Position numbers and translations under genes: made by a program. 64,000 bases of DNA, from the NCBI RefSeq assembly GCF_015840915.1, contig NZ_CP060398.1, forward strand, positions 2,542,001-2,606,000. Direction: 5' to 3'. The notes beneath the pieces were generated by a model. It did no database searches, was not told the DNA's origin, and was given only the letters and a program-made list of their open reading frames with translations. The stretch is from Synechococcus sp. CBW1002 (GTDB lineage: Bacteria; Cyanobacteriota; Cyanobacteriia; PCC-6307; Cyanobiaceae). Below are positions 1-64,000 of the stretch, in pieces (positions within the stretch are counted from its first letter, which is position 1; the number at the start of each line of letters is the position of its first letter).

Positions 1-587
1 GCCCTTGGTGAAGAGCGGTTTCGTTCGCGCTCCAGCTCTTGTCCTGAGCCGCCAGCCGTCCGATCGTGACTGCATCGACACCCGGGAGGCTCCAGCACAT
101 GGAAGACACCCCACCTGAGCAACCGTCAGGAGTGCGCTGACGATCCGGCCCCTGCTCCAACACTCTCAACGGATGACTGACGTTCCTGGCGTGTCGCGGC
201 TGTTTTGCTGAAACAACCCTGGCGCCGTCCATTGCACCGCCTCAGGTGCCCCGGACCCAACGGAACGTCCCGATCGACCCCTGGCCCCAGGTGCCAGCGC
301 CCGCAGCTCCGACCACAACTGAAAACACCCTGATCTGACAACGATCACGGCGATTGCCAAGCAAAAAACTCGCGCAGCTGCGCCCCACCCCCTCGGGTCG
401 GCACCACGGCTGAGCAGACAAAAGCCCGGGGCCCAGGCTCCGGGCTTTGTTGTGCGGCAGAAGGCTCCAACGCCGCCGCTCCACCAGACCCCGCTGCAGC
501 CGGAAGCAGGAGGCTTCAGCAAGGCTCACGGAGCTGGGTCTCCCAGTTGACTCGGGCGAGGGATAGGCGGCCTGCATCCGGTTCACT
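1..587. other. No convincing gene; terminator-like hairpin only
   Basis: Open frames here are overlapping, GC-driven and rich in Gly, Ser, Arg and Trp, with no recognisable motif on either strand. The only structure seen is the hairpin at 419-450. The left part may hold the end of a gene lying outside the window, but nothing supports a call. Confidence 0.5.
419..450 (-). terminator. Rho-independent terminator candidate downstream of the amidotransferase
   Basis: The arms AAAGCCCGG and CCGGGCTTT pair perfectly around a short GC-rich loop. Read on the minus strand the hairpin is followed by TTTTGTCT. It lies about 140 bases past the stop of the minus-strand amidotransferase gene. The + strand tail (TTTGTTG) is also T-rich, so it could work both ways. 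Confidence 0.6.
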
Positions 588-1427
588 TCAGGGGACTTCG
601 TGCGCTGGTGCTGGTTGGGAACGCGCCGGGATTGGGACTGGCCTGACCCCATGACGGCTGCGGTGAATCACCTGCCCCCCGCAAAAGAGCAGCGATTCAC
701 CGGCCTGGAACGGTTGCCAGTGCTCGTCGGTGGTGAGCGGCTCGGTACTGAGGATGGTCACCACATCGTTTGCGGTGGTGACTGCGGAGAAATCCACCTG
801 CAACGGCAGATCAGCCAGGGTGGCCTTGCAGAAGGGGGCCCGGCGTGTGAGCCAGTGCAGCTTGCTGGTGGCGGTGGCAAACAGCCACTGGCCGTTGCTG
901 ATCAGGGCATTGAAGGTGCCCCGCTCCGCCAGTTGGGCAGCGCAATGGTGCAGCTGATCAAACAGCGCGCCAGGATTCTGCGGATTCACCCCAGCTTGTT
1001 CCAGCTGCTCGAGAATCCAGCAGAAGGCCGTTTCACTGTCGGTGCTGCCGAATGGCCGGTGGTGATCCCCCAGAGGAATGGCGCCCTGGAGGTCGCCGTT
1101 GTGGGCAAACACCCAGGTCTGCCCGCCCCAGCAGCGGGAGAAGGGATGGCAGTTCTCCAGCGCCACCACGCCGCGGGTGGCTTTGCGGATATGGGCGATG
1201 CTCACCAGCGCCTTGGGTGAGCGCTCCGCCAGCTGATCGGCGAGGACGGAAAAGGCCGCTGGAGCCTCCTCCCGCAGCAGGGTGAGGCCATGGCCACCGG
1301 GGGTGAAGCTGGCCAGCCCCCAGCCATCGGCGTGCTCGCCGGTCGCACCACCGCGGCGACTGAGGCCCCGAAAGGAAAACCCCATGTCGGTGGGCGTGTT
1401 GGCGTTGAGGGCGAGCAGCTCACACAT
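588..1427 (-). CDS. Class II glutamine amidotransferase (YafJ-like)
   Basis: This 279-residue protein starts Met-Cys, so processing would expose Cys2 as the N-terminal nucleophile of an Ntn-type glutamine amidotransferase. The first residues (MCELLALN), then HADGWGLA near residues 32-39, HIRKATRG near 79-86 and the FAHNGDL segment near 107-113 fit the stand-alone GATase type 2 family represented by YafJ. Such proteins release ammonia from glutamine; the acceptor substrate is unknown. The length is normal. The start overlaps the end of the truncated HlyD frame by 8 bases, an arrangement made by a deletion in that neighbour rather than an old operon. A terminator candidate follows. Confidence 0.88.
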   Translation of the reverse strand: MCELLALNANTPTDMGFSFRGLSRRGGATGEHADGWGLASFTPGGHGLTLLREEAPAAFSVLADQLAERSPKALVSIAHIRKATRGVVALENCHPFSRCWGGQTWVFAHNGDLQGAIPLGDHHRPFGSTDSETAFCWILEQLEQAGVNPQNPGALFDQLHHCAAQLAERGTFNALISNGQWLFATATSKLHWLTRRAPFCKATLADLPLQVDFSAVTTANDVVTILSTEPLTTDEHWQPFQAGESLLFCGGQVIHRSRHGVRPVPIPARSQPAPAHEVP

Positions 1428-2565
1428 GAAGGACCGCGCAGGGGGGAGGGGGTTGCAGCGTCACCTCGTAATACCCACCAGGGATGGGGGCCGGCTGTGC
1501 CGTGCCGTTTCGGCCCGCCTCAGGATCAGCTGAACCAGGCAGGCTGGCTTCCGGCGCGATCGACACCACCCTCGCCTTGAGCGTGCCGTAGTCGGGATAG
1601 GGGCAGCCGGTGATGCGCAGGTCGGCTCGCTGATCCACTTCCACCTTGGTGATGTTCTCGGAGGGCACCAGCACCTTCACCAGCAGACCGGCCTGGCTGG
1701 GGGAAATGCGGGCCAGCTCCTCGCCGGCAGCCAGCATCTGGCCGGGATTGCGCAGTTTGAGTGAGAACAGCACCCCCGGTACCGGTGCGGTGAGCGACGT
1801 CTGGGCCAGATCCCGAGCAATCTGGCTCTTGTCGGCGCTGTTGGTGACCAGCTCCCTCTTCAGCTGCGCCTGATCACTGCTGTTACGGGAGCGCTGCTCC
1901 GCCACCGCCTGCCTGGCTTTGGCCAGCTGGGCGAGGGCCACGTTGTAGCTCTCCTCCTTCTCCTCCAGTTGGGTGACGGTGATGGAGCCGGTGCCGCCCA
2001 GCTGCTGGAAGCGGCGATATTCGGCTTCCGCAAAGCGCAGCCCTGCCTCGGATTTCTCCACTTCCAGCTCGGCCGCCTGCAGGGCCGCCAGCCCCTGGTT
2101 CACCAGTGCCTGGCTCTGCTGGGCCAGGGCCCTTCGGCTCTGGCTGAGCTGCTGCTGCTTGCCCTCCAGATCTGTGGGATCGAGCAACGCCAACACCTGG
2201 CCGGTTTGCACCCGCTCGTTGGGCTGCACCAGCACCCGACGCACCCGCGCAGCAAAGGGGGCGTTGATCACGCTGGTTTCACCGCTGGGCCGCACCACAC
2301 CGCTACCGCGCACCACAACCCGGTAGGGCCAGACGGCCATCAAGGCCACACCGGCAGCGAAACTGCCCAGCATGACCAGGCCGGCACTGTGCACCCAGGG
2401 CCGCACCGAAGGCAGAAACTCCTCGCTGGTGGTCTGCCGCAGCACCAGGCCAGCATCCAGCGGCCGCGACGCCAGGCCGCCGCGGCGTGTGGCCACAACC
2501 GGCAACTCCGGCACGGGCGTTGTTCCAGGCAGGGGTGACTCCGGCAGTTTCAAGGGTTCGCTCAT
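1420..2565 (-). pseudogene. HlyD-family secretion adaptor, C-terminally truncated
   Basis: The frame from the ATG at 2565 (MSEPLKLPESPL) has the layout of a type I secretion membrane-fusion protein: a cytoplasmic leader of about 55 residues, one membrane segment (LVMLGSFAAGVALMAVW), a biotinyl-lipoyl-like half motif (SGVVRPSGETSVINAPF), a long coiled coil rich in Gln, Ala and Glu, and a return lipoyl half (LTAPVPGVLFSL). It stops soon after YYEVTL. Family members normally continue for some tens of residues with a final beta-barrel strand and a conserved tail. Here the frame runs into the start of the amidotransferase, so the end was probably deleted. It would have bridged an ABC exporter and the cell envelope. 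The upstream ABC gene is also decayed. Confidence 0.72.
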
Positions 2566-2905
2566 GCCGGCAAGAGGTCGGAAGCCAGGGTTTCTGTGTG
2601 GATCAGATCCGAGGTCGGGTCCTGCAATGTCACATGGGCCTGTGGCTGACCATGATCGTGGTGAAGCCGGCACGGTGCCCCAGCCAGCCGCTCCATCCTG
2701 GCGGCAGAGCCACCCAGGGCTCGTCGTCGGCGCTGGGACTTCCACCGTGCCATCGAACACCTTGAAGAGGCGGTGAACCACCACCTGGGTGGTGAACGAC
2801 TTGTTGGCACAAGCAATCAGAGCCCTGAGGAAGCCCGGGATGTTGCCGCTGAAGCCATGGAAGGCGAGCCGCTGGCCGATGCCCGGCGGCCTGTCGATCA
2901 CGCAT
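2566..2905 (-). pseudogene. Remnant of an ABC-exporter ATPase gene
   Basis: One minus-strand frame carries FTTIMVSHRP, the H-loop region found near the end of ABC ATPase domains, followed at once by a stop. The frame just behind it continues to a TGA before the HlyD start. Neither frame has Walker A or signature motifs, so only a shifted C-terminal scrap can be argued. Its place directly before an HlyD adaptor fits the usual peptidase/ABC plus HlyD export pair. The assignment rests on one short motif plus context. Confidence 0.4.
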
Positions 2906-3016
2906 GTCCTGCCATCCCTGAGCAACACCATCCCTAGCTGGAGGCTGGTGAGAAGCTGCCTCGGGTGAACCCGCTCATGCTGACGCCCTGCCGCGCCGGC
3001 GTCGGGCAAACCAACG

Positions 3017-3430
3017 GTGATCGTCAGGGGGATGGGTCCCAGCCGGATTCCATCTGAGCGTTGTTCGAAGCGGTGGCGACGTTCGACGCTCGCAGACTGG
3101 TCCGATGACGACCTTCAACTGGCTCTCACCAGCAAGTCGATGGGGCAGGTCCATCTCCTCCGTCTGGGTCTGGCTTTGCTCTCAGATGCAGGCTCGCTCA
3201 CACTGACAAGCGGTGTGCTGGTTCGGAATCCAGTTCCAGACAGCTGCTTGATCAGCATGGTCAACGCCGGCCTCGACGCGTTCACGCGGGCCGCAGCGCT
3301 GGGGATGCCCCGAGGGGTGAGCATCAAGGTGGTGTCGCCCTGGCCGCGAACTGGCCGAGACCCAGCAGCCCATGGGACGCTGCCATGGTGCCGACCGCCC
3401 GCAGATTGCCGGTCATGAATGTGAGGTCGT
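3017..3430 (+). pseudogene. Short-chain dehydrogenase/reductase remnant
   Basis: The frame contains ADWSDDDLQLALTSKSMGQ, then AGSLTLTSG, then LISMVNAGLDAFTRAAAL and RGVSIKVVSP. These are the C-terminal half features of a small SDR, where the catalytic Ser lies in a TSG-type segment and a downstream helix carries the dinucleotide-linked residues. The N-terminal glycine-rich cofactor motif is missing. After IKVVSP the sense text jumps to another frame (MVPTARR near 3383), so at least one frameshift is present. The classic YxxxK is replaced by a region without Tyr. It lies divergent from the decayed export genes and convergent with the superoxide dismutase gene. Confidence 0.6.
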
Positions 3431-3460
3431 GGAGGCCTGGAAACGTGCCTGGAGGCAGGG

Positions 3461-4174
<714 letters not shown>

Positions 4175-4274
4175 GGAATTCGAGACGTGTCTGGCGAGGC
4201 GGTCAGCCTGACGGATTTGGCGTAGGCCCTTCCGGAAGGAAATCGCCATAGTCGGGAGTTGGCTGCTCTCCGGT

Positions 4275-4979
4275 TCAGGAATCCGACGCCGGAATGGGTG
4301 CCGTTGGCTCCAAGGATGGCCGTTTCACCCTTTCCTCATACCCCGCTGCCCACACCGCCGGGGCAATGCCGGCCGGCACCAGCCGTCGGTAGGCCTCGCT
4401 GGCCAGGATCTCCTTCACCGCTTCCCCGAGCAGTTCATTGGAGCGGCTGCCGGGCAGGCGGTGGCTCAGGGTCTGGTGGATCCGCAGCAGATACCAGGCA
4501 CTGCCATCGAGGCCGGCATTGAAACGTTCCCAGCTGTGGGGATCGAGGCGGGCATCGAGCACCATGTCGCGGGCGTTGTGGGCCTTGTCGGCCGCCGTCA
4601 CCCGCAGGGAGCCATCGCTCTTGTGCTCCAGGCCCGCCACATAGCGGGTCTTGCGCAAGAGCCAGGGTTCCTTTGGGGCACCTTGCGCCACTGGCCACTG
4701 GGTGTCGGTGCAGTCGCGCACGATCCCGGCCACCTCCTCGCCAAAGCGCTCGGCGATCGAGCCGTGGGTCTGGCCCGCGTCTTCGATCGCGTCGTGCAGC
4801 AGGCCGGCGATCGCCTCGTTTTCGCTGCCCCCGTCTTCCCAGACCAGGCTGCTCACCGCGATCAGGTGGGAGATGTAGGGCACCCCCTTGCCTTTACGGG
4901 TCTGGTTGCGGTGCAGCTGCGCGGCCCAGAGCAGGGCCTCGTCGTAGCGCTCGCTGTGGGCTGGGGGTTGATGCGTCAT
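4275..4979 (-). CDS. HD-domain phosphohydrolase (RelA/SpoT hydrolase-like)
   Basis: A 234-residue protein from the ATG at 4979; the longer frame to 5069 adds low-complexity sequence without a motif. It has the metal-binding pattern of a SpoT-type HD domain: His38 in YISHLIAV, His62-Asp63 in [10 protein letters not shown], and Asp131 in [12 protein letters not shown]. There is no synthetase, TGS or ACT domain, so it resembles a stand-alone small alarmone or nucleotide pyrophosphohydrolase. Which nucleotide it cleaves cannot be read from the sequence. It lies upstream of sodA in the same direction. Confidence 0.82.
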
Positions 4980-5031
4980 GGGTGGATCCGGATGGGTGGA
5001 TCCGGTGCTGATGGGTTGTGACGCAGTGGCA

Positions 5032-5260
5032 TCAATCGGCTGCCTGGCTGAGGCGCTCCAGTCGCTCACTCAGGAAGGCGTGGCTACAGGCCACCGCCGT
5101 GGCCAGGTTCTGCTCCTCGCTGAGGCCGGAGCTGCGGGTGGGCTTGAAGCTGTGGTCGCCACCTCTTCCGGGCGGCCGAACGTGTCGCGCTCCCCCTGCA
5201 GGATCAGGGTGGGGGGTTGCAGATCGGCCAGGAGCACGGTGGCTGCCGCCACGTCGGGAC
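5032..5260 (-). pseudogene. Alpha/beta hydrolase (dienelactone-hydrolase-like) remnant
   Basis: One minus-strand frame reads LADLQPPTLILQGERDTFGRPEEV, containing the strand and catalytic Asp of a small serine hydrolase. A second frame starts immediately as GDHSFKPTRSSGLSEEQ, which is the catalytic-His segment, and runs to a TGA at 5032. In intact relatives roughly 20 residues separate these segments, so an out-of-frame deletion at about 5160 is the simplest explanation. The nucleophile half is absent or unrecognisable upstream. Non-functional. Confidence 0.68.
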
Positions 5261-5600
5261 CGTCAATCAACTGCGGTGCGGTGCCAGGGGCCTCGTTGTT
5301 CATCCATCCATCCTGGCGGTGCCTCTCGCACTGCCAGGAGACCCGATTCTTCAGAACGCCGGGATCGTCTGTCGGAGCCGAGCTGGACTGGCCCATCCCC
5401 TGCTCAGGCATCAACCCCCAGGGCCCCACCTGAGCCACAGCCACGCCTGCGGTGACGGAAGCGATCGCTCCGATACCGTCTCGCGATGGGGAACAGGAAA
5501 CCCCTGCCCCCCAGCGAACCAGGGCGTGAGAAGGTCAAGGTACGGCAATGCCTCCATGCCCTTAACCGCATGCCGTGATTGGGCGAGGCAGACTTGAATC

Positions 5601-6272
5601 ATGAGCATCCCCAGGCCGGCCCCCATCGCTGATCCGAGCCGCTGGGATCAGCGCTACCGAGAGGGCGGTGACGGCTGGGAACTGGGCCAGGCCGCCCCAC
5701 CGCTGGCCCAGTTCCTGAGAACCCATCCGTTGGCGCCCCAGTCACCGGGCAGGGTGCTGGTGCCCGGCTGCGGCCGTGGCCATGAGGCCGCCCTGCTCGA
5801 AGACCTCGGTTTCGCCGCCATCGGCCTGGATTTCAGTGGCGAGGCCTTGCGCGAGGCCCGCAGGCTCCATGGCGAGGCCCGGGCCACGTTGCAGTGGCTG
5901 CAGGCCGATCTGTTCGACCAACAGGCCCTGACGGAGGCGGGCCTGGCTCCCGGCAGCCTCAGCGGGATCGTGGAGCACACCTGCTTCTGCGCCATCGATC
6001 CCGGCCTGCGGCAGGACTACATCGCCACCGTCTGCCGACTGCTGGCCCCTGGAGGCTGGCTGCTGGGCCTGTTCTGGTGCCACGGCCGGCAAGGCGGTCC
6101 TCCCTGGGGCAGTGACCCGCAGCTGGTGGAAGCGCTGCTGCGCCAGGCGGGCCTGGTGGCGGAAATCTGGCAGCCGGCCACTGGTTCGGTGGACAAGCGC
6201 AACGACGAATGGCTGGGCCTGTGGCGCCAGCCAGGCCAACCCCCTGCACCTGTAGAGATCGGATCATGCTGA
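5601..6272 (+). CDS. TPMT-like SAM-dependent methyltransferase
   Basis: A 223-residue class I methyltransferase. The SAM motif I is VLVPGCGRGHEAALL (residues 52-66), and LDFSGEAL follows as motif II. WDQRYREGGDGWELG near the N-terminus is typical of the thiopurine methyltransferase/halide methyltransferase family, where a Trp-rich start contacts SAM. VEHTCFCAIDP fits the motif IV region. Likely substrates are thiols, selenium compounds or halide ions; the specific one is unknown. Its stop codon lies inside the next gene (overlap 7 bases), suggesting translational coupling with a membrane methyltransferase. Confidence 0.84.
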   Translation: MSIPRPAPIADPSRWDQRYREGGDGWELGQAAPPLAQFLRTHPLAPQSPGRVLVPGCGRGHEAALLEDLGFAAIGLDFSGEALREARRLHGEARATLQWLQADLFDQQALTEAGLAPGSLSGIVEHTCFCAIDPGLRQDYIATVCRLLAPGGWLLGLFWCHGRQGGPPWGSDPQLVEALLRQAGLVAEIWQPATGSVDKRNDEWLGLWRQPGQPPAPVEIGSC

Positions 6273-6802
6273 GCCAACTGAACGAACGCATGCAGAAGTG
6301 GGGCTTCTCCTGGGAGGGGCTGCGGGACAACCGCCATGGGGAGTGGTGGGTCCTGGCGCAGATGAGCCTGATCGCCGCCCACTGGCTGCCACCAACGCCG
6401 GCCCCCTTGGACCTGGGGATTCACTGGCCTCTGATCCTGCGCCTGATCGGAGGGCTGATCGTCCTGATCGGCCTGATCATCGGCGGCCAGGGAGTCCTGA
6501 ACCTCGGGGACAGTCTCAGTCCGCTGCCGGAGCCGATTGCCGGAGCGCCTCTGGTCACCGAGGGCGCTTACGGCCGTTGCCGCCATCCTCTCTACCAGTC
6601 GCTGCTGCTCTGTTCCCTGGGGGTGACCCTGGCCCTCGGCAGCCTGCTGCACCTGGGCCTGCTGCTGGCGCTGGCGACCGTGCTCAGCCTCAAGGCCCGG
6701 CGAGAAGAGCAGCGTCTGTGTTCCATGCACAGTGGCTACGCCGATTACATGACGTCCACCCCGGCGATTGTTCCCTTTCTGCCAGGTCTCGACTGGCGGT
6801 AG
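6266..6802 (+). CDS. Isoprenylcysteine-carboxyl-methyltransferase-like membrane protein
   Basis: A 178-residue protein from the ATG at 6266, which overlaps the end of the preceding methyltransferase. It has about four or five hydrophobic segments (WWVLAQMSLIAAHWL; LILRLIGGLIVLIGLII; a long Leu-rich hairpin). The conserved end pattern of ICMT/PEMT-type methyltransferases is present: LVTEGAYGRCRHPLYQS, where the Arg-His-Pro supports SAM binding, then REEQRLCSMHSGYADYM, with the usual pair of Glu residues. In bacteria such enzymes methylate small or lipid substrates rather than prenylated proteins. The substrate is unknown. The overlap suggests one two-gene transcript. Confidence 0.82.
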   Translation: MLSQLNERMQKWGFSWEGLRDNRHGEWWVLAQMSLIAAHWLPPTPAPLDLGIHWPLILRLIGGLIVLIGLIIGGQGVLNLGDSLSPLPEPIAGAPLVTEGAYGRCRHPLYQSLLLCSLGVTLALGSLLHLGLLLALATVLSLKARREEQRLCSMHSGYADYMTSTPAIVPFLPGLDWR

Positions 6803-6908
6803 CCCATGGCTCTCATGGTTGGACATTGCGCTGAGAATGGTCATTGATGCAGTTTTGATGCAATGGGATCGCGCTCTGCTCTTCTCTGTTGGGCAGATCC
6901 CTCGATTC

Positions 6909-7631
6909 ATGCGTTTCCTCTGTTGCATCGTGATTCTGATTGGTTCTGCCAATTCCTCCTGAGCTAATCAGGGAGAGCGTTGCCTGTTGACCCTGCAGGG
7001 AAACGATGGCGGTCGCCTTGATGGCCGCACGATGGAGTTCGGTCAGCCGCTGAACAGCAATGCGGTACTGATTCAGCGGGGGACGGCGATCCAGGGCAAT
7101 GGTCCCGATGGCAAGTCCGGTGGTGGCCTGCAGTGGACCAGTCGCTATGGCGTGGTGGGACTGAATGCCCTGGGTCTGAAGGATGTCGTTCCTGATGGCA
7201 TGAATGAAATGGGCCTGGCTGGTGGGCTTTTGTCTTTCGCAGGCTGCGCCAGATTTCAGAACCTGCCGCCGGGTCAGGCCACGATCATCCTGGAGTCGGA
7301 TGGCAAGATCGTCAAGGTGCCGCGCTCCCTTTCGGTCGTCATCGATTCAGTCCAGGGCTCGGTCGTTCAAGGTTCCAATGTCTGGAAAGCGAAGACCGAT
7401 AATCCCGGTTATGTCGAAGATGAGAGCGTGCTTCAGGCTTCCGAGCCGCTCATCGGTGTACTCTCGGCGGACGATAAGACACTGTGATTGGTGGAAGTCC
7501 ATGACCATGGCATGATGGTCGCAAGGAGAATCGGTGGCGATAAACTCGATCTTACCTATCTTGAAGGCGCGTCCCATGCTGTTGCCTACTCGGCAATCTA
7601 TCGGGCGCTGAAAGAAATCGCAGCCCGGTGA
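6909..7631 (+). pseudogene. Choloylglycine-hydrolase-like (linear amide C-N hydrolase) gene with two in-frame TGA codons
   Basis: One frame runs from the ATG at 6909 to 7631 but is broken by TGA at 6960 and 7485. The first piece is a signal peptide (MRFLCCIVILIGSANSS). After the first TGA the frame holds a Cys (codon at 6981), then GNDGGRLDGRTMEFGQPL, the start of an Ntn hydrolase of the penicillin V acylase/bile salt hydrolase family, and WTSRYGVVGLNALG and PDGMNEMGLAGGLLSF. The region after about residue 90 no longer resembles that family, so an internal deletion or fusion is likely. Past the second TGA the frame continues coherently to LKEIAAR. Two substitutions to TGA in a decaying gene is the simple reading. 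Confidence 0.6.
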
Positions 7632-8069
7632 TCGTCGCATGACTGTGCACTGCGAGTTGCTTGGCTTGCTGAAAGGCCCAGTGCTGCAAGGGTTCGGGGC
7701 GGACTGTGCGTACTGTTGATCAGAACCATGGGCGAGACCTGTCCAGGCTCCCAGCGCTTGCTCTGGACATCACTCAGGATCCCCATGGCGGCCAGCAGCG
7801 ATCCAGGCCCTGCCAGCTCACACGTCGGATACGATCTGCTTTATCTCTGAGGCAGACCCTTTGGGTGCTGCTGCTGGTCAAGCAATCTGAAAGGGGGAGA
7901 CATTATTCCCTGACGAGGAATCCAGTGCTGACCAAGCAAGCAGCAATCATGATTTCATCGCCAAGCTGGACGAAATCACCGGCACAGAAATTTCCAAGGA
8001 TAAGCTAAGCCGTGGATACTGGACGTTCATGTCGCTGGATATCGGCACTCTCAAAGTCATAAAAAAGTC

Positions 8070-9762
8070 GTATCCGTTCAGGGGCCGTGACGCAGCAGCG
8101 CAGCATTCCACCCCTGATCGTTGATCAACGAGCAACCACAGACACCACGATCGATGACGGCCGGCTCAGGGATTCGGCAACAGCGATGGCATCTCACCGC
8201 CGCGATGATGGGCGATCAAGGCCTGCTCCAGGAACTGCCAGATATCACGGCCCTGTTGCCGCAGGCTGGTGGTGACCGTGAGCAACCTGCTGCGGCAGAT
8301 TGCACCCTGGCGGGATTGGACGCCATGGCTGATCTTGCGCTGAATCACCGAATGGCGCAGGGCACGCTCGGCTGCGTTGTTGGTGGGCTCGATCCCTTCA
8401 ATCTCCAGGAAGGTCCAGAGGCCATCGCTCACTTGCAGCAACTGATGGCAGGTACGCACCGTCTTGGCCCACGGCGTTCGCTCGCCGCGCTGGCAGCCCA
8501 GCTCCACAACCCGCTGCAGCGTGCCCACAAACGCCTGGCGGATCGGCCGACAGCCCTGCTGCAACGTGGACCAGTCGATCGTTCCGTCTTTGTAGCGGTG
8601 CCACTGGGCAAACAGCTGCTGCTGCAGGCCCAGCAGCTCCGCTCCAATCTCACCGCTGGCGCCCTGACGGTCAGCGATGGCGGTGAGATCGCGGATCACG
8701 TGCGCCCAGCACAGCTGGCGCTGCTCCAGCGGGAGATGGTTGTAGGCGGAGAAGCGATCGCTCACCACAATTCCGCCAAAGGCATTCCCGAGCAGGTCGA
8801 TCGCGGCGGCAGCCGAGCGGCTCAGGCTCTGCAAGAACACTGTCACCCCCATGGCGGTCACCATGACCCACTCCCAGCCGCGCCGGCCATCGGGGTTGCC
8901 CCCATCGGCATTACCGGTGGGGGCACCGGTTTCATCGACATAGACCACCGACTGCTGACGGGCAAACGCAAGGGCCTCCTGCATGGGCTGCTCCAGTGCT
9001 GCACTCAAGCGCTGGCGGATAGTGGCCATCGCTCCCCGGCTGATCTGTACCCCCAGCAGCTGATCCAGCAGCGCCTGGGTCTTGCTGAAACTCAACGGGA
9101 AGGCACTACCCAGCAGACCCACCAGAGCACTGAGCCGGGGACCGTAATGGCTTACTTCCACCTCCGCCGGTAACGAGGCACAGGTGCTGGTGGTACAGCA
9201 GGGGCAGACCAGGCGGTGCAGCCGGTGCTCGATCACCAGAGGCGTGATCGGTGGAATCTCGATCACCTGGTGCCTCAAGGGCTCGGGATCCTGACCCTGT
9301 AGCAACGTGCCGCAGCGGCGGCAGGCCTGGGGGTGGTGCTCGACCACCTCATCCACCCGCTCGATCGGCAGCAGCTCCGGCCCAGATCCGGGATGGCCCG
9401 GCTGGCCGCCGCGCTTGCGGCCACTGCCCTTGCGTCGTTCGGGCGGCTTAAACCCCTGGCCATCACTGGAGGGAGGCTTGGAAGAATTGCGGGAGCTGCG
9501 GCCGATCCGCTCGCGCAGATGGGCCAGTTCGGTCGCCAGGGCGGTGAGCTGGACGCGGAGCTGCACCATCTCCTCCTGTTGAGCCAGGATGAACTCCCTG
9601 GCACCAGCTGGCCACGACAACCAGTCCACCTCGGAAATGCCAGCAGGAGGGGCGCCCATCTCAAGCAGTCTCTGCCTGAGATGCAAACGGGAATCAGGAC
9701 GCCGTCAAGGGTTCAGCAGAGACGATGTTCGCCGCGTGCTGTCCCGACCCCTGAATGCTTAC
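8070..9762 (-). mobile_element. IS66-family insertion sequence, intact, 1693 bp
   Basis: The ends are imperfect inverted repeats: GTATCCGTTCAGGGGCC at 8070 and, on the other strand from 9762, GTAAGCATTCAGGGGTC. Both sides carry the direct repeat AAAAAGTC (8062-8069 and 9763-9770), the 8-bp duplication expected for IS66. One transposase gene fills it; no tnpA/tnpB accessory genes are present, as in the single-gene subgroup. The insertion splits a reading frame that rejoins when the element is removed. A partial relative lies at 22410-23304. Confidence 0.92.
8166..9656 (-). CDS. IS66-family transposase
   Basis: A 496-residue transposase from the ATG at 9656 (MGAPPAGISEVDW). Order of features: an N-terminal coiled coil (LTALATELAHLRERIG), a basic Pro/Ser linker (SSRNSSKPPSSDG), a zinc-ribbon-like CRRCGTLL and CPCC pair, then the catalytic domain with VVYVDETG (Asp), VVSDRFSAY (Asp) and EPTNNAAERALR (Glu), followed by a C-terminal IS66 tail. 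The length is full for the family. It acts on the ends of its own element. No frameshift or stop is seen, so it may be active. Confidence 0.92.
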   Translation of the reverse strand, partial: GAPPAGISEVDWLSWPAGAREFILAQQEEMVQLRVQLTALATELAHLRERIGRSSRNSSKPPSSDGQGFKPPERRKGSGRKRGGQPGHPGSGPELLPIERVDEVVEHHPQACRRCGTLLQGQDPEPLRHQVIEIPPITPLVIEHRLHRLVCPCCTTSTCASLPAEVEVSHYGPRLSALVGLLGSAFPLSFSKTQALLDQLLGVQISRGAMATIRQRLSAALEQPMQEALAFARQQSVVYVDETGAPTGNADGGNPDGRRGWEWVMVTAMGVTVFLQSLSRSAAAAIDLLGNAFGGIVVSDRFSAYNHLPLEQRQLCWAHVIRDLTAIADRQGASGEIGAELLGLQQQLFAQWHRYKDGTIDWSTLQQGCRPIRQAFVGTLQRVVELGCQRGERTPWAKTVRTCHQLLQVSDGLWTFLEIEGIEPTNNAAERALRHSVIQRKISHGVQSRQGAICRSRLLTVTTSLRQQGRDIWQFLEQALIAHHRGGEMPSLLPNP

Positions 9763-9897
9763 AAAAAGTCTTACGACTCCGGCGAAAAAGCAGTGTATGG
9801 CGAGGCCTATATTGGATCTGTTCAGCTTTATGACGGTACGATTGTCTCGCCAGAGCTCGACGCTGCCATCTATCAGTTGGTCACCATTGCCACCTGA

Positions 9898-10349
9898 TCT
9901 TGCTGTTTCGGCTGTCGCGTCTCCCATCGGCACCCGGCTCCCGGGCAGGGTCTGTCCACCAGCACGCCGATGGCGACCATGAGGGCAAGACCAGCAGATG
10001 GCTGGACGCGCAGCCAGGGAGCAGCCGGCTGAGCCGCTCGGCAAGGAGCGGGGCCCTGGGATGCCTGCCCGATTGGATGGGATTCGCGGACCCTTCCGGG
10101 AGCCCCTCTGGCCCGGGGCATGAGCTGAAAGTCTTTCTGGTGCAGAGGTTCTCGCCGATATGTCAGTCAGTCAGCACCGGGTCAGGCTTGGCAGGGCCAA
10201 GCCGCTGGTTGCATAAGGTGATCTGACAGCCATTCCTGCCCCTGACACAACTCCCTGGCACTTCCCCCTGGCGATCCAGGGTTCTGGCAGCAGAGAGTTC
10301 TGGCACCAGAGGCTCGACCACTGAACATTGAGGCTCAAATAAGTTCACC
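9898..10349. other. Intergenic stretch without recognised gene
   Basis: Between the stop of the IS66-split gene and the SHOCT gene. Open frames on both strands are short or compositionally biased and show no motif. No clear hairpin terminator was found. A promoter for the SHOCT gene must lie in the right part, but no convincing -35/-10 pair stands out. Confidence 0.4.
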
Positions 10350-11561
10350 ATGGAACAAATCACCCAGGAAGGCGTCCAGGTCGCCCGGGGACTCGGCGAG
10401 CGTCACGGCTTCAGCGATGCCGCCGTCGTCCACATGATGCAGGCCATGCTCCGCAGTCGTGGTGGCATGGCTCAGTTCAACCACCCCGAGTTCGGTGGCT
10501 CCGGTCAGTGGATGCCAGGTGGCATGTTGATGATCGGCGACATGTTCAACAACGCACTCAAGGCCCGGGTTGATGGCCTCTGCCGTGATGTGTCGGCGGC
10601 CATTGCGTCTCAACCCATAGCGGCGGCATCGGCAGCACCACTGTTCGTTCCCGACCCCCGCGAGTCCTGGTGGCCCGCCGAGCTTGGTGCCCCTTCAGCC
10701 ACCGGTGAGCAGAACAGCGTACGCTATGCCGTCTTCCCCAGTGCGGGGCGGCTTGCGGTGGACGTCAACGGTCAGGTCAGCGTCTACGACACCGGCAGCC
10801 ACCAGATCGCTGGTTTCTCCCAGCAGCAAGGTGGCGGTGGGATGGTGTTTTCCACCCCGGCTGGGAGCGTCAGTCTCAGCAGCTTCTCGCCCGCCGGCGG
10901 CTTCAGCCAGCAGCAGCAGAGCCACGCTGGCGGCCTTCAACAGCAGAGCAGCAGTGGCTCGGGCTCACAGCATCAGGCCGCGGTGATGGCTCCCATGCAG
11001 ATGCAACCGATGAGCCCCATGCAACCCATGAGCCCCATGCAGCCCATGGGTTCCATGGAGCCGATGGCGATGATGCAGCAGCAGCCGAGCTGGTGGCCGG
11101 CTGAGCTCGGCGTTCCTGCTTCGAGCGGTGCCCAGAACGAGCTGCGCTACGCCGTGTTCCCCGCTGCAGGTCGGCTGGCGGTGGAGCACAGCGGCCACTG
11201 CAGGGTGTTTGATGTGGGCGGCCAGGCGATCCGCGGCGTCTCCCTTCAGAGCGGCACCGGTGATCTGATCCTCTCCACACCGGAGGGCGATCGGCCCCTG
11301 TCCCAGTTCCCGGAGATCAGCCTGGCAAGCGAACTGGCCCCCGAAGGCCCGGCGCAGACCACCGCCACTGCCGCGACGGACCCCAACACCACCGCCGCGA
11401 CTGCCCCCGCCAACGTCACCGCCCCTGCCGCGACCGCGACAACCGGCGGCTCTGATGATCCCTACGCTGCCCTGGAGCGCCTCGGGGATCTCAAGGCCAA
11501 GGGAATCCTCACCGAAGAGGAATTCAGCAGCAAGAAGGCCGAGTTGCTGGCACGGCTCTGA
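10350..11561 (+). CDS. SHOCT-domain protein with two internal SWWP repeats
   Basis: A 403-residue soluble protein with no signal peptide. Residues 1-95 are a helical head. Residues 106-178 and 247-320 are two copies of one unit: SWWPAELG, then about 13 residues to RYAVFP, then AGRLAV, a VYD/VFD strand, a Gly-rich turn, and a closing STP segment with Leu-Ser at the end. Between them lies a Gln/Ser-rich linker with a Met-Pro repeat (QPMSPMQPMSPMQPM). An Ala/Thr-rich linker follows repeat 2. Residues 371-402 (DPYAALERLGDLKAKGILTEEE) form a SHOCT domain, a short helical module often at the end of membrane- or oligomer-associated proteins. The function of the repeat is unknown; it may bind a ligand or build an oligomer. 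Confidence 0.85.
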   Translation: MEQITQEGVQVARGLGERHGFSDAAVVHMMQAMLRSRGGMAQFNHPEFGGSGQWMPGGMLMIGDMFNNALKARVDGLCRDVSAAIASQPIAAASAAPLFVPDPRESWWPAELGAPSATGEQNSVRYAVFPSAGRLAVDVNGQVSVYDTGSHQIAGFSQQQGGGGMVFSTPAGSVSLSSFSPAGGFSQQQQSHAGGLQQQSSSGSGSQHQAAVMAPMQMQPMSPMQPMSPMQPMGSMEPMAMMQQQPSWWPAELGVPASSGAQNELRYAVFPAAGRLAVEHSGHCRVFDVGGQAIRGVSLQSGTGDLILSTPEGDRPLSQFPEISLASELAPEGPAQTTATAATDPNTTAATAPANVTAPAATATTGGSDDPYAALERLGDLKAKGILTEEEFSSKKAELLARL

Positions 11562-11601
11562 TCCCTCGCAGGGGATGAACCGCCTCGGGCCGCGCAGGAT
11601 C

Positions 11602-12441
11602 TCACGGCTGCTGAGGTTCTCCGCCTGATGGCGTGAGGAAAGGATCCAGGAAGCTGAGCGGCCTGGCCATGGTTGCCGAGAAGCCAAGGATGCCGCGATC
11701 CCGGTAGCTGTAGAGCAGGGTGTCGTCGGCCTCCAGCAGGAAGGTGCCGCCCCTCTGGGTCAGGTGGTCGTCGGAGGGCACGTAGGTGCGCCAGTGGCCC
11801 AGCACTTCGGTCATGTTGCGCAGGCGCACCGTGGCCAGCTCGAAGGGTCGCTGGAATCCCGTTCCACCAGCTCTGGCAAAGAACGACCCCTTGATCGGCG
11901 GCAAAAGACCTGCCCGGATCGTCTCGTCGTCGGCGATCCGCTGGGGAGCTCCTCGATCGCCCGTGTAGCCGCGCAGCACCTCGGCCAGGGTGCCGGGCGA
12001 ACCGATGCCGGCGCACATCAGCAGCAGGTTCGGCCAGGGCCCGCCGATCCCCCGTAAGCCCCCATAGAGCCCCAGGGCCCGATGCAGCTGGGGATCCGGA
12101 TCGACCTGGAGTCGTTCGAGCGGAAACCCCGTGAAGGAGCAGAACCGCTGGCGGCTGTCCTCATGGCCGATGCCGATCGCCAGGACGGCGATGCCGGCAG
12201 ACTCCAGCTGCGGCAGGGCCGCCACCACGGCCTGGGCGTATTCGAGGCTGTCGAAATCCCCCAGTTGGGGCAGCAGCAGCACCAGTCGGCGGTGTCCCCG
12301 TTCCATTCCGGCCACCCCCACCAGCCGCTCGAGCAGGGCAGCGGGTGCAGCCTCTCGCGCCTCGCTGCCAGCTGGAGCAGCGCCGACTGGATCAGGGCCA
12401 GCGGAATCGGTGGTGGAGGGATCAGGGCCGGGCAAGGTCAC
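11602..12441 (-). CDS. Peroxiredoxin-like (AhpC/TSA family) protein
   Basis: A 279-residue protein resembling cyanobacterial peroxiredoxin-like proteins of the AhpC-TSA_2 type. The thioredoxin-like core is visible: RRLVLLLPQLGDFDSLEYAQ as the first strand and helix, GIAVLAIGIG, and QRFCSFTGFPLERLQVDP, where relatives carry a conserved Cys after the second strand. The end (GGTFLLEADDTLLYSYRDRGILGF) matches the usual final strand of the fold. The classic TxxC peroxidatic motif is replaced, so peroxidase activity is uncertain. The N-terminal 30 residues are low-complexity and the true start may be internal. Convergent with the SHOCT gene, 40 bases apart. Confidence 0.78.
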   Translation of the reverse strand: MTLPGPDPSTTDSAGPDPVGAAPAGSEAREAAPAALLERLVGVAGMERGHRRLVLLLPQLGDFDSLEYAQAVVAALPQLESAGIAVLAIGIGHEDSRQRFCSFTGFPLERLQVDPDPQLHRALGLYGGLRGIGGPWPNLLLMCAGIGSPGTLAEVLRGYTGDRGAPQRIADDETIRAGLLPPIKGSFFARAGGTGFQRPFELATVRLRNMTEVLGHWRTYVPSDDHLTQRGGTFLLEADDTLLYSYRDRGILGFSATMARPLSFLDPFLTPSGGEPQQP

Positions 12442-12578
12442 AGCGCAATCACGGAGTGACCATCGTGGCGCGTTCCTGACAGGCTTCCGTGCCAGCGATC
12501 AACCCCTGGTCTGCAGGCCCCGGCGTCGCGATGCCCTCTGCTGGCTGCCAGCCTGGGAACCACTGCGGATGACGCTGG

Positions 12579-13941
12579 TTGCCCCCCGATCCCGACACCC
12601 TTCGGCCCCTGCCCCGCACGCCAGCGGTGAGCGGAGTGCTGGAGACCCTGGCCTTCTTTCGCGACCCTGATTTCGCCCGCTCGAACTTCGAGCGCTATGG
12701 CGATGTCCACGAAACCACCCTGTTGGGGCAGCGCACCGTCTTCATCCGGGGGGACCGGGCGATCAGCGACCTGTTCGCCCAGAGCGAATCCATCGAGGGC
12801 TGGTGGCCGGACAGTGTGCGGCAGCTGCTGGGGCCCCTGTCGCTGGCCAACCGCAACGGGGCCGATCACAAGGCCCGCCGTCGGGTGGTGGGTCAGCTGT
12901 TCGCCTCCGCGGCCCTGAAGCGCTACAGCCCCGCGATCGTGGCGCTGGTCGATGCGCTCAGCCAGGAGCTGCTCAGCGCCGCAGCCCCCGTGGCCCTGGT
13001 GCCCAGGCTGCGGCGGTTTGCCTTCCATGTGATCGCCAGCACGGTGCTGGGGCTCGATCCGAACGATCGCGATGGCCTGTTCGTCGATTTCGAAACCTGG
13101 TGCCAGGGCCTCTTCTCTCTGCCGTTCGCCCTGCCCGGCAGCCCCTTCGCCCGGGCCCGCCAGGCCCGGCAGCGGCTTCTGCGGCGCCTGGGCGCGGTGC
13201 TCGACAAGGCGCAGGCCGCCGCTGCCTCCGGAGCGCCCCTCGCTGCCGGCGGACTCGATCTGCTGGCAGCGAGGTCTGGATGAGGCCGGCCTGCCCCTGG
13301 GCGACGACGACGTGGCGGAGCAGCTGCTCCTGCTGCTGTTCGCCGGCTACGAAACCACCGCCTCGGCGCTGAGTTGCCTGGTGCTGACCCTGCTGCAACA
13401 TCCAGCGGAGCTGGCCTGGCTGCAGCAGGAGCTCGACAGCTTGCCCTGGCCCCCTCCACCGGGGGAGGCCACCACCGCCTACGACGCCCTTCGGGCCCCG
13501 CGGCTCGATGCGGTGGTGCAGGAGGTGATGCGGCTCACCCCGCCGGTGGGGGGCTTCTTTCGCCGGACCCGGCAGCCCATTGCCCTGGATGGGGTGCTGG
13601 TGCCGGCGGATCGGGTGGTGCAGGTGAGCATCGTCGCCAGCCATCGCCACGGCTCCGCCACGGAGGATCTGGAGGTCTTCCGGCCGCAGCGGCATCTGGC
13701 TGGAACCTGCACGGCCACCCTGCTGCCGTTTGGCGGTGGTGAGCGGGTATGCCTCGGCAAGGCGCTGGCGGAGCTGGAGATCCGGCTGCTGATCGTGGGG
13801 CTGCTGAAGCCGCTGACCTTGGCGCTGGAGCCGGATCAGAACCTGACGCTGGCGATCATCCCCAGCCCCTCGCCCAAGGACGGCCTGCTGGTCTGTCCGC
13901 GTCCCAGGGCCTGCAGTACCGATCCCGTTGGAGTGGAGTGA
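12579..13941 (+). pseudogene. Cytochrome P450 gene interrupted by a frameshift near 13270
   Basis: The first frame (12579-13283, TTG start) carries the N-terminal half, including DHKARRRVVGQLFA, the C-helix heme-propionate segment. It ends at a TGA just after DLLAAR. The next frame resumes with GLDEAGLPLGDDDVAEQ and holds the I-helix (LLFAGYETTASA), the ExxR pair (VVQEVMRLTP) and the heme-Cys loop (PFGGGERVCLGKA), ending at 13941. A change of one extra or two missing bases in GCAGCGAGGTCTG would restore one protein of about 450 residues, resembling the CYP120-type P450s of cyanobacteria. All catalytic motifs survive, so the break is recent or a sequencing error. Confidence 0.83.
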
Positions 13942-13944
13942 ACC

Positions 13945-14598
13945 ATGGCCAATCCCGTGCTGAGCGCGCAGGACCGCTGGAAACAGGATCGCTCCGATGA
14001 CGGCCTGTTTTATGCCGAACCCCGCTTTGTGCACCATCTCGATGGGGCGTTTCGCAGCCGGCTCACGGCGCTCTACCAGGAGAGGATCCCGCCGGGGGCG
14101 GTGGTGCTGGATCTGATGAGCAGCTGGGTCAGCCATCTGCCCGAAACCCTGAGCGCCGTCGAGGTGATCGGTCATGGCCTCAATGCCAGGGAGCTGGAGG
14201 CCAACCCACGGCTGAGCCGCCATTGGGTGCAGAACCTCAACGTCGATCAGCGCCTGCCCCTGGAGTCAGGCAGCGTTGATGCGGCCCTGATCGTGGCCGG
14301 CTGGCAATACCTGCAGCAGCCCGAGCAGGTGGCGGCCGAACTGCTGCGGGTGGTGCGAGCCGGCGGCCAGCTGATCGTGTCCTTCTCGAACCGCATGTTC
14401 GCTCAGAAGGCCACGCGGATCTGGACCGATGGCGACGACCGGGACCATCTCGAGATCGTCGCCCGGGTGCTGGTGGCGCAGGGCTGGCCCATGCCGAAGC
14501 TGATCGCCGAAGCCACCCGGGCGGCAGGACCGCTGGGCTGGCTGGGCGGCAAGGGGGATCCGTTCTTTGCGGTGGTCGCCGAGAAGCCGAGCGCTTAG
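13945..14598 (+). CDS. SAM-dependent methyltransferase (type 11-like)
   Basis: A 217-residue protein starting 3 bases after the P450 stop, so probably co-transcribed with it. GAVVLDLMSSWVSHLP is the motif I strand, although the usual GxGxG is replaced by a Met-Ser-Ser turn as in one group of cyanobacterial methyltransferases. VEVIGHGLN, then SGSVDAALIVAGWQYL (motif IV) and LLRVVRAGGQLIVSFSN follow in family order. YAEPRFVHHLD near the N-terminus is conserved in that group. The substrate is unknown. If the P450 was functional, the pair could have modified one small molecule or pigment; this is inference from adjacency. Confidence 0.82.
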   Translation: MANPVLSAQDRWKQDRSDDGLFYAEPRFVHHLDGAFRSRLTALYQERIPPGAVVLDLMSSWVSHLPETLSAVEVIGHGLNARELEANPRLSRHWVQNLNVDQRLPLESGSVDAALIVAGWQYLQQPEQVAAELLRVVRAGGQLIVSFSNRMFAQKATRIWTDGDDRDHLEIVARVLVAQGWPMPKLIAEATRAAGPLGWLGGKGDPFFAVVAEKPSA

Positions 14599-14651
14599 CG
14601 GCTTGTCGCTGATCGAGCAGACGCCCGCGAAACGGCAGATCGATGGGAACC

Positions 14652-14690
14652 CGTAATAATCTGTTACAGTTCTTTCATTCAGATCGCTCC
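14652..14690 (+). promoter_or_regulatory. Promoter region of hli with TAATAAT and a GTTACA box
   Basis: Upstream of the Hli start lie TAATAAT (14654-14660), a possible -10-like element, and GTTACA (14663-14668). GTTACA matches one half of the HLR1 element bound by RpaB in cyanobacteria. A second half at the required spacing is not convincing, so regulation by RpaB is only a suggestion. Confidence 0.35.
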
Positions 14691-14694
14691 ACCC

Positions 14695-14964
14695 ATGACC
14701 CAGGCCACTATCTCTGCTCCCAGCGCCCTTGATCGCGCCGCCATCCGCGGTGCCACTGTCACCACCGAAGACGGTGGTCGCCTCAATGCCTTCGCCACGG
14801 AACCCCGCATGGAAGTGGTGAGCGCCGAGCGCGGCTGGGGCTTCCACGAGCGCGCCGAAAAGCTGAATGGCCGTATGGCCATGCTCGGCTTCACCGCCCT
14901 GCTGGCCACCGAATTCGCCCTGGGAGGCGAAGCCTTCACCCGCGGCCTGCTGGGCATCGGTTGA
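14695..14964 (+). CDS. hli: High-light-inducible protein (one-helix chlorophyll-binding)
   Basis: An 89-residue protein. Residues 45-89 hold the Hlip signature: [29 protein letters not shown]. The [15 protein letters not shown] part supplies the Glu/Asn/Arg set that binds chlorophyll a and pairs two helices. One transmembrane helix spans the thylakoid membrane. These proteins protect photosystem II assembly intermediates and quench energy under high light or other stress. The 40-residue N-terminal extension is longer than in minimal Hlips but common in picocyanobacteria. A small same-strand gene follows after 40 bases. Confidence 0.95.
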
Positions 14965-15004
14965 CGCTGAGCCGATTCGGTTGCCCAACCCCATCGCCAT
15001 TGCC

Positions 15005-15187
15005 ATGACTGAGTCTCTTTCCATCAACAGAGAGTTCTTTGTCGAGGCTCATTCACGAGCCATCGACAGCTGCACCGAACTTGAAGACCTCCGCAGGGTT
15101 TCCAAATCACTGCTGAGAGCTTGGCAGCTTCAGGCCATGTTCAGTGAGCAGTATGGGGCTGAATTGCTCGGTATCCCCAGGCCCTGA
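15005..15187 (+). CDS. Small conserved cyanobacterial protein downstream of hli
   Basis: A 60-residue protein from the ATG at 15005 (MTESLSINREFFVEAHSRAI). It is helical and polar, with CTELEDLRRVSKSLLRAWQLQ and a short end MFSEQYGAELLG. No membrane segment or cysteine pair is present. From memory it resembles small unnamed proteins of Synechococcus, but no function is known. Position right after hli suggests co-expression. Moderate confidence that it is a real gene, based on sensible amino acid use and start placement. Confidence 0.6.
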   Translation: MTESLSINREFFVEAHSRAIDSCTELEDLRRVSKSLLRAWQLQAMFSEQYGAELLGIPRP

Positions 15188-15283
15188 ACATTCTGGGTCC
15201 GTCGCCACCATCGCTGGACAGATCCCTGTTGTTCGGCTCTCTCTTGAACACACAGGTCCAATCTCGGGCCTGAGGTCACGATT

Positions 15284-15667
15284 TCACACAGCCTCAGCAT
15301 CGTCACCCGTGCCAGCGCCCATGGCCTGAGGCAGCCGCTCGCAGCTGTAGCGCTCCAGGTCTCCACGTCGTTGTGAGAACTCAGGCCGGTCGGGATCGAG
15401 CGCCTGCCACCACCAGCGCCCGTCGGTGTAACTGGGGGGACCGGCGTTATTGGTGCGTGGCAGCTGCAGGCTGACGCCCCGCCACCGGATCACGATGAAC
15501 GCACCAGGCACAGTGCCGCCATTGCTGTTGGGGATGCCTGTGGCATCCACGGCTCCTTGAAAGACCTCCGCGCTGAGCGGATCACCTGCGCAGCTGAACT
15601 GTTCGGCGGCATGGGCGCCCGGCACGGCGAGCAACACCGCCAGGAGCAGGGCCAGAAGCTGAGTCAC
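15284..15667 (-). CDS. Small secreted protein of unknown function
   Basis: From a GTG at 15667 the protein is 127 residues with a signal peptide (VTQLLALLLAVLLAVPGAHA, cleavage after the final Ala). The mature part starts AEQFSCAGDPLSAEV and has a second Cys near the end (YSCERLPQ), so one disulfide is likely. GAFIVIRWRGVSLQLPRT and DGRWWWQALDP give a Trp-rich beta structure. The longer frame to 15775 would bury the signal under a basic leader, so the GTG is preferred. No family recognised. Probably periplasmic. Confidence 0.68.
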   Translation of the reverse strand: MTQLLALLLAVLLAVPGAHAAEQFSCAGDPLSAEVFQGAVDATGIPNSNGGTVPGAFIVIRWRGVSLQLPRTNNAGPPSYTDGRWWWQALDPDRPEFSQRRGDLERYSCERLPQAMGAGTGDDAEAV

Positions 15668-15768
15668 GGCACCGGTGCATTGATCGCCAGGATGACGCAA
15701 TCCCCTTGCTGCTCGTGAGGTTGCCCTGGGCTTGAGCAACCGATGTGCCGAGGCGCTTGTCGCTCCAT

Positions 15769-16440
15769 TCAGCACTCGTTGGCCACCCGATCGACCTCTG
15801 CTGTGCCCTCCGCCGTGGCCTCCCCACCGACCGACGCGCTCATCAGATGCACCAGCAGGTCGGCGAACTGATCCCGGTCGACGGGGGCAACCTCGCTGCC
15901 ATGCAGGAGGTCTTGCATGAGGATCAGATGCACAAGGGCACCCATGAAGATGCGGGCGCGCAGGTCGGGCTGGCTGGTGGGCGTGGCAGAAAACAACTGC
16001 ACCACCTGACCCACGCCGGTGCGTTCCAGCTGGCTCACGAAGGTCTTGGCCAGCTCGGGAAACCGCTCCGATTCGCCGATCACCAGGCGCAGGAAGGAGA
16101 GGAACTCCGGATGGGTATGGCGGCTGGCGAGGCAGCGGTTGGCCAGTTCGCGCAGGGCGGCGGCGGGCTCGGCGGGCAGGGCCTGCTGGGGTGAAGCGCC
16201 GAACAGGCTGGAGAGGCGATGGCCCACCATCTGCTCGGTGAGGGCACGGAAGAGGGTTTCTTTGTCTAGGAAATAGCTGTAGACGGTGGCCTTGGACACG
16301 GCTGCCGCTGCTGCGATCCGGTCCATGGAGGCGGCGGCATAGCCGTGGCGCAGGAACTCGCCGCGGGCCCCCTCGAGGATGGCGTCACGCTTGCGCAGGG
16401 AGCGCTGACGCCGGGCGGAACTGGCGGGAGGAGACGGCAC
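15769..16440 (-). CDS. TetR-family transcriptional regulator
   Basis: From a GTG at 16440 the protein is 223 residues. The N-terminal HTH is clear: KRDAILEGARGEFLRHGYAAASMDRIAAAAAVSKATVYSYFLDKETLF, with the recognition helix SKATVYSYF. The C-terminal half is helical and ligand-binding (FLSFLRLVIGESERFPEL; TFVSQLERTGVGQVVQLF), like regulators of drug or lipid exporters. The longer frame to 16641 would cross into devB and is rejected. The gene is divergent from devBCA, with 59 bases between the starts and a palindrome inside, so it probably represses the exporter. Confidence 0.88.
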   Translation of the reverse strand: MPSPPASSARRQRSLRKRDAILEGARGEFLRHGYAAASMDRIAAAAAVSKATVYSYFLDKETLFRALTEQMVGHRLSSLFGASPQQALPAEPAAALRELANRCLASRHTHPEFLSFLRLVIGESERFPELAKTFVSQLERTGVGQVVQLFSATPTSQPDLRARIFMGALVHLILMQDLLHGSEVAPVDRDQFADLLVHLMSASVGGEATAEGTAEVDRVANEC

Positions 16441-16461
16441 CAATCCAGAACCAAAAACTGA

Positions 16462-16476
16462 ACTAAACCGTATAGT
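16462..16476. promoter_or_regulatory. Operator candidate for the TetR regulator
   Basis: ACTAAACCGTATAGT is an interrupted palindrome (ACTA-AC-GT-TAGT symmetric; only three central or flanking positions break symmetry). It lies between the divergent starts of the regulator and devB. TATAGT inside it could also serve as a -10 element of the devB promoter, so binding would block transcription. The site was found by eye; binding is inference. Confidence 0.5.
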
Positions 16477-16499
16477 AATAGAAGTTGGACGACGGATCC

Positions 16500-17579
16500 A
16501 TGCAGGCCACCTGGCTCCGCACGCGCCGCGGCCAGTTGCTGCTCCTCGGCGGTGGGGCGTGCCTCCTGGCGGCGGTGCTGGTGGGGCGGCAGGTGCTGGT
16601 GCGGCGGGCGGCGCCTCCCCCACCGGTTGCCGCCGAGCCACCCATCCGCACCGTGACGGCCCTCGGCCGGCTCGAGCCGATCGGTGAGGTGCGCACGATT
16701 GCCCCGCCCACGGCCAGCGGCGCCCAGCCCCGGCTGCAGCGGCTGTTGGTGGATCAGGGGGATGGGGTGAAGGCCGGTCAGCTGCTGGCGGTGCTCGACA
16801 ACCAGGCCCAGCTCGAGGCGTCCGTGGCCGCCGCCCGGGCGGAGGTGAACCTGCTGCGCTCGCGGCTGGCCATCGCCCGCGCCGATGCCGGCAGCGGCGA
16901 AGCCAGCCAGCTGGCCAAGGTGCGCTCGCTTGAGGCCCAGCAACGGACGGCGGCCACAGAAGCTCGCCGGTACCAGGCCCTGTTCGCCAGCGGTGCGGTG
17001 TCGGCCGAGGAGCGCGACGCGCGCCAGCTCACCCTCGACACCGTGAGCGCCTCGCTGCAGGAAGCCCGGGTGCTGCTGGAGCGGCAGCGGGCCCGCAGCA
17101 CGGCGGGCTCCGGCGGCACCGATCTCGATGTGGAAGCGGCCCAGCGCGGCCTTGAACAGGCCCAGGCCAACCTGCAACAGGCCGAGGCCGCCCGCGACGA
17201 CAACCTGATCCGCTCCCCGATCGATGGCAGCGTGCTGCGGGTGTTCGCCCGCGCCGGCGAATCGCCCGGCAACGCCGGGATCCTTCAGATCGGCCAGACC
17301 CGGCGCATGCAGGTGGTGGCGGAGGTGTATGAAAGCGACCTGCCGCGGGTCAAGCCGGGCCAGCCGGTGCGGATCAGCAGCCCGGCCCTGCCGCGTCCGC
17401 TGGAGGGGCGGGTCGGTCTGATCGGCGCGATCGTGCTGCGCCAGAGCGTGATCAACACCGACCCCAGCGCCAACAGCGACAGCCGGGTGGTGGAGGTGCG
17501 GGCGCCGCTGACGCCGGAGAGCAACCTGCGGGCCTCGGGCCTCACCAACCTGCAGGTGCGCGCGGTGATCGGCCCATGA
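16500..17579 (+). CDS. devB: DevB-like membrane fusion protein of an ABC exporter
   Basis: From the ATG at 16500 the protein is 359 residues; an in-frame TTG at 16485 is less likely. One N-terminal membrane segment (LLLLGGGACLLAAVLVG) is followed by a HlyD-type periplasmic domain: TVTALGRLEPIGEV and the lipoyl half LLVDQGDGVKAGQLLAVLDN, then a long coiled coil (SVAAARAEVNLLRSRLA to QARVLLERQRA), the return half NLIRSPIDGSVLRV, and a beta-barrel domain. DevB proteins join the DevCA ATPase to TolC to export glycolipids or other compounds. The stop overlaps devC by 4 bases. Confidence 0.9.
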   Translation: MQATWLRTRRGQLLLLGGGACLLAAVLVGRQVLVRRAAPPPPVAAEPPIRTVTALGRLEPIGEVRTIAPPTASGAQPRLQRLLVDQGDGVKAGQLLAVLDNQAQLEASVAAARAEVNLLRSRLAIARADAGSGEASQLAKVRSLEAQQRTAATEARRYQALFASGAVSAEERDARQLTLDTVSASLQEARVLLERQRARSTAGSGGTDLDVEAAQRGLEQAQANLQQAEAARDDNLIRSPIDGSVLRVFARAGESPGNAGILQIGQTRRMQVVAEVYESDLPRVKPGQPVRISSPALPRPLEGRVGLIGAIVLRQSVINTDPSANSDSRVVEVRAPLTPESNLRASGLTNLQVRAVIGP

Positions 17580-18724
17580 GAACCCCCCTCGGCTGGCTGC
17601 AGCTGCGCCACGAACTGGGCCGCTTCCTCGTGGCGCTGGCCGGCATCGCCTTCGCCGATCTGCTGATGTTCATGCAGCTGGGCTTCCAGGCGGCGCTGTA
17701 CGACAGCAACACCCGGCTGGATCGTTCCTTCAACGCCGATGTGGTGCTGATCAGCCCCAAGGCGCTGAACCTGCAGAACCTCTCCACCTTTCCCCGCCGC
17801 CGCCTGTTTCAGGCCCTGGATGTGCCCGGGGTGGTGGATGCCCAGGGGCTGTACATCCGCACCGTGACCTGGCGCAATCCCCAGACCCTGCGCAGCGCCA
17901 CGGTGCAGGTGCTGGGCTTCAATCCCGACGCTGCTGTGCTGCGGCTGCCGGAGGTGATGGCCCAGGCCGATGCGCTGAAACTGCCCGATACGGTGTTGTT
18001 CGACCGGGGCGCACGGGGCCAGTACGCCGAGGTGATCGATCGGATCGATCGGGGTGAGCGGGTCACCACGGAGATCGAGCGGCGCACGATCACGGTGGCG
18101 GGTCTGTTCCGGCTGGGGGCCTCGTTTGGTGCCGATGGCACCTTGATGGCCAGCGACCAGACCTTCCTGCGGATGTTTCCGCGGGTGAGCGCCGGCAGTG
18201 TGAGCGTGGGGCTGCTCACCCTGGCGCCGGATCAGGACACCGCCGCGGTGGTGGAGGCCCTGAAACGCCATCTTCCCGATGATGTGAAGGTGCTCAGTGA
18301 CGCCGATTTCATCCAGTTCGAGGAGAACTACTGGCGGGTGGCCAGCCCGGTGGGCTTCATCTTCGGGTTGGGTACGGCCATGGCGTTTGTGGTGGGGGTG
18401 GTGATTGTGTATCAGGTGCTGTCGACGGATGTGAATGCCCACCTGCGCGAATACGCCACCTTCAAGGCGATGGGCTTCCGCAACCGCTATCTGCTGCTGG
18501 TGGTGATGGAGCAGGCCCTGATCCTGGCGGCGCTCGGTTTCATCCCCGGTGCGGTGATGCCGGTGGGGCTGTATGCGCTGGCCGCCAATGCCACGCGCCT
18601 GCCGATCGCCATGACCGCTGGCCGGGCGATCACGGTGTTTGTGCTGACGCTGGTGATGTGCCTGGCCTCGGGGGCGATCGCGACGCGGCGGCTGCAGGCG
18701 GCCGACCCGGCTGAGTTGTTCTGA
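17576..18724 (+). CDS. devC: DevC-like ABC exporter permease (FtsX/MacB type)
   Basis: A 382-residue permease, normal for DevC. Order: a first membrane helix near residues 18-40 (LVALAGIAFADLLMFMQLG), a large periplasmic domain of about 220 residues (starting YDSNTRLDRSFNADVVLISP), then three helices near the end (FIFGLGTAMAFVVGVVIVYQ; LLVVMEQALILAALGFIP; TVFVLTLVMCLASGA). This is the four-helix FtsX-type topology of mechanotransmission exporters. It overlaps devB by 4 bases and precedes devA by 14, so all three are one operon. Confidence 0.92.
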   Translation: MRTPLGWLQLRHELGRFLVALAGIAFADLLMFMQLGFQAALYDSNTRLDRSFNADVVLISPKALNLQNLSTFPRRRLFQALDVPGVVDAQGLYIRTVTWRNPQTLRSATVQVLGFNPDAAVLRLPEVMAQADALKLPDTVLFDRGARGQYAEVIDRIDRGERVTTEIERRTITVAGLFRLGASFGADGTLMASDQTFLRMFPRVSAGSVSVGLLTLAPDQDTAAVVEALKRHLPDDVKVLSDADFIQFEENYWRVASPVGFIFGLGTAMAFVVGVVIVYQVLSTDVNAHLREYATFKAMGFRNRYLLLVVMEQALILAALGFIPGAVMPVGLYALAANATRLPIAMTAGRAITVFVLTLVMCLASGAIATRRLQAADPAELF

Positions 18725-18738
18725 GCAGGAGCCCCGCC

Positions 18739-19410
18739 ATGGCCAGCGCGATCTCGATTCATGGGCTCAACCACAGCTTCGGCCGCGGAGCGGTGCGGCG
18801 CCAGGTGCTGTTCGATGTGGCGCTGGAGGTGGAGAAGGGCGAGATCGTGCTGCTCACCGGACCCTCCGGTTCGGGCAAAACGACGCTGCTCACCCTGATC
18901 GGCGGGCTGCGGGCGGCCCAGAGCGGCTCGTTGCGGGTGCTGGGCCGCGAGCTGATGGGCGGATCGGACCGGGCCCTCACCCTGGCGCGGCGCGAACACG
19001 GCTACATCTTCCAGGCCCATAACTTGCACCGCAGCCTGACCGCCACCCAGAACGTGCGCATGGCGCTGGAGATGCGCGGCACCCTGAGCACCGCCGAGAT
19101 GGACCGCCGCGCCCGTCGGATTCTGGAGAGCGTGGGGCTGGGCGATCACCTGGAGATGAAACCCGACCAGCTCTCGGGCGGCCAGAAGCAACGGGTGGCG
19201 GTGGCCCGGGCACTGGTGGGCGAGCCGCCGCTGCTGCTGGCCGATGAACCCACGGCCGCCCTCGACAGCCGCTCCGGCCGCGAGGTGGTGACGTTGATGC
19301 AGCGGCTGGCCCGCGAACAGGGCTGCACGATCCTGCTGGTGACCCACGACAGCCGCATCCTCGACGTGGCCGATCGCACCGTGTCGATGGAAGACGGCCG
19401 GCTGCGGTGA
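18739..19410 (+). CDS. devA: DevA-like ABC exporter ATPase
   Basis: A 223-residue ATPase. Walker A is GPSGSGKT at residues 41-48. The Q-loop lies in GYIFQAHNLH, the signature in DQLSGGQKQRVAVARA, Walker B in LLLADEPTAALD, and the H-loop in LLVTHDSRI. The protein ends soon after, as in the MacB/LolD/DevA group. It powers substrate extrusion through DevC, DevB and an outer-membrane TolC, which is not in this window. The substrate cannot be told; heterocyst glycolipids are excluded if the host is unicellular, so a different lipid or a drug is more likely. Confidence 0.94.
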   Translation: MASAISIHGLNHSFGRGAVRRQVLFDVALEVEKGEIVLLTGPSGSGKTTLLTLIGGLRAAQSGSLRVLGRELMGGSDRALTLARREHGYIFQAHNLHRSLTATQNVRMALEMRGTLSTAEMDRRARRILESVGLGDHLEMKPDQLSGGQKQRVAVARALVGEPPLLLADEPTAALDSRSGREVVTLMQRLAREQGCTILLVTHDSRILDVADRTVSMEDGRLR

Positions 19411-19415
19411 GTGGA

Positions 19416-20990
19416 TCAGACCAGCCCCAGCCGCCTGAGATCCTCCATGCCGGCGCCCTGGAACGCGTTCCAGAGTTGTTCCAACTGAGCCAAGGCGGCT
19501 TGCTCATCTCGGATGGGCTGGCCCTGCGGATCGTGCAGGGTGAGCCCGGCCATCTGGATGCCCATCCACACCATCTGAACCCGATCGGCAGCATCGAGCC
19601 CGAGCGCCTCCACCTGGGCCAGCATGATCTGAGCATCGGCCAGAGGGATGGGCAGCCGTAGCTTGGGGGCCAGCAGCCCTGCGGCTCCCTTCCCCAGCGA
19701 AGCGAGCTCCATCACCTTGTGATTGAATGCAGCGATCTCGGCCGACCCGGCTGCCGTGAGGCCCGGTTGGGACCCCGCCGCCAGGGCGGCGAAGGGATCG
19801 CATCCCACCAGATTCTTGTCGAGCAGCAGCGCTAGCTGGGGCAACAGTTCGCGGGGGACCTTCCCCAACGCTTGGGCCAGCTCACCAAGACAGCAGGGCC
19901 CAGCATCCAGGATCTGATGAACAGACTGGAGCATGGCGGCATCGATGGCCATGGTTCCCATGCTGATCGGGAACTCCTGCTGCGTCTTGAGGGAATCCTG
20001 CCGCAGGATCAGGGGGAGAGACGCCAATTCCGCCTGGGTTTCAACGGAACTGGGAGGAACGACTCCACGGGCAAAGAGATCGCGCCGAAATGACTGATTG
20101 ATGGCCAGGTCGAAGGCAATCTCCCGCATCGCCGCATTCGGCGCTTGGTCCAGCCAGGCGGCCCTGGTGGCATCGAGCATCTGCGGAAAGAGTTCCGGCA
20201 GAGAGGCCGAGCCCACATGGGTCAGACCGGTCTGAACACAGGCTCGGTGCATGGGGCCCACATAGAGCGGCTGATGGGTGGCGTGATATTCCCCCATCAG
20301 ATAGTCACTCGGTGCCTTGCTCAACGCCTGCAGAGCAGTGCGTAATTCCGGATGGAACCTGCCGAGGGGCGATGTGTGGGTGTCCCCATCCCCGAGCAGC
20401 TCTTGAAGCCAGGCCGTGGCCTGCTGCAGTGAGGCCTCGCTGGTGTTGTGACCACTCAGCAGACCCAGCTCCAGAGCCAGCATCTGCAGAGGGCTGCGTG
20501 ACAACCAACCTGGATAGGTGTTGTAGGAGCAGTAGAAGAGTCCACCCGGCTGCAGGTTGTGGCTTGCCGCCTCCAGCAAGGCCTGGCGGGTGTCCGCGTC
20601 CACCCAGCTGGCAATGCCATGGGCCAGCACCAGGTCGTAGGCCTCGGGCCAGAGGCGACAGGGGCCGCGATCCGGCGGTCCTTCGGTGAAATCCCGCAGA
20701 TCCGCCACGGCGAACTGCACATTGCTCAGACCCAGCTCCCTGGCCTGTGTGGTGGCCCGCGCCACATGGCTGGGATGGAAATCGATGCCGAAGAACTGGG
20801 CATCGGGATGGGCGGCGGCGTTGAAGATCAGGTTCAGACCGTGGCCGCAGCCGAACTCAAGAACGGTGAAACGCCCCTGCCGCAGATCCCAGCGATGGCG
20901 ACCGCCAAGCAGGCTGGCGATTGCCAGCCAGGAGACGGCCAGTTCCCGGTGCACAAAAGCTGGGTACAGTCGGTCCTGGCGGTAATCCAT
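19416..20990 (-). CDS. Methyltransferase with a regulatory domain
   Basis: A 524-residue protein. Residues 1-200 form a class I SAM methyltransferase: VLEFGCGHGLNLIFNA (motif I, residues 44-59), FGIDFHPSHVARA (acidic loop) and YDLVLAHGIASWVD (motif IV). The rest fits the methyltransferase regulatory domain family: YHATHQPLYVGPM and a region with ISMGTMAIDAAMLQSVHQIL, ending with a winged-helix-like part (AALAQLEQLWNAFQGAGM). The family is widely distributed with unknown substrates. It is convergent with devA (5 bases apart) and divergent from the SRAP gene. Confidence 0.83.
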   Translation of the reverse strand: MDYRQDRLYPAFVHRELAVSWLAIASLLGGRHRWDLRQGRFTVLEFGCGHGLNLIFNAAAHPDAQFFGIDFHPSHVARATTQARELGLSNVQFAVADLRDFTEGPPDRGPCRLWPEAYDLVLAHGIASWVDADTRQALLEAASHNLQPGGLFYCSYNTYPGWLSRSPLQMLALELGLLSGHNTSEASLQQATAWLQELLGDGDTHTSPLGRFHPELRTALQALSKAPSDYLMGEYHATHQPLYVGPMHRACVQTGLTHVGSASLPELFPQMLDATRAAWLDQAPNAAMREIAFDLAINQSFRRDLFARGVVPPSSVETQAELASLPLILRQDSLKTQQEFPISMGTMAIDAAMLQSVHQILDAGPCCLGELAQALGKVPRELLPQLALLLDKNLVGCDPFAALAAGSQPGLTAAGSAEIAAFNHKVMELASLGKGAAGLLAPKLRLPIPLADAQIMLAQVEALGLDAADRVQMVWMGIQMAGLTLHDPQGQPIRDEQAALAQLEQLWNAFQGAGMEDLRRLGLV

Positions 20991-21080
20991 GACTCAGGAG
21001 ATACCTGCTACCGCTTGGAGAATCGCACCAGAATGGGAGATCCAGCGGCTGCCGGCGACGCTGACTGCCACAGTTGACCG

Positions 21081-21749
21081 ATGTGTGGTCGTTATTCTCT
21101 CACCAGCCCCATCGACCAGCTGCTGCTGCGTCTGCAGGGTCCGCTGCCGCAAGGCCTGGCGGCCCACTACGCACCGCGGCAGGAGATTGTGGCAGGGGAG
21201 CCGGTGCTGATTCAGCGGCAGGAGCATGGCCAGCTGCAGGTGGGGCTGGCCCTGTGGGGCCTGCTGCCGGAATGGCAGAAACAACCGCTGGGTACCCCCC
21301 GGCCGATCAATGCCCGCAGTGAAACCGTGGCCGAGAAGGCGAGTTTCCGAGGCGCCTGGCGCCATCGCCGCTGCCTGCTGCCGGCGACTGCCTATCGCGA
21401 AGGTCGCGGATCACGCTGTGTGTGGGTGAGCCGCCGCGACCGGCAGCCCTTCTGGCTGGCGGGTCTGTGGGACCGCTGGATCGGCCCGGATGGCAGTGAG
21501 GTGGAGAGTTGCTGCGTGCTCACCACCCGCGCCAATGCCTTGGTGGCTCCGTTCCACCCCCGCATGCCGGTGATCCTGCCGGACGGACTGGAAGACGCCT
21601 GGCTGCAGCCGGCGAATGGAGCTGCCCTGCGGGCCCTCGAACCCCTTCTGGAGCCCGTGGAGCAGGGCGACTCGTGGCAGGCGGACCCTGGACCTGCCAG
21701 GGGCCGGGCGCTTGGACCGGATCAGCAGATGACCCTCTTCCATCTCTGA
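21081..21749 (+). CDS. SRAP-family DNA-protein crosslink peptidase (YedK/HMCES)
   Basis: A 222-residue protein starting Met-Cys-Gly-Arg-Tyr; after Met removal, Cys2 forms a covalent link with abasic sites in single-stranded DNA. NARSETVAEKASFRGAW is the conserved segment that binds DNA, LLPATAYREG replaces the common LLPADGFYEW but keeps the Glu, and LTTRANALVAPFHPRMPVIL holds the catalytic His in HPRMP. The length fits. The family shields abasic sites during replication. Divergent from the methyltransferase gene; about 15 bases before the PilZ gene. Confidence 0.93.
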   Translation: MCGRYSLTSPIDQLLLRLQGPLPQGLAAHYAPRQEIVAGEPVLIQRQEHGQLQVGLALWGLLPEWQKQPLGTPRPINARSETVAEKASFRGAWRHRRCLLPATAYREGRGSRCVWVSRRDRQPFWLAGLWDRWIGPDGSEVESCCVLTTRANALVAPFHPRMPVILPDGLEDAWLQPANGAALRALEPLLEPVEQGDSWQADPGPARGRALGPDQQMTLFHL

Positions 21750-21763
21750 GGTAACCCGCTAGC

Positions 21764-22186
21764 GTGATGGGGGATACCAGCGAAATGCCAATGTGGAGGA
21801 GCGCTGAATCAAGAGGATCGGGCGTGGCCAACAGGAGCGAAAAGAAAGGTTTTTCCCCACGCAAGGAGCCCCGCTTCAGTGTGCCGGCGTTCTCGGTTCA
21901 GATTGCTGCGATTTTAGAGATCGATGGCCAGCAGTACAAAGCTCGCCTATGGGATGTCAGCCTTTCAGGCTGCTGCATCGCCATTCCTGACAAGGAGGGA
22001 TCCCCTGTGCCCGGGGATCATGGCCAGGTGCTCATCCGCAATCCCAGTCCGGGTGATCCTCTGGTGAGCAACGCTACCGTGATGTGGATGGATCATGTGG
22101 GATCAGCGTATTTTGTCGGCTGCAAATATGACAAGCCGATTGAGCTGAAGGGGACGTTTTTGTCGGTATATGAGCAGAAGAGATGA
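21764..22186 (+). CDS. PilZ-domain protein (probable c-di-GMP receptor)
   Basis: A protein of up to 140 residues; several Met codons occur in the first 20 codons so the exact start is open. The PilZ signature is complete: RKEPRFSVP (RxxxR) and DVSLSGCC (DxSxxG), spaced about 35 residues apart, the two parts that hold c-di-GMP. The end (AYFVGCKYDKP) fits the last strand of the barrel. It has no other domain. A role in motility, pili or cellulose control is possible; minor pilin and pilA genes lie 7-19 kb away. Confidence 0.85.
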   Translation: MMGDTSEMPMWRSAESRGSGVANRSEKKGFSPRKEPRFSVPAFSVQIAAILEIDGQQYKARLWDVSLSGCCIAIPDKEGSPVPGDHGQVLIRNPSPGDPLVSNATVMWMDHVGSAYFVGCKYDKPIELKGTFLSVYEQKR

Positions 22187-22409
22187 ATAAATCTTACAGT
22201 GTTATCCGTCTCGCGCTAAAATAGGCATAGGAGTGGTCTTATCGTCTGATTTAGGGAGACGCAAGTCCCTGGCTCAGGCTAGATGTAAAAATGCATAGAA
22301 AAAGCAGGCAGTGGTTACATGAAGTTCGCCATCAACCCATTGATAAAGGCAAGGCAGAGAACCGGTTTGATCCAGAGTTCTCTTCGGCTTTCTCAGCCTC
22401 TTACCAAGA

Positions 22410-23304
22410 GTACCCGTTCAGGAGTCGGGACAGCTCGCAACGAACATCGGGCTTGCTGAACCCTTGACGGTGGCTTGATTCCTGGTTGCATCTCAGTAAG
22501 AGACTCCTTGCCATGACCACCCCACCGGCCGGGATTTCAGAAGCCGATTGGGCCGCCACCCCGGTGGGAGTGAAGGCTGGATTTCTTGAGCTGGTCAGTC
22601 AGTGCCAGAGGCAGCAACAGGAGATCGAGCAGCTCCGCATCCAGCTCACCGCCCTGGCGACCGAACTGGCCCATCTGCGCGAGCGGATCGGCCGCAGCTC
22701 CCGCAATTCTTCCAAGCCTCCCTCCAGTGATGGCCAGGGGTTTAAGCCGCCCGAACGACGCAAGGGCAGTGGCCGCAAGCGCGGCGGCCAGCCGGGCCAT
22801 CCCGGATCTGGGCCGGAGCTGCTGCCGATCGAGCGGGTGGATGAGGTGGTCGAGCACCACCCCCAGGCCTGCCGCCGCTGCGGCACGTTGCTACAGGGTC
22901 AGGATCCCGAGCCCTTGAGGCACCAGGTGATCGAGATTCCACCGATCACGCCTCTGGTGATCGAGCACCGGCTGCACCGCCTGGTCTGCCCCTGCTGTAC
23001 CACCAGCACCTGTGCCTCGTTACCGGCGGAGGTGGAAGTAAGCCATTACGGTCCCCGGCTCAGTGCTCTGGTGGGTCTGCTGGGTAGTGCCTTCCCGTTG
23101 AGTTTCAGCAAGACCCAGGCGCTGCTGGATCAGCTGCTGGGGGTACAGATCAGCCGGGGAGCGATGGCCACTATCCGCCAGCGCTTGAGTGCAGCACTGG
23201 AGCAGCCCATGCAGGAGGCCCTTGCGTTTGCCCGTCAGCAGTCGGTGGTCTATGTCGATGAAACCGGTGCCCCCACCGGTAATGCTGACGGTGGCAACCC
23301 CGAT
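22410..23304 (+). mobile_element. IS66-family element, 3' half lost
   Basis: The left end GTACCCGTTCAGGAGTCGG at 22410 matches the ends of the intact IS66 at 8070-9762. The element stops at 23304 where an IS3 begins, and the missing half is not found on the far side of the IS mosaic, so it was deleted. From about 22640 to 23280 the DNA looks identical to the intact copy, while the start of the gene and the last 25 bases differ. That pattern suggests recombination between related elements. Confidence 0.85.
22513..23304 (+). pseudogene. IS66 transposase, truncated at its C-terminus
   Basis: About 264 residues from the ATG at 22513 (MTTPPAGISEADW), covering the coiled coil, the zinc-binding Cys pairs and the first catalytic Asp (VVYVDETG), then stopping at GNPD where the IS3 starts. 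The second Asp and the Glu are lost, so it cannot catalyse transposition. Residues 1-45 differ from the intact copy; the rest is the same at protein level. Confidence 0.85.
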
Positions 23305-24512
23305 TGAGGTGGTCTGGCTTTTCTGGACAGGCCCCATCGTTAACCTCTGAGGCGGGGTACCGCCCCTGAAAGGGGCTCCCACCGATGAGCAAGCGCCGCA
23401 CCCACAGCCCCGAGTTCAAGGCCAGGGTCGCCATGGAGGCGATCAGTGGCCGCAAGACGATCCAGGAGATCGCCGCCGACCACGCCATCCACCCGATCCA
23501 GGTGAGCCAGTGGAAGCGGCAGCTCCTGGACGGTGCCAGCGAGCTCTTCACCCGAGGCAAGAAGACCAAGGACAAGGAGGAGGGGCAGGCCAAGGAGGCG
23601 GAGCTGTTCCAGCAGATCGGACGGCTGCAGATGGAGCTGGAGTGGCTCAAAAAAAAGTCTCAACTGCTCTGATGCCCGTGAACTGCGCAAGCTGGTCGAT
23701 CACGACCACCCCGAGCTCAGCATCAGCAGGCAGTGTGCGCTGCTGGGGCTGCCTCGATCCACGCTGTACTACCGGCCGACACCGGTCCGTGTATCGACGC
23801 TGCGGATCATGGCCAGGATCGATGCTCTCTACCTGGAGGATCCCTGCAGCGGCAGCCGCCGGATGGTGGACTATCTGGCCCAAGATGGTATCCCGATCAG
23901 CCGAGATCGAGTGCGAAACCTCATGCGGCGCATGGGATTACGGGCGATCTACCAGAAGCCCCGGACGACGGTTCCAGGTGATCCGTCCGTGCGGTTCCCC
24001 TGCCTGGTGGACCTCACGCAGGTCACGTCGGTGGATCAGGTCTGGGCGACCGACATCACCTACATCCCTCTGCAGAAAGGGTTCCTCTATCTGGTGGCGA
24101 TCATGGATCTCCATTCCAGGCATGTGCTCAGCTGGAGGCTCTCCAACAGCCTTGACACGAAGTTCTGTCTGGAGGCCCTGGAGATGGCCTTGGGAGGCGG
24201 CCGTAGGCCAGAGATCTTCCACTCCGATCAAGGCTGTCAGTTCACGTCCGCTGACTTTGTGGCCAGACTCAAAGGGGAGCGGATCCAGATCAGCTGGTCC
24301 GGCAGAAAGCGGTGCTACGACAACATCCTTGTTGAACGGCTGTGGAGGACTGTCAAGTACGAGGAGGTCTACCTACGGGCATACAGCGATGGCTGGGACG
24401 CTGAAATCAGCCTGGCCCGCTTCCTGTGGCGGTATTGCCATGTAAGACCTCACAGTTCCCTTGGAGGCAAAACTCCCCACGCGGTCTACACTGAGGCCGA
24501 ACCATGTTCCAC
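23305..24512 (+). mobile_element. IS3-family element, copy 1, right end missing
   Basis: It starts with the end TGAGGTGG at 23305 inside the IS66 transposase gene. The sequence matches copy 2 (26670-27935) until CCACCCG near 24512 and lacks the last 50-60 bases of the element, including the right inverted repeat. The left end of the IS21 takes over there. Confidence 0.85.
23385..23672 (+). CDS. IS3 OrfA (copy 1)
   Basis: A 95-residue helix-turn-helix protein (HSPEFKARVAMEAISGRKTIQEIAADH, HTH, then a leucine-zipper-like part LFQQIGRLQMELEWLKKK). It binds the element ends and supplies the N-terminal part of the OrfAB transposase. It ends in an A8 run (23649-23656) where the frame changes. All three copies in this window encode the same protein. 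Confidence 0.88.
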   Translation: MSKRRTHSPEFKARVAMEAISGRKTIQEIAADHAIHPIQVSQWKRQLLDGASELFTRGKKTKDKEEGQAKEAELFQQIGRLQMELEWLKKKSQLL

Positions 24513-24537
24513 CCGTATCCGGCGACAATCTGGTTGA
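23650..24537 (+). pseudogene. IS3 OrfB transposase (copy 1), last residues replaced
   Basis: The integrase part begins in the A8 run and reads DARELRKLVDHDHPELSISRQ, then the DDE core: VWATDITYIPL (Asp), FHSDQGCQFTS (Asp) and NILVERLWRTVKYEEV (Glu). The frame lies +1 relative to OrfA, so it needs slippage. At the end, after AEPCSTR, copy 1 reads into IS21 (IRRQSG) instead of the native tail. The active site is complete, but the right terminal repeat is gone, so the element cannot move alone. Confidence 0.83.
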
Positions 24538-24587
24538 GGGGCGCGCCAAACAGGTTGACCGCTCCTGAGGGGCTCTGCTGAATCCGG

Positions 24588-26207
24588 TTGCCATGCGCAG
24601 GGCACCGGCTCATGCCTGCTCCCCTCACCGCTCAACAGATTGCGCTGTACATGTCCAAACGACGAGCCGGCAGCCGCCAGGAGGTGGCTGCCGCAGCGGC
24701 GGGCATTTCGGTGAGCAGTGCCCACCGCATTGATGCTGGCCGCCTCCAACCCAAAGCCGCCAAGCCCCGTGGCCGGCGGCGGCCCGATCCATTGGCTGAG
24801 GTCTGGGAGCCCCTGTTGCTGCCGCTTCTGGAGCGCCATCCAGCCCTGACGCCCACCACCCTGCTGGAGCACCTGCAGGAGCAGAAGCCAGATCAAGACT
24901 GGAGTTCGCTCAAACGCACCCTGCAGCGGCGGGTGCAGCAGTGGAAGGCCTTGCACGGTCCAGCGCCGGAGGTGATGTTCCCGCTGGCCTACCAGCCTGG
25001 AGAGATCGGCTTCTGCGATTTCACCCGGCTGAAACGGGTGGCGATCACCCTGCGCGGCGAACCATTTCCCCACCTGCTGTTCCACTACCGCCTGGCCTGG
25101 AGCGGCTGGGCTTATGGGCAACTCATCCATGGTGGCGAGAGCTTTGTCGCCCTTTCAGAAGGGCTGCAGAACGCCCTGGCCGCCTGCGGTGGGGTGCCCA
25201 AGGAGCTGCGCACCGATCGACTGTCGGCCGCCAGCCGCAATCGGGATGGCAGCTACGCCCTCGACATCACCCCCCGCCACCAGGCGCTCTGCGCCCACTA
25301 CGGCCTCAGTGCCAGCCGCAATAACCGCGGCGTGGCTCACGAGAACGGCATCATCGAGGCTCCCCATGGCCATGTGAAACGTCGGCTGGAGCAGAAGCTG
25401 ATCCTGCGGGGCAGCTGCGATTTCGAGGAGCCCGCCGAATACGCCCAGCTGCTCGCTGAGGTGTTCTGTGCCCTCAACGCCCCCCGGCAGCAGCGTTACG
25501 AGCAGGAGCTGGAGCACCTGGGGCCCCTGCCGGCCTTCCGCTTTGCCGACTACGAGCTGCTCACAGTGCGGGTGCGCAGCACCAGCACGATCGAGGTGCG
25601 GCAGGTGATCTACTCAGTGCCGCCCACCCTGATCGGCCGCCAGGTCATGGTGCGGCTGCACCACGACCGGCTGGTGGTGTTCCTGGGCAGCGACTGGGTC
25701 TGCCAGCTCCCCCGCCTCTATGGCGCCTCTGGTGGCAAGCGGGCCTGGTGCATCGATCTGGAGCACCTGATCGATGCCCTGCGGGCCAAGCCCCGGGCCC
25801 TGCTCCATTGCCGCTACCAGCGCTACCTCTTCCCTGATTCCCGCTGGTGGGACTTCTGGCAGCAACTCCTGGTCGGCGGTGACCGTGACGCCGCTGCCCG
25901 GCTGATGGTCGAGGCCCTGTATGTGGCGGTGCGGGTGGCCTCCTATGCGCTGGTGCTCGCCTTCCTGGAGCAGGCCCAACGCCGCCAGACCCTTTCGCTG
26001 TCGGCTCTGCAGCAGCGATTCCGCGTTCCTCCCCGTTGCCAGAGCCTCCCCGATCCCGCCATCCCCCAACACCTGCTGGCTACCTATGACCACCTCGTCC
26101 CCATGCCCGCGCTCTGCGGCGGTGGAAGCGGCGCTGCCGCTCCTGCTCAAACAGCTGAAACTGGCGCGCTTCCGCAGTCACTGGCAGCCGCTGGCCGATC
26201 AGGCTGA
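24588..26207 (+). CDS. istA: IS21 IstA transposase
   Basis: A protein of up to 539 residues; the ATG at 24612 (MPAPLTAQQIALYMSKRR) is a likely start. N-terminal HTH (EVAAAAAGISVSSAHRIDAG), then the DDE core: IGFCDFTRLKRV (Asp), KELRTDRLSAA (Asp) and NGIIEAPHGHVKRRLE (Glu), followed by a beta-rich C-terminal domain (VIYSVPPTLIGRQVMVRLHHD). It joins the element ends to target DNA with IstB. Its end overlaps istB by 122 bases, longer than usual for IS21. Intact. Confidence 0.88.
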   Translation: MPCAGHRLMPAPLTAQQIALYMSKRRAGSRQEVAAAAAGISVSSAHRIDAGRLQPKAAKPRGRRRPDPLAEVWEPLLLPLLERHPALTPTTLLEHLQEQKPDQDWSSLKRTLQRRVQQWKALHGPAPEVMFPLAYQPGEIGFCDFTRLKRVAITLRGEPFPHLLFHYRLAWSGWAYGQLIHGGESFVALSEGLQNALAACGGVPKELRTDRLSAASRNRDGSYALDITPRHQALCAHYGLSASRNNRGVAHENGIIEAPHGHVKRRLEQKLILRGSCDFEEPAEYAQLLAEVFCALNAPRQQRYEQELEHLGPLPAFRFADYELLTVRVRSTSTIEVRQVIYSVPPTLIGRQVMVRLHHDRLVVFLGSDWVCQLPRLYGASGGKRAWCIDLEHLIDALRAKPRALLHCRYQRYLFPDSRWWDFWQQLLVGGDRDAAARLMVEALYVAVRVASYALVLAFLEQAQRRQTLSLSALQQRFRVPPRCQSLPDPAIPQHLLATYDHLVPMPALCGGGSGAAAPAQTAETGALPQSLAAAGRSG

Positions 26208-26684
26208 TGCCCAGGGCTGGAGCCCGGGCCAGTTCCTCTACGCCCTCTGTGAGCAGGAACTGGAACAACGGCAGATTGCCCGCCAGCAACGCCTGCTGCG
26301 CGGTGCCCATCTCCCGTGGCAGAAAGGTCTCGATGGCTTTGACCACCAGCACCTCGAGCCCCACCACTGGCAGGAGCTCCAAGGCCTGACGCGGCAGACC
26401 ACCTGGCTCCTGCAGGCGGAGAACCTGCTGCTGTTTGGTCCCAGCGGTGTGGGCAAGACCCACCTGGCCATTGCCATCACGATGGCGATGGCGGCGCAGG
26501 ACCAGGCCTGCCGCTTCTTCCCGGCCACCACGCTGGTGCAGCTGCTGCAGAAGGCCAAGGCGGCCTACGACCTGCCGGCGATGCTCCAGAAGCTCGATCG
26601 CTATGCCCTGCTGGTGATCGACGACATCTCCTACGTGCGCCGCAGCGAACTGGAGACCTCGGTGCTGTTTGAGGTGGGTGCCTT

Positions 26685-27590
26685 TTATTGGACAGTTCCG
26701 GCCCCTGACATCGTTAACCCAGGACGGGTGGAACATGGTTCGGCCTCAGTGTAGACCGCGTGGGGAGTTTTGCCTCCAAGGGAACTGTGAGGTCTTACAT
26801 GGCAATACCGCCACAGGAAGCGGGCCAGGCTGATTTCAGCGTCCCAGCCATCGCTGTATGCCCGTAGGTAGACCTCCTCGTACTTGACAGTCCTCCACAG
26901 CCGTTCAACAAGGATGTTGTCGTAGCACCGCTTTCTGCCGGACCAGCTGATCTGGATCCGCTCCCCTTTGAGTCTGGCCACAAAGTCAGCGGACGTGAAC
27001 TGACAGCCTTGATCGGAGTGGAAGATCTCTGGCCTACGGCCGCCTCCCAAGGCCATCTCCAGGGCCTCCAGACAGAACTTCGTGTCAAGGCTGTTGGAGA
27101 GCCTCCAGCTGAGCACATGCCTGGAATGGAGATCCATGATCGCCACCAGATAGAGGAACCCTTTCTGCAGAGGGATGTAGGTGATGTCGGTCGCCCAGAC
27201 CTGATCCACCGACGTGACCTGCGTGAGGTCCACCAGGCAGGGGAACCGCACGGACGGATCACCTGGAACCGTCGTCCGGGGCTTCTGGTAGATCGCCCGT
27301 AATCCCATGCGCCGCATGAGGTTTCGCACTCGATCTCGGCTGATCGGGATACCATCTTGGGCCAGATAGTCCACCATCCGGCGGCTGCCGCTGCAGGGAT
27401 CCTCCAGGTAGAGAGCATCGATCCTGGCCATGATCCGCAGCGTCGATACACGGACCGGTGTCGGCCGGTAGTACAGCGTGGATCGAGGCAGCCCCAGCAG
27501 CGCACACTGCCTGCTGATGCTGAGCTCGGGGTGGTCGTGATCGACCAGCTTGCGCAGTTCACGGGCATCAGAGCAGTTGAGACTTTTTTT
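26685..27590 (-). CDS. IS3 OrfB transposase (copy 2)
   Basis: The integrase-like DDE half, reading from the A8 run to a stop inside the right terminal repeat. Same sequence as copy 1 up to AEPCSTR, then the native tail PGLTMSGAGTVQ. Catalytic residues: Asp in WATDITYIP, Asp in HSDQGCQ, Glu in LVERLWR. Made only as an OrfAB fusion through a frame change at the A8 run; no start codon in this frame lies near the junction. Confidence 0.86.
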   Translation of the reverse strand, partial: KKSLNCSDARELRKLVDHDHPELSISRQCALLGLPRSTLYYRPTPVRVSTLRIMARIDALYLEDPCSGSRRMVDYLAQDGIPISRDRVRNLMRRMGLRAIYQKPRTTVPGDPSVRFPCLVDLTQVTSVDQVWATDITYIPLQKGFLYLVAIMDLHSRHVLSWRLSNSLDTKFCLEALEMALGGGRRPEIFHSDQGCQFTSADFVARLKGERIQISWSGRKRCYDNILVERLWRTVKYEEVYLRAYSDGWDAEISLARFLWRYCHVRPHSSLGGKTPHAVYTEAEPCSTRPGLTMSGAGTVQ

Positions 27591-27855
27591 TGAGCCACTC
27601 CAGCTCCATCTGCAGCCGTCCGATCTGCTGGAACAGCTCCGCCTCCTTGGCCTGCCCCTCCTCCTTGTCCTTGGTCTTCTTGCCTCGGGTGAAGAGCTCG
27701 CTGGCACCGTCCAGGAGCTGCCGCTTCCACTGGCTCACCTGGATCGGGTGGATGGCGTGGTCGGCGGCGATCTCCTGGATCGTCTTGCGGCCACTGATCG
27801 CCTCCATGGCGACCCTGGCCTTGAACTCGGGGCTGTGGGTGCGGCGCTTGCTCAT
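27568..27855 (-). CDS. IS3 OrfA (copy 2)
   Basis: Same 95-residue helix-turn-helix protein as in copies 1 and 3 (MSKRRTHSPEFKARV start). Its end overlaps OrfB by 23 bases across the A8 run. Confidence 0.88.
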   Translation of the reverse strand: MSKRRTHSPEFKARVAMEAISGRKTIQEIAADHAIHPIQVSQWKRQLLDGASELFTRGKKTKDKEEGQAKEAELFQQIGRLQMELEWLKKKSQLL

Positions 27856-28158
27856 CGGTGGGAGCCCCTTTCAGGGGCGGTACCCCGCCTCAGAGGTTAA
27901 CGATGGGGCCTGTCCAGAAAAGCCAGACCACCTCAGTTTGAGCTGATCTGCCACCGCTACGAGCGGAAATCCCTGCTGGTGACCAGCAACCAGCCGTTCC
28001 GGGAGTGGGACGACATCTTCCCGAGCGGATCGATGACCGTGGCCGCGGTGGACCGGTTGGTGCACCACTGCCACATCATCGGGATCAAGGGCGAGAGCTA
28101 CCGGCAGAAGGCAGCTGCCGCAAGGGTTTCCAAGGATTCCAGCAACCCGCCAACGTAA

Positions 28159-28411
28159 TTGACGCGGACGTCATGGCCGCCACGATCAACGGCAACACCG
28201 GCCCAGCCCGGCAAAACCAAGGCGGCGACACGAAAACTGGCCCTCTCGCCATGAGATTGAGGCCAGAACCACAACTTGATTGACGCGCCACGACAGCCAT
28301 GGGCACGATCGAGGCCCCATCAGGATTTCAGGCCTGGTGCCGCAGCAAAATTCAACCGGCTCACCGGTCAACCTGATTGGCACAAGCCATCAACCTGATT
28401 GACACGGGACA
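28159..28411 (+). repeat. IS21 right-end region with several copies of an AACCTGATTGAC-type repeat
   Basis: After the istB stop the non-coding end carries repeated related words: GTAATTGACGCG at the stop, AACTTGATTGACGCG near 28272, AACCTGATTGGCAC near 28370 and AACCTGATTGACAC near 28391. The last two are the outer repeats matched at the left end. They are probably transposase binding sites. No coding sequence is evident. Confidence 0.7.
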
Positions 28412-28882
28412 CCTGGAATGGAGATCCATGATCGCCACCAGATAGAGGAACCCTTTCTGCAGAGGGATGTAGGTGATGTCGGTCGCCCAGACCTGATCCA
28501 CCGACGTGACCTGCGTGAGGTCCACCAGGCAGGGGAACCGCACGGACGGATCACCTGGAACCGTCGTCCGGGGCTTCTGGTAGATCGCCCGTAATCCCAT
28601 GCGCCGCATGAGGTTTCGCACTCGATCTCGGCTGATCGGGATACCATCTTGGGCCAGATAGTCCACCATCCGGCGGCTGCCGCTGCAGGGATCCTCCAGG
28701 TAGAGAGCATCGATCCTGGCCATGATCCGCAGCGTCGATACACGGACCGGTGTCGGCCGGTAGTACAGCGTGGATCGAGGCAGCCCCAGCAGCGCACACT
28801 GCCTGCTGATGCTGAGCTCGGGGTGGTCGTGATCGACCAGCTTGCGCAGTTCACGGGCATCAGAGCAGTTGAGACTTTTTTT
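28412..28882 (-). pseudogene. IS3 OrfB fragment (copy 3)
   Basis: The first 150 or so residues of the DDE protein, including the first catalytic Asp (WATDITYIP), then cut within LVAIMDLHSR by the IS21 end. The second Asp and the Glu are missing, so it is non-functional. Confidence 0.86.
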
Positions 28883-29147
28883 TGAGCCACTCCAGCTCCA
28901 TCTGCAGCCGTCCGATCTGCTGGAACAGCTCCGCCTCCTTGGCCTGCCCCTCCTCCTTGTCCTTGGTCTTCTTGCCTCGGGTGAAGAGCTCGCTGGCACC
29001 GTCCAGGAGCTGCCGCTTCCACTGGCTCACCTGGATCGGGTGGATGGCGTGGTCGGCGGCGATCTCCTGGATCGTCTTGCGGCCACTGATCGCCTCCATG
29101 GCGACCCTGGCCTTGAACTCGGGGCTGTGGGTGCGGCGCTTGCTCAT
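28860..29147 (-). CDS. IS3 OrfA (copy 3)
   Basis: Full 95-residue OrfA, identical to copies 1 and 2. It lies on a fragment lacking one terminal repeat. If expressed it could still bind IS3 ends and interfere with transposition of copy 2; this is inference. Confidence 0.85.
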   Translation of the reverse strand: MSKRRTHSPEFKARVAMEAISGRKTIQEIAADHAIHPIQVSQWKRQLLDGASELFTRGKKTKDKEEGQAKEAELFQQIGRLQMELEWLKKKSQLL

Positions 29148-29283
29148 CGGTGGGAGCCCCTTTCAGGGGCGGTACCCCGCCTCAGAGGTTAACGATGGGG
29201 CCTGTCCAGAAAAGCCAGACCACCTCAGCCCGAGGTATTCGATACTCTTCAAACTATTAGATTATCACATTCAGAATACATCT

Positions 29284-29862
29284 ATGGCAACATTGCACTC
29301 TCTAAGCCGTCGAACAGATGCTTTTGCTTATGACCAAAAAGTTCAACCAGTTGAATCGGATGGATTCACTTTGATTGAAATCCTTGTTGGTGCAGTCTTA
29401 TTGGCGATAGTGGCTGGTATGGCAGGAAGTCTGGTTATGGTTTCTAATCGATCTCTAACTCAATCAGAAGCCTTGGCAAATGCAGGATCGGCGATTGATA
29501 AGAATATTTCAGAGATTAGGCAGATTGCAGAGCGATTTACTTGCTGTAGTGGTACGTGCACTTCGAACCCAGGGGCAAGCGCAAAGTGCACTGGATCTCC
29601 GGGCAGCTCAGATTACTATTATCCAGATCCAACCAATACTTCAGATGTAACCTTTTTCGAAGAGAGTTGTGCGAATACCAATGCACGTAGTCTTGTGACA
29701 CCTCTGAAAACTGAGATAGATAATACTCCTGCTGTCTCAGGTGTCGTGCGCACATCGGCAATTGATGATTCAGCCGCTCATCGCATTAGTGTGACTTACT
29801 CAGCGGGTGGCAGCAGCCGGGTGTTTAAGGTGTCTCCAGCAGTGGCTGCATGGTGCCCTTGA
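29284..29862 (+). CDS. Type IV minor pilin-like protein (AT-rich cassette, PilV/GspI position)
   Basis: A 192-residue prepilin from the ATG at 29284. The cleavage site is SDG^FTLIEILVGAVLLAIVA, with Glu5 present and a 20-residue hydrophobic helix after it. The leader is long (29 residues). The head domain has Cys pairs (FTCCSGTCTSN, then a Cys near 80 and near 106) and ends AVAAWCP. It is the counterpart of the gene at 33930-34571, which shares the RFTCRSGTC segment and the WCP end. The DNA is visibly AT-richer than the flanks. It starts only 56 bases after the IS3 fragment, so an upstream partner gene may have been lost. Confidence 0.86.
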   Translation: MATLHSLSRRTDAFAYDQKVQPVESDGFTLIEILVGAVLLAIVAGMAGSLVMVSNRSLTQSEALANAGSAIDKNISEIRQIAERFTCCSGTCTSNPGASAKCTGSPGSSDYYYPDPTNTSDVTFFEESCANTNARSLVTPLKTEIDNTPAVSGVVRTSAIDDSAAHRISVTYSAGGSSRVFKVSPAVAAWCP

Positions 29863-29863
29863 A

Positions 29864-30424
29864 ATGAAAGCTGATCAAGATTCCAATCTGAATGCATTTA
29901 CGCTGGTCGAGCTCATGATCACAGTAGTGATCATTGGCATTGTTTCAGGAATTACAATCTCAATCATTGGAAATGAGTTAAGACGTGAGAAAGTGAACAC
30001 GGTAGTCCAAGAGTTTGTTGGTTGGCTTGAGGCTATTCGTGGTGCTTCGCTTGCGCGAACAAGCACAATCACTACTTCTGGCGGATGTCAAGTTACGATT
30101 AGTTCGCCATCTGCAAATCAAGGGTCTGGCAGCACTGTGGCCACTGTTTCTCCGGCAGAATGCTCGCCAAGTCCAAATTTTATTCTGACTGATGTTGCAG
30201 CAGGATCCAGTACTTTTTCTTGGGCAACAGCAAATCAGACAATAACATTCACTCCACGCGGTTCCATTGCAGAAACGTCAGATATAACTTTCAAGATTGT
30301 CCAGTCAGGAACCGCTCCTCTGCGCTGTGTGAGAGTGAGTGCGGGATTGGGGCTAATACGCATCGGCAGAAATGACTCAGCCACGCAAACTTCTGCATCT
30401 TGCACTGATTACATAAAGTTTTAG
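29864..30424 (+). CDS. Type IV minor pilin-like protein (AT-rich cassette, FimT/GspH type)
   Basis: A 186-residue prepilin starting 1 base after the stop of the gene before. The cleavage site is LNA^FTLVELMITVVIIGIVSG, with Ala instead of the usual Gly at -1 and Glu5 present. The beta-rich head fits FimT/GspH pseudopilins: NQTITFTPRGSI, then LRCVRVSAGLGLIRIGRND and a Cys near the end. The paralogue at 33337-33945 shares the TFTPRG and VRIGYND segments. Probably part of a priming or tip complex of a pilus. Confidence 0.86.
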   Translation: MKADQDSNLNAFTLVELMITVVIIGIVSGITISIIGNELRREKVNTVVQEFVGWLEAIRGASLARTSTITTSGGCQVTISSPSANQGSGSTVATVSPAECSPSPNFILTDVAAGSSTFSWATANQTITFTPRGSIAETSDITFKIVQSGTAPLRCVRVSAGLGLIRIGRNDSATQTSASCTDYIKF

Positions 30425-30765
30425 CATCATGAAGCCTCTCGTTTGTTTAAATTGGAATAGGTTGGCGAGTCGCAATGAATTTTCAATCGTTGGCCGCAAA
30501 AGCTTTTGTTTGCCTGGTTTTACGCTTGTCGAATTATTGGTAACAATCGCGGCTGGTGCATTCCTTATGGCCGGCGCAGCCAGCTTAATCACAAGTCAAA
30601 TCAGAAGCAACATTGTATCGGAATTGGCTCAAAGAGTGAGAGATGACGCAAATCGATTAAATTTCCTTCTTCAAACAGAAGCCGGCGAAGCTATAAGCAT
30701 TACACGAAGCGGAAGTATTCCAAACAATTGTGGCGAATCGGGCACTACTGCATTTCAATTTGGCT

Positions 30766-31798
30766 CTTGATTAGGTAGCAAGCTCCGCATTCCTGAGGTG
30801 ACGCTCGGGACGTGCGGTGCAGATACAGACGGCATGAACCACCCGGTCCGTCATCGCCGAAAGATTGAAGCGCCGGTTGAAGCGGTAAGTGAAGGCGCCC
30901 AGGTAGCGGTCGGCGTACTTATCGAATCGCAAGGCGTGAAACGTGCCGCTGAAGCTGGTTTTCAGGTTGCTGAGTATCGTGTTGATCCAGTGGAATTCAG
31001 GCAGCTCATTGGGATGGCGTCCGTTCACTACCACAGGGTGATGGAAGCAACCGACTTCTGCCACGGCTCGGAAGCAAGCCAGTCCATCAGATACCACTTC
31101 ACACCCTATCGCCAATGAATCCTGGGCCCAGTCAGCGATAGCTGCAAACGAGAACGTCGGGACTGTTGAAAGCTTCACATGAACCGGGCAGCCAGTGTCA
31201 TCAAGGGAGACGGCGGCAACGATGGGGACCTTGTTTTCCGATCCTCGACCTGTCTTGCCACCACGTCGTTCTCCCCCAAGGTAGGCATCATCCACTTGCA
31301 CCTTTCCCCGCAGGACATAGGCCTCCTCCCGCTCGCTCATCGCCTGCATGATCTTGTTGTGAACCAGCCACGCGGTGCGGTAGTTCACTCCGAGATGGCG
31401 CATCAGGGCGAGGGAGGAAATGCCGGTCTTGGCCTGTCCCACCAAATAGAAAGCGAGGAACCAGGTCGTCAGGGGTAACTTGGTCGCCTCCATGATGGTA
31501 CCGGCCGTGAGGGTGGCCTGATGGCGGCAGTTCCGGCACTGGTAGCGCTTGTGGCGCCGGCCATGGATGATCCCATGCTCCTGAGTGTGACAACGTGGGC
31601 AACGAAAGCCATCTGGCCAGCGCGCTTGCTCAAGTGCGGCCTCACACTTCTCCTCTGTGCCGTAGAGCTCTATGAACTGAGGCAGAGAAAGACTCGGCTG
31701 GAACTGGATCCGATTCATGGCCATAGCGATCCCGACGGGTACATGTGTATCAGTCTACGCGCTGGAAGGGCTCTGACGGAGCTTGCTACCTAATCAAG
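30766..31798 (-). mobile_element. IS1595-family element, intact, 1033 bp
   Basis: The ends are perfect inverted repeats for at least 22 bp (starting CTTGATTAGGTAGCAAG). The 8-bp duplication ATTTGGCT flanks it (30758-30765, 31799-31806), as expected for IS1595. One transposase gene fills it, and its stop codon lies inside the left repeat. It sits in a minor-pilin gene that is otherwise whole, so the insertion is recent. Confidence 0.94.
30771..31724 (-). CDS. IS1595-family (ISXO2-like) transposase
   Basis: A 317-residue transposase. N-terminal zinc ribbon: FRCPRCHTQEHG and YQCRNCRHQ. Then the HTH-like TWFLAFYLVGQAKTGISS and the catalytic core: VQVDDAYLGGERRG (Asp), EVVSDGLACF (Asp), and a downstream segment with HWINTILSNLKTSFSGT (Asn/Glu position) and HALRFDKYADRYLGAFTYRFNRRF, typical of ISXO2-like DDE proteins. 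Full length, no break, so potentially active. Confidence 0.9.
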   Translation of the reverse strand: MAMNRIQFQPSLSLPQFIELYGTEEKCEAALEQARWPDGFRCPRCHTQEHGIIHGRRHKRYQCRNCRHQATLTAGTIMEATKLPLTTWFLAFYLVGQAKTGISSLALMRHLGVNYRTAWLVHNKIMQAMSEREEAYVLRGKVQVDDAYLGGERRGGKTGRGSENKVPIVAAVSLDDTGCPVHVKLSTVPTFSFAAIADWAQDSLAIGCEVVSDGLACFRAVAEVGCFHHPVVVNGRHPNELPEFHWINTILSNLKTSFSGTFHALRFDKYADRYLGAFTYRFNRRFNLSAMTDRVVHAVCICTARPERHLRNAELAT

Positions 31799-32193
31799 AT
31801 TTGGCTTGAATGTTCCGCCGCTCACTGGTGATTCGGATGATGCAGTCGCTGATGCTAAAGCCATAACCTTCTACAATAAAACAGTTTCAGGTGTTACTAG
31901 CATCTGGAGATGTGGTCCACCGATTCAGAGGAATGGATCGCTGGATTTTGATTCTGCATCTCCTGTAAAAAGCCTTTTAGTTGAGAATGCGAGTTTAACA
32001 GTTGTCAATACCTGTGGGACAACTGTTGTCGGTACTACGGATACAAGAATGGTTGCTTACCAACCAATTTTGAGTGATACACCATCCAGCTATCAGCCCC
32101 CTTGCAATATTCTTCGAGCAAGAGCTCTTTTCATTACGGACTAAGGCTGACATCTGCTCTGTCACAGCTCCTCCCCCCGCTGCATCCTCTCCA

Positions 32194-32775
32194 TCAGAAA
32201 TCACCCGGGTCGCAGCGGCTGAACAGCCGAATCGCATCAGGCTCCAGCGGCAAACCACCGCGGTAGCGCTCGGGGATCAGCCGCTCCAACGTGCCCCTGG
32301 CCGCTTCAAACTTCTGTTTTGCCTGCTCGTAGGCCGCACTCCCGGGGGGCTGTTGGCTCGAAATACTGATCCAGAGGCTTTGGCGCTTCTGCCGCTCCCG
32401 CTCGGCAGCTTGCACCTCCTCCTGATGGAGTCGGCAGTGGATCAGGCGGTCCTGGGAGGGGGCGGTCTGGGACGCCGACGCACTGCTGGATGGCCGTGCT
32501 GCTTCGTTCACAGACTGCTGCAGTTTCCGCCGGGCCGCGAGCCGCCGATCAATCGACGCCATACACACCCGCATCGCCTCCACCCGCCCCTGCGGGGCAT
32601 AGTTCGCCTGTACCTCTTCAATGCAGGCGCGGCGTCCGGCTTCAGAAGCTTCCGGAAACCGTGGCTTGGGTTGGACACACCCCACAGTGAATCCCGCTGC
32701 CATCAGAAGGAGTACTGCAAGAGTTCTCAGCTCAGAAAACAATGGCAATTCAATAGCAAATGCCAGACGTGGCAT
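32194..32775 (-). CDS. Lipoprotein at the end of the minor-pilin operon
   Basis: From the ATG at 32775 (MPRLAFAIELPLF) the protein is 193 residues with a lipobox (LLLMAAGFTVGC), so Cys33 should be lipidated. The mature part is helical and charged (QSVNEAARPSSSA linker; HCRLHQEEVQAAERERQKR), with Cys near the end (LFSRCDPGDF). It overlaps the previous gene by 26 bases, so it is translated with the pilin genes. It may anchor or assist the pilus at the outer membrane; no family recognised. Confidence 0.72.
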   Translation of the reverse strand: MPRLAFAIELPLFSELRTLAVLLLMAAGFTVGCVQPKPRFPEASEAGRRACIEEVQANYAPQGRVEAMRVCMASIDRRLAARRKLQQSVNEAARPSSSASASQTAPSQDRLIHCRLHQEEVQAAERERQKRQSLWISISSQQPPGSAAYEQAKQKFEAARGTLERLIPERYRGGLPLEPDAIRLFSRCDPGDF

Positions 32776-33337
32776 CGCAGTTGCGGGCGGTGGTGCGGGC
32801 TTCACTGCTGGCCGAATAACTGACTCCGCTACCATCAGATCGGCTGCTCATCGTGAGTGTATACGTCATGTTGGTGGCGTTCACAATTGAGACCTCTAAC
32901 GTTGCACGCTCCACCAGCATGGCATTCACCACCGTATTGAAAGTCAAGGAGCCATCATCCGCGATATCTGGACCGCAACGCCAAAGATTCCCGTTATTAT
33001 TGTAGTAATAAATTCCACCCGTGCCACCCGCTGGATTGGGTACCGTAATCGCCAGATAGGGGCTAGCTACAGAGGCGCAGGCCCCCGTGCCACTCGCGAG
33101 GCTGACGCTCAGCCCTTCGCGCACCTCCGTATCCACAAAATAGTTCACACGCCCCCAGTGATCACGCAGCCGTTGAATCGCCTCCTGGCTGGAGTTGGAG
33201 CGGATATCACCTGTAAGGATTCGAGCGGCGGCGGCCAGGATCACTGCCCCAATCGCAGACGCAATCAGAAGCTCCACCAAGGTGAGGCCGGCAGCGGACG
33301 CCGGAAGCCTGCAACGACGCTGGGAGGAACGCTCCAT
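32750..33337 (-). CDS. Type IV minor pilin-like protein (GC-rich cassette, PilW/GspJ position)
   Basis: A 195-residue prepilin from the ATG at 33337; TGATG shares the upstream stop, which favours this start over the one 8 codons earlier. The cleavage site is SAAG^LTLVELLIASAIGAVILAA (Leu at +1, Glu5 present). The head has ASGTGACASVA, GIYYYNNNGNLWRCGPDI and ends RNCDATSGICY with two Cys. Paralogue of the IS-split gene at 30429-32144. Confidence 0.86.
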   Translation of the reverse strand: MERSSQRRCRLPASAAGLTLVELLIASAIGAVILAAAARILTGDIRSNSSQEAIQRLRDHWGRVNYFVDTEVREGLSVSLASGTGACASVASPYLAITVPNPAGGTGGIYYYNNNGNLWRCGPDIADDGSLTFNTVVNAMLVERATLEVSIVNATNMTYTLTMSSRSDGSGVSYSASSEARTTARNCDATSGICY

Positions 33338-33945
33338 CAGAAGGATCCGGGGTAAAGACAAGTGCCATTCACGGCAGTATCGTTGTAGCCGATTCGCACC
33401 ACCCCCAAAGGCGACGTGAGCTGCACGCAGCGCATCGGCAACCCACCATTCAGTGCGATCCTGATTTCCAGATCATTCTCGGTTCCATTGGATAAACCCC
33501 TCGCCGTGCCCCGTGGCGTAAAGGTGAAGGTGGCCGGATCCGAGCTGATCGCAAACACGTCATTGCCGGCATTGGAGAGAATCCGCAGCGGTTGTTGGCT
33601 CATGCAGGTGTTCGGCACCGTCACAGCGGCATTGGTCACTGGCGCCGCCGATGCAATCACCGCACCAGCAGCGGCCGCGCTGGCAGTCTGGATGGTGACA
33701 CGACAGCCCGTACCCTTCAGCGCCGAGCGCCGCACCGCCTCCAGCCAGCCGTTCAATTCCATCGCCACCGCATTCACCCTGCTTCGCTGCCACTCCCTCA
33801 CGCCGAGCACATTCACCGCCACAGCGGAAAGAATGCCGATCACCGCGACCGTGATCAGCAGCTCCGCGAGGGTGAAACCGCCTGTGCGGCGTCGACAGCC
33901 CCTGCCCCACGCCCTGGGTTGCCGCCGGGTCAGATGCGTGGACAC
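33337..33945 (-). CDS. Type IV minor pilin-like protein (GC-rich cassette, FimT/GspH type)
   Basis: From a GTG at 33945, inside the end of the upstream gene, the protein is 202 residues. The cleavage site is RTGG^FTLAELLITVAVIGILSAV with Glu5. The head has GCRVTIQTASA, TFTFTPRGTARG and MRCVQLTSPLGVVRIGYNDT, the beta pattern of FimT/GspH. The longer open frame to 34152 only mirrors the neighbour. Its stop shares a base with the next start, which suggests strong coupling. Confidence 0.85.
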   Translation of the reverse strand: MSTHLTRRQPRAWGRGCRRRTGGFTLAELLITVAVIGILSAVAVNVLGVREWQRSRVNAVAMELNGWLEAVRRSALKGTGCRVTIQTASAAAAGAVIASAAPVTNAAVTVPNTCMSQQPLRILSNAGNDVFAISSDPATFTFTPRGTARGLSNGTENDLEIRIALNGGLPMRCVQLTSPLGVVRIGYNDTAVNGTCLYPGSF

Positions 33946-34571
33946 CAGGACACCGTGGCAGGACTGAGGGTCATCTGGCGCATCACCTCGTTGGAGGCAA
34001 GATTGGTATAAGTCACCGTATACCGGTGCGCGCCGCCCTGGGTCGCTGAATCCACGGCGATGGTGCGCTGCAGGCCGGTGGGAACCGGCAGATCGGTTTC
34101 GATCAAGGCCTTGAGCTCCGTAACCAGGTCGAGATTGTTGAGATATCGGCATCGGTCCTGCACAGCTTCCAGTGCGGTTTCAGCCGTATCGGCGATTCCG
34201 TCATTATTGGTGTCGGGCTGTGTGCTGCTTGGTGCGGCGTCGGGAAAGAAGTCGTCCTTCGTCATCGGTGGTGCCGAGGAGTTGTCTTTCTCATGGATTT
34301 CGCAGGTGCCACTGCGGCAGGTGAAGCGATCGTTGTAGCGCTGGATTAAAGCGAGATCGGCGTCAATCGCGCCCTCCTGCTCATAGCGCTGACCAGTGCG
34401 AAAGCTATTCATACTGCTGGTGACAGAGATGGTTACTGCGCCAACCAGAGTGATCAGCAGAATCACACTGGAAATCAGAAGCTCAATCAGGTTGAAGCCC
34501 GCCTCACCAGAGCGGTGGCCCGAACGGCATGTCGCCGTTAACAGATAGGCTCGATGCAACTGGGAAGCCAT
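33930..34571 (-). CDS. Type IV minor pilin-like protein (GC-rich cassette, PilV/GspI position)
   Basis: A 213-residue prepilin with cleavage site GEAG^FNLIELLISSVILLITLV and Glu5. The head holds RFTCRSGTCEIH (Cys pair), an Asp-rich stretch DTNNDGIADTAETA that looks like a calcium-binding loop, and ends LSPATVSWCPRI. The paralogue at 29284-29862 shares the Cys pair and end but lacks the Asp loop. Its start abuts the stop of the large upstream gene. Confidence 0.86.
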   Translation of the reverse strand: MASQLHRAYLLTATCRSGHRSGEAGFNLIELLISSVILLITLVGAVTISVTSSMNSFRTGQRYEQEGAIDADLALIQRYNDRFTCRSGTCEIHEKDNSSAPPMTKDDFFPDAAPSSTQPDTNNDGIADTAETALEAVQDRCRYLNNLDLVTELKALIETDLPVPTGLQRTIAVDSATQGGAHRYTVTYTNLASNEVMRQMTLSPATVSWCPRI

Positions 34572-36197
34572 TCAAAAGAACTGAAGCGACTTGGTTGCGC
34601 GGGTCACAAAGTCCATCATCGGAAATTCCTGTGTGGGGGCCGTGCCACCCATGCCCATCAGATCGAGAACCTGGGAGATTCCAGAACCAGGGATGGTGAA
34701 GGTGATATTTCCATTGGCGCCGAGCTGATCGATCCACATCACCCCCTCAAAGCCTCCATTGCCCCCAATCGTGATATCACCATTGGGGAAATAGGCAAAC
34801 AACTTTAATGCCGCTGCGCTACCATTTCCGATCTCTACAATCTGGTGAGGGCTGCAAGTGCGGCTGGCGGAAGGCTGGCAGCCAAACAGGGTGAAGTCTG
34901 TAATGGAGGATGGAACACTGCCGGAGTTGTTGGTGTTGATATGGATAAACCCCCCATTGTTGCGCATGTCAATTGTCTCGGTGCTGCCGCTCTGGCTATT
35001 GGGAAAGTAGATTCTTAGGGGGCCTCCACGGGTATCAAAGGTGATTGTTCGGTTATTGGCGCCGAAGTCAAGCGTATTGATCGAGCAAGTGGTGACGGGC
35101 GGTGTAGCAGCATCGCGCATGCAGACGCTTTGAAAATTTGCGGGCCAACTGGATAGTGCCACCCCTGTATCCAGTAACAGGTTGCCGCCACTGGCGGGGA
35201 GGCCATTGTCATCAAGGTCTAGATTGCAGGTGGATGTGTTCTGATCTAAACACGTCGTAATCGGGGGTGCTGGAATGCTTGGCATCGATGCATCCACAAT
35301 TTTTACGCTCGTGCCCAGATTCTGGTTTACATTCACGCTGCAGGTGCTGGAGGCAATGCAATACACGAACGGAATCAGATTCCCCTCACCTGTGAGGATG
35401 CTCGCAGCAGAACCTAAAATCGTGATCTCTCCAGTCTCGTTTTCCGCCGCACCTCCCACGATGCCGATGCCGATGGTGGGGCAGGGGCGGGTGTCACTGC
35501 CAAAGGCAGCGCCAAAGCCCCCCAGAGATCCCCAGCAGCATTTCGGCACGACTTCGAAGGTGCGGCGCAGGGTTGTGGTGGCAATCAGGGTGTTATTGCG
35601 ATAAGCCATCCCTCTCACCGTGATCGTGATCTCTCCAGCACGGCCGGGGAACTCCGGTCCGCCAAACCCATCGGGGTCGTATCCGGTGGTGACCTTGAAG
35701 CTCTCGGTACCGTTGGCGTCCGAATCATTCCGCGTGGTGGGCATACCTGGCTCCATCTGGCTCGACGCGGCTGGCTGGGTCACGCTCACCAGCTGAAAGC
35801 GCCGCTCTGTATCGATGATCTGCTGTGCCTTGAGATCGGCACTGGCAGGAAAGGCGCCACTGAGCAGCGGCAAGTCGGTGGTACAAAACGATCCGGCTAC
35901 CCCTTCGTTGGTTGAACTCTCGATGTAGGTGCGGTTCTGGGTGTTCAGCACCGAGGCATTCACCAGCAGCCTGCGGTTTCGCTCCCGGTTGAGCTCGCTC
36001 ACGATCCGCGTCATCCCGATCTCGGCCGCCTCCCTGGCTTCGCGGCTCTGGGCCTGCCAGGCGGCACCCATCCAGCCGAAGCTGATGCGGCCCATGGTCG
36101 CCACACCGGTCAGCAGCACCCCGAGGGAGAGCAGGAAGACAATCACAAGCGAGAAGCCCTGTTCGGAGGTGGGCGACCCTGGTTGCTGCCGGTTCAT
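34572..36197 (-). CDS. Large PilX/GspK-like pilus tip protein
   Basis: A 541-residue protein from the ATG at 36197 (a GTG three codons earlier is possible). The N-terminus EQG^FSLVIVFLLSLGVLLTG looks like a class III signal but lacks Glu5, as in GspK/PilX-type tip subunits. A second marker is the helix EAREAAEIGMTRIVSELNRERNR, common after the membrane segment in PilX. The rest is a 450-residue beta-rich head with at least 14 Cys, many in short pairs, and an Asp loop (DLDDNGLPASG). It leads a five-gene operon. It may cap the pilus and bind surfaces; this is inference. Confidence 0.78.
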   Translation of the reverse strand: MNRQQPGSPTSEQGFSLVIVFLLSLGVLLTGVATMGRISFGWMGAAWQAQSREAREAAEIGMTRIVSELNRERNRRLLVNASVLNTQNRTYIESSTNEGVAGSFCTTDLPLLSGAFPASADLKAQQIIDTERRFQLVSVTQPAASSQMEPGMPTTRNDSDANGTESFKVTTGYDPDGFGGPEFPGRAGEITITVRGMAYRNNTLIATTTLRRTFEVVPKCCWGSLGGFGAAFGSDTRPCPTIGIGIVGGAAENETGEITILGSAASILTGEGNLIPFVYCIASSTCSVNVNQNLGTSVKIVDASMPSIPAPPITTCLDQNTSTCNLDLDDNGLPASGGNLLLDTGVALSSWPANFQSVCMRDAATPPVTTCSINTLDFGANNRTITFDTRGGPLRIYFPNSQSGSTETIDMRNNGGFIHINTNNSGSVPSSITDFTLFGCQPSASRTCSPHQIVEIGNGSAAALKLFAYFPNGDITIGGNGGFEGVMWIDQLGANGNITFTIPGSGISQVLDLMGMGGTAPTQEFPMMDFVTRATKSLQFF

Positions 36198-36310
36198 GGA
36201 ACTCACCCGACCCCTTCCGCCTCTTCACCCTAGATCCGCTGCTGCACGCGCACCACGACTGGCTGGCTAGTCAACGCCAGCACAAAGCTTCTCAGGCAAG
36301 TTTACTCCAG

Positions 36311-39652
<3,342 letters not shown>

Positions 39653-40389
39653 GGGTGGCGTGATTGCGGAGCGAATGCAGGTGTTTCACCGTGCGAGGTC
39701 TGCGATCTTTGGGGGGCTTGATTGTGATTAAGCAGTATCATTCAGGCAATGGCGTGCTCGGCCCGGGCATCCTGCTGGCCCGCAGGGATTTTGAGAAAGC
39801 TGAACAGCGATCAGCCGACTCCATCCCATCTGGGGTGAGTATCTTCACCCACAGCCGCCTGCTGACAGAATTGCAGCTGCTCTGGGTACAGGCCTTGCTC
39901 TCGACAGTAGGTACTGAATTCGGTGGCATTCATGCCAGCGGTAGTGAGTACCTCCGTGACTTGTCGGTGGCCCCCCAGCTCTCAGGACCCTTCTCTGATC
40001 CCGGCACCCTGTCTGACGGACGCAAAACGTCGCATCTTGGCAACAGGATGGCCCTCAGGTCAATGGGTGGTCAGGGAGCCATCAGGCTTCTGAATTGGTG
40101 TGCGACCCGAGGGCCAAGGCGTGGTGGAGACTCAACTGGAACCAGAAACAAACGTAGGCCAAGCCACGCCTGATCAATCGCTGCAGAAAGCCCTTGGAAA
40201 CTTAAGGAATGGTGAGCCATTGCCACAAAAGCGCTAAACATGCCCTTAGAGGATGGTCGTGTGGAGTCGATGTTTTAAGTGACTTCCCACTAGGAGCAAT
40301 CCCTCGCTAAGTCCAAATCGATTCCGCGGCAAGGCATCCACGTCATGATTACTTCAGGCTTAATGCCGTTTGCTTCAGATTTGACATAT
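39653..40389. other. Intergenic region upstream of pilA; holds an IS3 relic
   Basis: Besides the OrfA relic at 39855-40010 no gene is supported. The + strand open frame across 39664-40173 has no motif and runs opposite the relic. The base composition becomes AT-richer towards the pilA gene. Confidence 0.5.
39855..40010 (-). pseudogene. Relic of an IS3-family OrfA
   Basis: The minus strand reads SWGATDK and, in the next frame, VLTTAGMNATEFSTYCREQGLYPEQ. This parallels WSAADKFTVVLETAGLNATELSAYCRERGLFPEQ of the OrfA at 43632-44138. The frame breaks between the two parts and the rest is lost. It is an old, degenerate fragment of a related element. Confidence 0.7.
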
Positions 40390-40418
40390 TTGGCATGAAG
40401 CCCAAAGGCACCTATGCT
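40390..40418 (+). promoter_or_regulatory. Promoter candidate for pilA
   Basis: TTGGCA (40390-40395) and TATGCT (40413-40418) are separated by 17 bases, close to a sigma-70 pattern, and lie 22 bases before the pilA start codon. A TTGACA at 40381 is too far from any -10 to pair with it. No strong Shine-Dalgarno precedes the ATG. Confidence 0.45.
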
Positions 40419-40439
40419 GACAGCAGTCATTTTTGAGCC

Positions 40440-40871
40440 ATGAACGCCAAATCAAAGCTCGCCTTGCTTCGCACCCTCAGCAAAGAGCGAAAAGGCCTTG
40501 CCAAGGGTTTCACCTTGGTGGAACTGATGATTGTGGTGGCCGTGATCGGCATTCTTTCTGCCGTTGCATTGCCTCAATACCTACAAGCCCGGAATGCAGC
40601 TATAGCCGGATCTGCAATCGGTGAGGCTATTGGCATAGCCAAGGAGTGCGCAACGTTTGCAGCATCTGACATTGGCGCAGCACCCACTTTGGCGGCGGGT
40701 GCTTCTGTTGTGGCGACCACTGCTTGCACTGTTGATGGTGGTGTATACACGGCAACATGGCCGGTAGGTGTTGTTGGTGTCCGATGCTTAAATCAAACAT
40801 CTACTGCTGCAAATACTACGGCAACAGTTACTATTGCTGACAATGGGGCAATGTCTTGCGTGATTAGTTAG
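40440..40871 (+). CDS. pilA: Type IV pilin (PilA-like)
   Basis: A 143-residue prepilin. The cleavage site is LAKG^FTLVELMIVVAVIGILSAVALPQY with Glu5 and the usual ALPQYLQ helix exit. The short head (ECATFAASDIGAAP, then CTVDGGVYTATWPVG, and CLNQTSTAAN to SCVIS) has four Cys that can make two disulfides. The size and compact head suggest a major pilin rather than a minor one. Its own promoter and terminator candidates make it a single-gene unit. It is less GC-rich than the core genes. Confidence 0.9.
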   Translation: MNAKSKLALLRTLSKERKGLAKGFTLVELMIVVAVIGILSAVALPQYLQARNAAIAGSAIGEAIGIAKECATFAASDIGAAPTLAAGASVVATTACTVDGGVYTATWPVGVVGVRCLNQTSTAANTTATVTIADNGAMSCVIS

Positions 40872-40978
40872 TGGTGGTTAACGGGTTGCCTAAGGCTTTG
40901 CATAAAGTCATTTAAAATCCCTTGCCATCACTAGGGAGAATTCATTTCCATTTTATGCATTTGCTGCGCTCATCAACT

Positions 40979-41002
40979 GCGGGGAGCTATTCCCCGCTTT
41001 TC
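40979..41002 (+). terminator. Rho-independent terminator after pilA
   Basis: GCGGGGA and TCCCCGC form a perfect stem with a short GCTAT loop, followed by TTTTCTT. It lies about 108 bases past the pilA stop. Confidence 0.75.
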
Positions 41003-41089
41003 TTGAGTAAATGCATTCTTGGGGTGCTCGAATGATCGCCAGTCAGCAAATATGGTTAAATCGCCTTGGTTCAGGAAATATTTGTATAA

Positions 41090-42334
41090 GGGCACCTCGA
41101 AAAATTAGCTGTTTCCCAGTGTTCTGCAGGCATGCAAAAAGCCGCCAATGGCGGCAGGCAGCAGAATTTTGTATCGGCGACTGAGCTTTTTACTGCGCTA
41201 TCGGATACTCCTTCGAGGATTCATGCCACCACTGGTGCATGGCTGATGCGCTGAAGATAGCGAAGGAAGTTGAAGGCCAGATTCTTGAGCCCCCACCATG
41301 CCTCGTTCCTTGCCAGCCCAATCTTTCGCGTCAGCTTCCCACCCATTGACATTGTCATGCAGCCGAAGACATGCTCCACACAAGCTCTAATGGCTGACTT
41401 GACGCGATTAAGGTCCTTGGCGGCGGCGCTGAGCGGGTGATTGCGAGCGCCCTTATCGTGGATCAAGCTTTCGAAGCGCCCCAAGCTCAGCAGATCTTCA
41501 AAGCACTCACCTGAATAAGCTGAGTCTGCCCAGACATAATCATGTTCATTCTCCGGATCCAGCAGCCGTGGAAGCATCTGACTGTCATGAATATTGGCAG
41601 GTGTAATAGCATATCGGCGGATAAAGCCATGGTCGACGTCAATGCAGATGCTGTTCTTGTAACCGAAGTAGTTGATGCCGTTCTTTTTAACCCAGCGAGC
41701 GTCTAGATCCTTCTGCCGCAGGCGATCTGGGTTTTCTTCCCAGCCTTCCGGCAGCCTACCAGCTTTGATTTCCTTGTTCTCGTCACGGGTGTTGCGCTGT
41801 TTGGGAACAGGTACGAGAGTCGCATCAATAATCTGACCACCACGGGCTTGGAGTCCCTGTGAGCGGAGGTATGCCTCGAACATCTCGAAGAGCTCCCCAA
41901 TCACTCCTGCTTTGCGCAGCCTCTCCCTGAACAAGGCGACTGTGGTTGCGTCAGGAATGTTGTTCATCACACCCAGTCCCACAAACTCCTCAAAGGAACG
42001 CCTGTCATTCACCTGGAACTCAAGCTCGTCATCGCTGAGGTTAAATAGCTGCTGGAGAACAAGCATCTTGAAAAGGATCAGCGGATCAATCCGCTTACGC
42101 CCTGCATTGCTCTTGCGATCCTGCGCGTATCCTTGGTCAAGTATCGGCTGGAATTTATCCCATGGGATCGAATCAGACAGCCGCTTGAGAACCGGCTTCT
42201 TCTCCTGGAGCTTTGCGACCCTTTGCTGTTCGTCCCAAAAACCTCTTTGGCCCACCGCTGGCATACAGTCTGACTTCCTGATTCTATCGCTATTTCATCG
42301 TAATCAACCAGCTTGCTGATTTTTCGAGGTGCCC
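41090..42334 (-). mobile_element. IS5-family element, intact, 1245 bp
   Basis: The ends match as inverted repeats (GGGCACCTCGAAAAAT at 41090 and on the other strand from 42334). The 4-bp duplication ATAA flanks it (41086-41089, 42335-42338). One intact transposase gene is inside. The same end sequence borders the 110-bp MITE at 46350-46459, so this is the likely source of the MITE's transposase. Confidence 0.93.
41221..42264 (-). CDS. IS5-family transposase
   Basis: A 347-residue transposase (MPAVGQRGFWDEQQRVAKLQ start). The N-terminal DUF772-like part has GRKRIDPLILFKMLVLQQLFNLSDDELEFQV. The DDE core follows: GGQIIDATLVPVPKQR (Asp), YVWADSAYSGECFE (Asp) and a C-terminal RACVEHVFGCMTMSMGGK (Glu). 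The YREK-like spacing is usual for IS5. Intact and therefore possibly active in moving its own element and the MITE. Confidence 0.92.
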   Translation of the reverse strand: MPAVGQRGFWDEQQRVAKLQEKKPVLKRLSDSIPWDKFQPILDQGYAQDRKSNAGRKRIDPLILFKMLVLQQLFNLSDDELEFQVNDRRSFEEFVGLGVMNNIPDATTVALFRERLRKAGVIGELFEMFEAYLRSQGLQARGGQIIDATLVPVPKQRNTRDENKEIKAGRLPEGWEENPDRLRQKDLDARWVKKNGINYFGYKNSICIDVDHGFIRRYAITPANIHDSQMLPRLLDPENEHDYVWADSAYSGECFEDLLSLGRFESLIHDKGARNHPLSAAAKDLNRVKSAIRACVEHVFGCMTMSMGGKLTRKIGLARNEAWWGLKNLAFNFLRYLQRISHAPVVA

Positions 42335-42522
42335 ATAAGTCAGTGGGTTAAGAGTACTTTTGGAGCTAGCGGCAATGATTCGCATACCTTCAGAACAAGA
42401 AATCTGTTCTCAACCGACTGGCTGACTCGGTTTTGCGAGAATCCTCTTGATCTCTTCTTGATAAAGACTATGCATACGAGCGGCGGTGACTTTCAGGGAA
42501 GGTGTCACTCCTTGGCTGCCAT

Positions 42523-43668
42523 TTAGACGGCCTCGGTTAAGGGTAGCGCGAGGATCGGATCGGGTTCCTCTGGTGGCTTGTTGATCCACACTTCTTCGGG
42601 TTGACGCCAGCAGCGGGTGCTTCGGCTCCAGCGTCTTGGATGGGCCTGACGGGCCTTCTCGTAGACATTGGCTCGCTGCTGGCAAATTGCCTTCGCGGCA
42701 CCGCTGTGACGCTGGTGAGGCGTCACGAATTTGATGCCGCTGTGGCGGTGTTGATGGTTGTACCAGTCGACAAACGCCGACACCCACTCACACGCCTCTT
42801 CTTTGCTGGTAAACGGCCGACTGGGGTAGTCGGGCCGGTACTTGAACGTGCGGAACAAGGCTTCCGAGAAGGGATTGTCATTCGAAACCCTGGGCCGAGA
42901 GAACGACCGCAGGACACCCAACTCCTCCAGCCGCGCCTCGAGTGTGGCGGCGCGCATGGCATTGCCGTTGTCGGCATGGAGGATCAGCGGCAGGGGGGTG
43001 GACTGGTTGGCGCCACATCCCCTTGGGCGGCGGTAACGCTCCTTGAGACAGGCTCGCTGCACCAGATCCGCCGCGATCTCAGCCGATTCCACCTCAGCCA
43101 TATCCCAGGCCACCACCTTGCGGCTCCAGACGTCGACCACTAGGTAGAGGTAAAGCCACACACCCCGGACTGTGGTCGGCAGATAGGTGATGTCCCAGCT
43201 CCAAACCCGGTTTGGGCCATCCGCCCTGAGGCGCGGCACGGAGCGCGGTTCCTGCGGCAACCGGGCCCGCCCACGTCGGTGACACTGCCCTGCCTGGTGC
43301 AACACCCGGTAGAAACTGCTCTCGGAGGCGATATAGAGGCCCTGATCCGCCAGCGCTGGCACGATCTGCCCGGGCGGAAGCGAGGCGTACTCCGGTTGGT
43401 TGCACGTCAGCAGGATCCGCTGGCGCTCCTCCTCCGTCAGCCGGTGAACGACCAGGCGAGGACTTCCTTTACGGCGGTCCTCGCCGTCCCCATCACCCAG
43501 AAAGGCCTTCCGCCATCGTTTGAGGGTACGCAGGCAGATGCCGATCTCACCGCATGCGCTCACCAGGCCGGCTCCAGCCGCATGCGCCTCGCCGATCAGC
43601 TCGATCACCTTCCGCCGGTGCGCGGCGCTGGTCAACCTTCCGCGTCCTCCGAGCAGAAGGCATCCCAC
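42523..43668 (-). CDS. IS3-family OrfB transposase (second type)
   Basis: A 381-residue DDE protein. N-terminal HTH (GLVSACGEIGICLRTLKRWRKAF) then the catalytic core: VWSWDITYLPT (Asp), LILHADNGNAMR (Asp) and DNPFSEALFRTFKYRPDYP (Glu). A C-terminal basic tail follows. It overlaps OrfA by 37 bases in another frame, so it may start at its own ATG or come from a frame change. Intact. Confidence 0.9.
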   Translation of the reverse strand: MGCLLLGGRGRLTSAAHRRKVIELIGEAHAAGAGLVSACGEIGICLRTLKRWRKAFLGDGDGEDRRKGSPRLVVHRLTEEERQRILLTCNQPEYASLPPGQIVPALADQGLYIASESSFYRVLHQAGQCHRRGRARLPQEPRSVPRLRADGPNRVWSWDITYLPTTVRGVWLYLYLVVDVWSRKVVAWDMAEVESAEIAADLVQRACLKERYRRPRGCGANQSTPLPLILHADNGNAMRAATLEARLEELGVLRSFSRPRVSNDNPFSEALFRTFKYRPDYPSRPFTSKEEACEWVSAFVDWYNHQHRHSGIKFVTPHQRHSGAAKAICQQRANVYEKARQAHPRRWSRSTRCWRQPEEVWINKPPEEPDPILALPLTEAV

Positions 43669-44138
43669 TTTTTTCGCAGCACCAGCAAGGCCGCCGCCTC
43701 CGCCAGGGCCTTCTCCTTGCGCTGCAGCTCCTTCTTGAGTGCTTTGATCTCTCGCTGGTCCTGGGCACGGAGCCTTTCGAGCTCCTTTTGCTCGGCCATC
43801 GTCAGCACCGGCTTGGCGTTGGCATCCTGAGCGGTCTGACGCCAGCGGCTCACCTGCTCAGGAAAGAGCCCCCGCTCGCGGCAATAGGCACTGAGCTCAG
43901 TGGCGTTCAACCCGGCCGTCTCCAGCACCACCGTGAACTTGTCGGCAGCACTCCAGCCATCTGGTTCCTTCTGAGATGCCGGCACCACCTCTCCCTGCAA
44001 CCGCCACGTCTTCCTCCATTTGTAGAGGGTGATCACGTGGATGCCCAGCTCTTCTGAAATCCGGGCCACGCTCTGCCTGTGCGGCGGGCTCATCCGCCTT
44101 CTCACATCAGCCTTGACGGCCTCGCTGTAACGACGCAT
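43632..44138 (-). CDS. IS3-family OrfA (second type)
   Basis: A 168-residue protein with two HTH parts (ISEELGIHVITLYKWRKTW and TELSAYCRERGLFPEQVSRW), then a coiled coil (EQKELERLRAQDQREIKALKKELQRKEKAL). It recognises the element ends. A relic of a related protein lies at 39855-40010. Its promoter region holds the IS256 insertion 34 bases upstream. Confidence 0.88.
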   Translation of the reverse strand: MRRYSEAVKADVRRRMSPPHRQSVARISEELGIHVITLYKWRKTWRLQGEVVPASQKEPDGWSAADKFTVVLETAGLNATELSAYCRERGLFPEQVSRWRQTAQDANAKPVLTMAEQKELERLRAQDQREIKALKKELQRKEKALAEAAALLVLRKKWDAFCSEDAEG

Positions 44139-44456
44139 TGGTCATGTCCTCAAGCCCCCGGATGTACGGATGGGCCGCGTCCCTTGGCGTGGTGTAAATC
44201 CCGAGGCCCGATTGCCCTGGACTGAGGGAGAACAGGGGTGAATGACGGGCTGTCATTCTCGAGGCGCATGTGCACCTCGTTATTTCACGATGAATCCAGA
44301 CGATTGACTTGTCAAGTCTTTCGTCTGGATTGCCGATCGGTTGTGGGCTACACCTGCAATCTTGGTCGTGACGTCTGCGGTGCCGGCCCCCGGGCGGTGA
44401 TCGCCGCCGCTGCGCCCTGTGGGGGCGCTACGGCGCGATCTCCTGGGGCCTGAGGC

Positions 44457-45690
44457 TCAGGCCGCTGCTTCTTGCAAGGAAGGCTGCGTGGGCAGCTCCG
44501 CCAGTGAGGGGATGGCGGCCATGCTCTCGGCGGAGAACATGCGCCGGCCCTCCAGCTGCCAGTGCTCGTCCTGCTCCAGCAGCACAGCCCCCACCAAGCG
44601 GGTGATCGAGGCGTCATTCGGGAAGATGCCAACCACCCGAGTGCGGCGTTTGATCTCCTCATTGAGGCGCTCGAGCAGGTTGGTGCTCCAAGTCTTTTTC
44701 CAGTGTTGAGGCGGGAAGTGACGGAAGGCGAGCACGTCTTCCCGGGCGTGCAGCATGAGCTCAGCAGCCTTGGGGAAGCGATCCACCAGTGAGCTGGCCA
44801 GATCGTCCCAGCGGGCCTCGATTTCGTCCGTTTTCTCCTGGGCGAACACCGAGCGCAAGGCAGCGGTGACCATGCCTTGGTGGGCCTTGGGCACCCGTTG
44901 GAGCAGGTTTCTGGCGAAATGGACCCTGCAGCGCTGCCAGCAGCTGCCCTGCAGCATCCGCCGGATCGCCTTGGTGAGGCCCACGTGCGCGTCGCTGATC
45001 ACGAGCTTGACCCCAGTGAGGCCGCGCTCCTTGAGCGAGCCAATGAACTCGCTCCAGAAGCTCTCGGTTTCGCTGTCGCCCACCTTGATGCCGAGCAGCT
45101 CGCGGCGACCATCGGCATTGACGCCCATGGCCACCACCACAGCCCTGGAGCAGACCTGCATCGCCTTGCCGAGACGCCCGTGGAGATAGGTGGCATCGAG
45201 GTACAGGTAGGCGTAGCCGGTGGCCTCAAGGGGGCGGTTCAGGAAGGCCTGCACCTGGATGTCGATGTCAGCGCAGATGCGGCTCACCTGAGATTTGGAG
45301 ATGCCGCTCTGGACTCCCAGGGCGGCCACCAGGGCGTCGACCTTGCGCGTTGAGATGCCGCCGACATAGGCCTCCATCACCACGCCGTAGAGGGCCTGGT
45401 CCACACGGCGGCGCGGCTCCAGGATCGAGGGCAGGTGGCTGCCGGAGCGCAGTTTGGGGATGCGGAGATCGATGTCCCCCACCTGGGTGGCCAGGGTGCG
45501 CGGCCGGTAGCCGTTGCGGTAGCCGAGCCGCTCCTCGCTGCGCTCATGGCGCTCTGCGCCGAGCACGGCAGCGACCTCCAGCTCGATCAGCTGCTGCAGG
45601 CCGTGGCGCACCAGCTCGGGGATCAGCTCACCGGCGCTGCTGCCATCCAGTAGCGGCGCCAGCTCAATTGCGGCACGATTGGACGTGGGC
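44457..45690 (-). pseudogene. IS256-family transposase, start codon split by the intron
   Basis: The coding part begins CCC ACG TCC right after the G at 45690; the AT of the ATG lies at 47673-47674 across the intron, and joined they read MPTSNRAAIELAPLL. The 411-residue protein has the mutator-type DDE core: YLYLDATYLHGR (Asp), VKLVISDAHVGLTKA (Asp), QRCRVHFARNLLQ (CxxH-like) and FPNDASITRLVGAVLLEQDEHW near the end, with TNLLERLNEEIKRRTR (Glu). The intron is antisense to this gene, so splicing cannot repair the mRNA. An internal start at 45611 could give a shortened protein. Confidence 0.88.
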
Positions 45691-46230
45691 GTGTGTCACG
45701 AGTCAGCAGGTGAAAGCCAAGGCTGATGAAACTGCATCGGGGATGGGAGTGTGGCCTCCCGGGATCGGCCTGCAGGGGCTGGTACCAAACCACCCCGTGC
45801 TGCTGCGTTCAAAAGACGTGGTGGTGAGCGACGGGGAAACGGCGGACTGGATCCGTCAGGTGTGCGACGAGAAGGTGAGCGCAAGCGAACCGTTGATGAC
45901 GCGCCGATATCTATTTCAGACGCTGCCAAAACGGGAGGCGGCCCAAATCTCCTGGATCAGTGTGGACAGAGCCTGTCTATGGACCACACGGCAGCCGGCG
46001 TATAGACGGCACGAGCTCATCGCAGGCCCTGATGCGGAACGTGAGAACCTGCCATGGAATGCCAAGGGAACATCCCAAGTGGTCACCACCATGAGGGTCA
46101 ATACCGATGTCTGTGGCAGGGGCGGAGCAACCCGTAGTAGCGATGATGGGTCTGTAACGGACTCGGAGCCAAGGGGTTGCATCATCCCGTTTGGAGTCTC
46201 CCATCAACTGCCTACGGCAGGAGGAATGGG

Positions 46231-47595
46231 ATGACAACAGACAAGCCGCTACCGATTACCAAGGTGATGGTCTGGAAGGCCTATCAACAGGTGAAACGGA
46301 ACGGACAGGCGGCCGGTGTGGATGGCCAAAGCCTGGACGACTTCAACAAGGGCACCTCGAAAAATTGCCTCCACCAAGACGGAGCCCTCAAGCCTGGCCT
46401 GACGTGGCAATGAGTCTCAATTGCCGGATCCCGCAGATCCCGAATTTTTCGAGGTGCCCACAAGGATCTGGAGAATAATCTCTACAAACTCTGGAATCGG
46501 ATGGCATCAGGAAGTTATCTTCCGCCACCAGTTCGGCGTGTGGAGATTCCCAAATCCGGTGGAGGCGTCAGGCCGCTGGGTATCCCGACGGTTGCTGATC
46601 GCATCGCACAGATGGTGGTCAAGCAGGTGCTGGAGCCAGAGCTGGAGCTGATCTTTGATCAGGATTCCTACGGCTACAGACCGGGCAAGTCAGCGCATCA
46701 GGCAGTAGAGGTCTGCCGTCAGCGCTGCTGGAGGTCCAACTGGGTTCTCGATCTCGACATCAAGGGGTTTTTCGATGCTATCGATCACGACCTGTTGATG
46801 CGCGCGATCAAGGCCCATACCTCCGAGCGCTGGGTGGTGCTCTACCTGCAACGATGGCTGCAGGCACCGGTTCTGTTGCCGGATGGCACGCTCCATCCCA
46901 GGGACCGGGGCACACCGCAAGGTGGTGTCATCAGTCCACTGCTGGCCAATCTGTTCCTGCACTATGCGTTTGATGTGTGGATGCGCCGGAGCCACCCGGC
47001 CATTGCCTTTGAGCGCTATGCAGATGATGTGATCTGTCATTGCCACAGCGAGAAGGAAGCTCGGCGGTTGCTGGAGGCATTGCAGGATCGCTTTGCGTCC
47101 TGTGGCCTCCAGCTTCATCCCCAGAAGACCCAGGTGGTCTACTGCAGGGATAGCAACCGCCGGGCACCGTTTGCTGATGTCACGTTCACGTTTCTTGGTT
47201 TCGCGTTTCGGCCACGTGTGTCTCGCAATTCTCGCGGAGTCATCTACACAGGCTTTTTGCCGGCAGTGAGTCCGCAGGCTCTCCAGCGTATGCGGGAGAG
47301 GATTAGGTCGATAGGGCTTCCATCGCTCGTGTATCTGTCGCTTGAGGAGATCGCTAAAGTGCTGAATCCAGTGATTCGTGGCTGGATTCAGTACTACGGT
47401 CGTTTCTATAGGACAGAACTGATCAGGAAGTTGTATCGCTACCTGGATGACAGAATTGCAGCCTGGTTACGGCAGAAGTACAAAAGGCTGCGGGGTCGTC
47501 GGCTCCAAAGCTGGCGAGTACTTGCCAGGATCAGGTCTGGACATCGTGATCTGTTCGCGCACTGGCGTCGAGTCAGTGAAGTGGCATGTGGATGA
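46231..47595 (+). pseudogene. Group II intron reverse transcriptase/maturase, split by a MITE
   Basis: From the ATG at 46231, preceded by AGGAGG, the N-terminal 40 residues (ITKVMVWKAYQQVKRNGQAAGVDG) are followed by a 110-bp MITE with an in-frame TGA. The frame resumes with DLENNLYKLW. The RT core is complete: VRPLGIPTVADRIAQ, NWVLDLDIKGFFDAIDH, GTPQGGVISPLLANLFL and the YADD motif (FERYADDVICH). The maturase domain has GWIQYYGRFYR. No HNH endonuclease domain is present. Restored length about 416 residues. Now only a fragment from Met46501 could be made, lacking the first RT motif. Confidence 0.9.
46350..46459. mobile_element. 110-bp MITE with IS5-type ends
   Basis: Its 17-bp perfect inverted repeats (GGGCACCTCGAAAAATT) match the ends of the IS5 element at 41090-42334. 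The 4-bp duplication ACAA flanks it (46346-46349, 46460-46463), and its removal restores the reverse transcriptase frame. It has no coding capacity. Its interior (about 76 bp) does not resemble the IS5. Confidence 0.93.
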
Positions 47596-47598
47596 TGG

Positions 47599-47632
47599 GA
47601 GCCGTATGACGCGAGAGTGTCACGTACGGTTC
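47599..47632 (+). ncRNA. Group II intron domain V
   Basis: A 34-base hairpin: GAGCCGTA pairs with TACGGTTC (one G-U), then a bulge, then ACGC with GTGT around a GAGA tetraloop of the GNRA type. The AGC near its 5' end is the catalytic triad position. This is the most conserved part of the intron ribozyme. Confidence 0.9.
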
Positions 47633-47863
47633 TGTGAGCACCTCGGGGGGAAGTTCCCCGGGGTGACTCGACATGGTTCGTCTGGTTGAGGTAGTGCTCA
47701 AACCAGGGTCACGGGCCTGCCCACCCCTTGCAACGCTGGCCGCTGAGCGGAACGTCTGAGGTGCGCGCTCAACCCCGGCTACGCCGGGGTTGAGGTCCCC
47801 AGGGATTTACACCAACACAGGGGACGCAAGCTACGGATGAGAGGGGTGACATCTTTCCTGAAA

Positions 47864-48385
47864 CCGGGGGAGCCAGCCCTCCGGTGTTCTCGCCAGCCGT
47901 TCGTTCCAGCGCCCCAGGATCGCCAGGGCGGCGGCCCGGTGCATCGGCCGCTCCTGCTCCCCCGCGGCACCATGGCGGGCGGCGTACTTGAAGCGATCCA
48001 GGTGGTGTTTGAAGGGTCCGTCGTTTTCGGCGATCATCGCCGTGATCTCCGCCAGTGCCGCTGGGCTCCGGCCGACCCACCAGCCCTGCGGGTCGCGGTG
48101 CTCCAGGGCCCACCGCATGATCTCCAGGCTTTCCTCCAGCACTTGCGCAGGCTTCGTCTCTTCGGAGGAGGAACCGTTCTCCTTGCCGGACCCGGTTCGT
48201 TTTCCGGGCACCACCAGCACCGGCACCGTGCCCTTGGCTGAGGCCTCCAGCAGCTCGGGCGGCTTGGCCCGCAGGCTCACCTCCCGCAGCTCCAGGTTTG
48301 GCCCCGGCGCAAAGCCGGCGGCGGCCAGGGCCAGCCGGGCGCGGATGGCGTAGGGGCAGCGGCGGAAGCTGTAGAGCACCGGCAT
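47864..48385 (-). pseudogene. Glutathione S-transferase-like gene, truncated by IS3
   Basis: From the ATG at 48385 the protein has the thioredoxin-like start MPVLYSFRRCPYAIRARLAL with a Cys at the active-site position, then VSLRAKPPELLEASAKGTVPVLVV (the cis-Pro and Ser/Thr glutathione contact region) and part of the helical C-terminal domain (LEESLEIMRWALEHRDPQGWW). An Arg/Lys-rich insertion (GKRTGSGKENGSS) lies in the middle. After RTPEGWLP it joins the IS3 end and stops in IS256 DNA (47831). About 40-60 final residues are lost. Confidence 0.82.
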
Positions 48386-48447
48386 CGGACATGCGATCGG
48401 CGCTGTCGTCAATGGCCCGTTTCTTCCAACGCTGGCGCCCATGCCCA

Positions 48448-49821
48448 TCAGCCTGGCCCATGGGACGGCATCTGAAGACCATCCACCTCCTGCCAGAAGC
48501 CGATCCGCCGCCAGAAGCGCACCCGCAGGTCGTCTTCGAACTCCTGGTGGGTGGGCAGGTCGTGCCAGTGGTCGATGCGCTGCGCGAGTTGGGCGCAGCG
48601 CAGCAGGTGCTGGGCCGCGTAGGGGTAGCGCTTCGGGCGGGAGTGTTCCAGGGCGAAGCTCACCATCGCCCGCAGCAGCACGGTGGCGGCCAGCGGATGG
48701 CCGGCCTCCAGCTGCTCAGCCGCCGGACCGTAGAGCCCGTAGGCCTCCCCATTCCAGCGGTGGGGCTGGCGCAGCACCAGCTCCGCCGCCCGGCGCAGAT
48801 CCGGCCAGGCCAGCAGGAAATCCAGGGCTTCGGCGGGGTCTTCGTGGGCCAGCGCCCGATCGAGAGCCTCCTCCTCGGCCTGCACATCCTCGAAATCATC
48901 CAGCCGGCGGAGGTACTCGCGCAGCAGGCCGGCATCGAGATCCTCCAGAAACCCCTGCCAGCGCTCCCCCTGGGCCTCCTGGCGGCGGCCCAGGGCCTCA
49001 AGCGCCTCGATCCGCGGCCGTCGCACCACCGCCCCCAGCCACTGCAGCCCCTCCTCGTCCACCCCCTCCAGCGTCGCCAGGGCCTCCTCGGCCCGGCCCG
49101 CCGCCAGCAGCCGCTCCGCCACCGCCGCCGCCACCGACGGGCGCCGCAGATCCTCTGCGCTGAAGCTGCCGGCGAAGGCGTCCACATCGCCCATCGCATC
49201 GGCGATCGCCAGCATCACCGCCGAACGTTCCGGCGTGCCGCGGGCACGGAATTCCCCCCGCAGGGCCTCCAGCCCCTCCCGCCCCAGCGGCTCCGCCAGC
49301 AGCCCCACCAGCCGATCCAGCTGGTGGTAGCCGTTGCATTCCATCAGCGCCTCGGCGATCCGTTCCGCCGCCGCCTCCGGCGCCGGCCGGGCCGCCAACA
49401 TCGTGGCCGGCAGGGCCTCGAGCACCCGCTGGAAGAAGTCGCTGAGGCTGCCGCTGCCGTCGTGGCTGCGATCGAAGAGGCCCTCCGAGAGCTCCAGCAA
49501 CTGCCAGTGCAGCTCGTGGGCAATGGCCGGTGCCTCCGTGCGGATCGATCCGGTGACCGTGGCCAGGTGCCCCTCCAGCTCGGTGAGCAGGGTTCGACGT
49601 TTGGCCGCATCGAGAAACGTGCTGGCCTGGTCGATCGTGCGCAGGCGCTTGCGCACCTCCTGCGCCGCCTCCTCGGCGCTGCGCCCTTCCGCCAGCGCCA
49701 GCCGCAGCCGGCGCTTGGCCGCCGCATTGCCCTGGCTCAGCTCCAGCAGCAGCTCCGCCAGGCGGGCCGCCCCGAGGGCCTCGAGGTTGCGGGCGTTGAG
49801 GGTGGTGCGGGCAGCGGGCAC
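48448..49821 (-). CDS. DUF6880-like all-helical protein
   Basis: A 457-residue soluble protein made of helices with many Leu, Ala, Arg and Glu residues. The start (LNARNLEALGAARLAELLLELSQGNAAAKRRLRLALA) and segments such as ECNGYHQLDRLVGLLAEPLG and WQGFLEDLDAGLLREYLRRLDDFEDVQAEEEAL fit the DUF6880 family of TPR/HEAT-like repeat proteins. From the repeat form it could be a scaffold, but no function is known. It lies 3 bases after the trhO stop in the same direction, so co-transcription is likely. The broken GST gene follows. Confidence 0.75.
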   Translation of the reverse strand: MPAARTTLNARNLEALGAARLAELLLELSQGNAAAKRRLRLALAEGRSAEEAAQEVRKRLRTIDQASTFLDAAKRRTLLTELEGHLATVTGSIRTEAPAIAHELHWQLLELSEGLFDRSHDGSGSLSDFFQRVLEALPATMLAARPAPEAAAERIAEALMECNGYHQLDRLVGLLAEPLGREGLEALRGEFRARGTPERSAVMLAIADAMGDVDAFAGSFSAEDLRRPSVAAAVAERLLAAGRAEEALATLEGVDEEGLQWLGAVVRRPRIEALEALGRRQEAQGERWQGFLEDLDAGLLREYLRRLDDFEDVQAEEEALDRALAHEDPAEALDFLLAWPDLRRAAELVLRQPHRWNGEAYGLYGPAAEQLEAGHPLAATVLLRAMVSFALEHSRPKRYPYAAQHLLRCAQLAQRIDHWHDLPTHQEFEDDLRVRFWRRIGFWQEVDGLQMPSHGPG

Positions 49822-49824
49822 GGA

Positions 49825-50808
49825 TCAGGTTGGTGGGTCGGCGCCGGGGCCCAGGTGGCTGGCACCGCACGCGGCGGCCCGCTCGATCTGCCGTTGGCGC
49901 TCGGCGAAGCGGGCGCGGTCGGCGTCGCTGTAGCGGCTCAGGCAGTGGCGGCAGCTCACCCCGTCCACGTAGCTGGGCAGGGCTCGATCGGCCGGCGAGA
50001 GCGGCAGGCCGCAGGCGTGGCAGAGGCTGTGCTCGCCGGGCTCCAGGCGGTGGTTCACCGCCACCCGCTGGTCGAACACGAAGCATTCGCCCTGCCAGCG
50101 GCTCGCCTGCTCGGGAATCTCCTCGAGATACCGCAGAATGCCGCCCTGCAGGTGATGCACCCCCTCGAAACCCTGCTGGAGCAGGTAGGCGGTGGCCTTC
50201 TCGCAGCGGATGCCTCCGGTGCAGAACAACGCCAGCTGCTTCGGCTGCCGCTCGGCCACCAGGGGCCTCAGCTCCTGCTCCACCCACCGGGGAAACTCCC
50301 GGAAGCTGCCGGTGCCGGGATCGATCGCTCCCTCGAAGCTGCCGATCGCCACCTCGTAGTCATTGCGGGTATCGATCACCAGGGTGTCGGGATCGCGGAT
50401 CAGGGCGTTCCATTCCTGCGGATCCACATAGGTGCCCACGGGTGTGGCGTCCAGCTGCACCGTGGGGCAACCCAGGCTCACGATCTCCCGCTTGATCCGC
50501 ACCTTCCAGCGCCGGAAGGCCTGTCGCGGCGCCGTGCTGCGCTTCACCGTGAGCTCGGCCAGCCGTGGATCGCTCTGCAGGGCCGCCAGCAAGGCCTCCA
50601 CGCCTGAGCTGGGGCCGCTCACCGTGCCGTTCACCCCTTCCGTGGCCAGCAGCAGGCTCCCTTTCACGCCGCCGGCCTCGCCCACGGCCCGCCAGCGTTG
50701 CTGCAGATCCGGCAGGTCGTCCGCAGCCAGGACTGCGAAGCGATAGAACGCCGCCACCAGCACCTCGGTGGCGGCAGAGGTTTCGGCTGGGGCTGGCGCG
50801 TCAGGCAT
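49825..50808 (-). CDS. trhO: tRNA uridine 5-hydroxylase (rhodanese-family TrhO)
   Basis: A 327-residue protein from the ATG at 50808. TrhO makes 5-hydroxyuridine at the wobble position of some tRNAs with oxygen. N-terminal ferredoxin-like domain ([37 protein letters not shown]), then the rhodanese domain with [16 protein letters not shown] and active-site Cys196 in [13 protein letters not shown], then a C-terminal zinc-like pair ([17 protein letters not shown]). The layout fits the family. It overlaps bioB by 8 bases. Confidence 0.9.
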
Positions 50809-51814
50809 GGGCGACAGCCGGGGCCGGTGATGCGGCACAGGCCTTGCCAGCGGCAGGCGGCGCCCCTGCGGTTTCCACCCGCACCCCCGCTGCCGCCAGC
50901 AGGGCCTGGTCTGCGGCCACATCCGGGTTACCGGTGGTGAGCAGGGTGTCGCCGTAGAAGATCGAATCGGCGCCCGCCAGCAGGCAGAGGATCTGGGCTT
51001 CGCGGTTCATCTGGTCGCGGCCGGCACTCAGCCGTACCCGGCTGTGGGGCATCAGGATCCGTGCCACCGCCACCATCCGCACCAGTTCCAGTGGATCCAC
51101 CGCCGGCTGCTCCTGCAGCGGCGTGCCCTCCACCGCCACCAGGGCATTGATCGGCACGCTCTCGGGATGGGGATCGAGGCTGGCCAGCACCTGCAGCAGG
51201 CCGGCGCGATCCGCCGGCGTTTCGCCCATACCGATGATGCCGCCGCAGCAGAGGGTCACGCCGGCCCGGCGCACCCGCTGCAGGGTTTCCAGCCGCTCCT
51301 GATAGGTGCGGGTGGTGATGATCCGGCCGTAGTGCTCCGGGCTGGTGTCGAGGTTGTGGTTGTAGGCGGTGAGGCCCGCTTCCGCCAGGCGCTCGGCCTG
51401 CTGATCGGTGAGCATGCCGGCGGTCACGCAGGCCTCCAGTCCCAGCTCCCTCACCCCTTGCACCATCGCCAGCATCGCCTCGAACGGCGCCCCGTCGCGG
51501 ATCTCGCGCCAGGCCCAGCCCATGCAGAAGCGGTTCGCGCCGGCCGCCTTCGCCGCCCGGGCCCGCTCCAGCACCGGTGCCACCGCCAGCTCCGGCCGGC
51601 CGGCCACATCGGCGCTGTGGTGCATCGACTGGGGGCAATAGGCGCAGTCTTCCTCGCAGCCGCCGGTCTTCACGCTCAACAGCGAGGCCAGCTGCACCGT
51701 GTAGCCCGGATTGGCGGCCCGGTGCACCTGCTGGGCCTGCCAGAGCAGATCCATCAACGGCAGATTCAGCAGCGTCTGGATCTCGGCGTGGCTCCAGTCG
51801 TGGCGGGTGATCAC
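50801..51814 (-). CDS. bioB: Biotin synthase
   Basis: A 337-residue radical-SAM enzyme inserting sulfur into dethiobiotin. The 4Fe-4S cluster Cys are 53, 57 and 60 in [13 protein letters not shown]. The auxiliary cluster ligands are in [14 protein letters not shown] near 131-135 and [12 protein letters not shown], plus Arg in [10 protein letters not shown]. The SAM-binding and barrel parts are normal in length. The C-terminal 30 residues ([16 protein letters not shown]) are a low-complexity tail. It follows uppS and overlaps trhO. Confidence 0.95.
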
Positions 51815-51876
51815 AGGGGCTTCAGGCGGGGCGTTGGGATCGGCGTACAGGCTGTTGGGCTTGTGGCCTCTGGGCT

Positions 51877-52656
51877 TCAGGCCGCGGGGGCCACGCCGCC
51901 GAAACGGCGCTGCCGGCCCTGGTAGTCCAGCAGAGCGCGCAGCAGCGCCTCCTGATCGAAATCGGGCCAGAGCACATCGGTGATGTGGAGCTCGGCGTAG
52001 GCCAGCTGCCAGAGCAGGAAGTTGCTCAGCCGCTGCTCGCCGCTGGTGCGGATCAGCAGATCCGGATCCGGTTCGCCGGCGGTGTGCAGCTCAGCGGCGA
52101 AGCGGGCTTCATCGATCGCCTCGGGATCGAGCGTGCCCTCCGCCACCCGCTGGGCCAGCTGGCGCGCCGCCCGCACCAGCTCGTTGCGGCCGCCGTAGTT
52201 GGTGCAGACGTTGAAATGAATGCCGCTGTTGCCCGCCGTGCGCTCGGTGGCTTCGGCGATCCGTTGCCGCAGCCCCTCCGGCAGGGGCTCCAGGTCGCCC
52301 AGGAAGCGAATCCGTACCTGCTCCCGCTCCAGCCCCTCCAGTTCCCGCACCAGCACCTTCTCGAACAGGGCCATCAGGAAGCTCACCTCCTCCCCCGGCC
52401 GGTTCCAGTTCTCGGTGGAGAAGGCATAGGCCGTCAATGCGCCGATGCCCCAGTCGCTGCAGAGGCGCAGGGTGCGCTTGAGGGATTCCACTCCGGCCCG
52501 GTGCCCCATCACCCGCGGCAGGCCGCGCTGCCGCGCCCAGCGGCCGTTGCCATCCATGATCACCGCCACATGGGTGGGCAGGCGAGCGGGATCAAGAGCC
52601 GCCGGCAATGGCGACACGTGGGAGTGGGGGGTGGTGGTCGCCAGGGCGCGACTCAT
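51877..52656 (-). CDS. uppS: Undecaprenyl diphosphate synthase (cis-prenyltransferase)
   Basis: A 259-residue enzyme that extends farnesyl diphosphate with isopentenyl diphosphate in cis to make the C55 carrier for peptidoglycan and surface polymers. Features: [13 protein letters not shown] (Asp35 essential), [35 protein letters not shown], and the end [25 protein letters not shown], with the conserved Arg-Ser/Thr-Gly-Glu for the diphosphate. The first 25 residues are a poorly conserved leader. The start overlaps cdaA by 4 bases. Confidence 0.95.
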
Positions 52657-53465
52657 CCGCGGGAATCCGGCGTGTCCTTCGCCACGCTACGTCCCGTCGA
52701 TGAAGCCAGGGCATCGCTGAGCAGGTCGTGCAGGCGGCTGCTGGTGATCGGCCGCTCCAGCCGCCCCTGGCAGGCCAATGACAAGGTGCCTGTTTCCTCG
52801 GACACCACGATGCAGAGGCAGCGATCGAAGCGCTCGGTGATGCCCAGGGCTGCCAGGTGACGGGTGCCGTAGCGGTTGCTGCCCTGGCGCGAGAGCGGCA
52901 GGATCACCCCCGCCGCCATGATCCGGTTGGCCCGCACCAGCACGGCACCGTCATGCAGAGGCGTATCGGCCGCGAACAGGTTGAGCAGCAGATCCACCGA
53001 CAGCTGCGCATCCAGCGGGATGCCGGGATTGAGAAAATCCTCGGGGCGCAGGTCGCTGCCCAGATCCACCAGCACCAGCGCCCCCCTGCGGCTCTGGGAG
53101 AGGCGCCCGGCCGCCTCGCTCAGCACCGCCACCGAGCCGGAGGCCAGGCCATCGCGGCCGCTGTTGCCGAACAGCACGTCCAGCCGTCCGGTGCCGAGCA
53201 GTTCCATCAGGCGGCGCAGCTCCCCTTGCCACAGGATCGCCAGGGCCAGGCTGCAGGCCAGCACCAGGGCATCCACCAGCTTGGTGGTGAGCGGCAGGTT
53301 GGCGTAGCGCTGCACCACCCAGGCCAGCGCCACCAGAAACAGGTAGCCCCGCAGCAGCCACAGCGTGCGGGATTCGGTGACCCGGCCGAGCACCACAACT
53401 CCCAGACCGGTGGCGAACAGCAGGTCGAGCAGCAGGCGGGGATCGACGAGCCTCAGCCAGGCCAC
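52653..53465 (-). CDS. cdaA: Diadenylate cyclase (c-di-AMP synthase)
   Basis: From a GTG at 53465 the protein has 270 residues. Three hydrophobic helices at the N-terminus ([49 protein letters not shown]) are followed by a short coiled coil and the DAC domain with [19 protein letters not shown] (DGA motif) and [16 protein letters not shown] (the RHR-type motif, here RHL). It joins two ATP to c-di-AMP. The longer frame to 53717 reads back into lysA and is rejected. It lies between lysA (22 bases) and uppS (overlap). Confidence 0.9.
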
Positions 53466-53487
53466 ATGCAGGGGCGTTTCCTGAGAC

Positions 53488-54936
53488 TCAGGGTACCGGC
53501 AGGAGCCTGGCTGGCAGCACGTCGTAGCGCAGAAGGTCTTCCGGCTGTTCGCGCCGTTGCACCAGCTCCGCCATCCCCTCGTGGACCAGCACCGCCGCCG
53601 GTCGGGGAATGCGGTTGTAGTTGGAACCCATCGAGGCGTTGTAGGCGCCGGTGGAGAACACCGCCAGAACGTCGCCCCGGCCGGCCGGCGGCAGGGCGAT
53701 GTCCTTGAGCAGCACATCGCCCGATTCGCAGTGCTTGCCCGCCACGGTGACCGTTTCGAGCGGCTGATCTTCAGGAGACTCCCCGCCGGGCAGACCTGCG
53801 TGGGGGCGATCGGCCAGTACGGCGGTGTATTGCGATTGATAGGTGATCGGCCGCGGGTTGTCGCTCATGCCGCCATCCACCGAGAGATAGGTGCGGATGC
53901 CGGGGATGTCCTTGCGGCTGCCCACCGTGTAGAGAGTCACGCCGGCGGTGGCCACCAGGGAGCGGCCCGGTTCGCACAGCAGCCGCGGCAGCTCCAGGTT
54001 CCGTTCGCGGCAGGCCTCGGCCACCGCCACCGCCACGCCGCGCACCCATTCCTCGATGCTCGGCGGATCATCCGAGGCAACATAGCGGATGCCGAGGCCG
54101 CCGCCCACGTTCAGGTCCTGCACCGGGTGGCCCAGGGAGCGGGCCAGGGCCAGGGCATCGGCCATCACGCCCGCCAGGTCCCGGTGGGGTTGCAGTTCGA
54201 AGATCTGGGAGCCGATGTGGGCATGCAGGCCGGTGAGCTCGGCCCAGGGACAACCTTTGAGATGGCGCAGCACCGTTTCAAGCTGGTCGGGATCGAAGCC
54301 GAACTTGCTGTCGAGGTGGCCGGTGCGGATGTACTCGTGGGTGTGGCACTCGATGCCCGGGGTGAAGCGCAGCATCAGCCGCACCGGTTGCCCCTGGGCC
54401 GGTGCCAGCTCGGCCAGCAGCTCCAGGTCGAGCCAGTTGTCCACCACCACGGTGATGCCGCGGCTCACGGCCAGTTCCAGCTCCTCCTTCGACTTGTTGT
54501 TGCCGTGCAGCACGATCCGGTCGCTGGGCATGCCGCCCTGCAGCGCCGTGAGCAGTTCGCCGGCAGACACGGCATCCAGCCCCAGCCCCTCGGTCGCCAC
54601 CAGGGCCGTGATCGCCAGGGAGCTGTTCGCCTTGGAGGCATAGAGCGCCAGAGCCGAACCGGGGTAATGCACCGCCAGGGCGTCGCGGTAGGCGCGGCAG
54701 GTGGCCCGCAGCGTGGCCTCATCGAGCACATAGAGCGGTGTGCCGTAGGTGCGGGCCAGGTCGCTCAGGCCGCAGCCTCCCACCTGCAGCCGCCCTTCGC
54801 CGTCCCGTTCGGTGGTGAGGGGCGTGAGGTTGCGGTTGGGGCTGGTCAGATCGCGTCCGGCCTCATAGGGCTGGGGCGTTGCGGCCGCCGAGCCCGCCTC
54901 CGGGCCGGCGCTCTGCTGGGAAGCTGTCAACACCAT
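53488..54936 (-). CDS. lysA: Diaminopimelate decarboxylase
   Basis: A 482-residue PLP enzyme, last step of lysine synthesis. PLP Lys102 lies in ALYASKANSS; HAHIGSQIFE and LNVGGGLGIRY hold the phosphate-binding His and Gly loop; LCEPGRSLVATAG is the PLP-ring region; KHCESGDVLL has the active-site Cys-Glu-Ser-Gly-Asp of the dimer partner; STGAYNASMGSNYN is the final loop. The first 50 residues are a variable extension. It starts a minus-strand run of at least five genes. Confidence 0.95.
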   Translation of the reverse strand: MVLTASQQSAGPEAGSAAATPQPYEAGRDLTSPNRNLTPLTTERDGEGRLQVGGCGLSDLARTYGTPLYVLDEATLRATCRAYRDALAVHYPGSALALYASKANSSLAITALVATEGLGLDAVSAGELLTALQGGMPSDRIVLHGNNKSKEELELAVSRGITVVVDNWLDLELLAELAPAQGQPVRLMLRFTPGIECHTHEYIRTGHLDSKFGFDPDQLETVLRHLKGCPWAELTGLHAHIGSQIFELQPHRDLAGVMADALALARSLGHPVQDLNVGGGLGIRYVASDDPPSIEEWVRGVAVAVAEACRERNLELPRLLCEPGRSLVATAGVTLYTVGSRKDIPGIRTYLSVDGGMSDNPRPITYQSQYTAVLADRPHAGLPGGESPEDQPLETVTVAGKHCESGDVLLKDIALPPAGRGDVLAVFSTGAYNASMGSNYNRIPRPAAVLVHEGMAELVQRREQPEDLLRYDVLPARLLPVP

Positions 54937-54964
54937 AGCGCGGGTCCCGGGCGGCGAGGAAACG

Positions 54965-55438
54965 ATGTGCAGTGAATGTACGGAAGCCGTCGGGATGGTG
55001 ACGGGTCCGGCTCCGCTCAGCCTCTCCGATCTGGCCGCCTGCCTGCAGCTCGATCAGCAGGCCCTGGGGGGCCTCTGGACGGAGAGCCAGTGGCGCACCG
55101 AGTTGCAGGAAGCCTCCCGGCCGGGTGTGGGGCTCTGGCAGGGGGAGGCGCTGGTGGCGATGGCCTGCGGCTGGCTGATCCTCGATGAGCTGCACATCAC
55201 GGTGGTGGCGGTGGATCCGCAGTGGCGCCGCCTCGGCCTGGGGCAGCAGGTGCTGGCCGCGCTGCTGGCGGAGGCCCGGGGACGAGCCGCGAGCCGGGCC
55301 ACCCTTGAGGTGGCGACGGGCAACGGCGCTGCGCGGGGCCTCTACGCCCGCTTCGGCTTCCGCGATGCCGGCATCCGTCGTGGTTATTACCGCAGCGGCG
55401 AGGACGCCCTGATCCAATGGCTCGACCTTCGGACCTGA
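54965..55438 (+). CDS. rimI: Ribosomal-protein-alanine N-acetyltransferase (RimI-like GNAT)
   Basis: A protein of up to 157 residues; an in-frame ATG 10 codons later may be the start. GNAT order is clear: a first strand and helix (LSDLAACLQLDQQALGGLW), VAMACGWLILDELHITVVAVDPQWRRLGLGQQVLAALLAEA with the acetyl-CoA loop RRLGLG, then LEVATGNGAARGLYARFGF and YYRSGEDALIQWL at the end. RimI acetylates the N-terminus of ribosomal protein S18; specificity is by family similarity. Divergent from lysA, with a hairpin terminator after it. Confidence 0.88.
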   Translation: MCSECTEAVGMVTGPAPLSLSDLAACLQLDQQALGGLWTESQWRTELQEASRPGVGLWQGEALVAMACGWLILDELHITVVAVDPQWRRLGLGQQVLAALLAEARGRAASRATLEVATGNGAARGLYARFGFRDAGIRRGYYRSGEDALIQWLDLRT

Positions 55439-55502
55439 ACGCGTCCTCGCGGCCCGCGGGCAGCACGCCCTTCGCCTGCGCATCGACCACCCCTGGTGGC
55501 GC

Positions 55503-55534
55503 CCGAACCGATCACCGATCCAGCGGTTCGGTTT
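55503..55534 (+). terminator. Terminator candidate after rimI
   Basis: CCGAACCG and CGGTTCGG form an 8-bp perfect stem around a 13-base loop, followed by TTT. About 65 bases after the rimI stop. The T run is short. Confidence 0.5.
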
Positions 55535-55698
55535 ACCGGCGTTTCTTGTTGCGAAGCCCGTCAGATCGTGCTGGTTGTCTTATGTCTTGAACAGGCCTGA
55601 AGCCTTGAGTCAACAGCGATCTGCCGCGCTGGCACAGCAACACCGCACTCTCCGCTCACCCCTGATAGGTTAGTGAGACGTGCAGCAGGCCCCGCCCC

Positions 55699-58275
55699 AT
55701 GTTCGAGCGGTTTACCGAGAAGGCCATCAAGGTGATCATGCTGGCCCAGGAAGAGGCCAGACGCCTGGGTCACAACTTCGTGGGCACCGAACAGATCCTG
55801 CTGGGCCTGATCGGTGAGGGCACCGGTGTGGCCGCCAAGGTGCTCAAGTCCATGGGGGTCAACCTCAAGGATGCCCGGGTGGAAGTGGAGAAGATCATCG
55901 GCCGCGGCTCCGGCTTCGTGGCGGTGGAGATCCCCTTCACCCCCCGGGCCAAGCGGGTGCTGGAGCTCTCCCTGGAGGAGGCCCGCCAGCTGGGTCACAA
56001 CTACATCGGCACCGAGCATCTGTTGCTCGGACTGATCCGCGAAGGCGAAGGTGTCGCCGCGCGGGTGCTGGAGAACCTCGGCGTCGACCTGGCCAAGGTG
56101 CGCACCCAGGTGATCCGCATGCTCGGCGAAACCGCCGAAGTGGCGGCCGGCAGTGGTGGCAAGGGCTCCACCAAGACCCCCACCCTCGATGAATTCGGTT
56201 CCAACCTCACCCAGCAGGCCGCTGAAGGCAAGCTCGATCCGGTGGTGGGTCGCCAGCACGAGATCGAGCGGGTGATCCAGATCCTCGGCCGTCGCACCAA
56301 GAACAACCCGGTGCTGATCGGCGAGCCCGGTGTCGGTAAAACCGCCATTGCCGAAGGTCTGGCCCAGCGCATCGTCACCGGCGATGTGCCGGACATCCTG
56401 GAAGACAAGCGCGTTCTCACCCTCGATATCGGCCTGTTGGTGGCCGGCACCAAGTACCGGGGCGAATTCGAGGAGCGCCTCAAGAAGATCATGGAGGAGA
56501 TCCGGGGTGCCGGCAACGTGATCCTGGTGATCGACGAAGTCCACACCCTGATCGGTGCCGGTGCGGCCGAGGGCGCCATCGATGCCGCCAACATTCTCAA
56601 GCCGGCCCTGGCTCGCGGCGAGCTGCAGTGCATCGGTGCAACCACCCTGGATGAATACCGCAAGCACATCGAGCGGGATGCGGCCCTGGAGCGCCGCTTC
56701 CAGCCGGTGATGGTGGGCGAGCCCTCCGTGGTCGACACGATCGAGATCCTGCGCGGCCTGCGGGAGCGCTATGAGCAGCATCACCGCCTCAAGATCTCCG
56801 ATGAGGCCCTCGTGGCCGCCGCCACCCTCGGCGATCGCTACATCTCCGATCGCTTCCTGCCCGATAAGGCGATCGACCTGATCGATGAAGCCGGCAGCCG
56901 CGTGCGCCTGCTCAACTCCAAGCTGCCCCCCGCCGCCAAGGAGGTGGATAAGCAGCTCCGGGCTGTGCAGAAAGACAAGGAAGACGCGGTGCGCGAGCAG
57001 GATTACACCAAGGCCGGTGAACTGCGCGATAAGGAAGTGGAGCTGCGCGAGCAGATCCGCACGATCCTGCAGGCCCGCAAGGACGAGGATCCCGCCGCTG
57101 AGGCCGGTGCCGCTGAGGCCGCTGAAGCTGGTGGTGTCGCCGTTGCTCTCGCCACCAGCGAGGCCAACAGATCCGAAGTGGCCGGCATCGACGGGGAACG
57201 CCATCCGTTGGTCACGGAGGAAGACATCGCCCAGATCGTGGCCTCCTGGACCGGTGTGCCGGTGCAGAAGCTCACCGAGAGCGAATCGGTGAAGCTGCTC
57301 AACATGGAAGAGACCCTCCATCAGCGCCTGATCGGTCAGGACGAAGCGGTGAAGGCCGTCTCGAAGGCGATCCGCCGGGCTCGGGTTGGCCTCAAGAACC
57401 CCAACCGTCCGATCGCCAGCTTCATCTTCTCCGGCCCCACCGGTGTCGGCAAGACCGAGCTCACCAAGTCTTTGGCGGCGTATTTCTTCGGCAGCGAAGA
57501 TGCGATGATCCGCCTCGACATGTCGGAGTTCATGGAGCGCCACACGGTCAGCAAGCTGATCGGCTCGCCTCCGGGCTATGTGGGCTTCAACGAAGGCGGG
57601 CAGCTCACCGAAGCGGTGCGCCGGCGGCCCTACACCGTGGTGCTGTTCGACGAGATCGAGAAGGCCCACCCGGATGTGTTCAACCTGCTGCTGCAGCTGC
57701 TGGAAGACGGTCGTCTGACCGATTCCAAGGGCCGCACGGTCGATTTCAAGAACACCCTGATCATCATGACCTCGAACATCGGTTCGAAGGTGATCGAGAA
57801 GGGCGGCGGCGGCCTCGGCTTCGAGTTCGGTGGCGGCGATGTGGAGGAAACCCAGTACAACCGCATCCGCATGCTGGTCAACGAGGAACTCAAGCAGTAC
57901 TTCCGGCCTGAGTTCCTCAACCGTCTCGACGAGATCATCGTCTTCCGTCAGCTCAGCCGCGATGAGGTGAAGGAAATCGCCGAAATCCTGCTCAAGGAGG
58001 TGTTCGGCCGCATGCGCGAGAAAGGGATCGAGCTTTCGGTCACCGACGCATTCAAGGAGCGCCTGGTGGAAGAGGGTTACAACCCCAGTTACGGTGCCCG
58101 GCCCCTGCGCCGTGCCGTGATGCGCCTGCTCGAGGATTCCCTGGCCGAGGAATTCCTCTCCGGCCGCATCGGCGAAGGCGATACCGCTGTGGTCGATGTG
58201 AACGACGACAAGCAGGTGGTGATCCGCAAGCAGGGTGTGGTCACCATGCCGGAACTGGCCACGGCCAGCGTCTGA
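55699..58275 (+). CDS. clpC: ATP-dependent Clp protease ATP-binding subunit ClpC
   Basis: An 858-residue Hsp100 unfoldase that feeds proteins to ClpP. Order: two Clp N repeats ([36 protein letters not shown]), AAA1 with Walker A GEPGVGKT near residue 210, a middle domain with a UVR motif ([21 protein letters not shown] near 430-450), AAA2 with Walker [11 protein letters not shown] near 580, sensor and D2 small domain. It has the family length and the N-terminus [12 protein letters not shown]. In cyanobacteria and plastids it is essential. Convergent with the Rieske gene, 3 bases apart. Its own promoter should be within 55535-55698. Confidence 0.97.
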
Positions 58276-58278
58276 ATC

Positions 58279-59685
58279 TCAGAGGCGATTGCGCGGCGGT
58301 TCTCCCGTTCCGCGCAACAGCCCCTGCTCCCAGCGGCCCAGCTGACGATCAGCCAGTGCGCTGGCCAGGGCCACCGTGCCCCCGGCCACCAGGGCAGGCA
58401 AGGTGTGAAACCAGGCGATTGCGGCCAGGCTGCCCCAGAGCGGCAGTGGTAGCCACGGCCGCCAGCGGCGGATTCCGGCCAGGGCACCGCCACAGGACTG
58501 GCAGTGCTCGGTATGGGCGTGAAAGCGCTCCATCAGCGCGTCACGCTCCAGTCGCGGCGGCAAGGTTTGATCGGGGAACGGATCGGCGCTGAAGCGGCTC
58601 ACCCAGTCGTGCAGGGCTTTGATGTAGAGATCGGCGCCAGTGGCCAGGTTGTAGGCGCGGCTGGCCGAGCCACTTCTCCCCCGGGTCTCCAGTACCCGCT
58701 CCTGCCAGTGGAGAAACAGCTGGTCATCTTCCAGCACCCGATGGTTGCTGATGTGCTGCAGCCAGCGGGGCCGCAGCCCCAGCAGGCGCGCCGGCCAGGG
58801 GGAACGGAAGCGGAACGGGAACCTCGCCAGCAGCCGGCATTCGCCTCGGCGGATCGGCACCGCATAGACCACGGTGAGAATGCGGGCGAACGCCTTGGCG
58901 TCGAGCTCGTGCCACATCAGGGCCGGTGCTGCAAAGGTGGTGTGCTGGCTGCCGAGGCTTCCCTTGCGCGGACCCTCCGGCCACAGCCCCGTGAATCCCT
59001 CCTCGCCGAAGCTGGTGAGTTCGGCCCGCACCGGTGCTGCGGTGGCGCGGTTGCCCACGGTCTTGTGGTGGGTGAAGGGCACATGGCTCACATCGAGCAC
59101 GTTCTCCAGCAGGGTGAGGGCATCCATCGGCAGGTCCCGGAAGGTGTCCTGCACCAGCCAGGGCTCACCGGGTTCCTCCAGGGCCGGCACCAGCGGCAAG
59201 GGCACCGCGGCGGCCTCGTTCGGATCGCCGGCGAACACGAACAGCAGGCCCTGGGCTTCGGCCGTGGCGTAGGTGCGGCAGGTCGATCGCCGCGAGGCGA
59301 GGGCGGCGTCGGATTCGGCCTGGGGGATGAGGGTGCAGCGGCCACTGCCCTCGAAGCTCCAGCCGTGATACGGGCACTCCAACTCGCCCCTGGCATTGAT
59401 CCGCCCGTCGCTGAGGGGCACCAGCCGGTGGGGGCACACGTCCGCGAAGGCCCGCCACTGCTGGGCTGCCTCCTCCCACCAGAGCACAAGATCCTGCTCC
59501 AGCAGGGTGAAGGGCTGGGGGCGGCGGCGGTCGAGATCCGCCAGAGGGGCCACCGGATACCAGTGTCGATGCCAGTCCACAGCTGGGGGCACGGCAGAAG
59601 GCAACGCAGAGAGATCGCATCCTGGCAACCCCGCGCCACCAACGGCAGGAGGTCGGTGCGGGGGGCGGTGCTCTGATCCAGGCAA
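58279..59685 (-). CDS. Rieske non-heme iron oxygenase, pheophorbide-a-oxygenase-like
   Basis: A 468-residue protein. Rieske 2Fe-2S ligands: Cys84 and His86 in DVCPHRLVP and Cys104 and His107 in ECPYHGW. The mononuclear iron site is LLENVLDVSHVPFTHH (His201, His206). Near the C-terminus ERFHAHTEHCQSCGGAL has the CxxC typical of the PaO/Tic55/CAO group, then two hydrophobic segments (WLPLPLWGSLAAIAWF; LVAGGTVALASAL) anchor it to membranes. Related enzymes act on chlorophyll derivatives. Exact substrate unknown. The start may lie later, because the first 35 residues are low-complexity. Confidence 0.9.
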   Translation of the reverse strand: MPGSEHRPPHRPPAVGGAGLPGCDLSALPSAVPPAVDWHRHWYPVAPLADLDRRRPQPFTLLEQDLVLWWEEAAQQWRAFADVCPHRLVPLSDGRINARGELECPYHGWSFEGSGRCTLIPQAESDAALASRRSTCRTYATAEAQGLLFVFAGDPNEAAAVPLPLVPALEEPGEPWLVQDTFRDLPMDALTLLENVLDVSHVPFTHHKTVGNRATAAPVRAELTSFGEEGFTGLWPEGPRKGSLGSQHTTFAAPALMWHELDAKAFARILTVVYAVPIRRGECRLLARFPFRFRSPWPARLLGLRPRWLQHISNHRVLEDDQLFLHWQERVLETRGRSGSASRAYNLATGADLYIKALHDWVSRFSADPFPDQTLPPRLERDALMERFHAHTEHCQSCGGALAGIRRWRPWLPLPLWGSLAAIAWFHTLPALVAGGTVALASALADRQLGRWEQGLLRGTGEPPRNRL

Positions 59686-59932
59686 GTGGTCTGATCACGG
59701 CGAGGAATGGTGTGGGTCTGGGTTGGTTCAGCAGGAAAGAAATCAGTTTGAAGGCGACGGTGTTGCGAGGGTGGACTAGGACAAATGGCTGGTGATTGTG
59801 GCTGGTTCAGTCACCGGAACTGGCGAGATTGCCCAGGGATGACGAAGTGTGTTGGTCCTTCCGGAGCCAGGCATGGCAGGGCTCCTTTACAATTGCGATC
59901 AATCAAGACCGCGCGCGCCTTCAAAAGCCAGT

Positions 59933-61444
59933 ATGCAAAACGCCTTCTTCGATGACTCGCTGGATAAAGACGCGATCAAGCGCAGAATCCAGGCCATTGA
60001 TGCAGGCAAGGTCGGTCTCTACAGCATCGGTCTTTATCCAGGTTCGATCGCCTACAACTGCGCCATGCATACCGATGGCAGCAGCCTGATGCTGGCCCCC
60101 AGGCCGGGCCGCGATCTGATGGGTGCCTTCTCGGACGATGCCATTGCCGGCATGGATCCGGAGCATCTCGAAACCGTGAAGCGCATGGCGCACCATCCGC
60201 AGCAGGGAGCTGCGGCCACCAACGGCCTGGCTGATCTGATCCAGCACTGCGATCTGGTGGTGCTGAGCGCCAACAGCAATCACATCGACCAGGACCTTCA
60301 GGATGCCTGTGCCCTGCGAACCGAGCTGAAACGTGAACAGGTGGTGCTGGCCTGTCTGGCCGGCTCTTTCAGCCACGATCACATTCGCAACGAATCCTAT
60401 GTGTTATGCGAGAGATATCCGAATCTGGCCTTCTTTTCCGGCTTTCATCGCCACGGTGCTCTCCGCAATCCGGTCGACAGCTTCACCGCCAATTTCTGCC
60501 ACCCCAATGCACTGACGGCCCTGCTGGGGGCACGGATGTTGGACAAGATCTCGCCTAATATTCAAGTATCTCCTGGGATTCACAATATTGAAGCGCAATA
60601 TATCAAGGCGGCCAAGAATATCTCCTCCATCTTTGCCGGCTTCGGACACGCCTATCACCGTGAAAATACTGGCATTCTCCCAACCCTGCTTACCCTGCTG
60701 CTCGATCAGTGCATCGATCAGGCTGCCACGGTATCCATGGCGCGCCGGGATCGTCAGCGGCTCTATGGCCGCCAGCCGATCGCCCTCACCGAACTGGGCT
60801 ATGGCGTGCAGCGCATCGAGGCGGCCCTCAACCGCGGTGGTGACATGGAAAAAGTGCGGGATCACACCTTCGCCCAGCTCACCGCCATGGTGGCCGACGT
60901 GCGCGGCAGCATGATGCAGCCGGTCTCGGGCAGTCCGACCCGGAACTTCCAGGTGGGCCAGATCCTGGCGGAGCGCATGCGGGCGCATCAGCGCTGTCCG
61001 CACACGATGGAGGAACTGCAGGATTGGTGTGAAGCGGCTGGCTTGCCCCGTGGCGGCCTGGAAGGGCTCAAGGCCCTGAGCTGCTGGCCACAGATCGTGC
61101 GCAACTACGGCATCCTGGTGCACGATGCCTCGATGGTGAATCTGCTCTACATGGCGGTCTACGGCAAGCCGAGCACCAAGGACATCGCCTTTTCGGTGAT
61201 GACCGAAAGTCGGGAGATGTCGAATTACTGCCAGGAATCAGTTCGGCCGACCCATAGCCGCAAGTACGCTGAGGCTTTGCAGAGTCTCGATAATCCCGAG
61301 GCACTGGATCTTCTCGCCACCGCCGTGATTGCGGATAATGCCCGTAAAGCTGCCCTCGATGACACCTTTTCGGACGACCAGCTGGGCCAGGATCACGTGC
61401 CCGCCTATCTGCAGGCAATGAACGTGATTGAGAATGTCTGGTGA
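59933..61444 (+). CDS. Putative NAD-dependent dehydrogenase-like protein (G3P dehydrogenase fold)
   Basis: A 503-residue protein from the ATG at 59933 (MQNAFFDDSLDKD). The N-terminal 180 residues look Rossmann-like: VGLYSIGLYPGSIAYNCAM, then ADLIQHCDLVVLSANSNHIDQDL and REQVVLACLAGSF, in the order of a dehydrogenase with a strand-turn-helix and a substrate loop. The middle part NIEAQYIKAAKNISSIFAGFGHAYHRENTGILPTLLTLL resembles the Lys-containing helix of glycerol-3-phosphate dehydrogenases and 6-phosphogluconate dehydrogenases. The canonical GxGxxG is not obvious. The family looks conserved and unnamed. It stands alone, with AT-richer DNA at its upstream side. Confidence 0.6.
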   Translation: MQNAFFDDSLDKDAIKRRIQAIDAGKVGLYSIGLYPGSIAYNCAMHTDGSSLMLAPRPGRDLMGAFSDDAIAGMDPEHLETVKRMAHHPQQGAAATNGLADLIQHCDLVVLSANSNHIDQDLQDACALRTELKREQVVLACLAGSFSHDHIRNESYVLCERYPNLAFFSGFHRHGALRNPVDSFTANFCHPNALTALLGARMLDKISPNIQVSPGIHNIEAQYIKAAKNISSIFAGFGHAYHRENTGILPTLLTLLLDQCIDQAATVSMARRDRQRLYGRQPIALTELGYGVQRIEAALNRGGDMEKVRDHTFAQLTAMVADVRGSMMQPVSGSPTRNFQVGQILAERMRAHQRCPHTMEELQDWCEAAGLPRGGLEGLKALSCWPQIVRNYGILVHDASMVNLLYMAVYGKPSTKDIAFSVMTESREMSNYCQESVRPTHSRKYAEALQSLDNPEALDLLATAVIADNARKAALDDTFSDDQLGQDHVPAYLQAMNVIENVW

Positions 61445-61506
61445 TGACTAAAGCCAGAGGATGTAAGCTCGTTGGTTGGGTCTAGTCTGTTGCGAGTCAG
61501 GCTTGT

Positions 61507-62328
61507 TTAGCTGGAGGCTGAGGTATAGAATCGCAGAGCATATTTCCAGAACCAACGGCTCGCCAGCAGGGACAGGATCGTGACCACTCCTGATGCCGTG
61601 AGCCAGCTGAGATTTGCACGACCCAGCAGGGCTTCGGCGGGCACCGTGGTAAGGAAAGCCACTGGTACAACTACGGTGAAGAACAGCCGCAGGCCGATCG
61701 GATAGGCGCTGATGGGATAACGGCCTGCGGCCAGAAAGCTGCGTAGCACCTCCGTGGCGTTCCACACCTTCACGAACCAGATGCTGGTGGCCGCCAGGAT
61801 GAACCAGAGGCTGTACAGGATCAGGCTGCCGCAGATCAGCATCAGCCCCGTCAGCAGGAGATCCTGCAGGCTCGGCGTTGCTCCCGTACGGACGGCTCCC
61901 ACAACCATGAGCACAACACCCAGCACGATCCCAGGGAGACCCCAGGGGGAAACCGTGCGCAACGACAGCCAGAACTGGCTGTCGATCGGCTTGAGCAACA
62001 CATAATCCAGGCTGCCGTTCTGGACATGACCCACGATCGTGCTGAGGTTGGGTTGCAGCAGGGTGCTGGCGATGCCATCCAGCACGGTGTACATCCCCAG
62101 CACCACCAGCGCTGCCTCCCAGCTCCAGCCCCCCAGCCCATGGCCGGAGCGGAAGAACAGCGACAACACGAACAGGCTGCCAGCCAGATTGCCACCTGTG
62201 GCCAGCAGTTCAATCAGCAGGTTGATCTGGTATTCCAGCTCGGCCGCCAGGGCCGCTCCCCAGAAGCTGCGCAGGGTGCGCCAGTAGCGCCCCACGGTGC
62301 CGCCGTTCATCTTGCTGCCGAGCGTCAT
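61507..62328 (-). CDS. ABC-2 type permease (DUF990-like), subunit 2
   Basis: A 273-residue membrane protein from the ATG at 62328, which overlaps the upstream gene. Six hydrophobic segments: LLATGGNLAGSLFVLSLFF; ALVVLGMYTVLDGIAST; PGIVLGVVLMVVGAV; LLLTGLMLICGSLILYS; VVVPVAFLTTVP; and GVVTILSLLASRWFW. Segment GHVQNGSLDYVLLKPIDSQFW fits the ABC2_membrane_6 (DUF990) family, where the pair of permeases works with an ABC ATPase. Substrate unknown. Confidence 0.85.
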   Translation of the reverse strand: MTLGSKMNGGTVGRYWRTLRSFWGAALAAELEYQINLLIELLATGGNLAGSLFVLSLFFRSGHGLGGWSWEAALVVLGMYTVLDGIASTLLQPNLSTIVGHVQNGSLDYVLLKPIDSQFWLSLRTVSPWGLPGIVLGVVLMVVGAVRTGATPSLQDLLLTGLMLICGSLILYSLWFILAATSIWFVKVWNATEVLRSFLAAGRYPISAYPIGLRLFFTVVVPVAFLTTVPAEALLGRANLSWLTASGVVTILSLLASRWFWKYALRFYTSASS

Positions 62329-63152
62329 GCCCCCATCGCTCCGTACTGCCGCAATCCCCGTTTCCAGAGCACCCATGTGATTGGCAGCAGGATCGCGATC
62401 CAGAGGCTCACCACGGCAAAGCTGGCGACGACATCCACCTTCTCGCCGGCCAGCAGCTGGGCCGGTATCGCAATCATGTATGGAAACGGAGTCCACAGCG
62501 CCAGGCGGCGCACCGGTTCGGGATACACCTGCAACGGAGCGATCAGGCCTGAGAGATAGAGATAGGGAATGAACAGCAGCCGCTCCAGGGCGCTGGCCCG
62601 CTCGCTCCAGAAGCAGACCGTGGTGAGGGCGAACTGGATCAGGAAGCGCAGGGCGAAGGCGAGCTGCATGGCCATGACCGCCAGCAGAAGCGCCGCTGGA
62701 GACGGCAGCCAGAAGGCGGCGGGATAGAGCAGGAAGAACAGGGCTGCCAGGGCGATCACGAAGGGCAGACGTGTGGCCTGTTCGGCGATGTGGGCGCTCA
62801 CATACCGCCAGACCGGCGCCAGTGGTTGCAGCAGATAGCCCGAAAGCCGGCCCTGGAGATGGTCTTCCTCAAAGGTGTAGATCACCCACACCAGCGTGAA
62901 CTGGCGCACGATGAACACAGCCAGAAAATACCGCGCCAGGGCGATGGGATCCAATCCCAGCGATGGGAGTTCAGCGGTGGGGGCGTTGCCGTTGTTGCCG
63001 CTGGCCCCACTCCAGAGGCCGAGCATGATGAAAGGCAGCACGCCCGAGAGCGCCCATAGCGCAATCTCGGCGCGGTACTCCAGCATGTACGCGTATTGGC
63101 TGCTCAGCAGCACTCGCACTAGGCGCAATCCCCGCTGCAGCTTCTTGCTCAT
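62325..63152 (-). CDS. ABC-2 type permease (DUF990-like), subunit 1
   Basis: A 275-residue membrane protein with six hydrophobic segments (IALWALSGVLPFIMLGLW; FLAVFIVRQFTLVWVIY; FVIALAALFFLLYPAAFW; LLLAVMAMQLAFALRF; and two near the end). EEDHLQGRLSGYLLQPLAPVW fits the conserved loop of the first DUF990 subunit. It overlaps both neighbours by 4 bases, showing a coupled three-gene operon. Confidence 0.86.
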   Translation of the reverse strand: MSKKLQRGLRLVRVLLSSQYAYMLEYRAEIALWALSGVLPFIMLGLWSGASGNNGNAPTAELPSLGLDPIALARYFLAVFIVRQFTLVWVIYTFEEDHLQGRLSGYLLQPLAPVWRYVSAHIAEQATRLPFVIALAALFFLLYPAAFWLPSPAALLLAVMAMQLAFALRFLIQFALTTVCFWSERASALERLLFIPYLYLSGLIAPLQVYPEPVRRLALWTPFPYMIAIPAQLLAGEKVDVVASFAVVSLWIAILLPITWVLWKRGLRQYGAMGA

Positions 63153-64000
63153 CGGTCGTCCCTCTGGCGGAACAGTTGGCCGATGATCTCCTCCACCGGT
63201 GGATCGTTCACTTCCAGGTCACAGACATCGAAATCGGCCAGAAGACGACCCACCTGCTGCGTCAGTCGATCCCCTTCGATCAGCAGCCGCACCTCGTTGC
63301 CGTTCTGGCTTTCCAGGGTTCCGTAGCTCTCGAACATGCGGGCCGGCAAGACATGGCGCAACTCCAGCCGCACCTGGCGGCAGGGCGCCAACTGGTCGGT
63401 GAGCCCTTCAAGGCTGCCGTCGTAAAAGAGTCGCCCCTGGTGAATCAGCAGCACCCGCTCACACAGGGCCGTGATATCGCCCATGTAGTGGCTGGTGAGC
63501 AGCACCGTGGCACCGGTGCGGCGGTTGTAGTCGGCCAGAAAGGAACGCACCCGCACCTGGGCGTTCACGTCCAGTCCCAGGGTGGGTTCATCGAGAAACA
63601 GCACCGCTGGCTGATGCAGCAACGCCGCCATCAGTTCGGCCTTCATGCGCTGCCCCAGGGAGAGTTTGCGAACCGGACGGGTCAGTTCCTCATCCAGTTC
63701 CAGCATGTCGGCCAGCTCGGCGATCCGGCGCTTGCTCTCGGCCGCGCCGATGCCGTAGACGGCGGCATGGACCCGCAACGAATCGAGTGGCGGCAGATCC
63801 CAGATCAGCTGCTGCTTCTGACCCATCACCAGCGTGATCTGACGCAGGAAGTCCGCCTGCCTACGGAAGGGTTCATGGCCGGCCACCCGCACCGTGCCGG
63901 CGCTGGGGTGAATCAGGCCCGTCAGCATCTTCAAGGTGGTGGTCTTGCCGGCACCATTCGGCCCGAGGAACCCCACCATTTCACCGGGTTCGATCGCGAT
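63149..64000 (-). CDS. ABC transporter ATPase, N-terminus outside the window
   Basis: At least 284 residues seen; the frame is open at the right edge (IAIEPGEMVGFLGPNGAGKTTT). Walker A GPNGAGKT, the Q-loop region TLVMGQKQQLIWD, signature KLSLGQRMKAEL, Walker B VLFLDEPTLGLD and H-loop LLTSHYMGDI are present. A C-terminal domain of about 90 residues follows. The ATPase goes with the two DUF990 permeases downstream. The start codon is beyond base 64000; about 30 residues are missing. Confidence 0.93.
   Translation of the reverse strand: MAIEPGEMVGFLGPNGAGKTTTLKMLTGLIHPSAGTVRVAGHEPFRRQADFLRQITLVMGQKQQLIWDLPPLDSLRVHAAVYGIGAAESKRRIAELADMLELDEELTRPVRKLSLGQRMKAELMAALLHQPAVLFLDEPTLGLDVNAQVRVRSFLADYNRRTGATVLLTSHYMGDITALCERVLLIHQGRLFYDGSLEGLTDQLAPCRQVRLELRHVLPARMFESYGTLESQNGNEVRLLIEGDRLTQQVGRLLADFDVCDLEVNDPPVEEIIGQLFRQRDDR

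Follow-up and report, generated by a model that had tools for sequence, protein, structure and literature searches.

The cyanobacterial MITE Nezha reportedly lacks coding sequence, is short and active, has inverted ends, and is mobilised by a related insertion sequence (IS). Both Nezha, from filamentous cyanobacteria (Zhou et al. 2008), and the ISSoc2-derived MITEs of thermophilic Synechococcus (Nelson et al. 2012) are cited in PMC10969869. The element analyzed in this work, MITE copy M1, lies in a 64,000-nucleotide stretch of the Synechococcus sp. CBW1002 genome (the window). By description, the family of M1 resembles Nezha in that both are short non-coding cyanobacterial elements with inverted ends, but the host group differs; like the ISSoc2 MITEs it is paired with an IS in Synechococcus, but those belong to a hot-spring lineage and to another IS. 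In the literature library searched, no description of this MITE family was found. The family is a new one within an ordinary, known class of MITEs, and what appears unusual about it is a fixed length together with one conserved internal sequence.

M1 starts with GGGCACCTCGAAAAATT, ends with AATTTTTCGAGGTGCCC, and has 17-bp terminal inverted repeats that are perfect (Table 1). At 110 bp and with no transposase gene, it falls within the size limit of ∼500 bp for MITEs. An earlier interpretation made from the letters alone (the sequence-only reading) had placed a non-coding element at exactly these coordinates and had claimed that its 16–17-bp ends were common to it and the IS5-family IS at 41090–42334; the two elements agree at 17 of 17 positions on the left and 16 of 17 on the right. 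Beyond the ends, the interior of M1 has nothing in common with this IS (best match 13 bp at 92%, E 0.25).

Table 1. Features of the M1 insertion and of its candidate helper IS (positions in the window).
Feature	Position	Strand	Details
IS5-family insertion sequence, candidate helper	41090..42334	-	1245 bp, flanked by ATAA
Transposase	41221..42264	-	347 aa; DUF772 + DDE_Tnp_1 (Pfam); NCBIfam NF033581 IS5 family
Group II intron carrying M1	45745..47672	+	Rfam landmarks only; true ends slightly outside
Intron reverse transcriptase/maturase gene	46231..47595	+	M1 interrupts at codon 40; frame read across insert
ACAA target-site duplication, left copy	46346..46349	.	ACAA single in eight empty intron copies; flanks join exactly to locus L007
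MITE copy M1	46350..46459	.	110 bp, without own coding capacity; repeated in genome, inverted ends, target duplication
Left terminal inverted repeat GGGCACCTCGAAAAATT	46350..46366	+	Identical to first 17 bp of IS left end
Conserved internal core ATGAGTCTCA	46410..46419	+	Element positions 61-70; includes maturase-stopping TGA (46411-46413)
Right terminal inverted repeat	46443..46459	-	Perfect inverted copy of left end
ACAA target-site duplication, right copy	46460..46463	.	Same basis as left ACAA copy

The intron that carries M1 was recognized by two Rfam landmarks, RF01999 for the 5′ part (45745–45861) and RF00029 for the 3′ catalytic domain (47597–47672). M1 and its duplication amount to 114 bp, or 38 codons, so the maturase frame is kept, and translation of the maturase is stopped by the in-frame TGA within the conserved core of the element. 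What is left is a stub of 60 codons and, starting with the ATG at 46501, an open remainder of 364 codons, in line with the claim of the sequence-only reading that an in-frame stop splits the gene; the remainder downstream of M1 matches TIGR04416 (387.6 bits). At the corresponding site, eight further intron copies of this genome lack the insert and carry one ACAA each, and the 4-bp duplication that had been claimed for M1 is thus seen against its empty site. When the flanks of M1 were joined computationally, they were 100% identical over 2119 bp to one empty intron copy and 99.9% identical over 1533 bp to another. The complete identity over 2119 bp indicates that the insertion of M1 into the intron is very recent. 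Intact intron copies could supply maturase in trans to the copy broken by M1.

The region from 41090 to 47672 is a pile of mobile elements, which includes the IS5-family IS, a two-frame rve/HTH IS at 42523–44138, a Mutator-type transposase at 44457–45611, and the group II intron, of which the genome has at least nine copies.

The genome consists of one contig of 3.85 Mb, and genome-wide counts were obtained from targeted searches. They found four MITEs of the M1 type (M1 in the window, M2 at 408652, M3 at 628655, and M4 at 3016088), three copies of a 111-bp sister type (at 623728, 852573, and 3399160), and one decayed relative at 22747. M2 is identical to M1 over 110 bp, and M4 and M3 have 1–2 differences. 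The duplications at these MITE copies are 4 bp in most cases (ACAA, TTAA, TTGA, AGAA, and ATAT), with one mismatch each at M2 and at the copy at 3399160; among 46 distinct insertions from many genomes, 28 have a perfect 4-bp duplication. Four copies of the IS are ∼100% identical, encode the same intact 347-aa transposase, and are each flanked by a 4-bp duplication (ATAA, GTAA, TTGA, and TTCA); two further copies are older, one of them 97% identical with a stop codon and the other 94% identical and split by M4 in the N-terminal region. A search with the 17-bp end at up to 2 mismatches gave 27 sites in the genome (none with a control pattern), and each of them belongs to an IS copy, to a MITE (one of these decayed), or to a lone end at 2937399. 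The count of elements with common ends that the sequence-only reading had proposed therefore comes to 4 + 3 MITEs plus 1 relic and to 4 + 2 older IS copies, and a single-copy MITE, which it had named as evidence against its view, is not what the genome contains. Its suggestion of an active pair also agrees with signs that both partners moved recently, namely the identical copies and the near-perfect empty site.

Several of these copies lie in notable surroundings. M4 (L150:3589-3698; genome 3016088-3016197), flanked by a TTGA duplication, interrupts an older copy of the very IS type that is its presumed helper. The sister-type copy N2 (L148:3574-3684; genome 852573-852683) is at the 5′ end of a SpoIIE/HAMP gene, and an in-frame ATG within N2 (Met-Ser-Leu-Thr-Arg...) prolongs the 687-aa frame into the element; this gene may naturally start downstream of that ATG. 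A 6S RNA gene (RF00013; L149:4244-4425, minus strand) is ∼470 bp from MITE copy N3. M1 lies 4.0 kb and M2 5.6 kb from an IS copy, and M4 has inserted into one, an arrangement found in 3 of 10,000 random placements; the region in the window being a pile of insertion sequences, clustering in insertion-tolerant DNA is an equally good explanation of this closeness.

The transposase of the candidate helper scores 254.8 bits against NF033581 (cut-off 140). The features that this IS has in common with the IS5 family (NF033581, IS5_4) are the 16–17-bp ends and the A/T-rich 4-bp duplication, and its transposase is only ∼48–49% identical to the nearest transposases in a plasmid collection. The IS5 subgroup has a preference for A/T-rich targets.

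The MITE family ranges across freshwater cyanobacteria of the Synechococcus type. When 84,980 species genomes were searched for exact matches, 15 stretches were recovered, and almost all of them belong to Synechococcus, Cyanobium, or uncultured cyanobacteria; one match labelled Bifidobacterium comes from a metagenome bin and is probably mis-binned. Synechococcus sp. CS-1328 is a same-genus relative with the MITE (the copy in genome G001 equals that in locus L070). MITE-type elements were present in 20 of 400 genomes (∼5%) of the taxonomic family of the host and in only one of ∼255 other cyanobacteria, and no phage or plasmid carrier of the MITE was matched. Of 25 genomes with MITE or partial-MITE matches, 13 contain relatives of the transposase, vs 2 of 15 others (Fisher p 0.02, many of these genomes being incomplete bins). 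In genome G116, from another cyanobacterial family, a multi-copy element is cut off at contig ends (L139:1759-1811, L140:1617-1670, and L055:1-54); it has the same ends as the MITE and a 37-bp end stretch that is 84% MITE-like, and it may represent either another MITE or a parent IS.

The lengths of these elements were surveyed using exact 13-bp ends and a total length left free between 97 and 157 bp. The 38 elements in the family of the host fall into two classes, 108–113 bp (28 elements, mostly 110–111) and 128–131 bp (10 elements, mostly 131), and one other family has elements of 119 and 120 bp. When up to 3 end mismatches were allowed, a few elements of 132–134 bp joined the longer class; no element of 37–97 or 157–217 bp was found in the 25 genomes searched. 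Similarity of the interiors places 110-bp and 128–131-bp members together in two groups, and a related pair of 108 and 128 bp differs by a 17–20-bp insertion. The length of the MITE is thus kept to narrow bands even as its sequence drifts. The spacing of the bands near whole helical turns is suggestive only, as a periodicity score, computed from too few independent length classes, showed no sharp preference for 10.5 over 10 bp.

Within the 110-bp class, interiors have a mean identity of ∼49% (11 divergent representatives). Columns 61–70 (ATGAGTCTCA) stand out with a mean of 1.71 bits vs 0.91 for the next best ten columns, a value reached in 0 of 20,000 permutations; in the 131-bp class the core is not significant (permutation p 0.41). 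This core is near-palindromic and is absent from the helper IS. Apart from two weak sites, a genome search that allowed up to 2 mismatches gave no further occurrence of its dyad, and a common host operator was rejected on this basis. We also considered a small gene reading outward from the core (Met-Ser-Leu...). Its frame runs for 16–17 codons before the end of the element and is open in 17 of 21 members, the other 4 having a stop; this candidate was rejected because of stops in several subfamilies and because 110- and 111-bp members do not have the same frame.

The sequence-only reading had held that the interior of the MITE is unrelated to the IS. This stands for the IS of the window, so that M1 as a deletion derivative of that IS, which would retain IS interior, was rejected, but it does not hold for the sister 131-bp MITEs of another species. 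In genome G049, there are IS copies whose end upstream of the transposase aligns over ∼100 bp with the arms of the 131-bp class, and the interior scores 38–51 where the shuffled maximum is 27. The IS copies with this MITE-homologous end are at L119:1032-2589 and L110:1245-2682, and a 134-bp MITE lies 60 bp from the L110 copy. Because the 131-bp MITEs match ∼100 bp of a related IS end, the MITE superfamily probably arose from IS ends. The 110-bp interior was compared with 14 IS, none of which is clearly alike beyond the ends (best score 30, null maximum 27), and the term IS5-derived, as it had been used, is unproven for this class. It is plausible that IS ends gave rise to the MITEs long ago and that the 110-bp interior has since diverged, or that the parent IS was lost.

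From the common ends, the duplications, and the copies of both partners, we consider it highly likely that M1 is a non-autonomous element mobilised by an IS5-family transposase that acts, presumably in trans, on those ends. An IS5-family DDE transposase, most likely from the IS at 41090–42334 and its identical copies, would bind the 16–17-bp ends (GGGCACCTCGAAAAAT), cut the MITE out, and insert it at A/T-rich, TTAA-like sites, making the 4-bp duplication; by this route M1 would have landed in codon 40 of the intron maturase and inactivated that copy. Another DDE transposase of the host (DUF772/DDE_Tnp_1) might instead move the MITE, the likeness to the IS ends in the window then reflecting ancestry only. 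Other DUF772-type transposases do adjoin M2 and M4, and several MITE-bearing genomes, such as G001 (94% complete), have no close relative of the helper transposase at 1e-40, which means that a genome with the MITE can lack the helper or have a more distant one. However, the genome has no other intact element with these 16–17-bp ends at up to 3 mismatches, and the possibility raised in the sequence-only reading, that the ends better match another IS, found no such intact element to bear it out. The IS of the window was moreover recently active, given its four identical copies, and makes a 4-bp duplication as the MITE does. We regard movement by another transposase as improbable.

A second alternative is that the MITE is a functional repeat (a structured RNA, a terminator, or a protein-binding site) that was spread by an IS and kept for host benefit, with the core as a regulator site. 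The near-palindromic 10-bp core, strongly conserved in an otherwise diverged interior, would fit such a role, as would the positions of N2 at the 5′ end of a SpoIIE/HAMP gene and of N3 near the 6S RNA gene, but the core dyad has only two weak sites elsewhere in the genome and copies M1 and M4 disrupt genes. Single-strand folding lies far below that of shuffled sequences (z about −5), an excess that comes largely from the inverted ends; the folds of the interior vary among members and an Rfam search with the element gave no match even at E 1, for which reasons a structured RNA was rejected. Retention of the MITE for a host function is very improbable.

The fixed length and the conserved core, two features that the sequence-only reading had not covered, may represent cis requirements for mobilisation or maintenance, and the core may serve either the transpososome or a host factor as a cis site. 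A more specific proposal, which we put forward as unlikely but worth stating, starts from total lengths at discrete values ∼10 or 20 bp apart (110–111, 119–120, and 128–131 bp) and from the fixed position of the core: the transpososome would need a defined helical phasing of the two ends, and the core would be bound by a factor of the host or one specific to the element. If this were true, the MITE would be more than two transposase sites around filler, and its mobilisation would have cis rules of its own.

The family shows mobile elements breaking one another, with one MITE in an intron maturase and another in a copy of its own helper type. It also provides a clean pair of helper and MITE that moved recently, in a genome that is complete and has documented empty sites, and a spread over many relatives. 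Two general questions about MITEs thereby become testable: the reason for their constant length, and whether required sequence lies in their interiors.
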